From assembly GCA_003175935.1 (NCBI GenBank), contig PSRI01000083.1:1-42008 (forward strand): DNA of 42,008 nt, in the 5' to 3' direction. This DNA comes from Bacteroidota bacterium. GTDB lineage: Bacteria; Bacteroidota; Bacteroidia; Chitinophagales; Chitinophagaceae. Shown one piece after another: positions 1 to 42,008 of the stretch (positions are counted from its first letter, which is position 1; every line of letters begins with the position of its first letter). A program made the translations under genes and the position numbers. The notes beneath the pieces were generated by a model. It made no database searches and had not been told where the DNA came from. It saw nothing but the letters and a program-made list of their open reading frames with translations.

Positions 1-6
1 CATTTA

Positions 7-52
7 TTGATAATGGAATGGAGCTTAAGTTTTCAGAACCTGCCATTATCAA
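7..52. repeat. Inverted repeat downstream of rho
   Basis: TTGATAATGG at 7-16 is mirrored exactly by CCATTATCAA at 43-52, giving a 10-bp stem with a 26-base loop just past the rho stop codon. It could be the 3' hairpin of the rho transcript, but no U-tract follows on the minus strand, so it is not a classic intrinsic terminator. The rest of 1-87 shows no gene. Confidence 0.35.
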
Positions 53-87
53 ATCAAAATCTTGTTGCCAAATAGAATTCCAAAAAA

Positions 88-1743
88 TTAGCCATTCATG
101 CTGGCGAGGAATTCCGAATTATCTTTAGTTCCACGCATACGCTTTAATAATTCATTCATGGCTTCTTCTGCATTCATATCAGCCATAAAATTGCGCAGCA
201 GGTACATTCTTTTCAATACATCTTTTTCGAGAAGCAAATCATCTCTTCTGGTAGAAGAAGCAACAAGGTCAATGGCAGGGAATATTCTTCTGTTGGCAAG
301 TCTTCTGTCGAGCTGAAGTTCCATATTACCGGTACCCTTAAACTCTTCAAAAATCACTTCATCCATTTTGGAACCCGTGTCGATAAGAGCAGTTGCTAAT
401 ATGGTTAGAGAACCTCCATTTTCAATTTTTCTTGCTGCACCAAAAAACTGTTTTGGCTTTTGCATCGCATTGGCTTCAACACCACCTGACAATACTTTAC
501 CAGATGCAGGAGCCACTGTATTATGAGCACGAGCCAAACGAGTGATAGAGTCAAGCAGGATAACAACATCATGTCCGCATTCTACCAGGCGCTTCGCTTT
601 TTGTAAGGCAATGGTTGAAACTTTCACATGCTTTTCAGCAGGCTCATCAAAAGTGGAAGCAATTACTTCGGCTTTCACACTTCTTTCCATATCAGTAACC
701 TCTTCCGGACGCTCATCTACCAGAACAATCATGAGATAGCATTCGGGGTGGTTCTCCGCAATGGCATTTGCAACTTCTTTTAATAAAACCGTTTTACCGG
801 TTTTTGGTTGCGCAACAATTAATCCACGCTGGCCTTTTCCTATTGGAGTGAAAAGGTCCATAATACGTGTGCTGTAGTTGAAAGGCTCGGTAAACAAATT
901 CAGTTTCTCGAATGGAAAAAGAGGAGTGAGGTAATCAAATGGAACACGGTCACGTACTTCCTCAGGTGATTTCGCATTGATCGTTTCAACTTTGAGAAGT
1001 GCAAAATATTTTTCGCCTTCTTTTGGTGGACGAACAGCTCCAAAAACAGTATCACCAGTTTTTAATCCAAATAATTTTATTTGTGATGGAGAAACATAAA
1101 TATCATCGGGAGAAGACAAATAATTATAATCACTGCTCCTTAAGAATCCATACCCATCGGGCATCATCTCAAGAACGCCTTCACTCATAATCACACCATC
1201 AAACTCAATATTGAAAGTTTGCTCACGACGATGCGGGTATTGCTTGCGTGCGCCATCATCGGGAGTTCCCGATTCTGATGCAACACCTTCCCTCGTTGCT
1301 ATATCAGTTTCGCCATTTGATTCACCAGCATTTGGTGAATTCTCATCAACAACAAGTTCTTCTTCTGATACAGGCGGAACTTCGTCATGGCCACCTTCGC
1401 CCTGAGCGTTGCGTGGTTTTCTGATTAATTTTTTGTCTTGCTTTTTATCTAATTCCGCTGGAGCAGGACGCTTGCGTTTAGATAAATTTTGATTTTTTTC
1501 TGATTCTGATTCCACAATAGCTTCTTCTGTGCTATTTGCAGTGCTCGCTTTAACTACGCGCTTGCGTTTGCTTTTATCATCACCGCCTTTTCCGGCAGCA
1601 CTATTCAAAATAGCTTGTTTATCGAGAATTTTGTAAATCAACTCTTGTTTGTCAAGCTTCTTTGGGTTGGGGATGTGTAACTGCTCGGCAATATCCAGCA
1701 GTTCAGGAACGAGCATATCGTTCAATTGGAGAATGTCGTACAT
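88..1743 (-). CDS. rho: Transcription termination factor Rho
   Basis: This is the hexameric RNA-dependent ATPase that ends transcription at Rho-dependent sites. The N-terminus (about 1-45) resembles the Rho N-terminal helical domain. Next comes a low-complexity, charged insertion of roughly 120 residues (about 50-170) rich in K, R, E, D and S. The RNA-binding cold-shock-like domain follows (about 180-255, with GYGFLR), then the ATPase core. The Walker A P-loop PKTGKT sits near residues 312-317, Walker B near VVILLDS, and the Q-/R-loop region follows. At 551 residues it is longer than the 419 of E. coli Rho because of the insertion, a state common in Bacteroidota. The start ATG at 1743 is the only sensible one. 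It is transcribed away from asnS across a 300-bp gap. Confidence 0.97.
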
Positions 1744-1796
1744 AAAAACACTTGAAGGTTTAACATCTAATCAAACACCTACTTTATAAGAGAAAA

Positions 1797-1916
1797 ATGT
1801 TGAAACGGATTTTTTGGTTTGATGAATTGCGCGGAATGGTAAAACTGATGATTCTGGAGCTAAGGAAAGAACTGATCAGCCTGATTCCACCGCAATTATA
1901 CAGTTTATTTCCGTAA
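1797..1916 (+). CDS. Possible small ORF, 39 aa, between rho and asnS
   Basis: An ATG at 1797 opens 39 codons ending at TAA 1914-1916. The predicted peptide begins MLKRIFWFDELRG and ends IPPQLYSLFP; it is amphipathic, with several aromatic residues and little low complexity. A purine-rich stretch (AAGAGAAAA) precedes the ATG. I do not recognise a family. It could be a chance ORF in the divergent rho/asnS spacer (1744-2066), which otherwise holds only the promoters of those two genes. The evidence is composition and position only. Confidence 0.25.
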   Translation: MLKRIFWFDELRGMVKLMILELRKELISLIPPQLYSLFP

Positions 1917-1994
1917 AGCAAAAATTTTTTGTCAACCCAAGCCTTAATTCAAAGACTTTAAAGCACTTAATACATTAATTTCTGGGAAGGAGAT

Positions 1995-2002
1995 TATCTT
2001 TG
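1995..2002 (+). promoter_or_regulatory. Bacteroidota-type -7 element of asnS
   Basis: TATCTTTG matches the TAnnTTTG consensus bound by the Bacteroidota primary sigma factor. Transcription would begin near 2008, giving a leader of about 60 bases before the ATG at 2067. I see no good TTG -33 element at the expected distance, so the call rests on the -7 box and its position. Confidence 0.5.
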
Positions 2003-2066
2003 CCGCTCTTTAACGCAGAATGCAGGTCAGCACTGGTTTTGCGCTATGATTAACAATAGCAGACAG

Positions 2067-3503
2067 ATGTTCAACAAAAGAGTAAAAATAAAAGAACTAT
2101 TGACCTGGCAGGCACAGGACCAGCAGGTAACAGTAATGGGATGGGTAAAAACATTCAGAAATAACCAGTTTATCGCTCTGAATGACGGTTCTACAAATAC
2201 AAATCTTCAGGTAGTTGTTGAACTGGGCAAATTCGATGAAAATTTATTAAAACGAGTTTCAACCGGGGCATCACTCAAAGTGGAAGGGACCCTCGTTGCT
2301 TCGCTGGGTAAAGGGCAATCTGTTGAACTGAAGGCAAACAAACTGGAGGTTTTGGGCGATGCTGATCCCGAGAAATTCCCCCTTCAACCTAAGGAACATA
2401 GCCTGGAATTTTTAAGGGAGATAGCCCACCTGCGTTTCCGCACCAACACATTTGGTTCTATATTCAGGGTTCGACATGCACTCGCGTTTGCAATACACAA
2501 ATTCTTTAATGAAAAAGGATTTGTATATATGCAAACTCCCGTCATTACTGCCAGCGATGCTGAAGGTGCTGGTGAAATGTTTAAAGTCACTACCCTCCCT
2601 TTCGATAAAACTCCCAGAAATGAAGACGGTACTGTAAACTTTAAAGAAGACTTTTTTGGAAAGGCCACGAATCTCACCGTGAGCGGTCAACTTGAAGGCG
2701 AACTTGCTGCAATGGCTTTTGCAGAGATTTATACTTTCGGTCCCACCTTCCGAGCAGAGAATTCAAATACAACCCGGCATCTCGCAGAATTCTGGATGAT
2801 AGAACCGGAAATGGCATTTTATGATCTTGAGGACAATATGAATCTAGCCGAAGAATTCATCAAGTATATTATTAAATATGCGATGGATAATAATAGGGAG
2901 GATCTTGAATTCCTGGCGCAGAGACTTCAAAAAGAAGAAAGCAAATTGCCGCAGGATCAGCGAAGCAGTATGAGCCTTATTGAAAAATTAAGCTTTGTTG
3001 TAAATAATCAGTTCGAAAGAATTACCTATACAGAGGCAATCGAAATTCTTTTGAATTCACCTGCATACAAGAAAAAGAAATTTCAATACGATGTGAAATG
3101 GGGAATAGACATGCAGAGCGAGCACGAAAGGTACCTTGTGGAAAAACATTTTAAAAAGCCCGTGATTGTAACCAATTACCCTGCTGAAATTAAGGCTTTT
3201 TATATGCGCCAAAATGAGGATGGAAAAACGGTAGCGGCAATGGATATTCTTGCGCCTGGAATCGGAGAAATTGTAGGGGGCTCACAAAGGGAAGAGCGAC
3301 TTGAAAAACTGGAAGCCAGGATGAAATCCATGCATATTCCAACCGAAGAAATGTGGTGGTACCTCGACACAAGGCGTTTTGGTTCCGTTCCTCACGCAGG
3401 ATTTGGTCTTGGGTTTGAAAGAATGGTTCTATTTGTAACAGGAATGACCAATATTCGAGATGTTATCGCATTCCCGAGAACGCCCAAAAATGCTGAATTT
3501 TAA
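2067..3503 (+). CDS. asnS: Asparaginyl-tRNA synthetase
   Basis: Class IIb aminoacyl-tRNA synthetase charging tRNA-Asn. The N-terminal OB-fold anticodon-binding domain covers about residues 10-110 ([15 protein letters not shown]). The catalytic core has the motif 2 region [15 protein letters not shown] and the motif 3 region [12 protein letters not shown], whose arginine contacts ATP. The sequence between motifs ([11 protein letters not shown]) favours Asn over Asp specificity. I chose ATG 2067 ([12 protein letters not shown]), which gives 478 residues, the usual family length; an in-frame ATG at 2046 would add seven untypical residues. The gene converges with the stress-protein gene: the stop codons are 5 bp apart, and a 6-bp hairpin (3503-3520) lies across them. 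Confidence 0.96.
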
Positions 3504-3508
3504 TTCAC

Positions 3509-4336
3509 TTATTCGTGAATGGAAATAATTGGAATGTGAGAATGAAATGCAAGTTGTGAAGTGTGGCTTTTTTGAAATAGCCCATCCAGCAATCGATGCT
3601 TTTTTGGAATTACCATCAACAGATCTATTGCATTGCTTTCTGCAAATTCATTGATACCATCTTCTACCACAGCATTGTTAATGAAATAATATTTGGGATT
3701 TGTTCCTTCTAATAAAGTATCAAGCAATAGAGATTGTTCCGACTTTTCGGAGTCGGAATTTTTTTTCTTATAATCCACATTCAATACTTCCAACTCCGCA
3801 TTGAAGAGTTGAACCAATTCTTTGATCTCCGAAACAGGAGTAGTATCAACAACCTGTTTAAAATCGCAGGCCAATCCTATTTTCTTGATTTGCTTAAATT
3901 CTGCACCTGGAGGAACTACAATTATAGGTGCATGTAAGTGCCGGATAGCACTTAAAGTGGCGCTTCCAAGAAATAATCTTTCCACCGCGCTCTGACCCTT
4001 CGTTCCCATTACAATTGCAAAGGGATTTATTGATTTACAAATCGCGTTTAATTCGTCTACTATCTCCCCCATTTTTGCTTCTGCATACACTTTTATTTTT
4101 CCTGAACCTGTCTGTTCAATTTTTTGTTTCAATTCCTGAATTCTTTCATCATTTATTTTTTGTAATTCATCAGGACTTATTGTTGGAATATAGATGTCGG
4201 TGTTGAATGAAACAGGGATTTGGAAGATATGAACCAACATAATATTTGCCCCGATTGCATCTGCCATATTAACGGCATAATTCATTGCATTTATCGAAAC
4301 AGGAGAAAAATCTGTAGGAACAACCAGGATTTTCAT
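3509..4336 (-). CDS. Universal stress protein, two Usp domains
   Basis: A cytoplasmic protein of 275 residues with two tandem UspA-like domains (about 1-145 and 150-275), the tandem arrangement common in Bacteroidota. The first domain keeps the ATP-binding signature G-x2-G-x9-G-S (MGTKGQ...LFLGSATLSAI) and the leading LVPTDFS strand. The second domain ends in IPIISIHE but lacks the glycine signature, so it probably does not bind nucleotide. Family members respond to starvation, redox or envelope stress; the client here is unknown. It is transcribed alone, convergent with asnS. Confidence 0.9.
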   Translation of the reverse strand: MKILVVPTDFSPVSINAMNYAVNMADAIGANIMLVHIFQIPVSFNTDIYIPTISPDELQKINDERIQELKQKIEQTGSGKIKVYAEAKMGEIVDELNAICKSINPFAIVMGTKGQSAVERLFLGSATLSAIRHLHAPIIVVPPGAEFKQIKKIGLACDFKQVVDTTPVSEIKELVQLFNAELEVLNVDYKKKNSDSEKSEQSLLLDTLLEGTNPKYYFINNAVVEDGINEFAESNAIDLLMVIPKKHRLLDGLFQKSHTSQLAFHSHIPIISIHE

Positions 4337-4494
4337 GAGCTTGTTCTTAAGTGAATTAAAAATGTATCGATTGAAATCAGTGGCCGGAACAGGTAGGTTT
4401 ATTTCTTAGCTTGCATAAGTTTGGTCATCAATCGCCGATCTTGTTTTCAGATCAAAAATAAGTTTTGTAATTTATTGTTCTCAATTTTAGCCAT

Positions 4495-5439
4495 ATGAAT
4501 ATTCCCGTAGTGGATCTCTCTGATTTTACATCAGGTGATGAGTCCAAAAAGAAAGTATTTGTAGAGCAGCTGGGCAAGGCCTTTGAAGAAGTAGGGTTTG
4601 TAGCAGTAAAAAACCATGGAATTCCTGATGAATTTATTGGAACGCTATATAAAAATGTACAACAATTCTTTGCTTTACCTCTCGACAAGAAGAATAAATA
4701 TGAAGTTCCGGGTTTGGCCGGACAAAGAGGATATACCTCATTCGGTAAGGAACACGCGAAGGGCAGTGATGCCCCGGATCTAAAAGAATTCTTTCAATAC
4801 GGGCAAATAGTTGAAGATCTGGATCCAGCCCGCAAGGAATATCCTGAAAATGTTCAGGTTCAGGAACTGCCAGATTTTAACTCCGTTTTTTATGGTGCTT
4901 TCAGGGCATTTGAAAAATCAGGGAAATCGTTGCTACAGGCCATTGCAATTTACCTGGGACTGAATGAGCATTATTTTGATACCCAAATACACAACGGAAA
5001 TTCAATTCTCAGGGCCATACATTATCCGCCAATAGTAAGGGAGCCTAAATCGGCAATTAGAGCTGAACAGCATGAAGATATCAATTTAATTACCCTGCTT
5101 GTTGGCGCAAGTGCTGATGGTTTACAAATTCTCACAAAAAAGGGGGATTGGGTTCCTGTAACTTCTTTGCCAGAACAAATTGTGGTGAATGTAGGAGATA
5201 TGTTACAGCGGCTCACAAATAATAAATTGCGTAGCACAACCCATCGTGTAGTAAATCCGCCACGAGAATTATGGCATACTTCAAGATTTTCAATTCCATT
5301 TTTTTTGCATCCACGAAGCGACATGTCGTTGGCATGCCTTGACAGCTGTGTCGATTCGAACCACGAAAAAGCATATCCGGATGTTACCGCAGGAGAATAC
5401 CTTGACGAGCGTCTAAGGGAAATAGGACTGAAAAAATAA
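4495..5439 (+). CDS. 2-oxoglutarate/Fe(II) oxygenase, isopenicillin N synthase-like
   Basis: A 314-residue soluble oxygenase of the 2OG-Fe(II) superfamily. The N-terminal DIOX_N region (residues 1-115) includes GFVAVKNHGIP, the typical entry of this domain. The C-terminal jelly roll carries the iron triad His193-x-Asp195 (QHEDINL) and His250 (STTHRV). The 2-oxoglutarate-binding pair Arg264-x-Ser266 (RFSIPFF) is also present. All catalytic residues are therefore intact. Family members hydroxylate or cyclise small molecules; isopenicillin N synthase itself does not use 2-oxoglutarate, but the R-x-S pair here argues for its use. The substrate cannot be read from the sequence and no biosynthetic cluster surrounds it. 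Confidence 0.88.
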   Translation: MNIPVVDLSDFTSGDESKKKVFVEQLGKAFEEVGFVAVKNHGIPDEFIGTLYKNVQQFFALPLDKKNKYEVPGLAGQRGYTSFGKEHAKGSDAPDLKEFFQYGQIVEDLDPARKEYPENVQVQELPDFNSVFYGAFRAFEKSGKSLLQAIAIYLGLNEHYFDTQIHNGNSILRAIHYPPIVREPKSAIRAEQHEDINLITLLVGASADGLQILTKKGDWVPVTSLPEQIVVNVGDMLQRLTNNKLRSTTHRVVNPPRELWHTSRFSIPFFLHPRSDMSLACLDSCVDSNHEKAYPDVTAGEYLDERLREIGLKK

Positions 5440-5499
5440 AATGCTGAAATTGATGGAGCACCAAGATAAATTCAATCCTTCTTACTTAACCCATCGGCT

Positions 5500-6744
5500 T
5501 TGAAATTACTCCGACATATTCCCTTCCTGAAAGCAGTTGCGCTACACAGTATTTCTGCCTTTGGCGGTCCCCAGGGACATATGGGAATGATGATGAAGAC
5601 CTTTGTTCACAGGCGAAAAGATGTCACAGAACAGGAATTGCTGGAATATAATGCATTTTGTCAGTTGCTTCCAGGGGCATCCTCTACTCAGACACTTACA
5701 CTTATTGGATATAAAAGAGGCGGCTTGCCGCTCGCCATTATCACATTAATTATATGGCTGCTTCCTGCATGCACCATCATGGGAACATTGTCATTTTACC
5801 TGGACCTGGTAAAAAAAGATGTTTTCAAATTTGTAAAACCTATGGCGATTGGTTTTATTGGTTTTGCCGCTTTCAGAGCTTTTACCCTCGTTGTGAAAAA
5901 TCGTGTTGCCAGATATATAATGGTAATCTCCATGATCGCTACATATTACCTTTTTAAAACTCCATGGGTATTTCCTATAGTAATTATTTTCGGAGGAATC
6001 GTTACCAATTTTACTGAAAAGAAAATCGAAAAAACCGAAACTAAATACCGGCCCATCAAATGGGGCAATATCGTGATCTTTTTTTCCATCATTATTATCG
6101 CCGGTTTCCTCAGCGAAACTGCCACTAAGAAAAATTGGCCCGACCGAAAAGCATTTAATTTTTTTGAGAACCAGTATCGTTTCGGAAGTCTCGTGTTTGG
6201 CGGAGGCGACGTGCTAATACCAATGATGTACGAGCAATATGTAATCAGGCCGGAATCAAAAAGAGTATTGGAAAACAGAAGAGATGTAATTAAGATAAAT
6301 AAAAATGATTTTCTTACAGGAGCAGGAATTGTAAGGGCGATACCCGGGCCAGTATTTTCAATAGCAGCTTTTACAGGTGGACTTGCTTTGGAAACCGAAG
6401 GAAAGAAAATGCAGGTTGTCGGATGCATTATCGGGGCTATCGCGATCTTTTTACCCAGCGCACTTTTGGTTTTGTTCTTCTTCCCTGTATGGAACAATCT
6501 CAAAAAGTACACAGGAATTTACAGAGCTCTCAAGGGAATTAATGCAGCAGTAGTAGGTATAATGACAGCCTCTACCATTTATTTGATGAAGGATATTTCT
6601 ATTGTGGAAATATTAGATGGAAAAACTATCAGCTTTGTCAATATTGGAGTGATCATCGGAACTTTTCTTCTTCTTACATTTTCTCGGCTACCCGCGCCCG
6701 TTATAGTGCTGGCTTGTCTGTTTATCGGCTGGTTCGTCAATTAG
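5500..6744 (+). CDS. chrA: Chromate transporter family (CHR) membrane protein
   Basis: A 414-residue polytopic membrane protein with two homologous CHR halves, the long-chain form of the family. Half 1 has [13 protein letters not shown] and [19 protein letters not shown]. Half 2 has [11 protein letters not shown] followed by [21 protein letters not shown]. Characterised ChrA proteins export chromate; many homologues have other or unknown substrates, so the symbol gives the family only. The start is TTG at 5500: no in-frame ATG or GTG lies between it and the upstream TAA at 5467. The stop overlaps the convergent nadD stop by 4 bp. Confidence 0.85.
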
Positions 6745-7310
6745 CGATAATAATTATTCCGCTCTATTTCTTCTTTTACAATATCCGGTACCAGGTATCT
6801 GATAGATTTTTTTTGTTTCACCAGTTCCCTGATTTGTGTTGCAGAAATTTGCAATAGTGGAGCATCTACAACGGTGAGTAACGGATCATCTGGTCCGGTA
6901 ATTTCGAAGCCAGCTCTTTTATAAACAAATATGGGATATCGCTTCACGATGAGTTCAGCATTCTTCCATTTCGGTAGATTTTGATAGCTGTCGCTACCCA
7001 TAATAATGGAGAACTTATGGTTTGGATATTTCTCTTCGAGATATGTGAGTGTATCGATTGTGTAGGAAGGTCGCGGTAAATAAAATTCTATATCGGATGC
7101 TTTTAGGTTATTCTCGCCTTCAATTGCAATTTTAACCAGGTGTAATCTTTGATATTCGTTCAAAAGCCCTGCGGAATTTTTAAATGGATTTTGGGGACTC
7201 ACTACAAACCAAACCTGGTCCAGTCTGGTTGAATTCAATACATAATTTGCAATGATTAAATGTCCGTGATGGATTGGATTGAAAGATCCGAAATATAAAC
7301 CGATTTGCAT
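6741..7310 (-). CDS. nadD: Nicotinate-nucleotide adenylyltransferase
   Basis: Converts nicotinate mononucleotide plus ATP to deamido-NAD in NAD synthesis. The 189-residue protein has the nucleotidyltransferase start [10 protein letters not shown] (residues 8-17, with the HxGH motif at 14-17), the mid-region [16 protein letters not shown], and the ISATQIR motif near the C-terminus. It lies 28 bp downstream of the FeoA-like gene on the same strand, so the two are probably co-transcribed. nadA, acting earlier in the same pathway, is 30 kb away in this window at 36312-37322. Confidence 0.95.
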
Positions 7311-7338
7311 TTAAAAGATTGATAACCAAGATATTATG

Positions 7339-7563
7339 CTACACTTCCTCGACCAGGACCTTTGCAGCTTCATTCAATCGCAAACTTAAATTATATCCTG
7401 CAACTGAAATGGAAATCGGGTCTCCAAGAGGTGCCACCTGTTCAATCGTTACAACTTCGCCAGGTACAAAGCCCATTTCCATTAGTTTCAGGAATATTTC
7501 ATCTTTTTCAAATTGTCTAATTACAACAGATATTCCTATTCCTATTTCCGATAATCTTTTCAT
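7339..7563 (-). CDS. feoA: FeoA-domain protein
   Basis: A 74-residue SH3-like FeoA domain. FeoA is the small cytoplasmic partner of the ferrous iron transporter FeoB; similar domains also end DtxR-type regulators. The motif LKLMEMGFVPGEVVTIEQVAPLG (broken here at ISISV) is typical. No feoB lies next to it; the downstream gene is nadD. A good -7 element precedes it at 7571-7578, so it heads its own transcript. It may serve a FeoB encoded elsewhere or have another role. Confidence 0.88.
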   Translation of the reverse strand: MKRLSEIGIGISVVIRQFEKDEIFLKLMEMGFVPGEVVTIEQVAPLGDPISISVAGYNLSLRLNEAAKVLVEEV

Positions 7564-7570
7564 AGAGGTA

Positions 7571-7578
7571 CAAATCTA
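7571..7578 (-). promoter_or_regulatory. Bacteroidota-type -7 element of feoA-nadD
   Basis: On the minus strand this reads TAGATTTG, matching TAnnTTTG. It is 7 bases before the feoA ATG, so the leader would be very short or absent. A TTG at about 7594-7596 is closer than the ideal -33 spacing. Confidence 0.45.
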
Positions 7579-7628
7579 TTCTGTCCTATTCAGCAATTTG
7601 TTACGATTTTTGGAAAAGGAATTAGCCT

Positions 7629-8054
7629 ATGGCCAGTATTAACTTTCATATGATGCAATCGAATTTTTCTCTTCGGGATCGGACCCGTCTTAAGAAGTTC
7701 ATAGTGCAAATATTTAAGAAGGAAGGAAAAGCTTTGGAAAGTCTGGATTATATTTTTTGCTCTGATGATTACCTTTTACAAATTAATCGACAGTTTCTCA
7801 ACCACGACTTTTATACGGATATTATAACCTTTGACTTAAGCAGTAAATCGAGACAAACAATTGGAGAGATATACATAAGTATTGATCGCGTTAAGGATAA
7901 TGCCAAAAATTTGAATGTCCGGTTCCAGGAAGAATTGCATAGAGTCATCTTTCATGGTGTTCTTCATCTCTGTGGATACAAGGACAAGTTAAAACCGGAT
8001 ATCAAAATAATGAGAGAAATGGAAAATCGTTATCTCGCTAAATATTTAGATTAA
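7629..8054 (+). CDS. ybeY: Endoribonuclease YbeY (rRNA maturation)
   Basis: Metal-dependent single-strand RNase needed for 16S rRNA 3'-end maturation and ribosome quality control. The 141-residue protein carries the zinc motif HGVLHLCGYKDK. Its first two ligands are His109 and His113. The third position (119) is Asp rather than the His of the E. coli HGxLHLxGYDH form, a substitution I recall from Bacteroidota homologues. The upstream helix-strand region TDIITFDLS is typical. It begins a plus-strand run, ybeY-CAP-mnmG, with 13 bp to the next gene. Confidence 0.93.
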   Translation: MASINFHMMQSNFSLRDRTRLKKFIVQIFKKEGKALESLDYIFCSDDYLLQINRQFLNHDFYTDIITFDLSSKSRQTIGEIYISIDRVKDNAKNLNVRFQEELHRVIFHGVLHLCGYKDKLKPDIKIMREMENRYLAKYLD

Positions 8055-8059
8055 ATTAA

Positions 8060-8075
8060 AGTTTCACGTGAAACA
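8060..8075. promoter_or_regulatory. parS: parS-like ParB-binding site 1
   Basis: AGTTTCACGTGAAACA matches 15 of 16 bases of the widely conserved chromosomal parS sequence TGTTNCACGTGAAACA. The 14-base core GTTTCACGTGAAAC is a perfect palindrome. It lies in the 13-bp gap between ybeY and the CAP gene and contains the latter's GTG start codon. ParB would nucleate here for chromosome segregation. No parA or parB gene is in the window. Confidence 0.82.
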
Positions 8076-8733
8076 CATCTTATTTATAGCTTTCATTCTA
8101 ATTTTTGGTCCACAGTTTAGTTTCACTCAATCAATGGTAAGTCTGGAAGACAAAGATTTTAAGCCAGATATCGCTCTTGACACCAGTATTCAAAACTGGT
8201 TAAATTCTTTCCCTGAGTATAAAAACTTAAGCATCGAGGAACAAAACGTCTATTATTGGGTCAATTTCATGAGAAAGGACCCTAAAAGGTTCAGTTCTCT
8301 AGTTTTAACGCCTTTTCTTCAAGAATTCAAAGTCATGGATAATGCAGATTCGAGGTCTTTAAAAGTTGACCTTCAGACAAATTCAACCTTAAAACCATTG
8401 CGACCGAACTCTGCTCTAATAAAAACGGCATCTGTCCAGGCTGCGGATCTGGGCCAAAATGGACGAACGATAAGCCATAATTCAACCGGGGGCAAATCTT
8501 TTGGAGATCGAATGAAAGAAGCCGGCATTCAAAAATGTGCATTTGAAAATATATACAGTGGCAAAAAGGACGCATTGGAAGCAATACTACTTCTTTTAAT
8601 AGATTCCGGGGTTCCGAACAAGGGACATCGAAAAGCTCTTCTAAATGCCGATGTTACTTCAATGGGTGCTTCATTCGCTCCATTTCGGGCACAACAGAAT
8701 TTTGTTCTAGTACAGGATTTTTCTTGCGATTAA
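8068..8733 (+). CDS. Secreted CAP-domain (SCP/PR1-like) protein
   Basis: A 221-residue protein with an N-terminal signal peptide (MKHILFIAFILIFGPQFSFT) and a CAP domain over about residues 45-220. CAP signatures visible are VNFMRKDPKRF, the early His in ISHNST, FENIYSG, and NKGHRKALLN, with the two conserved histidines and ENI. Bacterial CAP proteins are usually exported; functions vary from lipid binding to proteolysis and are mostly unknown. The start is GTG at 8068, fixed by the signal peptide; the next in-frame ATG would remove it. That codon sits inside the parS palindrome. The gene separates ybeY from mnmG. Confidence 0.85.
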   Translation: MKHILFIAFILIFGPQFSFTQSMVSLEDKDFKPDIALDTSIQNWLNSFPEYKNLSIEEQNVYYWVNFMRKDPKRFSSLVLTPFLQEFKVMDNADSRSLKVDLQTNSTLKPLRPNSALIKTASVQAADLGQNGRTISHNSTGGKSFGDRMKEAGIQKCAFENIYSGKKDALEAILLLLIDSGVPNKGHRKALLNADVTSMGASFAPFRAQQNFVLVQDFSCD

Positions 8734-8739
8734 TCACAA

Positions 8740-8755
8740 TGTTTCACGTGGAACT
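8740..8755. promoter_or_regulatory. parS: parS-like ParB-binding site 2
   Basis: TGTTTCACGTGGAACT; its reverse complement AGTTCCACGTGAAACA fits TGTTNCACGTGAAACA at 15 of 16 positions, with C at the variable base. It lies 6 bp after the CAP gene stop and 45 bp before the mnmG start. With the site at 8060-8075 it forms a pair 680 bp apart. I found no third CACGTG-centred copy in the window. Confidence 0.8.
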
Positions 8756-8788
8756 TCGTTGCGAAACCTGAATTCAAAATCAGAATTG

Positions 8789-8796
8789 TAATTTTG
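8789..8796 (+). promoter_or_regulatory. Possible -7 element of mnmG
   Basis: TAATTTTG fits TAnnTTTG and ends 4 bases before the mnmG ATG, which would make the transcript leaderless or nearly so. No TTG lies at the ideal spacing; the nearest is 27 bp upstream. Read-through from ybeY and the CAP gene is the alternative. Confidence 0.3.
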
Positions 8797-8800
8797 CGCC

Positions 8801-10669
8801 ATGTTCACAAATTATGATGTAATTGTGGTTGGAGCTGGTCATGCCGGTTGCGAAGCTGCCGCTTCGGCGGCCAAGATGGGTAGCAAGGTCCTGCTTGTGA
8901 CAATGAACATGCAAACCATCGCTCAAATGAGTTGTAATCCGGCGATGGGAGGAATTGCAAAGGGGCAAATCGTGAGAGAAATTGATGCACTTGGAGGATA
9001 TTCCGGAATAGTATCCGATGAATCCATGATCCAATTCAGAATGCTCAACAGATCTAAAGGTCCCGCAATGTGGAGTCCGAGATCTCAGAATGATAGAATG
9101 CTCTTCTCTCAAAAATGGAGAGAAATGCTTGAAAACACACCGAACCTTGATTTTTACCAGGACATGGTAAATGGATTAATCGTTGAAAGTGATAAATGCG
9201 TTGGAGTAGTTACCGGATTAGGTCATAAGATTTATGCTAAAGCAGTTGTTCTCACAAATGGCACTTTCCTGAATGGGAAAATCCATATTGGAGAAAAGAA
9301 TTTCGGAGGCGGTCGGGTGGCAGAAAAAGCTGCAACAGGAATTACTGAACAATTGGTTTCATTAGGTTTTGAATCCGACCGACTTAAAACAGGCACCCCT
9401 CCCAGGATTGACGGACGAAGCCTGGATTATTCCAAAATGGAAGAACAAAAAGGTGATGATGAAATCGTTGGGTTCAGCTTTCTCAATTCAAAAAAAATCC
9501 GTCCTTCTCAACAAAGAAGTTGTTGGATTACTTATACCAATTCTGAAGTTCACGATTTACTTAAAACCGGATTCGACAGGAGTCCGATGTTCACAGGAAA
9601 AATCGAAGGGATCGGACCAAGGTATTGTCCTAGCATTGAAGACAAAATAAATCGATTCGCAGAACGGGAAAGACATCAGCTTTTTGTTGAACCCGAAGGT
9701 TGGAACACAGTTGAAATCTATGTAAACGGATTCTCAACATCATTACCTGAAGAAGTACAATACGAAGCCCTTCGTAAAGTTGCAGGTTTCGAGTCTGCCA
9801 AATTCTTTCGGCCAGGCTATGCAATTGAATACGATTATTTTCCGCCGACCCAGCTTAAACACACATTAGAGACAAAGCTCATCAATAATTTGTTTTTTGC
9901 AGGACAAATCAACGGAACCACGGGCTATGAAGAAGCTGCCTGCCAGGGATTGGTAGCAGGAATTAATGCACACCAAAAATCAAAAAAACTCGAACCATTT
10001 ATTCTTAAAAGAAGTGAAGCTTACATCGGTGTACTCGTAGATGACCTAATCAATAAAGGAACACAGGAGCCTTACCGGATGTTTACCAGCCGCGCTGAGT
10101 TTAGAACTTTACTGAGACAAGACAATGCTGATTTGCGATTAACAGAACTCAGTTATAATATCGGTTTGGCAACTGAAGAAAGAATTCAAAAAGTAAATCA
10201 GAAAAAAGAAGGACTAGAGATTATAAAAAATTACCTCGATGAAATTTCTATAGAACCCCAGGAGATAAATGAATATCTCGAGGAAATTGGCTCATCTCCT
10301 TTACAACAAAAACAAAAGGCAAAGCAAATTTTGCTCCGCCCCGATCTATCATTGAAATCAATGATAGAATATTCACCCAAACTTTCTGAATCCATTGAAG
10401 CTTATCCTTCAGATGTATTGGAGCAGGCAGAAATTCAGGTGAAGTACGAAGTCTACATCGAAAAAGAAAAAGAATTAGTAGATAAGATGGGAAAACTGGA
10501 AGACCTGGTTATTCCGGAAAATTTTAGTTACGACAAGCTTACTTCTCTCTCTGCAGAAGCACGCCAAAAATTTAATCGCATCAAACCAAGAACCCTGGGT
10601 CAGGCATCAAGAATTTCAGGAGTAAATCCCAGTGATGTTCAAATACTCATGGTATACATGGGAAGATAA
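8801..10669 (+). CDS. mnmG: tRNA uridine-5-carboxymethylaminomethyl(34) synthesis enzyme MnmG
   Basis: FAD-dependent subunit which, with MnmE, installs the cmnm5 group on U34 of certain tRNAs. The 622-residue length is normal. The N-terminal Rossmann motif GAGHAG is at residues 11-16, followed by the GidA family stretches SCNPAMGGIAKGQIVREIDALGG (interrupted here) and TGTPPRIDGRSLDYSKM. The C-terminal region ends in the usual GQASRISGVNPSDVQIL helix bundle thought to contact MnmE. It is the third gene of ybeY-CAP-mnmG, and parS site 2 lies directly upstream. Confidence 0.97.
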   Translation: MFTNYDVIVVGAGHAGCEAAASAAKMGSKVLLVTMNMQTIAQMSCNPAMGGIAKGQIVREIDALGGYSGIVSDESMIQFRMLNRSKGPAMWSPRSQNDRMLFSQKWREMLENTPNLDFYQDMVNGLIVESDKCVGVVTGLGHKIYAKAVVLTNGTFLNGKIHIGEKNFGGGRVAEKAATGITEQLVSLGFESDRLKTGTPPRIDGRSLDYSKMEEQKGDDEIVGFSFLNSKKIRPSQQRSCWITYTNSEVHDLLKTGFDRSPMFTGKIEGIGPRYCPSIEDKINRFAERERHQLFVEPEGWNTVEIYVNGFSTSLPEEVQYEALRKVAGFESAKFFRPGYAIEYDYFPPTQLKHTLETKLINNLFFAGQINGTTGYEEAACQGLVAGINAHQKSKKLEPFILKRSEAYIGVLVDDLINKGTQEPYRMFTSRAEFRTLLRQDNADLRLTELSYNIGLATEERIQKVNQKKEGLEIIKNYLDEISIEPQEINEYLEEIGSSPLQQKQKAKQILLRPDLSLKSMIEYSPKLSESIEAYPSDVLEQAEIQVKYEVYIEKEKELVDKMGKLEDLVIPENFSYDKLTSLSAEARQKFNRIKPRTLGQASRISGVNPSDVQILMVYMGR

Positions 10670-10744
10670 AATTCCTTCAACCCATTGTTTGCTCACGTAC
10701 ACGTATAAACGAACCTTATCATTTTTTTTCTTTAAATTTAGATC

Positions 10745-11308
10745 ATGTTAAAAATTCTTAGTCAGCCCTGGCCCTGGTACATATCAGGTCCGTTGATAGG
10801 GCTCATGGTTCCTGCACTCCTCGTACTTGGTAACAGGAATTTTGGGATTTCCTCCAATCTCAGGCATATTTGCGCAGCTTGCTTTCCTGGCAAAATCCCA
10901 TTTTTTAAATACGACTGGAAAAATGAAAGTTGGAATCTTTATTTAGCTGCAGGAATTATTATTGGAGCACTTCTCGTACGCCTCTTTTTTTGGAATGATC
11001 AGCCAATAGTATTAAATCCCAAACTCACGGCGGAGTTAAGTGCATATGGATTGAAAGATTTTAATGGACTCGTCCCAAAAGAAATTTTTAGCTGGAACGC
11101 CGTATTAAGCGTAAGAAGTTTGATCATGCTGGCAGGTGGTGGCTTCCTGGTAGGATTTGGCACACGATACGCTGGAGGATGTACCTCAGGCCATGCAATT
11201 ACCGGCTTAGCTAATCTTCAGCTACCATCACTTATAGCTACTATGAGCTTCTTTATTGGTGGAATCATTATGGCCAATTTCATTTTACCCATCATTCTAA
11301 GATTTTAA
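10745..11308 (+). CDS. YeeE/YedE-type sulfur permease, N-half (PmpA-like)
   Basis: A 187-residue membrane protein with about four or five hydrophobic segments. The signature is [22 protein letters not shown], given here as [13 protein letters not shown] plus HAITG, with the conserved Cys. Full-length YeeE imports thiosulfate; in Bacteroidota the transporter is often split into two short proteins, as here. The partner begins 3 bp after this stop, so the two are certainly one operon. No rhodanese or persulfide dioxygenase gene is adjacent. A TAAATTTA box at 10733-10740 is a near match to the -7 consensus. Confidence 0.82.
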
Positions 11309-11311
11309 ATT

Positions 11312-11833
11312 ATGTTGAACGCAGAAATTGCTGAAAAAGAAATTAAAAAAATAAATACCGATTTCGAGGTTTCTTCCCCTGATCTGGAAGATCCCATAGA
11401 ATCCAAAATATCTCATTCCCTCGTGGGAAATATCAAATTCCTAATAGTAGGGATCCTATTCGGAATCATACTGGTAAAGTCAGAAGTAGTTTCCTGGTTC
11501 CGTATTCAGGAAATGTTTCGCTTTCAAAGTTTTCATATGTACGGCGTTATTGGTTCGGCAGTAATAACAGGAATGATTTCAGTTATACTTTTAAAACGAT
11601 TCAAAACCAAAACCATCTATAATCATCCTATCATTTTTATCAAAAGATCTTTCAGCAAAGGGCAGATATTTGGCGGTTTACTTTTTGGCTTTGGATGGGC
11701 AATGACAGGAGCATGCCCCGGTCCAATTTTCGCGCTCATCGGCTCAGGCGCAACTGTTGTACTAATAACATTATTAACCGCAATTGCCGGAACCTGGTTC
11801 TATGGATTAATTCGGGAGAAATTACCACATTAA
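11312..11833 (+). CDS. YeeE/YedE-type sulfur permease, C-half (PmpB-like, DUF6691)
   Basis: The second half of the split permease, 173 residues. After a hydrophilic N-terminal stretch of about 40 residues come four hydrophobic segments and the second signature GFGWAMTGACPGPIFALIG with its conserved Cys. The N-terminal tail is longer than I expect for this half and may be a cytoplasmic extension; internal methionines are too far in to be the start. Together the two halves should form one membrane channel for thiosulfate or a related sulfur species. The substrate is inferred from the family. Confidence 0.8.
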   Translation: MLNAEIAEKEIKKINTDFEVSSPDLEDPIESKISHSLVGNIKFLIVGILFGIILVKSEVVSWFRIQEMFRFQSFHMYGVIGSAVITGMISVILLKRFKTKTIYNHPIIFIKRSFSKGQIFGGLLFGFGWAMTGACPGPIFALIGSGATVVLITLLTAIAGTWFYGLIREKLPH

Positions 11834-11860
11834 AAAGGCCCCGACCGTTTAGCCGGGGCT
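11832..11860 (-). terminator. Intrinsic terminator for the lipoprotein gene
   Basis: GCCCCG (838-843 of this kb) and CGGGGC (854-859) form a 6-bp GC stem with a 10-base loop. On the minus strand the hairpin is followed by TTTTT (complement of 11832-11836), so it ends transcripts from the gene at 11887-13023. On the plus strand, for the permease pair, it has a hairpin but no U-tract. Confidence 0.75.
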
Positions 11861-11886
11861 ACCTCTACCGTCCTCTTACAATATTT

Positions 11887-13023
11887 TTACCAGTCAGTTG
11901 AATTTTTAATTCTGCTTCTAAGATCAGTATATATTCTCCTGGTCATTTCATCCATGATGTCGCGTCGCGAAGGCAAATTCGTTCTTGCATAATTTATCAT
12001 AGCCCAATCTTGTGGACTTAGTGCTCTTGAGTCCCCAGAATAACTTGCATATTCTTCCTGCCAGTTATAGTCAGTACTTAAACTATTCCATTCAATATTA
12101 TTTTTGGTTAAAGCATCAGTAATATGATAGTCTAACACTGCAGAAGCTTCAACATAAATTCGGGTAACATTTAAAGTGGCGTAGACCGTTTCTGTGATTT
12201 CATGTCCAGAACTATCTGTACCCAGTGTAATTAATTTCGAAACATTTCTTGTATACGCATCCTGGCGTTCAGGTGAAATAAATACATTGTTCCATTTTAA
12301 ATCAACTATCCAGTTGGGAATAATATTAGAAGCCGCAGCCTGCCTGTCCGTATAATATCTTGCAGGAACAGAAAAGGCATTTGCTCCACCTAAATCTCTA
12401 ACCAAATTTTCCTGCAAATAGTTTCTCTGGAAACCCGCATCCCAGCCTGGGAAATAACCATTACTAAAATCCTGTAACGGATTAATCACTACATTGATAA
12501 TGCTTGATTGAAAAGCAAACTGCTTTTGCTTTTGAGCTTCTGAAAAATCTGGAGCATATTGAAGAGCTTTATCAAAAGCATCATAAGCTCTCCTGTAAGA
12601 TTCGCGTGAACTGTCAGTCATAAAAGACATTCCAGCATCAAAAAATTCCGATGCAGCTTCATGTTTAACATCATCAATCATAGAATAATAATTGACCGGA
12701 TTTATGATGCCATAAGCTACCGTAGAAGAACTAATAAGATCATAAACTTTTTGCAATTCGGAATATTCCGATAAAATTTTATTCCATTTATCCAAAGACT
12801 GAATTTTTCTATAAACAGCAATATTGTCTTCGTGCTTTTGCTGCGATTGCGCATATAATGTCTTCAAAGAATTTTGAAGCCCTAAATCCCCGCTTTTCTT
12901 ATTCAATTTCTTCACAAGCTGGCTAAGATCTTTGTCTTCAGGCGAAGAAAAGTTCTTGCTGGTGCCGCATGAAGAAAACAGGGCAACGGCAAAAATGCTG
13001 AGAATAATGATCGGCCTATACAT
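11887..13023 (-). CDS. Predicted lipoprotein, unknown function
   Basis: A 378-residue protein with a lipoprotein signal: hydrophobic IIILSIFAVAL followed by the lipobox FSSC. The mature part is largely helical and hydrophilic. It has a tetratricopeptide-like stretch around AYDAFDKALQYAPDFSEAQKQ, then a more beta-rich region with LKWNNVFISPERQDAY. I chose ATG 13023 because it places the signal peptide at the N-terminus and is preceded by a purine-rich GGGAGGAAG; an upstream in-frame ATG at 13056 would add 11 residues before it. I do not recognise a named family. It is probably anchored to the outer membrane. Confidence 0.75.
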   Translation of the reverse strand: MYRPIIILSIFAVALFSSCGTSKNFSSPEDKDLSQLVKKLNKKSGDLGLQNSLKTLYAQSQQKHEDNIAVYRKIQSLDKWNKILSEYSELQKVYDLISSSTVAYGIINPVNYYSMIDDVKHEAASEFFDAGMSFMTDSSRESYRRAYDAFDKALQYAPDFSEAQKQKQFAFQSSIINVVINPLQDFSNGYFPGWDAGFQRNYLQENLVRDLGGANAFSVPARYYTDRQAAASNIIPNWIVDLKWNNVFISPERQDAYTRNVSKLITLGTDSSGHEITETVYATLNVTRIYVEASAVLDYHITDALTKNNIEWNSLSTDYNWQEEYASYSGDSRALSPQDWAMINYARTNLPSRRDIMDEMTRRIYTDLRSRIKNSTDW

Positions 13024-13135
13024 AAAATACTTCCTCCCAATTGTATTGACGTACAAACGGGTTAAAGTGTTAGTGCCTTAGTTAATTGCTAGAAAATTTT
13101 AACAGGAATAGCTAAACTTTTCTTAACAGACAATT

Positions 13136-13747
13136 TTAGAGAATACGAAGATTTTCAAGCTCTTTTCTGAATTGTCCAGGGGATTGAAAATGTATTGTAG
13201 TCATTCCCAATTGTTGCGCAGGTAATAAATTGTACGCATTATCATCCGTATATAATGCCTTTGTAGGCTCTATAGAATATCGATTGATTAGTGTATGATA
13301 AATTTCAGGAAATGGCTTTCTCGTCTTTTCGTCTCCACTAACAACTCTTCCATCAAACCAGTGTAAAAACTCATACATTTCAAGTGCTATTGGAAAAGTT
13401 TCATGACTCCAGTTAGTAAGCGCATACAATTTATATTTCCCACTTTCTTTAAGGGATTTGAATATTTCAACAGTTTCATGGATTGGGCCCTTCAACATTT
13501 CGGTCCATCTGCCATAATACATACTGATTTCTTTGGCATACTCTGGAAATTGCTTAACCAGTAGATCAGTTCCATGTTGTAAAGACCTCCCGGCATCCTG
13601 CTCCATGTTCCATTCCGGGGTGCAGATATTTTTATAGAACCATTTCATTTTTTCCGGATCATCAAAAATCTTAGTATACAAATAGTCAGGGTTCCAGTCT
13701 ACCAGTACTCCTCCTAAATCGAAAATTATTGTATTGATCTTGCTCAT
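13136..13747 (-). CDS. HAD-superfamily phosphatase, YihX/epoxide-hydrolase-N-like
   Basis: A 203-residue soluble hydrolase of HAD subfamily IA. Motif I is FDLGGVLVDWNP with the nucleophile Asp near residue 10; motif II is ALTNWS; motif III/IV is around RKPFPEIYHTL and LYTDDNAYNL. Glycine replaces the usual second Asp of motif I, as in YihX-type phosphatases. Likely substrates are small phosphorylated metabolites; none can be named. It starts 22 bp after the upstream serine-hydrolase gene and is probably co-transcribed with it. Confidence 0.87.
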   Translation of the reverse strand: MSKINTIIFDLGGVLVDWNPDYLYTKIFDDPEKMKWFYKNICTPEWNMEQDAGRSLQHGTDLLVKQFPEYAKEISMYYGRWTEMLKGPIHETVEIFKSLKESGKYKLYALTNWSHETFPIALEMYEFLHWFDGRVVSGDEKTRKPFPEIYHTLINRYSIEPTKALYTDDNAYNLLPAQQLGMTTIHFQSPGQFRKELENLRIL

Positions 13748-13769
13748 AGTAAAATCTGAAAGTTTAAAA

Positions 13770-14675
13770 TTAATTCCCTTCCACAGTTATAAAAGGTTGC
13801 CAGGAAAGTTTCGGTTCAAATTTATTCCACAACAATTGAGATAATTTTCTTGTGAGCACCCATGCTTCATTTCCAGGCTGCCAACTCTGATCTTTATTGT
13901 TATTTGTCATTATTGAAAATATATAAGGCTCGTGAGGCGCCGCAACAAACATAGTTTCGCTTCGGGACTCATCGACAGCTCCATTTTTAGAAGCGACGAA
14001 TATGTCGGGAGGCACTTGAGATATTCCGGCTTCATCCCAATAATTTCTACCTAATAATCTCAACATCCTGGCTGAATAATTTCTATCTATGATTTCTCCT
14101 TTATAAATTTTTCTCATCAGTTCTACCATTTCTCTTGGAGAGGATTGTCCCCAACCATATTCATTACGGGCTTCCTCTCTGCCGGGAGTTCTGGAATTGA
14201 CCCTGGTTATTTTGAACCCAAGTGAATCGAGGATTTGATTAATGCGCAATCCATTTCCTGCCAGACTTTGCAACCAAAGGCTCGCTGTATTATCGCTCAT
14301 CGTTAGCATAAGCATCATCACTTTGCTGAGTTCTATTTTTTCATCGGATTTAAACGAGCCAAGAATATCTACACCAGAATATAAAAGACTGTCTTTATAA
14401 ACTATCTCATCGTGGTACTTTAATTCTCCCTTACTTATTTTGTCCATTACACCAATCAAAATGGGAATTTTAACCATGCTTGCGGTAGGGAAAATCGAAT
14501 CAGCATTGAAGGCAGCCACCTTACCTGTTTTCAGATTTAGAACATAAATTCCAACTTTTCCATTAAACCCCTGGACCAGGGATTCAATTTCTTTTTGCAA
14601 TTCTTTATCCTGCCTCTGAGCCATTGAAATATTTGCAAATAAGAAAAGAGCCAAAATGGATAGATTCATTTTCAT
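13770..14675 (-). CDS. Secreted class A beta-lactamase-fold serine hydrolase
   Basis: A periplasmic protein of about 300 residues with a signal peptide (MKMNLSILALFLFANISMAQ). Numbering from ATG 14690, five codons upstream, Ser71-x-x-Lys74 (SMVK) and SDN at 132-134 match the class A motifs with the right spacing. KNG near residue 245 stands for KTG/KSG. The omega-loop ExxLN of true class A enzymes is not evident; the region reads RTPGREEARNEYGWG. It may therefore be a weak lactamase, a penicillin-binding or DD-peptidase-like hydrolase, or act on other substrates. I prefer ATG 14675 over 14690, but both keep the signal peptide. Confidence 0.8.
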   Translation of the reverse strand: MKMNLSILALFLFANISMAQRQDKELQKEIESLVQGFNGKVGIYVLNLKTGKVAAFNADSIFPTASMVKIPILIGVMDKISKGELKYHDEIVYKDSLLYSGVDILGSFKSDEKIELSKVMMLMLTMSDNTASLWLQSLAGNGLRINQILDSLGFKITRVNSRTPGREEARNEYGWGQSSPREMVELMRKIYKGEIIDRNYSARMLRLLGRNYWDEAGISQVPPDIFVASKNGAVDESRSETMFVAAPHEPYIFSIMTNNNKDQSWQPGNEAWVLTRKLSQLLWNKFEPKLSWQPFITVEGN

Positions 14676-14756
14676 ACCCGAATATCTCAATAATTACAGA
14701 TTGAGCAATGGTCGAAAAATAAGTTTTCGTAAATTACCTCTTCCAACCGATCAGTC

Positions 14757-15809
14757 ATGGCTTTACAACAACAACCACTTTATCTCAAAAATATTTGGTA
14801 CCTCGCTATGTATGGGGGTAAACTCAAAAAGGGGAAGCTTTTATCAAAGGAAATCCTGGGGGAGAAACTTGTATTTGGGCGAGATAAAGAGGGAAAGCCA
14901 TTTGCCATGAAAGACAACTGTCCACACCGTGGCGTTCCTCTTTCTTATGGCTGGTTTGATGGTGAACACATACAGTGTTGCTATCATGGATGGAAATTTG
15001 ATACTACAGGAACCTGCGTTGAAATACCTGCATTAGCCCCGGATAACAATATCAATGTTTGTAAAATAAAAACACAGAGTTATCCCTGCAAGGAAATCAG
15101 CAATACGATTTGGGTATATATTCCTGAGAGAAAATCAGCTTTTGACCCTAAAATTCAACCTCCGAATCTTATAATTGATCCGGAAGCTAAATTCAAGCAT
15201 GTAGAAACTGTTGTACTTCCCTGCAATATTGATCATTCAGTTATTGGATTAATTGATCCGGCGCACGTAACTTTTGTGCATCAATCATGGTTCTGGAGAT
15301 CTGCGAAATCATTAAGAATTAAAGAAAAAATCTTTGAGCCGATTCCAATGGGATTTAAGATGTCAAGGCATAAACCTTCATCAAATTCCAAGGGGTACAA
15401 AATTTTGAAAGGTGGTACTTCTACTGAAATCAATTTTGAAATTCCGGGCAATCGTATTGAACATATATCTGTGGGCGAGAAAGACGAAATTGTTTCCATT
15501 ACAACGCTCACACCGTTAAATGAAAATGAAACAGAGCTGAACCAGTTTTTTTATTCATCTCTTAACGTGGTTAATTTCATTTGGTGGCCCTTAAGAAAAT
15601 TAGGCAAAACATTTATTGGCCAGGACCTGGGTGTCTTTAGAAAACTGAGGGAAGGTCTGCAAAGAAATCCCAAGCTTATGCTTGTTGGAGATCCTGATAC
15701 GCAGGCACGTTGGTATTATGACCTAAAAAAGCAATGGCAACAGGCCCAGGAAGATAACACTCCTTTTAATAATCGACTTACCCCGCAAACACTTCATTGG
15801 GTCACCTAA
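14757..15809 (+). CDS. Rieske non-heme iron oxygenase, alpha subunit-like
   Basis: A 350-residue oxygenase. The N-terminal Rieske domain has Cys55-x-His57 (CPHRG) and Cys74-x-x-His77 (CCYHG), the complete 2Fe-2S ligand set. The catalytic domain has NIDHSVIGLIDPAHVTFVH, which supplies the histidines and acid of the mononuclear iron site. Family members hydroxylate or demethylate aromatic or lipid-like substrates with electrons from a reductase. No reductase or ferredoxin gene is nearby, so a shared reductase is likely. It is divergent from the serine-hydrolase gene, with about 80 bp between them for both promoters. Confidence 0.85.
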   Translation: MALQQQPLYLKNIWYLAMYGGKLKKGKLLSKEILGEKLVFGRDKEGKPFAMKDNCPHRGVPLSYGWFDGEHIQCCYHGWKFDTTGTCVEIPALAPDNNINVCKIKTQSYPCKEISNTIWVYIPERKSAFDPKIQPPNLIIDPEAKFKHVETVVLPCNIDHSVIGLIDPAHVTFVHQSWFWRSAKSLRIKEKIFEPIPMGFKMSRHKPSSNSKGYKILKGGTSTEINFEIPGNRIEHISVGEKDEIVSITTLTPLNENETELNQFFYSSLNVVNFIWWPLRKLGKTFIGQDLGVFRKLREGLQRNPKLMLVGDPDTQARWYYDLKKQWQQAQEDNTPFNNRLTPQTLHWVT

Positions 15810-15833
15810 AAAGTGAGTTCTCAATTATTTTCA

Positions 15834-15866
15834 ACAAAAAAACCGGCATTGCCGGTTTGTTATTTT
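15834..15866. terminator. Bidirectional intrinsic terminator
   Basis: AAACCGGC (15840-15847), loop ATT, GCCGGTTT (15851-15858) is a perfect 8-bp hairpin. An A-run lies on the left and a T-rich tract on the right, so it can stop both the Rieske gene on the plus strand and the convergent CBS gene on the minus strand. Confidence 0.85.
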
Positions 15867-15885
15867 GAGTGGATAACCCAGAACA

Positions 15886-16326
15886 CTAACGGTGGGTCCC
15901 TGAAATATAATCGCCCATATGTTCAAGCAAAAATTTTTGCTCGTCGATAATATATTTTACGACGTCGCTAATTGAAACTACACCCACCAAATTCCCTGCT
16001 CCATCCATAACCGGCAAATGACGATAGCCTTTTGTTGACATTTTTTCCATGCACTCCTCAATGGTACTGTTTTCGGATACCGAGGGGTGTGGATCCATTA
16101 TTTCAGATACAAGAGTTTCTTTTGAAGATCTGCCTTTCAGAATCACTTTTCGGGCATAGTCCCTTTCAGTAAAAGTGCCGAGATATTTGCCAGTTTCATC
16201 CGTTACCATCAAACATCCTATACGCTTTTCTACCAGTAACTCAAGTCCATCGTATACTGAGATTTCGGGACGTACGGAAAACACATCGTGTCCCTTCCTT
16301 TTAAGGATATGGAATACAGTTCCCAT
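15886..16326 (-). CDS. CBS-domain pair protein
   Basis: A 146-residue cytoplasmic protein made almost entirely of two CBS domains (about 12-70 and 76-138). The boundaries show ETGKYLGTFTERDYARKVI and GNLVGVVSISDVVKYII. CBS pairs bind adenosine nucleotides or S-adenosylmethionine and usually regulate another protein; stand-alone copies are common and their targets mostly unknown. No partner domain is fused. It is transcribed alone, facing the Rieske gene. Confidence 0.88.
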   Translation of the reverse strand: MGTVFHILKRKGHDVFSVRPEISVYDGLELLVEKRIGCLMVTDETGKYLGTFTERDYARKVILKGRSSKETLVSEIMDPHPSVSENSTIEECMEKMSTKGYRHLPVMDGAGNLVGVVSISDVVKYIIDEQKFLLEHMGDYISGTHR

Positions 16327-16424
16327 GGCAAGACTTTTATCGTTTACAAATAAGTTGTGTTTATCAATTTACATTATTTCCTCCCAAATTGCAAACCTTT
16401 TTTCGATCTTTTAGCTGGCAAATT

Positions 16425-16450
16425 CAAAAATAAAAAGGGCCAAACCCTTT
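16425..16450 (-). terminator. Intrinsic terminator after the DUF3830 gene
   Basis: AAAGGG (16434-16439), loop CCAAA, CCCTTT (16445-16450). On the minus strand the hairpin runs into a T-rich tract (complement of 16425-16436). It lies 26 bp beyond the stop at 16477. The remaining DNA up to the CBS start at 16326 holds only that gene's promoter region. Confidence 0.7.
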
Positions 16451-16476
16451 GCCCATAAGGCTTTCAGGTTTAGGAC

Positions 16477-16890
16477 CTAATCATCTGCTTCAAAACTTAA
16501 GATTTGCTCTCCTTTTTTCCAGATTGAATTACCCAACTGTACGAGAGCATCCATATCTTCTTCCCAGATTTTGCCAAAAATGTTACCGCCATCAAGCAGT
16601 TTTCCTTCACCATAAAAAATTCCCATGCAACCAATAATCTTATTTCTTATGGGCTTTGAAGGTCCAATTACAATTTCTCCCGGATTAGCAAAAATTGAAA
16701 CATTTTCCTGGATCACATCCAGTTTAGGTGCTTTATCCATCCAAATTTCCTGTCCGGAAATTCTTGCGTGATAAAATTTCTCTGCAAATGGAAGTGCAGC
16801 CAGGAATGCCTTTGTAGTATGAGGTGCTTCGGGCAGAAAATGAAATCTCAATAGGTGGTCATCATTTATCCTGATGATAAACCCTGCCAT
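16477..16890 (-). CDS. DUF3830 family, cyclophilin-like fold protein
   Basis: A 137-residue protein whose pattern EAPHTTKAFLAALPF...ARISGQEIW...VSIFANPGEI and FYGEGKLLDGGNIFGKI fits the DUF3830 family, predicted to have a cyclophilin-like barrel. No function is established for the family. There is no signal peptide or membrane segment. It starts 4 bp after the stop of the TMEM175-like gene, so the two are one operon ended by the hairpin at 16434-16450. Confidence 0.75.
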   Translation of the reverse strand: MAGFIIRINDDHLLRFHFLPEAPHTTKAFLAALPFAEKFYHARISGQEIWMDKAPKLDVIQENVSIFANPGEIVIGPSKPIRNKIIGCMGIFYGEGKLLDGGNIFGKIWEEDMDALVQLGNSIWKKGEQILSFEADD

Positions 16891-16894
16891 ATTA

Positions 16895-17557
16895 TTAGGT
16901 TTTTAGTGAAGACTTTTTCAGGTTCATTTTACCACCGAAAATTGCAAGTGCATAATTCAGTTGGATAATAATGATGAATAAAATACTCAGATAATTATTT
17001 ATAAAACATAATAATGCTCCAATAGCATACAATGTTTGAGCTATAACAATCCTGCGCGTAATCGCACCTGTAACCACTGCTTCCTCGTCGCCCTGAATAG
17101 AAAGAAAATTATGTTTAGTCGCATAGATCCAGTGCACGTATAAAACAAGACCAAGTGAGAAAATATTCAACCAGTAAAGAAAGATTGCAAATTTGAATTC
17201 GATGTATTCACTAAGGAAGGCAGTAGTGAATGGTAATACAGAAACGAACATCAGAAAAAATAAATTGAACCAGTTGAGGTTGCGATCACTTTTTTCTATA
17301 TAGCTATACTGTAGTGCATGTCCGGTCCAGAATATTCCCAGGGTCATGAAACTGGCAAAATAACTAAGAAGTCTTGGTGTAAGTCCTCTAAACGCGTGCA
17401 TCAAATCACCTTCAGTCTTAATACTTTCTAAAACGGGAACGCGAATATCGAGAACCAAAAGAGTAAGTGCAATGGCGAATACTCCATCGCTAATGGCTTC
17501 GATTCTTTGAACTTTTTGTCCGGCAATTTGATTGTATGTTCTGTCTGACTGATGCAT
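16895..17557 (-). CDS. TMEM175-family (DUF1211) potassium channel-like protein
   Basis: A 220-residue integral membrane protein with about six hydrophobic segments. The first helix carries the family signature as ISDGVFAIALTLLVLDIRVP, corresponding to the FSD motif that forms the pore in TMEM175 channels; Phe is replaced by Ile. Bacterial members form K+-selective leak channels. It is translationally close to the DUF3830 gene (4 bp). The transport role is inferred from the family. Confidence 0.85.
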   Translation of the reverse strand: MHQSDRTYNQIAGQKVQRIEAISDGVFAIALTLLVLDIRVPVLESIKTEGDLMHAFRGLTPRLLSYFASFMTLGIFWTGHALQYSYIEKSDRNLNWFNLFFLMFVSVLPFTTAFLSEYIEFKFAIFLYWLNIFSLGLVLYVHWIYATKHNFLSIQGDEEAVVTGAITRRIVIAQTLYAIGALLCFINNYLSILFIIIIQLNYALAIFGGKMNLKKSSLKT

Positions 17558-17628
17558 AATAATTTTTTTTCAGGGACAGATTAATATGGATGAGACTAAT
17601 TAAACGTGCGGAGATCCAAACTCAGGAA

Positions 17629-18120
17629 CTAAAAAAAATATTTTCTTATTAAGGAGGAACAGGCCACCATTACCACACCAATGGTAATTGAAAGATCTGC
17701 CAGATTAAAAATACCAGTGTGAAACATTCCCCATTGCAGATAAAGAAAATCAGTAACTGAACCGAAAACTGCCCTGTCGAAAATATTTCCAATTCCACCT
17801 CCCAATATAAAGCAAAAGCCTGTGAGAAGAGGAGTCGGCAATTGAGGATTTCTCAAAAGAAAAACTAAACCAACCAATAAAATTGTCAATGGTAATATGA
17901 TTAGAAAATTATTCTTCGCAGTAGATGAGATTTCATTTCCCAGGCTAAGAAAAGCACCAGAATTTTCAACATGAGTAACTGACAAATGGTCTCCAAGAAA
18001 TCTTACAGATTCATTCAGAACCATTTTTTTCCTAATCAGATTTTTTGAAACCTGATCGCATCCAATATTTGCGACAACCAGCAAAACAATTATTAAAATC
18101 CTAAGAAGTCTGCTACTCAT
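17629..18120 (-). CDS. lspA: Lipoprotein signal peptidase (signal peptidase II)
   Basis: Inner-membrane aspartic protease that removes signal peptides from diacylglyceryl-modified prolipoproteins. The 163-residue protein has four hydrophobic helices. The catalytic dyad is Asp124 (GSVTDF) and Asp142 (NLADLSI), with the GGIGNIFDR box and the upstream ENSGAFLSLG loop. Length is normal. It would process the lipoprotein encoded at 11887-13023. It sits 40 bp after nudK on the same strand. Confidence 0.95.
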   Translation of the reverse strand: MSSRLLRILIIVLLVVANIGCDQVSKNLIRKKMVLNESVRFLGDHLSVTHVENSGAFLSLGNEISSTAKNNFLIILPLTILLVGLVFLLRNPQLPTPLLTGFCFILGGGIGNIFDRAVFGSVTDFLYLQWGMFHTGIFNLADLSITIGVVMVACSSLIRKYFF

Positions 18121-18160
18121 ATCCTTGGAAAATAAACAATCCTTTATTTAGAAATAACGG

Positions 18161-18748
18161 TTAAACCAGGTTTTCTATTTTGGCATATTGGAGAAGCAAT
18201 ATTGTTTTTGCGTCTTTAATTTCTCCCTTAGAAATCATCTCTAATGATTTTGCAAATGGTATTTCCAGAACTTCAATATCTTCCTGTTCATGAGCAACAC
18301 CGCCGCCTTCATTAAGCTTCATTCCCTCATTATATTCAGCCACAAAAAAATAAAGAATTTCTGTAACTGATCCCGGTGACATGTATGCTTCAAATACTTT
18401 TTTTACCGCACCCACCTTATATCCGGTTTCTTCTTCCGTTTCCCTTCTGATGGCATCTTCGGGATTATCCAGGTCCAACAATCCGGCACAGGCTTCAATT
18501 AATAGTCCGGATGGATTCCCATTTATAAATGTTGGCATCCGGAACTGTCTGGTGAGAATTACAGTTTTCTTTTCAGAATTGTATAGCAAAATAGTAGCTC
18601 CGTTGCCTCGATCATAAGCCTCCCGACTTTGAGATTGCCAACTGCCGTCTTTTCTGTGGTATTTAAAATTGACTCTCTTGAGTGTATACCAATTATTGGA
18701 GAGAATATCAATGCTCAGATCTTTGACCTTGTCCTGACTCATACTCAT
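18161..18748 (-). CDS. nudK: NudK-type Nudix hydrolase (GDP-mannose pyrophosphatase)
   Basis: A 195-residue Nudix protein closely resembling E. coli NudK along its whole length: LSNNWYTLKRVNF, YDRGNGATILLYN, then IEACAGLLD and RRETEEETGY (the Nudix box), and YMSPGSVTEILYFFVAEY. NudK hydrolyses GDP-mannose to GMP and mannose-1-phosphate and also acts on related sugar nucleotides. The metal-binding glutamates of REx2EE are intact. It is likely co-transcribed with lspA. Confidence 0.92.
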   Translation of the reverse strand: MSMSQDKVKDLSIDILSNNWYTLKRVNFKYHRKDGSWQSQSREAYDRGNGATILLYNSEKKTVILTRQFRMPTFINGNPSGLLIEACAGLLDLDNPEDAIRRETEEETGYKVGAVKKVFEAYMSPGSVTEILYFFVAEYNEGMKLNEGGGVAHEQEDIEVLEIPFAKSLEMISKGEIKDAKTILLLQYAKIENLV

Positions 18749-18805
18749 TGAATTTTAAAGCAAATCCAATTTATTCAAATAATCCAGGTTCCAAACCGCC
18801 AATTT

Positions 18806-19312
18806 TCAATCGGCATAATAATTTGTTTCCACTCCAACACCCCGGGTGAGTGTCTGGTAAACCACACAATACCGTTCGGTTAGCTTGGCGAGGGATTCCA
18901 ACTGATCTTTAGTTGCTGAAGTTTTCAAATAAAAAGAAAGGCGGATATTCTTAAAGCCAACCGGTGCAGACTTATCAACACCAAGAGTTCCCCGAAAATC
19001 CAAATCGCCCTCGGCCTTGATTTTACCTTCGGAGATTTCGACTCCTATTGCAGTAGAGACTGCTGATAAAGTAACGCCAGCACAGGCTACCAGGGCTTCC
19101 AGCAGCATATCTCCTGAACAAGCCAGCATTCCTGTACCGCCTGTTGCGGGATGCAGACCTGCCTCAACCAGAGCTTTACCGGTTTCAATTTTACAGGATA
19201 CGCCTTCTCCTAAATTTCCTTCTGCAGATAATGTGATCAATGCCGCTTCGGGATTGACTTTATACTTCTCCTTAATAGGAGCCTGCAAACTCTTTAAATC
19301 TTCTGCATTCAT
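18806..19312 (-). CDS. OsmC-family protein
   Basis: A 168-residue member of the OsmC/Ohr peroxidase superfamily. Two cysteines are in the expected places: one in the central helix LEALVACAGVTLSAV and one in RYCVVYQTL near the C-terminus, matching the redox pair of OsmC proteins that reduce organic hydroperoxides. The N-terminal part is closer to the general OsmC group than to Ohr. The likely role is oxidative-stress defence in the cytoplasm. It is divergent from the alditol oxidase gene across a 195-bp gap. Confidence 0.85.
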   Translation of the reverse strand: MNAEDLKSLQAPIKEKYKVNPEAALITLSAEGNLGEGVSCKIETGKALVEAGLHPATGGTGMLACSGDMLLEALVACAGVTLSAVSTAIGVEISEGKIKAEGDLDFRGTLGVDKSAPVGFKNIRLSFYLKTSATKDQLESLAKLTERYCVVYQTLTRGVGVETNYYAD

Positions 19313-19350
19313 AACCGAAGTTTAATAAAATCTGGTTTGAGTATAATTTT

Positions 19351-19377
19351 TAAAAGCCATAGATAAGATGGCTTTTT
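19351..19377. other. Hairpin in the OsmC/alditol oxidase divergent spacer
   Basis: AAAAGCCAT (19352-19360), loop AGATAAG, ATGGCTTTT (19368-19376) is a perfect 9-bp stem followed by one more T. It looks like a terminator but lies between two genes that both read away from it. It could be a leader hairpin of either gene or the end of an unseen transcript. Confidence 0.4.
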
Positions 19378-19507
19378 AAAAGAGGACTGAAGTTACTATT
19401 AGTTAGATGAATTTTGTATAGTTGAATTTTAACCTTTTTTGATGACCAATTATTAGTTCTTTTAATCTTCGATTTGATCACGTAGTTTAGTATCAAAGCT
19501 TGCCAAT

Positions 19508-20854
19508 ATGAAAAAAAGAACGTTCCTAAAACTTTCGTCGACATTTGTCGCCGGTTCAATTCTAAATCCTATGAAAGGATTCTCACAGCAGGAAAAAATT
19601 AAAAACTGGGCCGGAAATCTGGAGTATAGCACAAGCAAAATAACTAGCCTGGATTCTTTTGATCAGATCCCGGCATTTGTGAAACAACATTCCCGTTTTA
19701 AAGTGCTGGGTACAAAGCATTGTTTTAATACAATCGCAGACTCTCACGATGAATTTCTTTCGCTTAAGAAATTAAACCAGGTACTCTCCCTGGATAAGGA
19801 AAAGCACACAGTTACAGTTGGTTCAGGTATTCGTTACGGTGAGCTCGCGGAATATCTAAACAATAATGGCTATGCTTTGCACAATCTGGCTTCCCTGCCT
19901 CATATTTCAGTTGCCGGGGCATGTATAACCGCAACCCATGGTTCGGGTGTGCACAACGGAAACCTTTCAACTGCTGTTGTGGGTCTGGAAATTGTTAACG
20001 CAAATGGTGAATTAAAGGAATATTCAAAAGAAAAAAATGCCGATGAATTTAATGCTGCTGTGGTTAACCTTGGTGCGATGGGAGTCATTACAAAAGTTAG
20101 TTTGCACATCCTTCCCACATATATGGTAAGACAGGATGTATTTCAGAATCTTCCATTTCCCGAATTGGAACACCATTTTGATGAAATCATGTCAAAAGGT
20201 TACAGTGTAAGTTTATTTACGGACTGGCAAAAAAATAATGTAAGTCAGATTTGGGTAAAATCAAAAGTAGATGCTAACACAAATATCAATTTTGGAGATA
20301 ACATATATGGTGCAAAGCCTGCTACGAGGAATCTTCATCCAATTGTAGCGTTATCTGCAGAAAATTGTACTGAGCAAATGGGCGTGCCGGGTCCATGGCA
20401 TGAAAGGCTTCCTCATTTTAAAATGAATTTTACCCCAAGTAGCGGGAAGGAATTGCAGTCAGAATATTTTGTTCCGAGAGAACATTCTTATAAAGCGCTG
20501 CTGGCAATTAACAAACTACACGAAAAGATTGGACCGCACCTGTTCATTTCAGAAATCCGCACAATTGATGGTGATGATTTATGGATGAGCACATCCTATA
20601 AACGACCATCTACGGCAATTCACTTTACCTGGAAGCAGGAATGGGATGCAGTAAGCAAATTACTTCCCATGATTGAAGAACAATTGGCGTCATTTCATCC
20701 AAGGCCGCACTGGGGTAAATTATTTACCCTGAGTCCTGCAAAATTGAAAAGCTCTTATGAAAAATTTGATACTTTTCTAAATCTATGCAAGAAACAGGAT
20801 CCCAATGGAAAGTTCAGAAATGATTTTTTAAACAGGAATTTGTACCAGGTGTGA
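19508..20854 (+). CDS. Alditol oxidase-like FAD enzyme (AldO family)
   Basis: A 448-residue flavoprotein of the VAO/L-gulonolactone oxidase family, very like Streptomyces alditol oxidase. Shared stretches include NWAGN, VLGTKHCFNTIADS, ASLPHISVAG, TATHGSGV, SVSLFTDW, NCTEQMGVPGPWHERLPHF and FTPSSGKELQSEY. His71 in GTKHCFN is the residue that in AldO bonds covalently to FAD. AldO oxidises terminal alcohols of xylitol, sorbitol and similar polyols to aldoses, making H2O2. The N-terminus has an export-like leader (MKKRTFLKLSSTFVAGSIL) with a KR pair resembling a weak Tat signal. It ends 4 bp from the convergent T9SS gene. Confidence 0.9.
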   Translation: MKKRTFLKLSSTFVAGSILNPMKGFSQQEKIKNWAGNLEYSTSKITSLDSFDQIPAFVKQHSRFKVLGTKHCFNTIADSHDEFLSLKKLNQVLSLDKEKHTVTVGSGIRYGELAEYLNNNGYALHNLASLPHISVAGACITATHGSGVHNGNLSTAVVGLEIVNANGELKEYSKEKNADEFNAAVVNLGAMGVITKVSLHILPTYMVRQDVFQNLPFPELEHHFDEIMSKGYSVSLFTDWQKNNVSQIWVKSKVDANTNINFGDNIYGAKPATRNLHPIVALSAENCTEQMGVPGPWHERLPHFKMNFTPSSGKELQSEYFVPREHSYKALLAINKLHEKIGPHLFISEIRTIDGDDLWMSTSYKRPSTAIHFTWKQEWDAVSKLLPMIEEQLASFHPRPHWGKLFTLSPAKLKSSYEKFDTFLNLCKKQDPNGKFRNDFLNRNLYQV

Positions 20855-20858
20855 ACAA

Positions 20859-23498
20859 TCACCTAATCAATGTTACAATACCTCGCAGATTGATAGCTCC
20901 TTTGTTATCGCTACCACTAATTGTATAAACATAAATTCCCGGCGCAGCCGGTTTACCCTGGATTTTTCCATCCCATCCGTTATTTATGTCTCTACTGGAA
21001 AAAATCCGTAATCCCCATCTGTCATAAACATTAAATGCACTCAAATTAAAAGCAACCCCGGGAGGAATCCGAAATATATCATTCAAACCGTCACCGTTGG
21101 GCGTAAATGCATTGGGGATATATATTGATTTCAAAACTTTTACCTTAGTTTCAGCGAAAGAAGTGCAGCCGTTCTGCGATGTTGCAGATAAAGTAAAATC
21201 GATATCTGCATCCAAATTTTTCGTTGTTGGGGAAATAATATTGGCATCTAACAACATATTTGACGGACTCCATTGAAAAGTATTTACATCGGGGGAAAGG
21301 CTTGCATTTAATTGAAGTTGACTTCCACTAAAAATAGTAGTGTCTGCAGGGGTCAGCAAAATTTGCGGGGAATCCAGGATTGAAAGCGATAATGTATCAG
21401 AATAAACCTGAGTAGTTGAACAAGCGTTAGAGCCGGGACTCATTACGCAAAATATTTCGTCTCCATTTTTGAACTGATCCGATAAAAGATTGTCGCTATT
21501 TCCCACATCCACCAGGTTAACAAACCATTCAAAAGAAGGATTGGATCCACCGTTTTGCGCGGATACGCTGGCAGTAATTGGTGTTCCAGCGCAAACATTA
21601 TTTGCCGATAAACTTATGTCTATTCCTGGGACTGAATAATTAGAAACATTCATTACTAGATTATTTGAAACAGAATTTCCGATAGTATAACAGGCAGGAA
21701 CTGGATTTAAGGAATAGTTGCAATTTATTATATCACCATTTTTTATTGAATTACTGGAAAACTGTGCTGAATTGGACCCAACTGCGTTTCCATTTATGGT
21801 CCATTGATAATATGGAACACTATTTCCTATGGTACCGGTGATTGCATCAAACTCAACCGGAGCACCATTACAAATGCTGGTAGAATTAGTTGATATGGTT
21901 ATAGAAGGCTGATAAAAAGTATTGTTCCTGATTACGACCGTATCGCTTGAAGTAAGAGAGGTTAATGTACAGGTAGTTTCAGTTGTAAGTACACAGATGA
22001 TTGTATCATTCACAGCAAAATCATTCGCAGCATAGCTCGCACCTGTTGCTACTGTGATTCCATTCCTCGTCCAGCTGATGGTAGAATGAGTGCCCTGGAA
22101 GTATGAAGAGCTTGAGAAATTAATCGCTGTTCCCGCACAGATAGAAGGGGAATCTGGAAAGATTGATACGACTGGCTGCGCTACGGGAGTCGGTGGAGTT
22201 GCAAGTTTTACAATCCAGTCGTCACCGGCATCATTCCCCAATCCAGGATGATAGCCGGGAATGGTTGTAGAGTAAGTAAGCCCAACCATAATGAATCCCC
22301 CGTCGCCCGTTGCTTTCACACTATGCGCTTCATCGAAATGATTGCCACCAATTGTCCTTTGCCAAAGAATTTTCCCGTTAGGATTCGTTTTAACTATCCA
22401 AAAATCTTCTACTCCCAAATTGCAGGCATAGGCGCCATCCAAAGATTTTGAATATCCACAAATAATATTGGTGCCGTCAGAATTTGTTTCGATCTCATAA
22501 GCTCCTTCGGTAGAAGTACCGCCAAGGCATTCCTGCCATTCTAAATTCCCCGTTGCTGAAAGTTTCACTAACCATGCATCCGAAGGAACACCATGAAGGC
22601 CGCTTACATCAAAATCATTGGAATTGGTTGTACCGGCAATGATAAATCCTCCATCTGAAGTTTGTTGAATGCTTTGTGCTGAATCTTCCTTAGATCCTCC
22701 CAGAACTTTTTGCCATTTCAAAGCGCCGCTTCCATCCAGTTTAATTACCCAGAAATCGGATCCACCATGATTACCTGATGCGTCACCATCATTAGATTCA
22801 GTTTTTCCGGCAACAACATAACCACCGTCCATTGTGTTTTGAATGGAATAAGCGATATCGTCTTTGCTTCCCCCATAAGATTTCTGCCATTGAATAATTC
22901 CAATACTATTCAATTTAATAATCCAAAAGTCTTTTAATCCATGGTTGACAGTTGCGTCTCCATCCGCTGATTCAGAATATCCCGCAATCACATAACCATT
23001 GTCAGGTGTTTGTCGCATCGTGTATGCGTAATCGTTACCAGAGCCGCCATAAGTTTTTTGCCAGAGAATATTACCAGAGCTTCCCGTTTTTACTAACCAA
23101 AAATCAAATCCCATATGTGAACTGGTAACATCCCCATCATTTTTGCTGTCAGATCCTCCGGCAATCAAAAAACCGCCGTCAGAACTTTGATGGATAACCC
23201 TGGCTTCATCATTACCGCTGCCACCGTAGGCCTTTTGCCACTGGATTACTCCTGCCGAATTCAGTTTCAAAACCCAAAAATCATTTTTACCATGATTTGA
23301 GGAAACATCGTAATCACGGGAATCGCTCCATCCGGCAACTATATAGCCACCATCTGAAGTTTGTTCAACCGAACTTGCATTTTCGCCATAAGTTCCCCCA
23401 TAACATTTTTGCCATTCAATGTTTGGCGCCTGCGCCAACAATTGTACTGGACCTAAATAAACCAATAAAATAAATGCTTTGATAAAACCAAATTTCAT
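20859..23498 (-). CDS. T9SS cargo: seven-repeat propeller with Ig-like domains and gliding C-terminal domain
   Basis: An 879-residue secreted protein. After a signal peptide (residues 1-22), seven repeats of about 58 residues (about 27-430) follow the pattern WQKxYGG...GGYIVAG...DFWVxKL, which suggests a seven-bladed beta-propeller. Then come three Cys-containing Ig/PKD-like domains (starting near SIFPDSPSIC, TISTNSTSIC and DISLSANNVC) and a fourth without the first Cys. The last 90 residues (IPNAFTPNGDGLNDIF... to IRGIVTLIR-like end) are the type B gliding-motility sorting domain, used by the type IX secretion system for export and surface release or attachment. The adhesive or binding role is inferred; no catalytic motif is visible. 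Confidence 0.92.
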   Translation of the reverse strand: MKFGFIKAFILLVYLGPVQLLAQAPNIEWQKCYGGTYGENASSVEQTSDGGYIVAGWSDSRDYDVSSNHGKNDFWVLKLNSAGVIQWQKAYGGSGNDEARVIHQSSDGGFLIAGGSDSKNDGDVTSSHMGFDFWLVKTGSSGNILWQKTYGGSGNDYAYTMRQTPDNGYVIAGYSESADGDATVNHGLKDFWIIKLNSIGIIQWQKSYGGSKDDIAYSIQNTMDGGYVVAGKTESNDGDASGNHGGSDFWVIKLDGSGALKWQKVLGGSKEDSAQSIQQTSDGGFIIAGTTNSNDFDVSGLHGVPSDAWLVKLSATGNLEWQECLGGTSTEGAYEIETNSDGTNIICGYSKSLDGAYACNLGVEDFWIVKTNPNGKILWQRTIGGNHFDEAHSVKATGDGGFIMVGLTYSTTIPGYHPGLGNDAGDDWIVKLATPPTPVAQPVVSIFPDSPSICAGTAINFSSSSYFQGTHSTISWTRNGITVATGASYAANDFAVNDTIICVLTTETTCTLTSLTSSDTVVIRNNTFYQPSITISTNSTSICNGAPVEFDAITGTIGNSVPYYQWTINGNAVGSNSAQFSSNSIKNGDIINCNYSLNPVPACYTIGNSVSNNLVMNVSNYSVPGIDISLSANNVCAGTPITASVSAQNGGSNPSFEWFVNLVDVGNSDNLLSDQFKNGDEIFCVMSPGSNACSTTQVYSDTLSLSILDSPQILLTPADTTIFSGSQLQLNASLSPDVNTFQWSPSNMLLDANIISPTTKNLDADIDFTLSATSQNGCTSFAETKVKVLKSIYIPNAFTPNGDGLNDIFRIPPGVAFNLSAFNVYDRWGLRIFSSRDINNGWDGKIQGKPAAPGIYVYTISGSDNKGAINLRGIVTLIR

Positions 23499-23512
23499 CT
23501 GGTCCTTTTAAT

Positions 23513-23520
23513 CAAAAGTA
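23513..23520 (-). promoter_or_regulatory. Bacteroidota-type -7 element of the T9SS cargo gene
   Basis: On the minus strand this reads TACTTTTG, matching TAnnTTTG, 14 bases before the ATG at 23498. I see no clear TTG at -33. Confidence 0.45.
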
Positions 23521-23572
23521 GTAGTATCAGAACTCGAGATTCCTTCAGCTGTGAGGTATAAAGGTTTTTCTA

Positions 23573-24007
23573 TTAGGAATGACGATAAGCAATAGACAGA
23601 AACACAGCAGCAAATATTAATAATACATTTCCAACCGAAACCCACTTCCGAAGATTTTGTCCTGCTTCAGGATCTTTGGTTTTGAGTGCAAGAATCCGCT
23701 GCCGATTGATTAACTGCAATGCGAAGAGGGCGCCGGCAATTCCATAACAAATTATGGCTCCGATCAAATGCGTTTTTGTATCCCCTGATTCCCATTCCTC
23801 CCCAAGTAAAATCAGCAGGTAAACCAATAGGCCGAAATATAATACCATCCAGAATTTCTCAATCCCATTGAGAGACGAAGTCCTGGAAGATATGTCATTT
23901 GCATTAGAGCCGGACAGCGCCTGAACTGTAGAAATTCTTTGCAAAATACCTGCAACCACAATGATCCACATTAAAACCACAGCAACTAATAAATAAGGAT
24001 TATGCAT
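23573..24007 (-). CDS. Small four-helix membrane protein, unknown
   Basis: A 144-residue protein starting at MHNPYLLVAVVL (ATG 24007); an upstream in-frame ATG at 24040 would add 11 polar residues ahead of the first helix and is less likely. Hydrophobic segments lie near residues 5-22, 47-65, 75-95 and 123-141, with short charged loops such as EEWESGDTKTH. I do not recognise a family. It is followed by the T9SS cargo gene on the same strand, but that gene has its own promoter-like box, so no functional link is implied. Confidence 0.65.
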   Translation of the reverse strand: MHNPYLLVAVVLMWIIVVAGILQRISTVQALSGSNANDISSRTSSLNGIEKFWMVLYFGLLVYLLILLGEEWESGDTKTHLIGAIICYGIAGALFALQLINRQRILALKTKDPEAGQNLRKWVSVGNVLLIFAAVFLSIAYRHS

Positions 24008-24071
24008 AAGCCTGGTTTTGGGGTATCCACAAATAAACACTTAAGAGTCCAGTCAGCCTAACTCTAAGTTA

Positions 24072-24632
24072 TTAATTCTTTCTGGTGGATTTTAATTTAA
24101 GTCTGATATACTGCTGCAAAAGATTGGGATATACATTGTACAACAGATTCGTAACCAGAATAACCATTCCCCAAACTAAATAATTCAAATAGAATGCGTA
24201 AGCATTACTCAAAGCAAAAAACACGAACATCATGAAATGAAATTTTTCAAACATATAGGATGTAGAAATGATCTTCTTAATAGAGTCTCTGTCCCTTACA
24301 ACTTTGTATTCTGGATATTTCTTTTGTACCATCCTGTTTACGAACTCACCGTTCTGTGCCAGTTTGTTTACCAGTTTAATTCCAAGCTTTTTATAAAACA
24401 AAGTGCTTTTACTTAACTGGATCTTATCGAAAAATGAATTGGGGAAGAAAATAGTTACCAGGCTGAAGCCAAGAAAATAGTAAAATATTTTAGGGCTCAT
24501 CAGTGTATAACAGAAAATCGAAATAGGGATGAGATTCAACAGCGACCAAAATAAATTTGGAACCATATTGTAGAAAGTCACTGTTCTTTCTACTTTTTTT
24601 TGAATACTTCTATTTTCTGATCCATTAGGCAT
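24072..24632 (-). CDS. Membrane protein with CrtO-type acyltransferase-like motif
   Basis: A 186-residue protein with two hydrophobic segments near residues 28-60 and two near 130-165, separated by a basic loop. The end of the last segment, LLYNVYPNLLQQYIRLKL, resembles the N-x-YP...QRYNR motif of the glycosyl-4,4'-diaponeurosporenoate acyltransferase (CrtO-like) family. The similarity is short and from memory, so an acyltransferase role is only a suggestion. No carotenoid genes are nearby. Its start at 24632 is 78 bp from the upstream GNAT gene's stop. Confidence 0.55.
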   Translation of the reverse strand: MPNGSENRSIQKKVERTVTFYNMVPNLFWSLLNLIPISIFCYTLMSPKIFYYFLGFSLVTIFFPNSFFDKIQLSKSTLFYKKLGIKLVNKLAQNGEFVNRMVQKKYPEYKVVRDRDSIKKIISTSYMFEKFHFMMFVFFALSNAYAFYLNYLVWGMVILVTNLLYNVYPNLLQQYIRLKLKSTRKN

Positions 24633-24710
24633 GTAATGCTGAAATCAAATTGCACAAAAAAATAGCGCAAATTGATTTTGCAAGCAATAACTGTATGATA
24701 AGCGGATCAG

Positions 24711-25241
24711 CTATTTGAGAAAGAGGCGAAATCCAAATACCGGAAGCTCTCCCTGCATGAAATCTAAATCTTGAGATCTTTTGAAACCAAGTTTGACATA
24801 CATTTTCCACGCCGTTTGCATAGCCTGTGTACTATGGATGATGACCTGAGACAAATTTTGTCTCCTTGCTTTTTCAATGCATTCCAGAACCAGCATTCTT
24901 CCAATCCCTAATCCCCTTGTTTCCGGACTAACTGCAAGTAACCTGAAACCTGCAGCATTTTGTTCTTTGGTTGCAGAACCTCCCGAACCATAATATTTCA
25001 TATCTCCAAAATAAACAACAGCTCCCAAAATTTCAGAATCTGCTGAAACACTTATAAGTAATTCAGTCAGCGGTTTTTTAGAAAACTCTCCAATATTCTG
25101 CAACATCTGGTAATATGCAGGTTGTTCACTGGGCCTGGGGAATCCATCCAATTGCGAATAGACATCCACCATCAATTTTCCAATCTTTTCAAATTCGAAC
25201 TCGTTCGCGTTTCTAATTGTGAATTCCATGCTTTTGATCAT
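24711..25241 (-). CDS. GNAT-family N-acetyltransferase
   Basis: A 176-residue acetyltransferase. The acetyl-CoA-binding motif A is clear: FRLLAVSPETRGLGIGRMLVLECIEKA (here noted by RGLGIGRML), followed by the motif B region MYVKLGFKRSQDL. The N-terminal IRNANEFEFEKIGKLM is the usual first strand and helix. The substrate is unknown. The start overlaps the YCII gene's stop by 4 bp, so the two are translationally coupled. Confidence 0.87.
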   Translation of the reverse strand: MIKSMEFTIRNANEFEFEKIGKLMVDVYSQLDGFPRPSEQPAYYQMLQNIGEFSKKPLTELLISVSADSEILGAVVYFGDMKYYGSGGSATKEQNAAGFRLLAVSPETRGLGIGRMLVLECIEKARRQNLSQVIIHSTQAMQTAWKMYVKLGFKRSQDLDFMQGELPVFGFRLFLK

Positions 25242-25642
25242 TTCCTGTAACTATTATTAACCTCATTTTGGTAGACAAAATTCGTTTTTTCTTCCTTTGT
25301 TTTAATGGGCCTAATTTCAATACTTGCAGATGACACATATTCGAACTCGGGGTTTTCCTTGGCAAGTGCAATGGCTTCATCTATGTTCTCGGCGAGAAGG
25401 TGATAATATCCTACCTGTACTTCTTTATTAGGATCTATTTGCTTTGAGTCCCATCCATTAGCTTTTTTAGAAATCACCAAACCTTCCCGAACAATTGGTT
25501 GGGCAGCGATAAGATTACCTCCAGCTTTTAATTTGCCGATATATACTTCACATTTTTTTATGAAGGCAAGATGTTCCTCGGGCGAGAGGGCAGCTTTTGC
25601 ATCACCCGCATTGCGGATGTACAACATGAATTCTCTTTTCAT
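25238..25642 (-). CDS. YCII-related domain protein
   Basis: A 134-residue protein of the YCII-like (dimeric alpha/beta barrel) superfamily: MKREFMLYIRN at the start, the PEEHLAFIKKCEVYIGKLKAGG helix, and the GYYHLLAENIDEAIALAKENPEF segment. Members are often encoded near ECF sigma factors or DinB/SRPBCC proteins, as in the following cluster here, but their chemistry is mostly unproven. It overlaps the GNAT gene by 4 bp. Confidence 0.85.
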   Translation of the reverse strand: MKREFMLYIRNAGDAKAALSPEEHLAFIKKCEVYIGKLKAGGNLIAAQPIVREGLVISKKANGWDSKQIDPNKEVQVGYYHLLAENIDEAIALAKENPEFEYVSSASIEIRPIKTKEEKTNFVYQNEVNNSYRK

Positions 25643-25788
25643 TTTTGCAAATGTTTAGACGTGAGCAGTAATAGGGGAAGGATTGAGGCGGGTTAATGAA
25701 TCATCGTAAGCCGGTTGGAAAATTAATATCAGATTCAAAGACAAAAATATTGAATTCTCCAAATTGTTCCATTTAAGAATCCGGTTCA

Positions 25789-26313
25789 TCATTTATTTCC
25801 GCCCAACAATTTTACCAATTCCGTTATCCTTGCCAGGTGATGGTCATCATGCTCTGCAACAAAGAGAAAAAGGTCAATAGTTCGCATTGGAGTTTTCAAT
25901 CGGGGATGCAAAGAGCTTTTGAATATCATATCAGTATCAAAATCCTTTACCAGTTCAAATGTGCGCGCTCTTGCAGCCCTGAAATCAATTAGCAATTTTC
26001 CAATTGATTCAGCATTATGGTTCGCTTCAGTAGTTCGGGAATTTAGCAGATCTGTAGGTCGCATTTCTTTATGCCCGTTCATAATATCTTCTACACGTCC
26101 CTGCCAAAGGGGTTCAAGATCTGTTAGGTGTCCAAGGTTTTCTTTTATGCTCCAGGTGTTATCCAGTCGAATTTCGTGGATTGAGGGAGAAATAAATTTA
26201 AATTTCTCTTCAACCCTAGCGGGTGTACCTGAAATTCTTTCGAGGATTGAGGGAAAAATATTTTCGTTTGAACTGAATTCGAATTTTCGATCGAACCATT
26301 TCTGTTGTGACAT
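25789..26313 (-). CDS. DinB-like metal-dependent protein
   Basis: A four-helix-bundle DinB/YfiT-type protein of 174 residues from ATG 26313 (MSQQKWFDRKF); an ATG at 26358 would add 15 residues and is less likely. Metal-binding histidines of the family appear in NLGHLTDLEPLW and in AEHDDHHLARI. The family includes thiol-dependent transferases (bacillithiol or mycothiol S-transferases) and proteins of unknown role. It lies 66 bp after the SRPBCC-ArsR-SRPBCC operon on the same strand and may belong to it. Confidence 0.83.
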   Translation of the reverse strand: MSQQKWFDRKFEFSSNENIFPSILERISGTPARVEEKFKFISPSIHEIRLDNTWSIKENLGHLTDLEPLWQGRVEDIMNGHKEMRPTDLLNSRTTEANHNAESIGKLLIDFRAARARTFELVKDFDTDMIFKSSLHPRLKTPMRTIDLFLFVAEHDDHHLARITELVKLLGGNK

Positions 26314-26379
26314 AAAAAACTGGTTAAAGTTGGGTAACCAATATATAGCAATACTCACAAAATTTAACCAGGATATACA

Positions 26380-26829
26380 TTAAGCTTCAACTTCCGGGAT
26401 ATGCGGTATACCTTTTCCAGTATTGACCAGAGCTTGTAAACTTTTCCCAACATAATAATTCCAGCCTTCCCGACAATCGTCGTAGCATTCCACCCCGGGA
26501 TACAGTCCTTTATGAATCATTTTAACCTGGGTAACTTCCTGAGATTTAGAAATTTCAAAAACAATTTGGGTACCCTTCCATTCGGTTTTGTTTTCGAATG
26601 GCTGCAGGTAACATTCCTTTACGAACCAAACGATTTTATTAGGGGGCATAAATTCAATAATCTTAAAAAGAGAATAGGTCTTGCCAAAATGAACCGAAAA
26701 TTCATCATTTAATTGAGTCGACCTTCCCCTCACATCTGTTACCCACCAGTCTGCCACACGATTGATTCTATCAAAAACCTCAGAAGGAGAAGTCCTGGTT
26801 TCAAACAAACATTGATAATCCTTTTGCAT
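26380..26829 (-). CDS. SRPBCC-domain (AHSA1-like) protein, second copy
   Basis: A 149-residue START/Bet v1-like fold protein. It has the AHSA1 entry TRTSPSEVFDRINRVADWW, the central DEFSVHFG strand and the closing CREGWNYYVGKSLQALVNTGKG helix. These proteins bind hydrophobic ligands; those next to ArsR regulators are common in Bacteroidota and their ligands are mostly unknown. It begins 21 bp after the ArsR gene stop and is the third gene of the operon led by the SRPBCC gene at 27155. Confidence 0.85.
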   Translation of the reverse strand: MQKDYQCLFETRTSPSEVFDRINRVADWWVTDVRGRSTQLNDEFSVHFGKTYSLFKIIEFMPPNKIVWFVKECYLQPFENKTEWKGTQIVFEISKSQEVTQVKMIHKGLYPGVECYDDCREGWNYYVGKSLQALVNTGKGIPHIPEVEA

Positions 26830-26850
26830 GATTTAAGATTTGTAATGAAC

Positions 26851-27174
26851 TCATTTCTTTATTTTTTTGTCGAGAATGCTTTCCAGTTTTTTCAATTTGC
26901 TGGTCCAAAAATTTTCATAATAACTAACCCAATTTTGGATTTCATCAAACCCATCCTGTTTAAGTGTACAATATCTCTCTCTTCCAATGTCCTTAATTGA
27001 AATGAAACCGGCCGTATACAATATTTTAATGTGCTTCGATACGGCCGGGCGACTCATTTCAAAATTGTCGGCCAGCGAATTAATGGACAAACTGTCCTTA
27101 GAAAGCAGTCTTAGTATCTGTCTTCTACTAGGGTCTGCAATAACTTGAAATGCATCAAGTGTTTGTTGTTTCAT
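26851..27174 (-). CDS. ArsR-family winged-helix transcriptional regulator
   Basis: A DNA-binding regulator of about 107 residues. The HTH is visible as SINSLADNFEMSRPAVSKHIKIL, with the preceding DPSRRQILRLLSKD helix and the wing FISIKDIGRERYCTL. The metal-binding cysteine motif ELCVCDL is absent, so it is a non-metal ArsR of the kind paired with SRPBCC proteins. I prefer ATG 27174 (MKQQTLDAF); ATG 27189 is also in frame. It overlaps the upstream SRPBCC gene. It is the likely repressor binding the palindromes at 27604-27647. Confidence 0.9.
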   Translation of the reverse strand: MKQQTLDAFQVIADPSRRQILRLLSKDSLSINSLADNFEMSRPAVSKHIKILYTAGFISIKDIGRERYCTLKQDGFDEIQNWVSYYENFWTSKLKKLESILDKKIKK

Positions 27175-27598
27175 TTTGATAAACTTCATTTAATCGGTTA
27201 ACGAATCTCTCTCCAAGTTGTGTCCAGCCTTCTCTGTGTGCATCCGCGTCTTTAATGTCAGTAAATCCTGTATGGGATAATTCCAATTCAGTTCCATTGT
27301 CTTTGGCAGTGAGAGTCCAACTTACAACAGAATGAACGGTAATTACGCCGTTACCAGGACCTGTTCTCCAGCTATATGAAACATGTTTAAATGGATCCAC
27401 ATCTAAAACCTTGCAATAGGCAATACCGTCGTAAATGCAGTTATCGCCTGATCCTGTGAATTTAAACTCATGACCAACCACTGGTTGAAAATCAGATTCC
27501 ATCAGCCATTCGGCTATCAACTTCGGATCTGTGAGATAATCCCAAACCTTGTCGGGTGTATGGTCAAAAAACCATTTTTGATTGATATCCTTTTTCAT
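27155..27598 (-). CDS. SRPBCC-domain (AHSA1-like) protein, first gene of the ArsR operon
   Basis: A 147-residue AHSA1/CalC-type protein: FDHTPDKVWDYLTDPKLIAEWLM opens the fold (pattern TPDKVWDYLT), CKVLDVDPFKHVSYSW and GTELELSHTGF follow, and REGWTQLGERFVNRL closes it. Its 3' end overlaps the ArsR gene, so the two are coupled. It starts 5 bp after the proximal operator. The ligand is unknown; the overlap suggests that its ligand is also the signal controlling the regulator. Confidence 0.88.
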   Translation of the reverse strand: MKKDINQKWFFDHTPDKVWDYLTDPKLIAEWLMESDFQPVVGHEFKFTGSGDNCIYDGIAYCKVLDVDPFKHVSYSWRTGPGNGVITVHSVVSWTLTAKDNGTELELSHTGFTDIKDADAHREGWTQLGERFVNRLNEVYQNETTNT

Positions 27599-27603
27599 AA
27601 TGC

Positions 27604-27619
27604 GTAACTTTTAAGTTAC
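27604..27619. promoter_or_regulatory. Operator palindrome, promoter-proximal
   Basis: GTAACTTTTAAGTTAC: 5-bp perfect arms GTAAC/GTTAC, with further symmetry inside. It lies 5 bp from the SRPBCC start codon, over the predicted transcription start. It is near-identical to the palindrome at 27632-27647, 28 bp centre to centre, which is close to three helical turns and puts both on about the same face. Confidence 0.7.
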
Positions 27620-27620
27620 C

Positions 27621-27651
27621 CCAACTTACATGTAACTTTTGAGTTACGCAA
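27621..27651 (-). promoter_or_regulatory. Promoter of the SRPBCC-ArsR-SRPBCC operon
   Basis: On the minus strand TTG (complement of 27649-27651) is followed after 20 bp by TAAGTTGG (complement of 27621-27628), one base off TAnnTTTG. That is the ideal Bacteroidota -33/-7 layout. The distal palindrome fills the spacer and the proximal one covers the start site. Confidence 0.6.
27632..27647. promoter_or_regulatory. Operator palindrome, distal
   Basis: GTAACTTTTGAGTTAC repeats the proximal palindrome with a single base change (A to G at position 11). It sits wholly between the -33 and -7 elements, where a bound ArsR dimer would block RNA polymerase. Confidence 0.7.
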
Positions 27652-27727
27652 GCTTATTAACAAAAAAATTGAATGAAATAGGAAAAGAGGAGAATTTTCT
27701 CCGATTGCATACGTATTTTACCCAACA

Positions 27728-28510
27728 CTATAATTCAAATTCAGGAGTCAATTTTTCTTGTTGGTTTTTCCAAATATTTGGGAATTCATTGGTTTCTGCA
27801 ATCTCACATAAGATTTCCGTTAATTCATTCGGCATACTAAAAAAAGGAGAATGACTCGAAGGAAGGCTATAAATCTTTTTGCAAGGCGTTTCTGTATACA
27901 TCACCTTTTGAATATAAGGAGTAACTGCCCTGTCCTCTGTACATTCAATATAATACCTGGGAACTGAACCAAAATTCTCTTCGGAAAGCTCCAATGGAAC
28001 AATTCCTGACTCAACCGGTTCATTACTTAAAATGCACTTAGCCATTTCCGTTATATCACCGGCACAATCATGATACAACCCCTCTTTAAAAATCACCGAT
28101 TGCAAAGTATGCGATCCGGTCTCTGGATGTTGTGTAACATATGGTTTCAACCAGCCTTCTTTATCCTGCACTGAGTACTCTCTCTGGGTTTTTCCATTTG
28201 GAATTAAATAGGCAGCAAGGTAAATGAGTTTTTCAATCTTCTCAGGGCGATATTCAGCAACTTGAGAAATCACAATTCCATTCTTACTGTGACCTACCAA
28301 AATTACTTTACCTTCAATTGAATCTATCAATCCACAAACTTTCTCGATGGTCGATTTAAATTTAACATCCTGAATAGGAGTTTTATCCCTGCCCATTCCT
28401 GGCAGATCAATTGAGATCGCCCTGTGTCCTGCATTTTCTAATAAAGGAACCACCTTATGCCAGTTCCAGGAGCTGTGCCATGATCCATGAATCAAAATGA
28501 ATGTCTTCAT
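27728..28510 (-). CDS. Alpha/beta hydrolase, methylesterase/hydroxynitrile lyase-like
   Basis: A 260-residue hydrolase. The oxyanion start is FILIHGSWHSSWNW. The nucleophile is Ser75 in VGHSKNG, the acid is probably Asp193 (ECTEDRAV), and the base is His220 (PSSHSPF), giving a complete triad with normal spacing. The architecture resembles small-ester hydrolases of the MES/HNL group. The substrate is unknown. An 8-bp inverted repeat lies only 3 bp upstream of the ATG. It sits downstream (minus strand) of the unknown gene at 28618. Confidence 0.87.
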   Translation of the reverse strand: MKTFILIHGSWHSSWNWHKVVPLLENAGHRAISIDLPGMGRDKTPIQDVKFKSTIEKVCGLIDSIEGKVILVGHSKNGIVISQVAEYRPEKIEKLIYLAAYLIPNGKTQREYSVQDKEGWLKPYVTQHPETGSHTLQSVIFKEGLYHDCAGDITEMAKCILSNEPVESGIVPLELSEENFGSVPRYYIECTEDRAVTPYIQKVMYTETPCKKIYSLPSSHSPFFSMPNELTEILCEIAETNEFPNIWKNQQEKLTPEFEL

Positions 28511-28513
28511 TGC

Positions 28514-28534
28514 TTTGAGTTTTAATAACTCAAA
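28514..28534. promoter_or_regulatory. Inverted repeat at the hydrolase start
   Basis: TTTGAGTT (28514-28521), spacer TTAAT, AACTCAAA (28527-28534) is a perfect 8-bp inverted repeat whose edge is 3 bp from the ATG at 28510. It could be a regulator site or a leader hairpin limiting translation. It shares GAGTT with the ArsR operators but not their GTAAC arms. Confidence 0.35.
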
Positions 28535-28617
28535 ATTGCTTCAGGTGCCCAAAAGATACAACCCGGTTCTTGCGATCTTTTAGCCGTTATGTTTCAATGA
28601 TTTCAAGCAAAACCTGA

Positions 28618-29256
28618 TCAATACCATTCTTCAAACCTGTCCAGTACAAAGTCTTCCGTCGACACCGATAGTTCAAACTCTTCTATTTCATTAGGAAAAA
28701 TTTCAAGCGCCTGCCGCGGAGTCAGGTATCGCTCATTTTGCGGATCATAAATTATACCACCGGCCTGTTCTGCAAGGAATGCAGCAAAAAATAAACTTAC
28801 ACGCAACTCGCTCGTATGTGAAGGAACCCAGTTTATTAAAGTATCATTTGTACAATGCTTCAAAATATCATCCGTCTGTTTATCTCCCACAAAAACTTCA
28901 GGATCTTTAATTGATTCTGCCGAAACTTTTTTTGGTCCGAATAACTTTCTAAGAAATGATTTCTTCTCCGTAATCACACTTACCTGGTGGAGACTTTTCA
29001 AATCCTCCTGATAGTTGTACTTGTCAAAATAAATTTCAAATCCAGTATAGACTTCAGATTCAAATAAATCATAGTGCCTTGTTTTGGCCTGGAGAACTTT
29101 TAATTTGATGGGCAAAAAACCCGTGTCGGCTTCCTCGTTGAATTTGAAATCAGGATGAAATTCAACATCCATTTTGTAGTCAGCAAATCGCTTTTTTATT
29201 TTTGGAATCAGATCAGAAGATAGGGGTTGGGTATAAATGTTGAGATCCATTCCCAT
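28618..29256 (-). CDS. Unknown protein, 212 aa
   Basis: A soluble, mildly acidic protein with no signal peptide, membrane segment or recognised domain. Visible features are an N-terminal strand-helix MDLNIYTQPLSSDLIPKIKKRF, a central basic loop (TEKKSFLRKLFGPKKV), a helix rich in Phe and Ala (LRVSLFFAAFLAEQAGG), and an acidic C-terminus (EEFELSVSTEDF). The composition is that of a real coding gene of this genome. A small upstream gap (29257-29466) separates it from the DinB gene. I cannot assign a function. Confidence 0.6.
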   Translation of the reverse strand: MGMDLNIYTQPLSSDLIPKIKKRFADYKMDVEFHPDFKFNEEADTGFLPIKLKVLQAKTRHYDLFESEVYTGFEIYFDKYNYQEDLKSLHQVSVITEKKSFLRKLFGPKKVSAESIKDPEVFVGDKQTDDILKHCTNDTLINWVPSHTSELRVSLFFAAFLAEQAGGIIYDPQNERYLTPRQALEIFPNEIEEFELSVSTEDFVLDRFEEWY

Positions 29257-29280
29257 GGCTAGTCAGTTTTGCAGTTTGTG

Positions 29281-29431
29281 TTGTTGATTAAGTCGCTCCG
29301 AATATAATAAACCCTGCGAAAGAAAAATGAACTTAACAAAGGAATCTCAAAATTTTATAAGGAAACTCTAATGGGTGCAAAAGGGACCTTAGTACATTAG
29401 CATTCGACCTGCACGAATGCAGAATTTTTTT
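29281..29431 (+). ncRNA. Possible small RNA on the plus strand
   Basis: The 210-bp gap at 29257-29466 lies between two minus-strand genes. On the plus strand it has TTGTTG (29281-29286), a 16-bp spacer and TATAAT (29303-29308). Further on comes a 7-bp hairpin GCATTCG/CGAATGC (29400-29406, 29414-29420) followed by seven T's starting at 29425. This is a promoter-and-terminator pair for a transcript of about 115 bases. The promoter is of the E. coli type rather than TAnnTTTG, so the call is weak. Confidence 0.25.
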
Positions 29432-29466
29432 CATTTTTATTTTTGCCGGTGTTTCAGGTTTAAAAT

Positions 29467-29985
29467 TCACCGACCGTAATCTTTCTTCAAACAGTTATCA
29501 ATCCTGGATTTTTGCCTAATATGATGCCTGAGATGCATTTCACAGAATTGCAACCATTCATCTGCTCCAAAAAAACCCAGGCCCGGATGTTCTGTTTTCC
29601 CATTAAGAGGAGAATTTATGGCAAACTCGTATGCTCGATTTATGAGCAATTTCGACGAATTGATTCCCTCAATTAACTCTTCTTTTCCAATTGGATTAAC
29701 CACATGTTCATTAGTTGGAGGACCTTCAATTAACATATCCGGGAAATCATTACGCTCCAACATTTTTTTCCCCTCGTCATTTGGACTCTTTTCAACATTC
29801 ATATTTCGCTGCGCACAAGCATATATCTGCTCAGCCTGAAAAAGCATTTCACCAATAATATGATTGTATAGCTGACCCATGGACCAGGATCCCGTACCCG
29901 GAGATTTCAACAATTGAACTAAATCATAATCATCCAGAGATTTAATCCAAAAATCAATCGTGAGGTTAAATTCGTCGAGAAGCAT
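29467..29985 (-). CDS. DinB-like protein
   Basis: A 172-residue four-helix DinB-superfamily protein, the second in the window. Family features are WSMGQLYNHIIGEM with the first metal His, the middle SKLLINRAYEFAINSP helix, and the C-terminal EMHLRHHIRQKSRID histidine cluster. It starts 5 bp downstream of the DUF1905 gene stop, so the two form an operon. The role, perhaps thiol transfer, is unproven. Confidence 0.82.
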   Translation of the reverse strand: MLLDEFNLTIDFWIKSLDDYDLVQLLKSPGTGSWSMGQLYNHIIGEMLFQAEQIYACAQRNMNVEKSPNDEGKKMLERNDFPDMLIEGPPTNEHVVNPIGKEELIEGINSSKLLINRAYEFAINSPLNGKTEHPGLGFFGADEWLQFCEMHLRHHIRQKSRIDNCLKKDYGR

Positions 29986-29990
29986 AAAAA

Positions 29991-30476
29991 TTAAAGGGGT
30001 TTATCCCTGCCAATAAATCGGGCATCACTATTTAGAAATTTAATGGCCCGTTCAATATTTCGCCTTACAGATTCTTCTGTTTTAAGATTATTGATATATC
30101 TCTTTATTTCCTTTTGCCGGGATGGCGGAAGTTGATCAAATACTTTTTTTGCAGATATATTTTTATTCAATGCATCTTTCAATAACGAATGCATTTCTGT
30201 AATTCTTTCTTTCCCATCGAACATCAATGCAACACTGGCCATATCACCTACATCGATTCCGGCACCTTTACGCATCGGCGTGTTAAGATAAAGGCGCCAC
30301 CGACCTTTATACTTAACCAGATTTTGAGTGAACTTAAATCCATTCAATTCGCCACAAACAGGAATCGCGCCCCGATCTTTATTCGCATCTTTGAATAATT
30401 TTTTTCGAATTGATTCGGGCACGAGAACATATGGATTCACTCCAATCTTGAGTATCTTACCTGAAAAATTATACAT
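29991..30476 (-). CDS. DUF1905/YdeI-like protein
   Basis: A 161-residue protein. The first 90 residues are a DUF1905 beta barrel (FSGKILKIGVNPYVLVP... GDMASVALMFDG). The C-terminal helices (FDQLPPSRQKEIKRYINNLKTEESVRRNIERA, shown by LPPSRQKEI and RNIERAIKFL) match the YdeI/OmpD-associated type. The function of this family is not settled. It is the first gene of the pair with the DinB protein; a short repeat element lies directly upstream (30483-30615). Confidence 0.85.
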   Translation of the reverse strand: MYNFSGKILKIGVNPYVLVPESIRKKLFKDANKDRGAIPVCGELNGFKFTQNLVKYKGRWRLYLNTPMRKGAGIDVGDMASVALMFDGKERITEMHSLLKDALNKNISAKKVFDQLPPSRQKEIKRYINNLKTEESVRRNIERAIKFLNSDARFIGRDKPL

Positions 30477-30482
30477 AAGAAC

Positions 30483-30615
30483 ATTTCTCGCAAAGCCGCG
30501 AAGAATAAAGGGTATTCTACTAATAGCTTTGCGAAATATTTATCATCTGAGAATGAATGTAACGCCAGGGCGCTTTGAAAAACACTTACCTGACTTCTGC
30601 GCCTTTGCGTGAAAT
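30483..30615. repeat. Short interspersed repeat with CGCAAAG terminal inverted repeats
   Basis: The left end ATTTCTCGCAAAGCCGC (30483-30499) and the reverse complement of the right end, ATTTCACGCAAAGGCGC (30599-30615), match at 15 of 17 bases. A third inverted copy, GCTTTGCGAAAT, lies inside at 30526-30537, so TCGCAAAGC/GCTTTGCGA also forms a 9-bp stem. The element is about 133 bp, has no ORF, and fills the gap between the DUF1905 and VOC genes. CGCAAAG-rich intergenic repeats of this look are, as I recall, common in Bacteroidota. Confidence 0.6.
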
Positions 30616-30625
30616 TTTTGAAAAC

Positions 30626-31009
30626 TCAAATTAAATGTCCAATTTCCCAATGCATTCCAAAGGGATCTTCAATTCTACCTAATCGCCAACCATGTTCTTC
30701 CTGCACCGGATAAATTTCAACTGCACCTGCTTCGATTGCGTTTTTGAAAAAAGAATGGGGGTCTTCTACTGTCAAAATCATACGAACATGTTCTCCTCCC
30801 AGATTTTCTTTACCGTCGCTAACATTTGCACCACTGCTTAGCCAAAATTCTGCACCACTTATATTCAGTCTTACTATTAGTCCTCCATCAGGAATTTCAA
30901 GTCTGTATGTTTCAACTGCCCCAAAGGCTTTCTTATAAAATTCAACCGCTCTGGCACAATCCCTTAAAGTAAACCAGGGTGCAATAGAAGTTTGAATTGG
31001 AGAACTCAT
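30626..31009 (-). CDS. VOC-family (glyoxalase/bleomycin resistance-like) protein
   Basis: A 127-residue vicinal-oxygen-chelate protein starting at ATG 31009 (MSSPIQTSIAPWF); an in-frame ATG at 31054 would run back through the upstream decayed gene. Two beta-alpha-beta modules are seen: LRDCARAVEFYKKAFGAVE and DPHSFFKNAIEAGAVEIYPV, ending in EDPFGMHWEIGH. It is the PhnB-like subset. Whether it is an enzyme or a binding protein is not clear. Confidence 0.87.
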   Translation of the reverse strand: MSSPIQTSIAPWFTLRDCARAVEFYKKAFGAVETYRLEIPDGGLIVRLNISGAEFWLSSGANVSDGKENLGGEHVRMILTVEDPHSFFKNAIEAGAVEIYPVQEEHGWRLGRIEDPFGMHWEIGHLI

Positions 31010-31014
31010 CACGT

Positions 31015-31240
31015 TTATTTTAAATTCTTCAGAAAATGTTTCAATGGCTGCCAACAGAAATCACTGTGGTTTGCAGCGTGGTGAAAAATATCGATCCAGA
31101 ATTTGTGGCCCGGTTTAAAGCCGGTAAAAAGATTTCCATACTCTAAAAATCTATTTGGACTGCATTCCGGGCAGACACAAAACTATGAAACCATTGTGTT
31201 TTTGGCACCAGATAATAATCGCTGGTGATCTTAATCCATC
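31015..31240 (-). pseudogene. Decayed small gene upstream of the VOC gene
   Basis: The gap 31010-31329 carries a protein-like reading frame without an intact start. From codon 31180 it reads FCVCPECSPNRFLEYGNLF and later PGHKFWIDIFHHAANHSDFC, ending at TAA 31015-31017, 5 bp before the VOC ATG. It is blocked at its 5' end by TAG (31183-31185), three codons after an ATG at 31192-31194. Another frame just upstream (about 31190-31240) reads SDYYLVPKTQWFHSF, so a frameshift is a second explanation. The rich W, H, C and F content and the CxxC pair argue for former coding. The family is unknown. Confidence 0.35.
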
Positions 31241-31329
31241 AAAAAACCAGAAATAAATTTTACTTAAAGGATTGGAAATTTTCTTACAATTCATAATTGG
31301 AAAATCCAGTCAAAACTTCCCGGTGTCAG

Positions 31330-33450
31330 TTAAATTTTCACTGGTAAATTGCGAATCCTTTTTCCTGAAGCATTAAAAATAGCATTACACAATGCCGGAG
31401 CAATTGCAGGAACACCGGGTTCCCCTATCCCACCAATTTTAGAACCAGAAGAAATAATTTCAATATGGATTTCGGGAGCATCTTTCATCTCCATCATTTT
31501 ATAGTTTGTGAAATTTGATTGCTCAACCATTCCTTCTTTGAATGTTATCTCGCCAAAAACTGCTGCTGTAAGTCCAAAAATAATACTGCTTTCCATCTGC
31601 GCTTTTACTCCGTCCGGGTTCACTGCAATTCCACAGTCAACGGCACACCAGACTTTATCAATCTTAAATTTTTGTCCCGACATTTTAATTTCAACAACAT
31701 AGGCTACATAGCTGCCATTTCCATCATAAACTGCAACACCTCTTCCATAATTTGTAGGCATTGATTTACCCCAGCCAGATCTTTCCGCCACACTATTTAA
31801 CACTCCTAAATATTGAGGTTGATTTTTAAGCATTCCCCTTCGATATTCTACCGGATCTTTTTTTGATGCTGAAGCCATTTCATCAATCAGGGATTCAATA
31901 ACAAAACAAGTATGCGATTTTCCAACAGAGCGCCAGGGCAATACCGGAACATTATTATCAATTGTGTGCAATTCAACAGAATGGTCTGGCACATTATCGA
32001 GATATGGTGAACTCTTAACCCCTTCCACGGAACTCAAATCTATAGTTTTCGGATCGGGCATAACGAAGGTATGCCTGAACACTCCCTGTCCAACAATTCT
32101 ATGTTGCCAGGCAACAGGAAAACCATCTTTACTCAATCCAATTTTTGCTGAGTGGCAATATGATGGTCGATAGAAACCAGCTTTCATATCATCTTCCCTT
32201 GTCCAAATCATTTTTATAGACTTGCCACTCGCCTTGACAATTTCTGCAGCCTCAACTACCCAGTCGGACACAAGCGACCCTCTTCTACCAAAGCCTCCAC
32301 CCAAAAATGGAGTATTCAATTTCACTTTTTCCGGACTCAGATTTAAAATTCTCGCCGCTGCATCACGATCAACCATGGGCATTTGTGTACCGGTCCAAAT
32401 TTCACAGCCGTCTTCAGAAATTTTAATGGTACAATTGAGTGGCTCCATGCATGCATGAGCTAAATAAGGAACCCAATACTCGGCTTCTAATATTTTGGAT
32501 GCCTTAGCAAATCCAGATTCGAGATTCCCTTTTTCCTGTGTTGGTTCACCCTTCGTTTGTGCCAGGTTTCTATATTCCTGTTTTTGCTGTTCACTATCTT
32601 TCAACCATTCGTTTGGGATTTCCCATTCCACACGCAACACTTCCCTTCCCTTTTTTGCGGACCAGAAATTATCAGCAATAACAGCAACAGCCCCGGGAAT
32701 CTGTACTACCTGTTTTACCCCCGGTACATTCAATGCTTCAGTAGAATCAAAGCTTTTAACCTTAGAACCAAAAATGGGCGCATGAAGAACAAGCGCTGTT
32801 AATACGCCTTCAACTTTTACATCGATACCATAAATCGCTGAACCATTTACCTTCTGTTCTGCATCCAGCCGCCTTTGTGACTTACCAATTATCTTCCATG
32901 CTTTTGATTCTCTTAATGCAACCTCAGGAACTGGTAACATTGCCGCCGCGGTACTTAAGGAGCCATAGGACAATTTGTTATTGCCATTGATTACAAAACC
33001 CTTTTCAGTTCTACAATCTTGTGCATTTACTCCCAACTGAGCAGCGGCCGCACTAATCAGCATTTCTCTAGCTGTAGCACCGGCCTTTCTGTAACGATCA
33101 AATTCCGACATGGTGGAGGTTGATCCAACTGTAAGTTGTCCCGGAATAAATGTGTGGAAGTATTCTTTGCCTGGTGGACTATGTTCAACTTTAATTTGAC
33201 TCAACTCACAATCTAATTCCTCTGCTATTAACATAGGAAGCGTTGTCCAAATTCCCTGTCCCATTTCAACTTTGGATAAAACAACCGAAATCTTGTTGTC
33301 TTCTGTTATTCTCAAAAAAGCATTCGGAGCAAAGGGCCTGGGAGATGATTTTGTTCCAGCTTTGATGAAGATGTCAGGAAGGACAATTGAAAGCACAAGG
33401 CCACCGCCAGCGATTGCACCTGTTTTTAAAAAATCTCTTCGGGAACTCAT
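31330..33450 (-). CDS. Molybdenum hydroxylase large subunit (isoquinoline oxidoreductase beta-like)
   Basis: A 706-residue molybdopterin-binding subunit of the xanthine dehydrogenase superfamily, IorB type. The Tat signal RRDFLK begins at residue 4, followed by a hydrophobic stretch (GGGLVLSIVLPDIF), so it is exported folded. Cofactor-binding signatures are FLGGGFGRRG and, near the C-terminus, GGIGEPGVPAIAPAL, whose Glu is the family's catalytic base. I chose ATG 33450, next to the Tat motif, over ATG 33459. Such subunits normally pair with a small 2Fe-2S protein, and no such gene is in the window. Confidence 0.87.
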   Translation of the reverse strand: MSSRRDFLKTGAIAGGGLVLSIVLPDIFIKAGTKSSPRPFAPNAFLRITEDNKISVVLSKVEMGQGIWTTLPMLIAEELDCELSQIKVEHSPPGKEYFHTFIPGQLTVGSTSTMSEFDRYRKAGATAREMLISAAAAQLGVNAQDCRTEKGFVINGNNKLSYGSLSTAAAMLPVPEVALRESKAWKIIGKSQRRLDAEQKVNGSAIYGIDVKVEGVLTALVLHAPIFGSKVKSFDSTEALNVPGVKQVVQIPGAVAVIADNFWSAKKGREVLRVEWEIPNEWLKDSEQQKQEYRNLAQTKGEPTQEKGNLESGFAKASKILEAEYWVPYLAHACMEPLNCTIKISEDGCEIWTGTQMPMVDRDAAARILNLSPEKVKLNTPFLGGGFGRRGSLVSDWVVEAAEIVKASGKSIKMIWTREDDMKAGFYRPSYCHSAKIGLSKDGFPVAWQHRIVGQGVFRHTFVMPDPKTIDLSSVEGVKSSPYLDNVPDHSVELHTIDNNVPVLPWRSVGKSHTCFVIESLIDEMASASKKDPVEYRRGMLKNQPQYLGVLNSVAERSGWGKSMPTNYGRGVAVYDGNGSYVAYVVEIKMSGQKFKIDKVWCAVDCGIAVNPDGVKAQMESSIIFGLTAAVFGEITFKEGMVEQSNFTNYKMMEMKDAPEIHIEIISSGSKIGGIGEPGVPAIAPALCNAIFNASGKRIRNLPVKI

Positions 33451-33568
33451 GTGAATCATTTAAGATTCCCTTTTGTGGTGGTGAGGTAATGCCAGGGTCG
33501 ATATAATGATCGAATGAGCAAACAAAATACAAAAGGAGATGTGAAATGCAAATCAGTGAAGAAGAAAT

Positions 33569-34011
33569 TTAGGGAAGCAGATGTGCTCGTCGCATTCTAA
33601 AATAATCAATACTATAGGTTCCCGGCCCTTCCACTATGAGAATTAATGCGAATAAAAAATATGAAACCGTAAAGCCGCCATCAATAATCCAGTTTGATCC
33701 AAGATTTGCGGTTATATTGCCATTGCCATAGTGAAAGCAACCAGTGCTGCAAATATTCTTGTATAAAAACCGAAAAAAAGAAAAATGCCACCAATCAATT
33801 CGGAACTCTTTGCAAGAAACGCCATTAATAAAGGCGCGGGATAATGCAATTCTTCCCCAAACCATTTAATGAAAAATGCACGTTCGGATGGATGGAAAAT
33901 AATGTCTACAACTGAAGAGTAGCTGGCAGCAAATAGTCTGTAACCAAGCCAGATCCTGATAAGCAAAAGAACAATGTGGATCGCAGTCTTCCTGCTCTTA
34001 CCCTGAACCAT
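33569..34011 (-). pseudogene. DoxX-family membrane protein gene, frameshifted
   Basis: The first frame (34011 to 33712) gives a normal DoxX start with hydrophobic segments (IHIVLLLIRIWLGYRLF, ELIGGIFLFFGFYTRIFAAL) and stops after FTMAMAI. The second frame continues the family pattern as NITANLGSNWIIDGGF and then VSYFLFALILIVEGPG to the stop at 33569. The joint lies at about 33712-33726, in the tandem ATGGCAATGGCAAT, where one base appears lost. The full protein would be about 147 residues. It may be a true mutation, a sequencing error or a slippage-switchable gene. DoxX proteins are quinone-linked or of unknown role. Confidence 0.75.
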
Positions 34012-34263
34012 AAACGAAGATTTGCAAAGACTAATTTAATTCTGCATTACTGTTTATGAGTTAAAATAAGAACGCAAAATTCCCAGATCAAACAAAAAAA
34101 TTGCAGGGTGGAGATAAAAACATTTAAAAGGCAAAGTTTTTATATGCTGCGATTCGTAATCTTTTCTTGAACCCTATTGGAGCCTCTGAATATTTTCTTC
34201 GGATTTTTCTTTCAGATAAGAAATGATAAAGTGTTAAATCGCAAGATCAGTTTGCTCATTCGT

Positions 34264-34653
34264 TTAATCTTCCTTTTTGAGGCTTATGATCCGATAAATT
34301 TCGCCACGATAAATGAGTTTGCCATCAATCGTGTTTCCCTTTACATGGAATTCCCAGGTGGCGTCGCGCTCGTTATCCCTGGAAATGAGCATTGATTTAG
34401 TGGAGTCGAAAGTAAAAATAGTCGTGCCCATATTTTCTTCTTTTCCATTTACCACTTTGTTCATGATAAAAGAAAATTTATTAGTGCCTTCTATTTTGGA
34501 AGCTTGGTACGCGGCAATTTCATCGTGACAGGGGGAACTTTTGATTTGACAGATAGATGTTCCCTTCCAAAGACCGGGGATATTTGACTGGGATTGTGAT
34601 GATAGATTAGTTGCAAGTCCGAATACGAGAAGTTTTATAAACTTGATATTCAT
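34264..34653 (-). CDS. Small secreted protein, unknown
   Basis: A 129-residue protein with a signal peptide from ATG 34653 (MNIKFIKLLVFGLATNLSSQ); the upstream ATG at 34689 would bury it. The mature part begins with IPGLWKGTSICQIKSSPCHDE, whose two Cys may form a disulfide, and continues as a beta-rich domain (TIFTFDSTKSMLISRD, ATWEFHVKGNTIDGKLIYRG) like a small lipocalin-type barrel. This fold is a guess from the strand pattern. The 250 bp toward the DoxX gene show nothing else. Confidence 0.65.
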   Translation of the reverse strand: MNIKFIKLLVFGLATNLSSQSQSNIPGLWKGTSICQIKSSPCHDEIAAYQASKIEGTNKFSFIMNKVVNGKEENMGTTIFTFDSTKSMLISRDNERDATWEFHVKGNTIDGKLIYRGEIYRIISLKKED

Positions 34654-34715
34654 TATAAAATCATTTTGAAAATGGTTATCAAGATTCAAATGAATTTACG
34701 AATTTTTATCCCAGA

Positions 34716-35087
34716 CTAATAATTAAGAGTATACAAACTATAAAGCAGCCCGCCCAGTAGTATTATAGTTATAATTGGAACAAGGAACCCCGCCAATCTA
34801 CTTCTCTTATACGTCCAAAAGCTAATCTGGCTTGATACAAAAGATAAAATTGGATAGATGGTGACCAGAAATCTTTGAATTCGCGACGGGGAGACTGCAC
34901 CAGGACTATCAAAAAAGAGAAAGAACTGAACGAACAGCAATGGCCAAAGCACGGTAAATGCCATAGCGGCATAATTTAATGAAATCAAGCTTTTGGGAAG
35001 ATCTTTTCTTTCAAACCATTTGTCTGTGTCTGAAAAGCTTTTCCAGCAAACCTTAAATAAACCAATAATTCGTTCTTCCAAAGTCAT
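34716..35087 (-). CDS. Small membrane protein, unknown
   Basis: A 123-residue protein. After a soluble amphipathic N-terminus of about 35 residues (LFKVCWKSFSDTDKWFE) come three hydrophobic segments (about 40-62, 72-90, 98-120) separated by short loops. No family is recognised. It begins 2 bp after the stop of the gene at 35090, so the two are one operon and may act together in the membrane. Confidence 0.6.
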   Translation of the reverse strand: MTLEERIIGLFKVCWKSFSDTDKWFERKDLPKSLISLNYAAMAFTVLWPLLFVQFFLFFDSPGAVSPSRIQRFLVTIYPILSFVSSQISFWTYKRSRLAGFLVPIITIILLGGLLYSLYTLNY

Positions 35088-35089
35088 AT

Positions 35090-35626
35090 TTATCTGAATT
35101 CAAATTTTTCCAACGTCTTTTTCAACTTTTGCAAATCTTCATCCGGGAAACCATACCTGCTGCTAATCTTATACTGACCCTTCGGAGAAATAAATAAATT
35201 TAAAGTAAATCTGGAATCAAAAAATCGTTTCCATTTGTTGTTGATTGCTATTTCTGACTGAACATTTTTTAGATCGTAGATCCGGATTTTCTCACCCGAA
35301 AACATACTTCCCGATTTTATCTCAATATTTTTTTTCTCACTATTTACGGTGATATTCTTTATTCTAAATTCCATTAATGTTGAAAGCAATTTTGCAAATA
35401 CAATCAGTATCAGGGAAAATTCCACTTTATCATTTGTGACTGGTCTGAACATTGAAAACCCATTAATAATCGAGCTATAAATGAGGAGTGTCCACACCCA
35501 GCTTTTCAATTCGCTCACAAAATATAATGCCCTTTGTGCCTTGAAAATTTTCAAAGAATGATTCATGGGATGCGGATAACAATTTTTAATAAAGGAATGG
35601 AAATATTCGGAAAACTCTTGCACCAT
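35090..35626 (-). CDS. Membrane protein with PH-like C-terminal domain, unknown
   Basis: A protein of about 178 residues from ATG 35626 (MVQEFSEYF); ATG 35644 or 35566 (MNHSLKIF) are alternatives. Two hydrophobic helices are seen (VWTLLIYSSIINGF and FSLILIVFAKLL). A beta-rich domain follows, FRIKNITVNSEKKNIEIK... EKIRIYDLKNVQSEI... KGQYKISSRYGF, with the strand order of bacterial PH (bPH) domains. The call is from pattern only. It heads an operon with the small membrane protein at 34716. Confidence 0.6.
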   Translation of the reverse strand: MVQEFSEYFHSFIKNCYPHPMNHSLKIFKAQRALYFVSELKSWVWTLLIYSSIINGFSMFRPVTNDKVEFSLILIVFAKLLSTLMEFRIKNITVNSEKKNIEIKSGSMFSGEKIRIYDLKNVQSEIAINNKWKRFFDSRFTLNLFISPKGQYKISSRYGFPDEDLQKLKKTLEKFEFR

Positions 35627-35764
35627 TCTGATGCATAAATACAAATATTGACATCAAAAACAATTGAAAAAATATTGTGGGGAGTAAATATTTTTTGTGC
35701 ACATCGCTTACTGATTCTGTTTCAAAATTCTATCGCTGATATGCACTGTCACTGTGGAAAAGTA

Positions 35765-36295
35765 TTATTGATGAATTTGCTTGCAGCGTTCAACGATTGC
35801 ATCAAAATTCTTCCATCCATAACCACCGTGAAATTCTCCGGTATCTGACATCAGTTTTTCTCCTCCCATTGCTTCATAAAATTTGTTGGACGGGTTTGAT
35901 GCATCTCCAAACAAGACCATGGATGATATCCCGCGATTTATAAATTCATGTACAACCGCACAAAGCATTTTTTTTCCAAGTCCTATTTTGTGGTATTCCC
36001 GAAGTAGATAAATTTTATTGAGAGTTCCGTTATAATCTGGCAAATCAGTATGATCATATGATTGGCCCCTGGCGAAACCTATAAGATTTCCGTTATTGTC
36101 TTCAATTACAATACAAAACCAGGACCCATCGAAATTTTGAAAGAGATTAGTCCACTGCCCTTGCCTGGTTTCAAGTGTAGGTCCGGCTGCACCATGTGTT
36201 TCCATAAAGGTTGTAACATGCAATGCAGCGATTGCTTTAACATCTTGCGGACCGGCAAAACGGATCAGGAAGTTATTTTCTTCCTTCATATTCAA
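35765..36295 (-). CDS. GNAT-family N-acetyltransferase
   Basis: A 176-residue acetyltransferase. Motif A is at YLLREYHKIGLGKKMLCAV, with the catalytic-fold strands IVIEDNNGNLIGFARG and SMVLFGDASNPSNKFYEAMGGEK around it. An ATG two codons in (36289) is equally possible. The substrate is unknown. It begins 16 bp downstream of nadA and is probably co-transcribed with it. Confidence 0.87.
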   Translation of the reverse strand: MNMKEENNFLIRFAGPQDVKAIAALHVTTFMETHGAAGPTLETRQGQWTNLFQNFDGSWFCIVIEDNNGNLIGFARGQSYDHTDLPDYNGTLNKIYLLREYHKIGLGKKMLCAVVHEFINRGISSMVLFGDASNPSNKFYEAMGGEKLMSDTGEFHGGYGWKNFDAIVERCKQIHQ

Positions 36296-36311
36296 AAATT
36301 GACTAATTGAA

Positions 36312-37322
36312 TTACAAACCGGCCTGCTTACTGATTTCCAACATGCGTTGTATTGGCTTTAGAGCGGCCTTCCTTAACGTTTCGTCCATAATTAGTTCCG
36401 GTTGTTCATATTCCATGCACAAGTACAATTTTTCAAGCGTATTGAGTTTCATGTGCGGACAATCATTACAAGCGCAGCTATTGTTTGGAGGTGCGGGGAT
36501 AAAAGTTTTCCCGGGGGAATTTTTTTCCATTTGGTGGAGTATCCCCGTCTCAGTTACAACGATATATTCGGTCGATGGATCTTTTTCGGTGAATTTCAGT
36601 AATTGGGTAGTGCTCCCGATATAGTCTGCCACTTTGAGAACCGGATCTTCGCATTCGGGATGAGCGATAACTTTTGCCATGGGATGTTTTGCCTTAAGTT
36701 TTGTGATCTTTTCCAGGCTAAAGATTTCATGCACCATGCAGGCACCATTCCAGAGCACCATATTTCTTCCTGTTTGCTTGTTAATGAAAGCACCAAGGTT
36801 TTTATCGGGCGCAAAAATAATGGGCTGTTGAGGCGGCAAACTGTCTACAATCGCCTTTGCATTTGAAGAAGTGCAAATAATATCGCTCAGCGCTTTTATA
36901 CCTGCCGAACAATTTATATAGGAAATAACTATATGATCAGGATATTTTTCCCGGAATTTCCTGAATAGTTCAGGGGGTGCAGAGTCGGATAATGAACATC
37001 CTGCCTTAAGATCGGGCAACAATACCTTTTTGGTTGGATTCAGAATTTTGGCGGTTTCAGCCATAAAATGGACACCTGCAAAAACTATAATATCTGCCTT
37101 AGTCTTTTCTGCCTGTTGCGCGAGGCCCAAACTGTCTCCAATATAGTCAGCCACATCCTGGATATCCGGCTCCTGGTAATAGTGAGCGAGGATGACTGCG
37201 TTCTTTTCTTTTTTCAATCTTTCGATCTCGTGAAACAAATCCAAGTCCGTGTCAATTTCCAGATCCAGGAAACCCGTACTTTCCAAATTGGATTTCGCAG
37301 TATCGATGTTAATTACTGCCAT
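36312..37322 (-). CDS. nadA: Quinolinate synthase
   Basis: A 4Fe-4S enzyme that condenses iminoaspartate with dihydroxyacetone phosphate to quinolinate, the committed step of de novo NAD synthesis. The three cluster cysteines expected from the family are Cys109 (LKAGCSL), Cys195 (WNGACMVH) and Cys288 in the CACNDC segment. The N-terminal [20 protein letters not shown] and the [12 protein letters not shown] motifs are typical. The length of 336 is normal. nadB and nadC are not in the window; nadD is at 6741-7310. Its start faces the origin-like region. Confidence 0.96.
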
Positions 37323-37357
37323 AGTATTTATAATATTCTTTCTTTTTTATTTAAAGA

Positions 37358-37839
37358 CCCTATTACTATTAGGGCTGTGAATTCGGGGAAAGATTATTGT
37401 GTGAAAGAATAGGCAAATTTAATTCTATTGTGTTATCCACCATAATCCCCAAATCTCCCACAGGTAGAAAAACAGTTGGGCGGCCTCTTTAGTTGAGTTG
37501 CTAACAATGTGGATGAAAAAGTGATGAGGAAAAAAACATTGAAAAAAAAGTTAAATGGCGGTGTTGATATAAGGGTGATACATTGTTGATGATAAAGAAA
37601 TCGGACAATAAGTGGAAGTTCTTCCCAAAACCAAATAAGGATTTTCCCGAATTAATCACGGATAAAAACTGAAAAACTAAGGGTTTTCAACATTATTCAA
37701 TGGGTTTGCACATGGTGATGTGGAAATGAAAAAATTCAAAAATGTTCCTGAAATTACCGGCCAGGAAAACCAGATAATTCACATGAAAAAAATCCCACCA
37801 GTAAAGGATTTCAGGGCCTTTTCCACAATTTGTTGATAA
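37358..37839. other. oriC: Candidate chromosomal replication origin (oriC), DnaA-box cluster
   Basis: The 568-bp gap 37323-37890 has no credible ORF and holds many 9-mers close to the DnaA box TTATCCACA. One mismatch: TTATCCACC 37433-37441 (+), TCATCCACA 37508-37516 (-), TTTTCCACA 37819-37827 (+), TTATCAACA 37831-37839 (-). One mismatch to TTATNCACA: TAATTCACA 37775-37783 (+). Two mismatches: 37562-37570 (-), 37584-37592 (-) and 37719-37727 (-). An A-rich stretch (37516-37553) could be the unwinding element. By a rough random estimate fewer than one such single-mismatch 9-mer is expected here. No dnaA gene is adjacent; in Bacteroidota dnaA is often apart from oriC. Confidence 0.5.
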
Positions 37840-37860
37840 TGCTTTATTCCCCTATTTTTG
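37829..37860 (+). promoter_or_regulatory. Promoter of ppiD
   Basis: TTTG (37829-37832), a 20-bp spacer and TATTTTTG (37853-37860) fit the Bacteroidota -33/-7 consensus fully. Transcription would start near 37866, leaving about 25 bases before the ATG at 37891. The -33 region overlaps the last DnaA-like boxes. Confidence 0.65.
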
Positions 37861-37890
37861 CCCTCCACTAAAAAACCACATTCAGTATTT

Positions 37891-40014
37891 ATGTCTATTA
37901 TACAGACAATAAGAGACAGAGCAGCGATTCTTGTATTTGGAGTAATTGCTATAAGCCTTATCGGATTTCTGGTTCAGGATGCATTTGTTGGTAAAACAAG
38001 CTCACTTTTCAGAGGTAATGCCACAACAGTTGGATCGATAAATGGAAAAGACATTTCAAGAGAAGAATATGATTTGAGAGCCAGAATGGCAGAAACCCAG
38101 TACCAGGAACAGGGTTATACAGTTAATGAAGGAATAAGAGGGGAAATCTATAACCAGATATGGAACGGCTTTGTAAGCAAAGAACTGCTTGAGTCGGAAA
38201 CCGACAAACTCGGACTGGAGTTCACTCCAAAAGAATTAGGAGAGTTGTTATTCAGCGACAGGGCTCCCCAGGAATTCAGAAGACAATTTACCGATCCGCA
38301 AACAGGTATATATAATATTGAAGAGGCGAAAAATGCTTTCAGGAATTTGCAAAGAAGCAAAAACACCGCGCAGGTAAAACAGGTTAATGAACAATTACTG
38401 GATCCGATTTCACTCAACGAACTCAGTCAAAAATTCATGGCTATTTTTAAAGGAGGAATTTATTTCCCTAAATGGCTCATTGAAAAACAAAACACAGAGA
38501 ATAGTCTGATCTCAAAGATTTCGTATGCAGGCGTTAATTATGCAACGATTCCCGATAGCAGCGTAAAAATTACTGACGATGAAATCAATCAGTATGTAAG
38601 TGCGCATAAAGATCATTTCAAGCAAACACGAAGCAAAAGCATCGCGTATGTTTCTTTTAGTGATGCACCCAGTGCAGCGGATTCAGCAGCATTGAAAAAA
38701 AGAATGGAGGACCTGAAAGAGCCTTTTGCACAAGCTACCGATGCAAACGCTTTCTTAAACAAAAACTCAAGCAAGATTCCTTTTTACGATAGTTACCTCG
38801 GAAAAAACAGAATACAGGTTTCTGTAAAAGATACTTTATTTAAGATGGCACCCGGACAGGTATTCGGACCATACCTTGACGCGGGTTCATATGTTCTAGC
38901 CAAAGTTATTGCCATCAAAACACTTCCTGATTCAGTAAAGGCGAGACATATTCTTATTGCAACAACTAATCCTCAAACAGGTCAACAAATTCTTGAAGAT
39001 AGTATTGCGAAGAAAAGAATCGACAGTATTGAACTTGCAATTAAGAATGGTGCGTCATTCGACACTATGGCTTTAAAATTCTCTGATGATAAAAGTTCTG
39101 CCATCAAAGGCGGAGATCTCGGATATTTTGCCCAGGGAACTATGGTAAAACCGTTCAATGATTTTGTGTTCGAAAAAACCAAAGGCGAAAAAGGGGTAAT
39201 CAAATCTGATTACGGATACCATTATATAGAAATAGAGGATCAAAAGGCTTATGAGCCTGCTTATAAAATTGCTTATATGTCGAGGCCGATCGAAACAAGT
39301 GATGAGACAGATAAAGCAGCCCAGGCAGCAGCGAATCAATTTTCTGTATCGAGCCGCGATCAAAAATCTTTCGATGATAATGTTGCGAAACAAAAACTCA
39401 ACAAACTATTTGCGGATAATATTCCGGAAATGGGATTCCAGATAGGGGCTTTGGGCACTTCAAGACAACTCATCAAATGGGTTTATGATAACAAAACCGG
39501 AACTGTTTCAGATCCTTACCTTGTTGGTAATGCATATGTAGTTGCGATAGTAACCGGTGAAAAAGAGGAAGGAACACAATCTGCGGCGACTGCAAGAGCA
39601 GTAGTGGAACCTATTTTGATGAGAAAGAAAAAGGCAGAACAAATCGCACAAAAATATGGCACCTTCAATACTGTTGAAGAGTTCGCATCTAAAACCGGAC
39701 AGCAGGTATCAGTTGCAGACACCGTACGATTTGTAGATAATTTCATTCAAAAGCTGGGTGCAGAAAGCCTGATAATCGGCGCCTCATTTAATAAAAATTA
39801 CGAGTCTAAAGTTTCCCCTGTTTTGCAGGGTGCAATGGGCGCATATGTCGTTAAGGTTGAAAATATTGGAGCTATACCCAATGCAGAAGCAAACGTAGAC
39901 CAGCAAAGAAAAGCGATGTCTGCCGGCCTAGCTCAGGGATTAGAACAATCAATTCTCGGAGCTTTAAAAGACGCGGCCAAAATAAAAGATAAAAGATTAA
40001 GTGCAGGCTACTAA
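37891..40014 (+). CDS. ppiD: Membrane-anchored peptidylprolyl isomerase (PpiD/SurA-like)
   Basis: A 707-residue periplasmic chaperone anchored by one N-terminal helix (AILVFGVIAISLIGFLVQ). A SurA-N-like helical region follows (about 40-330), then a parvulin (PpiC) domain at about residues 350-450, opening with VKARHILIAT and including SDDKSSAIKGGDLGYFAQGTM. A further alpha/beta C-terminal region completes it. PpiD-type proteins help fold outer-membrane and secreted proteins. I chose ATG 37891: an upstream TTG at 37858 overlaps the -7 promoter element and would precede the predicted transcription start. A strong terminator follows at 40036. Confidence 0.92.
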   Translation: MSIIQTIRDRAAILVFGVIAISLIGFLVQDAFVGKTSSLFRGNATTVGSINGKDISREEYDLRARMAETQYQEQGYTVNEGIRGEIYNQIWNGFVSKELLESETDKLGLEFTPKELGELLFSDRAPQEFRRQFTDPQTGIYNIEEAKNAFRNLQRSKNTAQVKQVNEQLLDPISLNELSQKFMAIFKGGIYFPKWLIEKQNTENSLISKISYAGVNYATIPDSSVKITDDEINQYVSAHKDHFKQTRSKSIAYVSFSDAPSAADSAALKKRMEDLKEPFAQATDANAFLNKNSSKIPFYDSYLGKNRIQVSVKDTLFKMAPGQVFGPYLDAGSYVLAKVIAIKTLPDSVKARHILIATTNPQTGQQILEDSIAKKRIDSIELAIKNGASFDTMALKFSDDKSSAIKGGDLGYFAQGTMVKPFNDFVFEKTKGEKGVIKSDYGYHYIEIEDQKAYEPAYKIAYMSRPIETSDETDKAAQAAANQFSVSSRDQKSFDDNVAKQKLNKLFADNIPEMGFQIGALGTSRQLIKWVYDNKTGTVSDPYLVGNAYVVAIVTGEKEEGTQSAATARAVVEPILMRKKKAEQIAQKYGTFNTVEEFASKTGQQVSVADTVRFVDNFIQKLGAESLIIGASFNKNYESKVSPVLQGAMGAYVVKVENIGAIPNAEANVDQQRKAMSAGLAQGLEQSILGALKDAAKIKDKRLSAGY

Positions 40015-40035
40015 GCTCAAGTAAAATCATATTTT

Positions 40036-40067
40036 AAACCACGCCTCTTGTGCGTGGTTTTTTATTT
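40036..40067 (+). terminator. Intrinsic terminator of ppiD
   Basis: AAACCACGC (40036-40044), loop CTCTTGT, GCGTGGTTT (40052-40060), then TTTTATTT: a perfect 9-bp stem with a U-tract, 22 bp after the stop codon. Confidence 0.92.
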
Positions 40068-40126
40068 AACACTAAAGCGAATTATGACATGATAATCCAG
40101 GAATCCAGGGTTCGTGATAAATTGGC

Positions 40127-40134
40127 TAAATTTG
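40127..40134 (+). promoter_or_regulatory. Bacteroidota-type -7 element of the DUF2480 gene
   Basis: TAAATTTG matches TAnnTTTG. The predicted start site (about 40140) makes the TTG at 40139 impossible as a start codon and supports ATG 40157. Confidence 0.5.
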
Positions 40135-40156
40135 CAGATTGATTAAACGCGAAGAA

Positions 40157-40666
40157 ATGGAAGGTCCTATTATTAATAAGGTTGCCGAGAGTGGTCTGGT
40201 TACCCTTGATCTCGAAGATTATTATCCTAAAAATGAAATCGTCATATTCGATTTGAAGGATCATTTATTCATGGGGATGATAATTAAAGAAAAAGAATTT
40301 CGTGAAGCACTCAAAGGATTAGACTGGGAAATCTATAGAGATAAAGTTATTGGGATCACCTGTTCTGCAGATGCAATTATTCCCATGTGGGCGAATATGC
40401 TGGTTGCTTCTTACCTGCAGCCCGTTGCTAAAGAAATAGTATTTGGAAACAAAAAAGAAGTTGTAGCCTCCATTCTCGTTAGAAATATTTCTGCAATAAA
40501 CAGCAGTGAATTTGCTGATAAAAGAATTGTGGTTAAAGGCTGTGGAGAGATTGAAATACCTGAAGCTGCCTATGTGGCCATTACTCAAAAATTACTTCCA
40601 ACCGCAAAAAGCATTATGTACGGCGAAGCATGCAGTACAGTTCCGATTTACAAGAAACCCAAATAA
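40157..40666 (+). CDS. DUF2480 family protein
   Basis: A 169-residue protein of the Bacteroidota-specific DUF2480 family: GLVTLDLEDYYP, FDLKDHLFMGMIIKEKEFREAL (seen as LFMGMI and KEFREAL), GITCSADAIIPMWANML, KRIVVKGCGEI and AKSIMYGEACSTVPIYK. Conserved cysteines in TCSADAI, VKGCGE and GEACSTV suggest a metal or cluster site. No function is published that I know of. It stands alone between ppiD and the convergent corA gene, whose stop is 10 bp away. Confidence 0.88.
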   Translation: MEGPIINKVAESGLVTLDLEDYYPKNEIVIFDLKDHLFMGMIIKEKEFREALKGLDWEIYRDKVIGITCSADAIIPMWANMLVASYLQPVAKEIVFGNKKEVVASILVRNISAINSSEFADKRIVVKGCGEIEIPEAAYVAITQKLLPTAKSIMYGEACSTVPIYKKPK

Positions 40667-40676
40667 TAATCAGAAT

Positions 40677-41774
40677 CTAAAACCAGCCCCTTCTCTTAAA
40701 TACAACCAGCATCCATAGAGGGATCAGCAGCATGAGTCCTACGGAAATAAAAAATCCCCATCTGTTGTGTAGTAAGGGGATGGCCTCGAAATTCATTCCG
40801 AAAATTCCGCCGATTACAGTAGCGGGTGCAAGCAGACAGGTAACAATAGCCATTACCTTCATTACTTCGTTCATCCTCAGGTTTACGTTATTGATGTAAA
40901 GGTCCTGCATGCTTATCATCATGTCACGATAGTTTTCACTCAGGTCATAAGCCTGCACAATATGATCATAAACGTCTTTGAAGTATTTAGTGGTTCTGTC
41001 ATCGAGCAAATCGCTTTCGCTTCTTATGAAACCATTAATAAGATCCCGAACAGGAGCGAAATTTCTTTTTACAACTATCAGTTCTTTCCGAACGACATTA
41101 ATTCCCGCCAGGGAGCGTGTATTACTTCGACGTATAACTTCTTCTTCCAGCAATTCAATCTGTTCTCCTAAATTTTCCATCACAACAAAGTATTGATCCA
41201 CGATCATATCCAGCATAGAGTAGCATAGATAATCTGCAGATCTTTGCCTCACTTTGCTGTTGGCCATTTTCAATTTATGTCTGAGTGGATCGAATACATC
41301 ACGGGAGGCATCTTCCTGGAATGAAATAACAAAATTGGAACCGAGTGCAATGCTGATTTGTTCGGTCTCCACTGTTTTAGTTTCCTCGTTGAAATAGAGC
41401 ATATTCAATAAGCAAAACATGATGCCTTCAACTTCATCCATCTTTGGCCGCTGACCTACACTCAAAATATCTTCCATCAACAATTGGTGAATGCCAAATT
41501 GTGTACAAACAGATTCAACATCTGCTTTCCTCAACCCATCAATATTAATCCAGCTGATTTTATCGCTCTTTTTAAACCGCGAACACTCCTGAACTGAATG
41601 CAATTCCCGCTCTTCGATATGTTCTGCATCATAATCAAAAACGTAAATCTTCACTTCCCTGGCTTCTTCTCTTTGTGGGATGATGGTAGGGTTAACCGTG
41701 AGGATTTCTTTGGTCCTTTCAGTTCCAAAAATAGAAGGCAGGTATAAATATTTGAGGTATTCTTTATTTACCAT
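40677..41774 (-). CDS. corA: CorA-type magnesium/cobalt transporter
   Basis: A 365-residue pentameric divalent cation channel. The large cytoplasmic N-terminal domain (about 1-290) includes the long coiled stalk helix (YFVVMENLGEQIELLEEEV). Two C-terminal transmembrane helices (about 305-325 and 340-358) are joined by the pore motif GMN in GGIFGMNFEAIPLL. The basic tail FKRRGWF is typical. It normally imports Mg2+ and also passes Co2+ or Ni2+. It is transcribed toward the DUF2480 gene; only an AT-rich spacer lies upstream, to about 41930. Confidence 0.95.
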   Translation of the reverse strand: MVNKEYLKYLYLPSIFGTERTKEILTVNPTIIPQREEAREVKIYVFDYDAEHIEERELHSVQECSRFKKSDKISWINIDGLRKADVESVCTQFGIHQLLMEDILSVGQRPKMDEVEGIMFCLLNMLYFNEETKTVETEQISIALGSNFVISFQEDASRDVFDPLRHKLKMANSKVRQRSADYLCYSMLDMIVDQYFVVMENLGEQIELLEEEVIRRSNTRSLAGINVVRKELIVVKRNFAPVRDLINGFIRSESDLLDDRTTKYFKDVYDHIVQAYDLSENYRDMMISMQDLYINNVNLRMNEVMKVMAIVTCLLAPATVIGGIFGMNFEAIPLLHNRWGFFISVGLMLLIPLWMLVVFKRRGWF

Positions 41775-41942
41775 GGCACATTCTTAATTAGCAACAGTCG
41801 ATAAAGAAAATTAAGAAGAAAAAATTGAAGTGAAATAAAATAAATAATAGTGCGGTAGAAATGTATCACACTAGAGAATACCAAATAATGATTGAATCAA
41901 AAATTCGATTGCAACTAGTATCCATTTAATTGCGAAATAACT

Positions 41943-42008
41943 GCGAAGGCCTCACGCCCGCCTGAACGAGTCATTCGGGCCTTGCTTCGCCATAGCTTCG
42001 CGAAGGCG
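41943..42008. repeat. GC-rich repeat-like sequence at the window edge
   Basis: The final 66 bases are much richer in GC than the AT-rich 41780-41940 before them. They contain CGAAGGC, CGGGCCTTGCTTCG, and the palindrome CTTCGCGAAG (41996-42005) next to GCCATAG. Segments are related as inverted copies (CGAAGGC against GCCTTGCTTCG). It may be the start of an intergenic repeat or of an array that continues past the edge. Confidence 0.4.

Follow-up and report, generated by a model that had tools for sequence, protein, structure and literature searches.

In the window, i.e. the 42,008-bp stretch of DNA from a Chitinophagaceae genome analysed here, two divergent genes flank an intergenic gap of exactly 568 bp (37323–37890). 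To its left lies nadA, which encodes quinolinate synthase (36312–37322, minus strand, start at 37322; Pfam PF02445, E 2.5e-124), and to its right ppiD, which encodes a PpiD/SurA-like prolyl isomerase (37891–40014, plus strand; Pfam SurA_N_2 and Rotamase_3), both being read away from the gap. A longer ORF opens at a TTG, but its homologues align with it from approximately residue 10–12 onward, which is why ATG 37891 was taken as the ppiD start. The GC content of the gap is 34%, with its lowest-GC 100 bp starting at 37325, which confirms both the extent and the AT-richness given in a preliminary description of this DNA.

Five 9-mers in the gap are at most one mismatch away from the DnaA box TTATNCACA, none of them being perfect. 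These are TTATCCACC (37433–37441, plus strand), TCATCCACA (37508–37516, minus strand), the weak box TAATTCACA (37775–37783, plus strand) and the two members of a convergent pair upstream of ppiD, TTTTCCACA-ATT-TGTTGATAA (37819–37839), i.e. TTTTCCACA at 37819 on the plus strand and TTATCAACA at 37831 on the minus strand. Dinucleotide-preserving shuffles of the gap yield a mean of 0.84 such boxes (P = 0.001 for five or more), while TTATCCACA at up to one mismatch is found four times compared to 0.24 expected, a count reached by 0/1000 shuffles. The five near-perfect boxes on both strands thus stand as previously described; the total of eight that accompanied them varies with the number of two-mismatch sites that are counted. 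Although the gap is the densest 568-bp stretch for DnaA boxes in the window, peak density by itself, over 42 kb scanned, is only suggestive of a replication origin.

Comparison with relatives adds considerably to this picture. PpiD was detected in 148 of 149 family genomes, and in the fetched family loci that include nadA, the two genes are divergent around a gap of 454–857 bp, the position and length of the region thus being kept. These gaps always contain DnaA boxes (1–6, versus 0.0–0.4 expected), and both the nadA-gap-ppiD arrangement and the box positions are retained even in relatives whose PpiD is only ~40% identical. In the alignment of the family gaps, two conserved blocks stand out. 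The block beside nadA consists of AT-rich DNA, CTAYTAYTATTA, a short spacer and TGTGnATnnGTGGATAA, followed by TTATCCAC and CACA repeats; TTATCCAC is the form in which the alignment column of the box at 37433–37441 is kept family-wide, and GTGGAT of the box at 37508–37516 is likewise kept. The block beside ppiD is TTTTCCACA-ATT-TGTT(G/C)ATAA, i.e. the convergent pair, which is kept family-wide. Few parts of the gap are as well conserved as this pair, which lies ~50–70 bp upstream of ppiD, is also noted in loci L018 and L006, and could possibly constitute a DnaA-controlled ppiD promoter.

From 29 loci, the window's own sequence among them, we built a sequence-only model of 140 positions (R1), which matches the window at 37332–37468 on the plus strand (E 1.2e-22, 81.8 bits; the second-best match in the genome has E 0.026). 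This genome and 11/11 single-contig relatives have exactly one strong site each, with E-values of 1e-8 to 3e-22 compared to 0.005 for the next best match. More broadly, the site was found in 270 of 296 family genomes, most of which were no input to the model, and is nearly always single. Among named genomes, the element lies directly upstream of nadA at 29 NadA loci, and the closest named NadA relatives of the window's genome belong to the Chitinophagaceae (Chitinophaga, Niastella, Foetidibacter and others). No such element was detected upstream of nadA at E <0.01 in the loci of Pedobacter, Mucilaginibacter, Sphingobacterium and Saprospiraceae. At E <0.001, R1 has matches outside the family in ~20 of approximately 240 Bacteroidia genomes, with ~0.25 expected. 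These matches are weaker, abut nadA in five genomes and, in 13 of the 16 matched genomes that have parS, lie 1–13 kb from it on the same contig; the core may thus date far back in the class Bacteroidia.

The conserved element refines the initial call of the whole gap: the origin core is its nadA-proximal portion. Here, a putative DNA unwinding element (DUE), a trinucleotide TAY repeat resembling DnaA-trios, a spacer and tandem DnaA boxes follow one another. The proposed DUE (37323–37359) is the lowest-GC part of the gap and is AT-rich in all aligned relatives, a conservation of composition only. Next to it, the repeat TAT-TAC-TAT-TAG (37361–37372, plus strand) has core T/A positions that are invariant in 29 loci. 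The tandem box positions (37376–37392, minus strand) are degenerate in the window (GAATTCACA, three mismatches) and read TGTGGATnnGTGGATAA in several relatives.

This architecture is reminiscent of the basal origin unwinding system (BUS) described for oriC of Bacillus subtilis (PMC6669920, PMC8287927), which requires three or more 3′-NAN-5′ trios and, no further than 16 bp from them, a DnaA box (PMC8287927). Read outward from the boxes, the repeat in the window is 3′-GAT-TAT-CAT-TAT-5′, which fits this rule with four trios; at least four are present in 29/29 aligned loci. In 25 of the 29 loci, the trios have a correctly oriented box with up to two mismatches to TTATCCACA at a distance of no more than 16 bp, often in tandem, whereas both trio-proximal boxes of the window have three or more, the best one having three (two if the fifth base is left free). 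As in B. subtilis, DUE, repeat, short spacer and tandem boxes come in this order, the central A is on the strand running 3′→5′ from the boxes, the first trio of the window is 3′-GAT-5′, and of the two tandem boxes it is often the distal one, 11 bp away from the trios, that matches better. Differences exist as well: the repeat is TAY-TAY-TAY-TAN (mostly 3′-YAT-5′) rather than mainly 3′-GAT-5′, the boxes of the window are degenerate, and the origin is not located beside dnaA.

A second likeness concerns enterobacterial origins. In oriC of Escherichia coli, the DUE and GC-rich bases are followed by TGTGGATAA, a layout to which the core is similar. Moreover, oriC of E. coli and Yersinia lies between gidA (mnmG) and mioC (PMC10225481), and in the relatives studied here mnmG is likewise nearby and dnaA not adjacent. 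The flanking genes, by contrast, are nadA and ppiD, mnmG is 27 kb away in the window, and no homology of the cores is claimed.

The wider neighbourhood contains centromere-like sites. Two parS sites, AGTTTCACGTGAAACA (8060–8075) and TGTTTCACGTGGAACT (8740–8755), each one mismatch from TGTTNCACGTGNAACA, lie 28.6–29.3 kb from the gap, and the parS pair previously reported about 29 kb away is therefore real. The second site directly precedes mnmG (8801–10669), and the two bracket a small YkwD-like gene with a CAP domain (8068–8733). Closed relatives have the same parS-mnmG arrangement, the distance between the R1 site and parS being 3–14 kb in 11/11 compared to 29 kb in the window, and those neighbourhoods of relatives that were read run nadD-ybeY-parS-mnmG-nadA-oriC. 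In G329, a genome that belongs to a different Bacteroidia family, seven parS cores stand in tandem at a spacing of ~98–99 bp (C24:13203–13809), with further copies on contigs C28, C40 and C43.

The dnaA gene, in turn, is 0.4–3 Mb from the R1 site in all 11 closed relatives, which makes the earlier remark that automatic finders may miss this site an apt one. One deposited record (G116) takes dnaA as its starting point, ~0.7 Mb away from its origin; with dnaA unlinked to oriC, rotating records to this gene misplaces coordinate 1. Independently of this, the window's genome has a second, weak DnaA-domain match (G000:C149:1207–1443, E 7e-9) that may represent a DnaA-like or another AAA+ protein.

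As the window extends only 4 kb rightward of the gap and belongs, as a single contig, to a 4.43-Mb draft assembly that comprises 274 contigs, strand asymmetry was read in closed relatives. Raw GC skew of 20-kb samples was noisy and misplaced the minimum in G143 and G086. We therefore took third-position GC skew as the mean of plus-strand and minus-strand genes, which cancels coding bias; this correction settled most cases. Going from left to right across the R1 site, the corrected skew changes from negative to positive in six of the seven genomes examined (G115, G118, G023, G143, G121 and G019), with sample-shuffle p-values of 0.0002 in five and 0.004 in G143. In two of them the cumulative minimum falls within 0.5 kb of the core: at 3222315 in G121 (core at 3222723–3222857) and at 2375555 in G019 (core at 2375571–2375696). 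Resolution is lower elsewhere, since skew places the origin only to within ~100–350 kb in G115 and G118, and the local minimum in G143 is 15–20 kb from the core. The position of dnaA scored far worse in the six fitting genomes and was rejected as the origin. The GC-skew check proposed earlier thus came out in favour of the element except in the 8.4-Mb genome G086, where no switch was seen at the predicted origin. Just to the right of it (C1:6062000–6122000), third-position GC skew is strongly negative (down to -0.3), contrary to expectation; a rearrangement such as an inversion, or foreign or acquired DNA, might explain this misfit, but this is a guess.

Relatives in which nadA and ppiD have become separated are particularly informative. 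In G121 and G019, ppiD is 55 kb and 105 kb away from nadA, respectively, and the core and box cluster have stayed with nadA, with 12 boxes within 600 bp at the nadA-side core of G019. The skew minimum of both genomes falls on this core and not at ppiD, and the origin is therefore located on the nadA-side core despite the distant ppiD. Conversely, the convergent box pair of G121 is found with ppiD (C1:3167439), meaning that it does not fix the position of the origin. As a landmark, ppiD was discarded, since G121, G019, G023 and G118 have it at a distance from the core. In locus L006, the core adjoins ppiD and nadA is not detectable.

Taken together, we consider the nadA/ppiD gap to be the chromosomal oriC of this Chitinophagaceae genome, with a probability of approximately 95%; the candidate origin of the preliminary description is thus borne out by family conservation, including the suggested check of the boxes, which are kept along with the core element, and by the skew switch in closed relatives. 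The position of the element, its uniqueness and conservation, the parS linkage and, in relatives, the switch of skew are all observed, and several hallmarks of a DnaA-type oriC coincide here: a box cluster above chance, an AT-rich stretch beside the boxes, a switch of skew in six of the seven closed relatives tested, one copy per chromosome and closeness to parS. As DnaA also acts as a transcription factor, the gap might instead be a DnaA-regulated divergent nadA/ppiD promoter region, with the true origin elsewhere nearby, e.g. at parS or mnmG. The box pair ahead of ppiD does move with ppiD in the split locus, as a promoter element would. However, without ppiD at the site, core and box cluster persist beside nadA with the skew minimum on the core, and in G121, where 8 kb separate parS and mnmG from the core, the minimum sits on the core, too, rendering this alternative very unlikely.

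Conservation of the gap as a leader, a riboswitch or a small gene that serves nadA expression would account for a core that abuts nadA and remains with it, but the reading as an RNA leader was rejected because no Rfam family matched the gap at E-values of up to 1. Such an explanation also sits poorly with L006, where the core is beside ppiD, and with several non-family matches that lie beside parS in genomes with no nadA detected, and it leaves the skew and parS data unexplained; we regard it as exceedingly improbable. The same negligible weight is given to the notion that the boxes are enriched by chance in an AT-rich spacer of a draft genome. Admittedly, with 42 kb scanned, a single gap reaching P = 0.001 is less than compelling, yet the same element recurs family-wide at the same place and in single copy per genome, coinciding with the skew switch and parS.

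If the gap functions as oriC, DnaA made elsewhere on the chromosome would bind its double-stranded boxes, spread leftward from the tandem boxes (37376–37392) onto the trinucleotide repeat (37361–37372) and open the AT-rich stretch toward nadA, allowing helicases to be loaded. Two forks would then depart in the reading directions of nadA and ppiD, and the new origins would be segregated by ParB acting on the parS sites. DnaA binding, unwinding on the repeat and helicase loading at the gap are what we infer from this architecture. More speculatively, the TAY repeat and tandem boxes might be a variant unwinding module that forms the common origin core of Bacteroidia and is passed on without linkage to dnaA, while a DnaA-box pair that can be separated from it would tie ppiD expression to initiation; this broader proposal is a tentative one.

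Literature searches outside DoriC, largely of freely available papers, uncovered no report that places an origin at nadA/ppiD in Chitinophagaceae. Ori-Finder and DoriC score the same kinds of features as those used here, namely skew minimum, DnaA boxes and DnaA-trios; their default indicator gene, adjusted by lineage, is dnaA, which is uninformative in Chitinophagaceae. The core thus constitutes a sequence-based origin marker for a large family in which dnaA is no guide. Such a marker can be employed to orient draft genomes and MAGs, to derive growth rates from coverage and to construct oriC plasmids for poorly tractable Bacteroidota, while the rearrangements seen in relatives allow origin function to be told apart from the genes that usually adjoin it.
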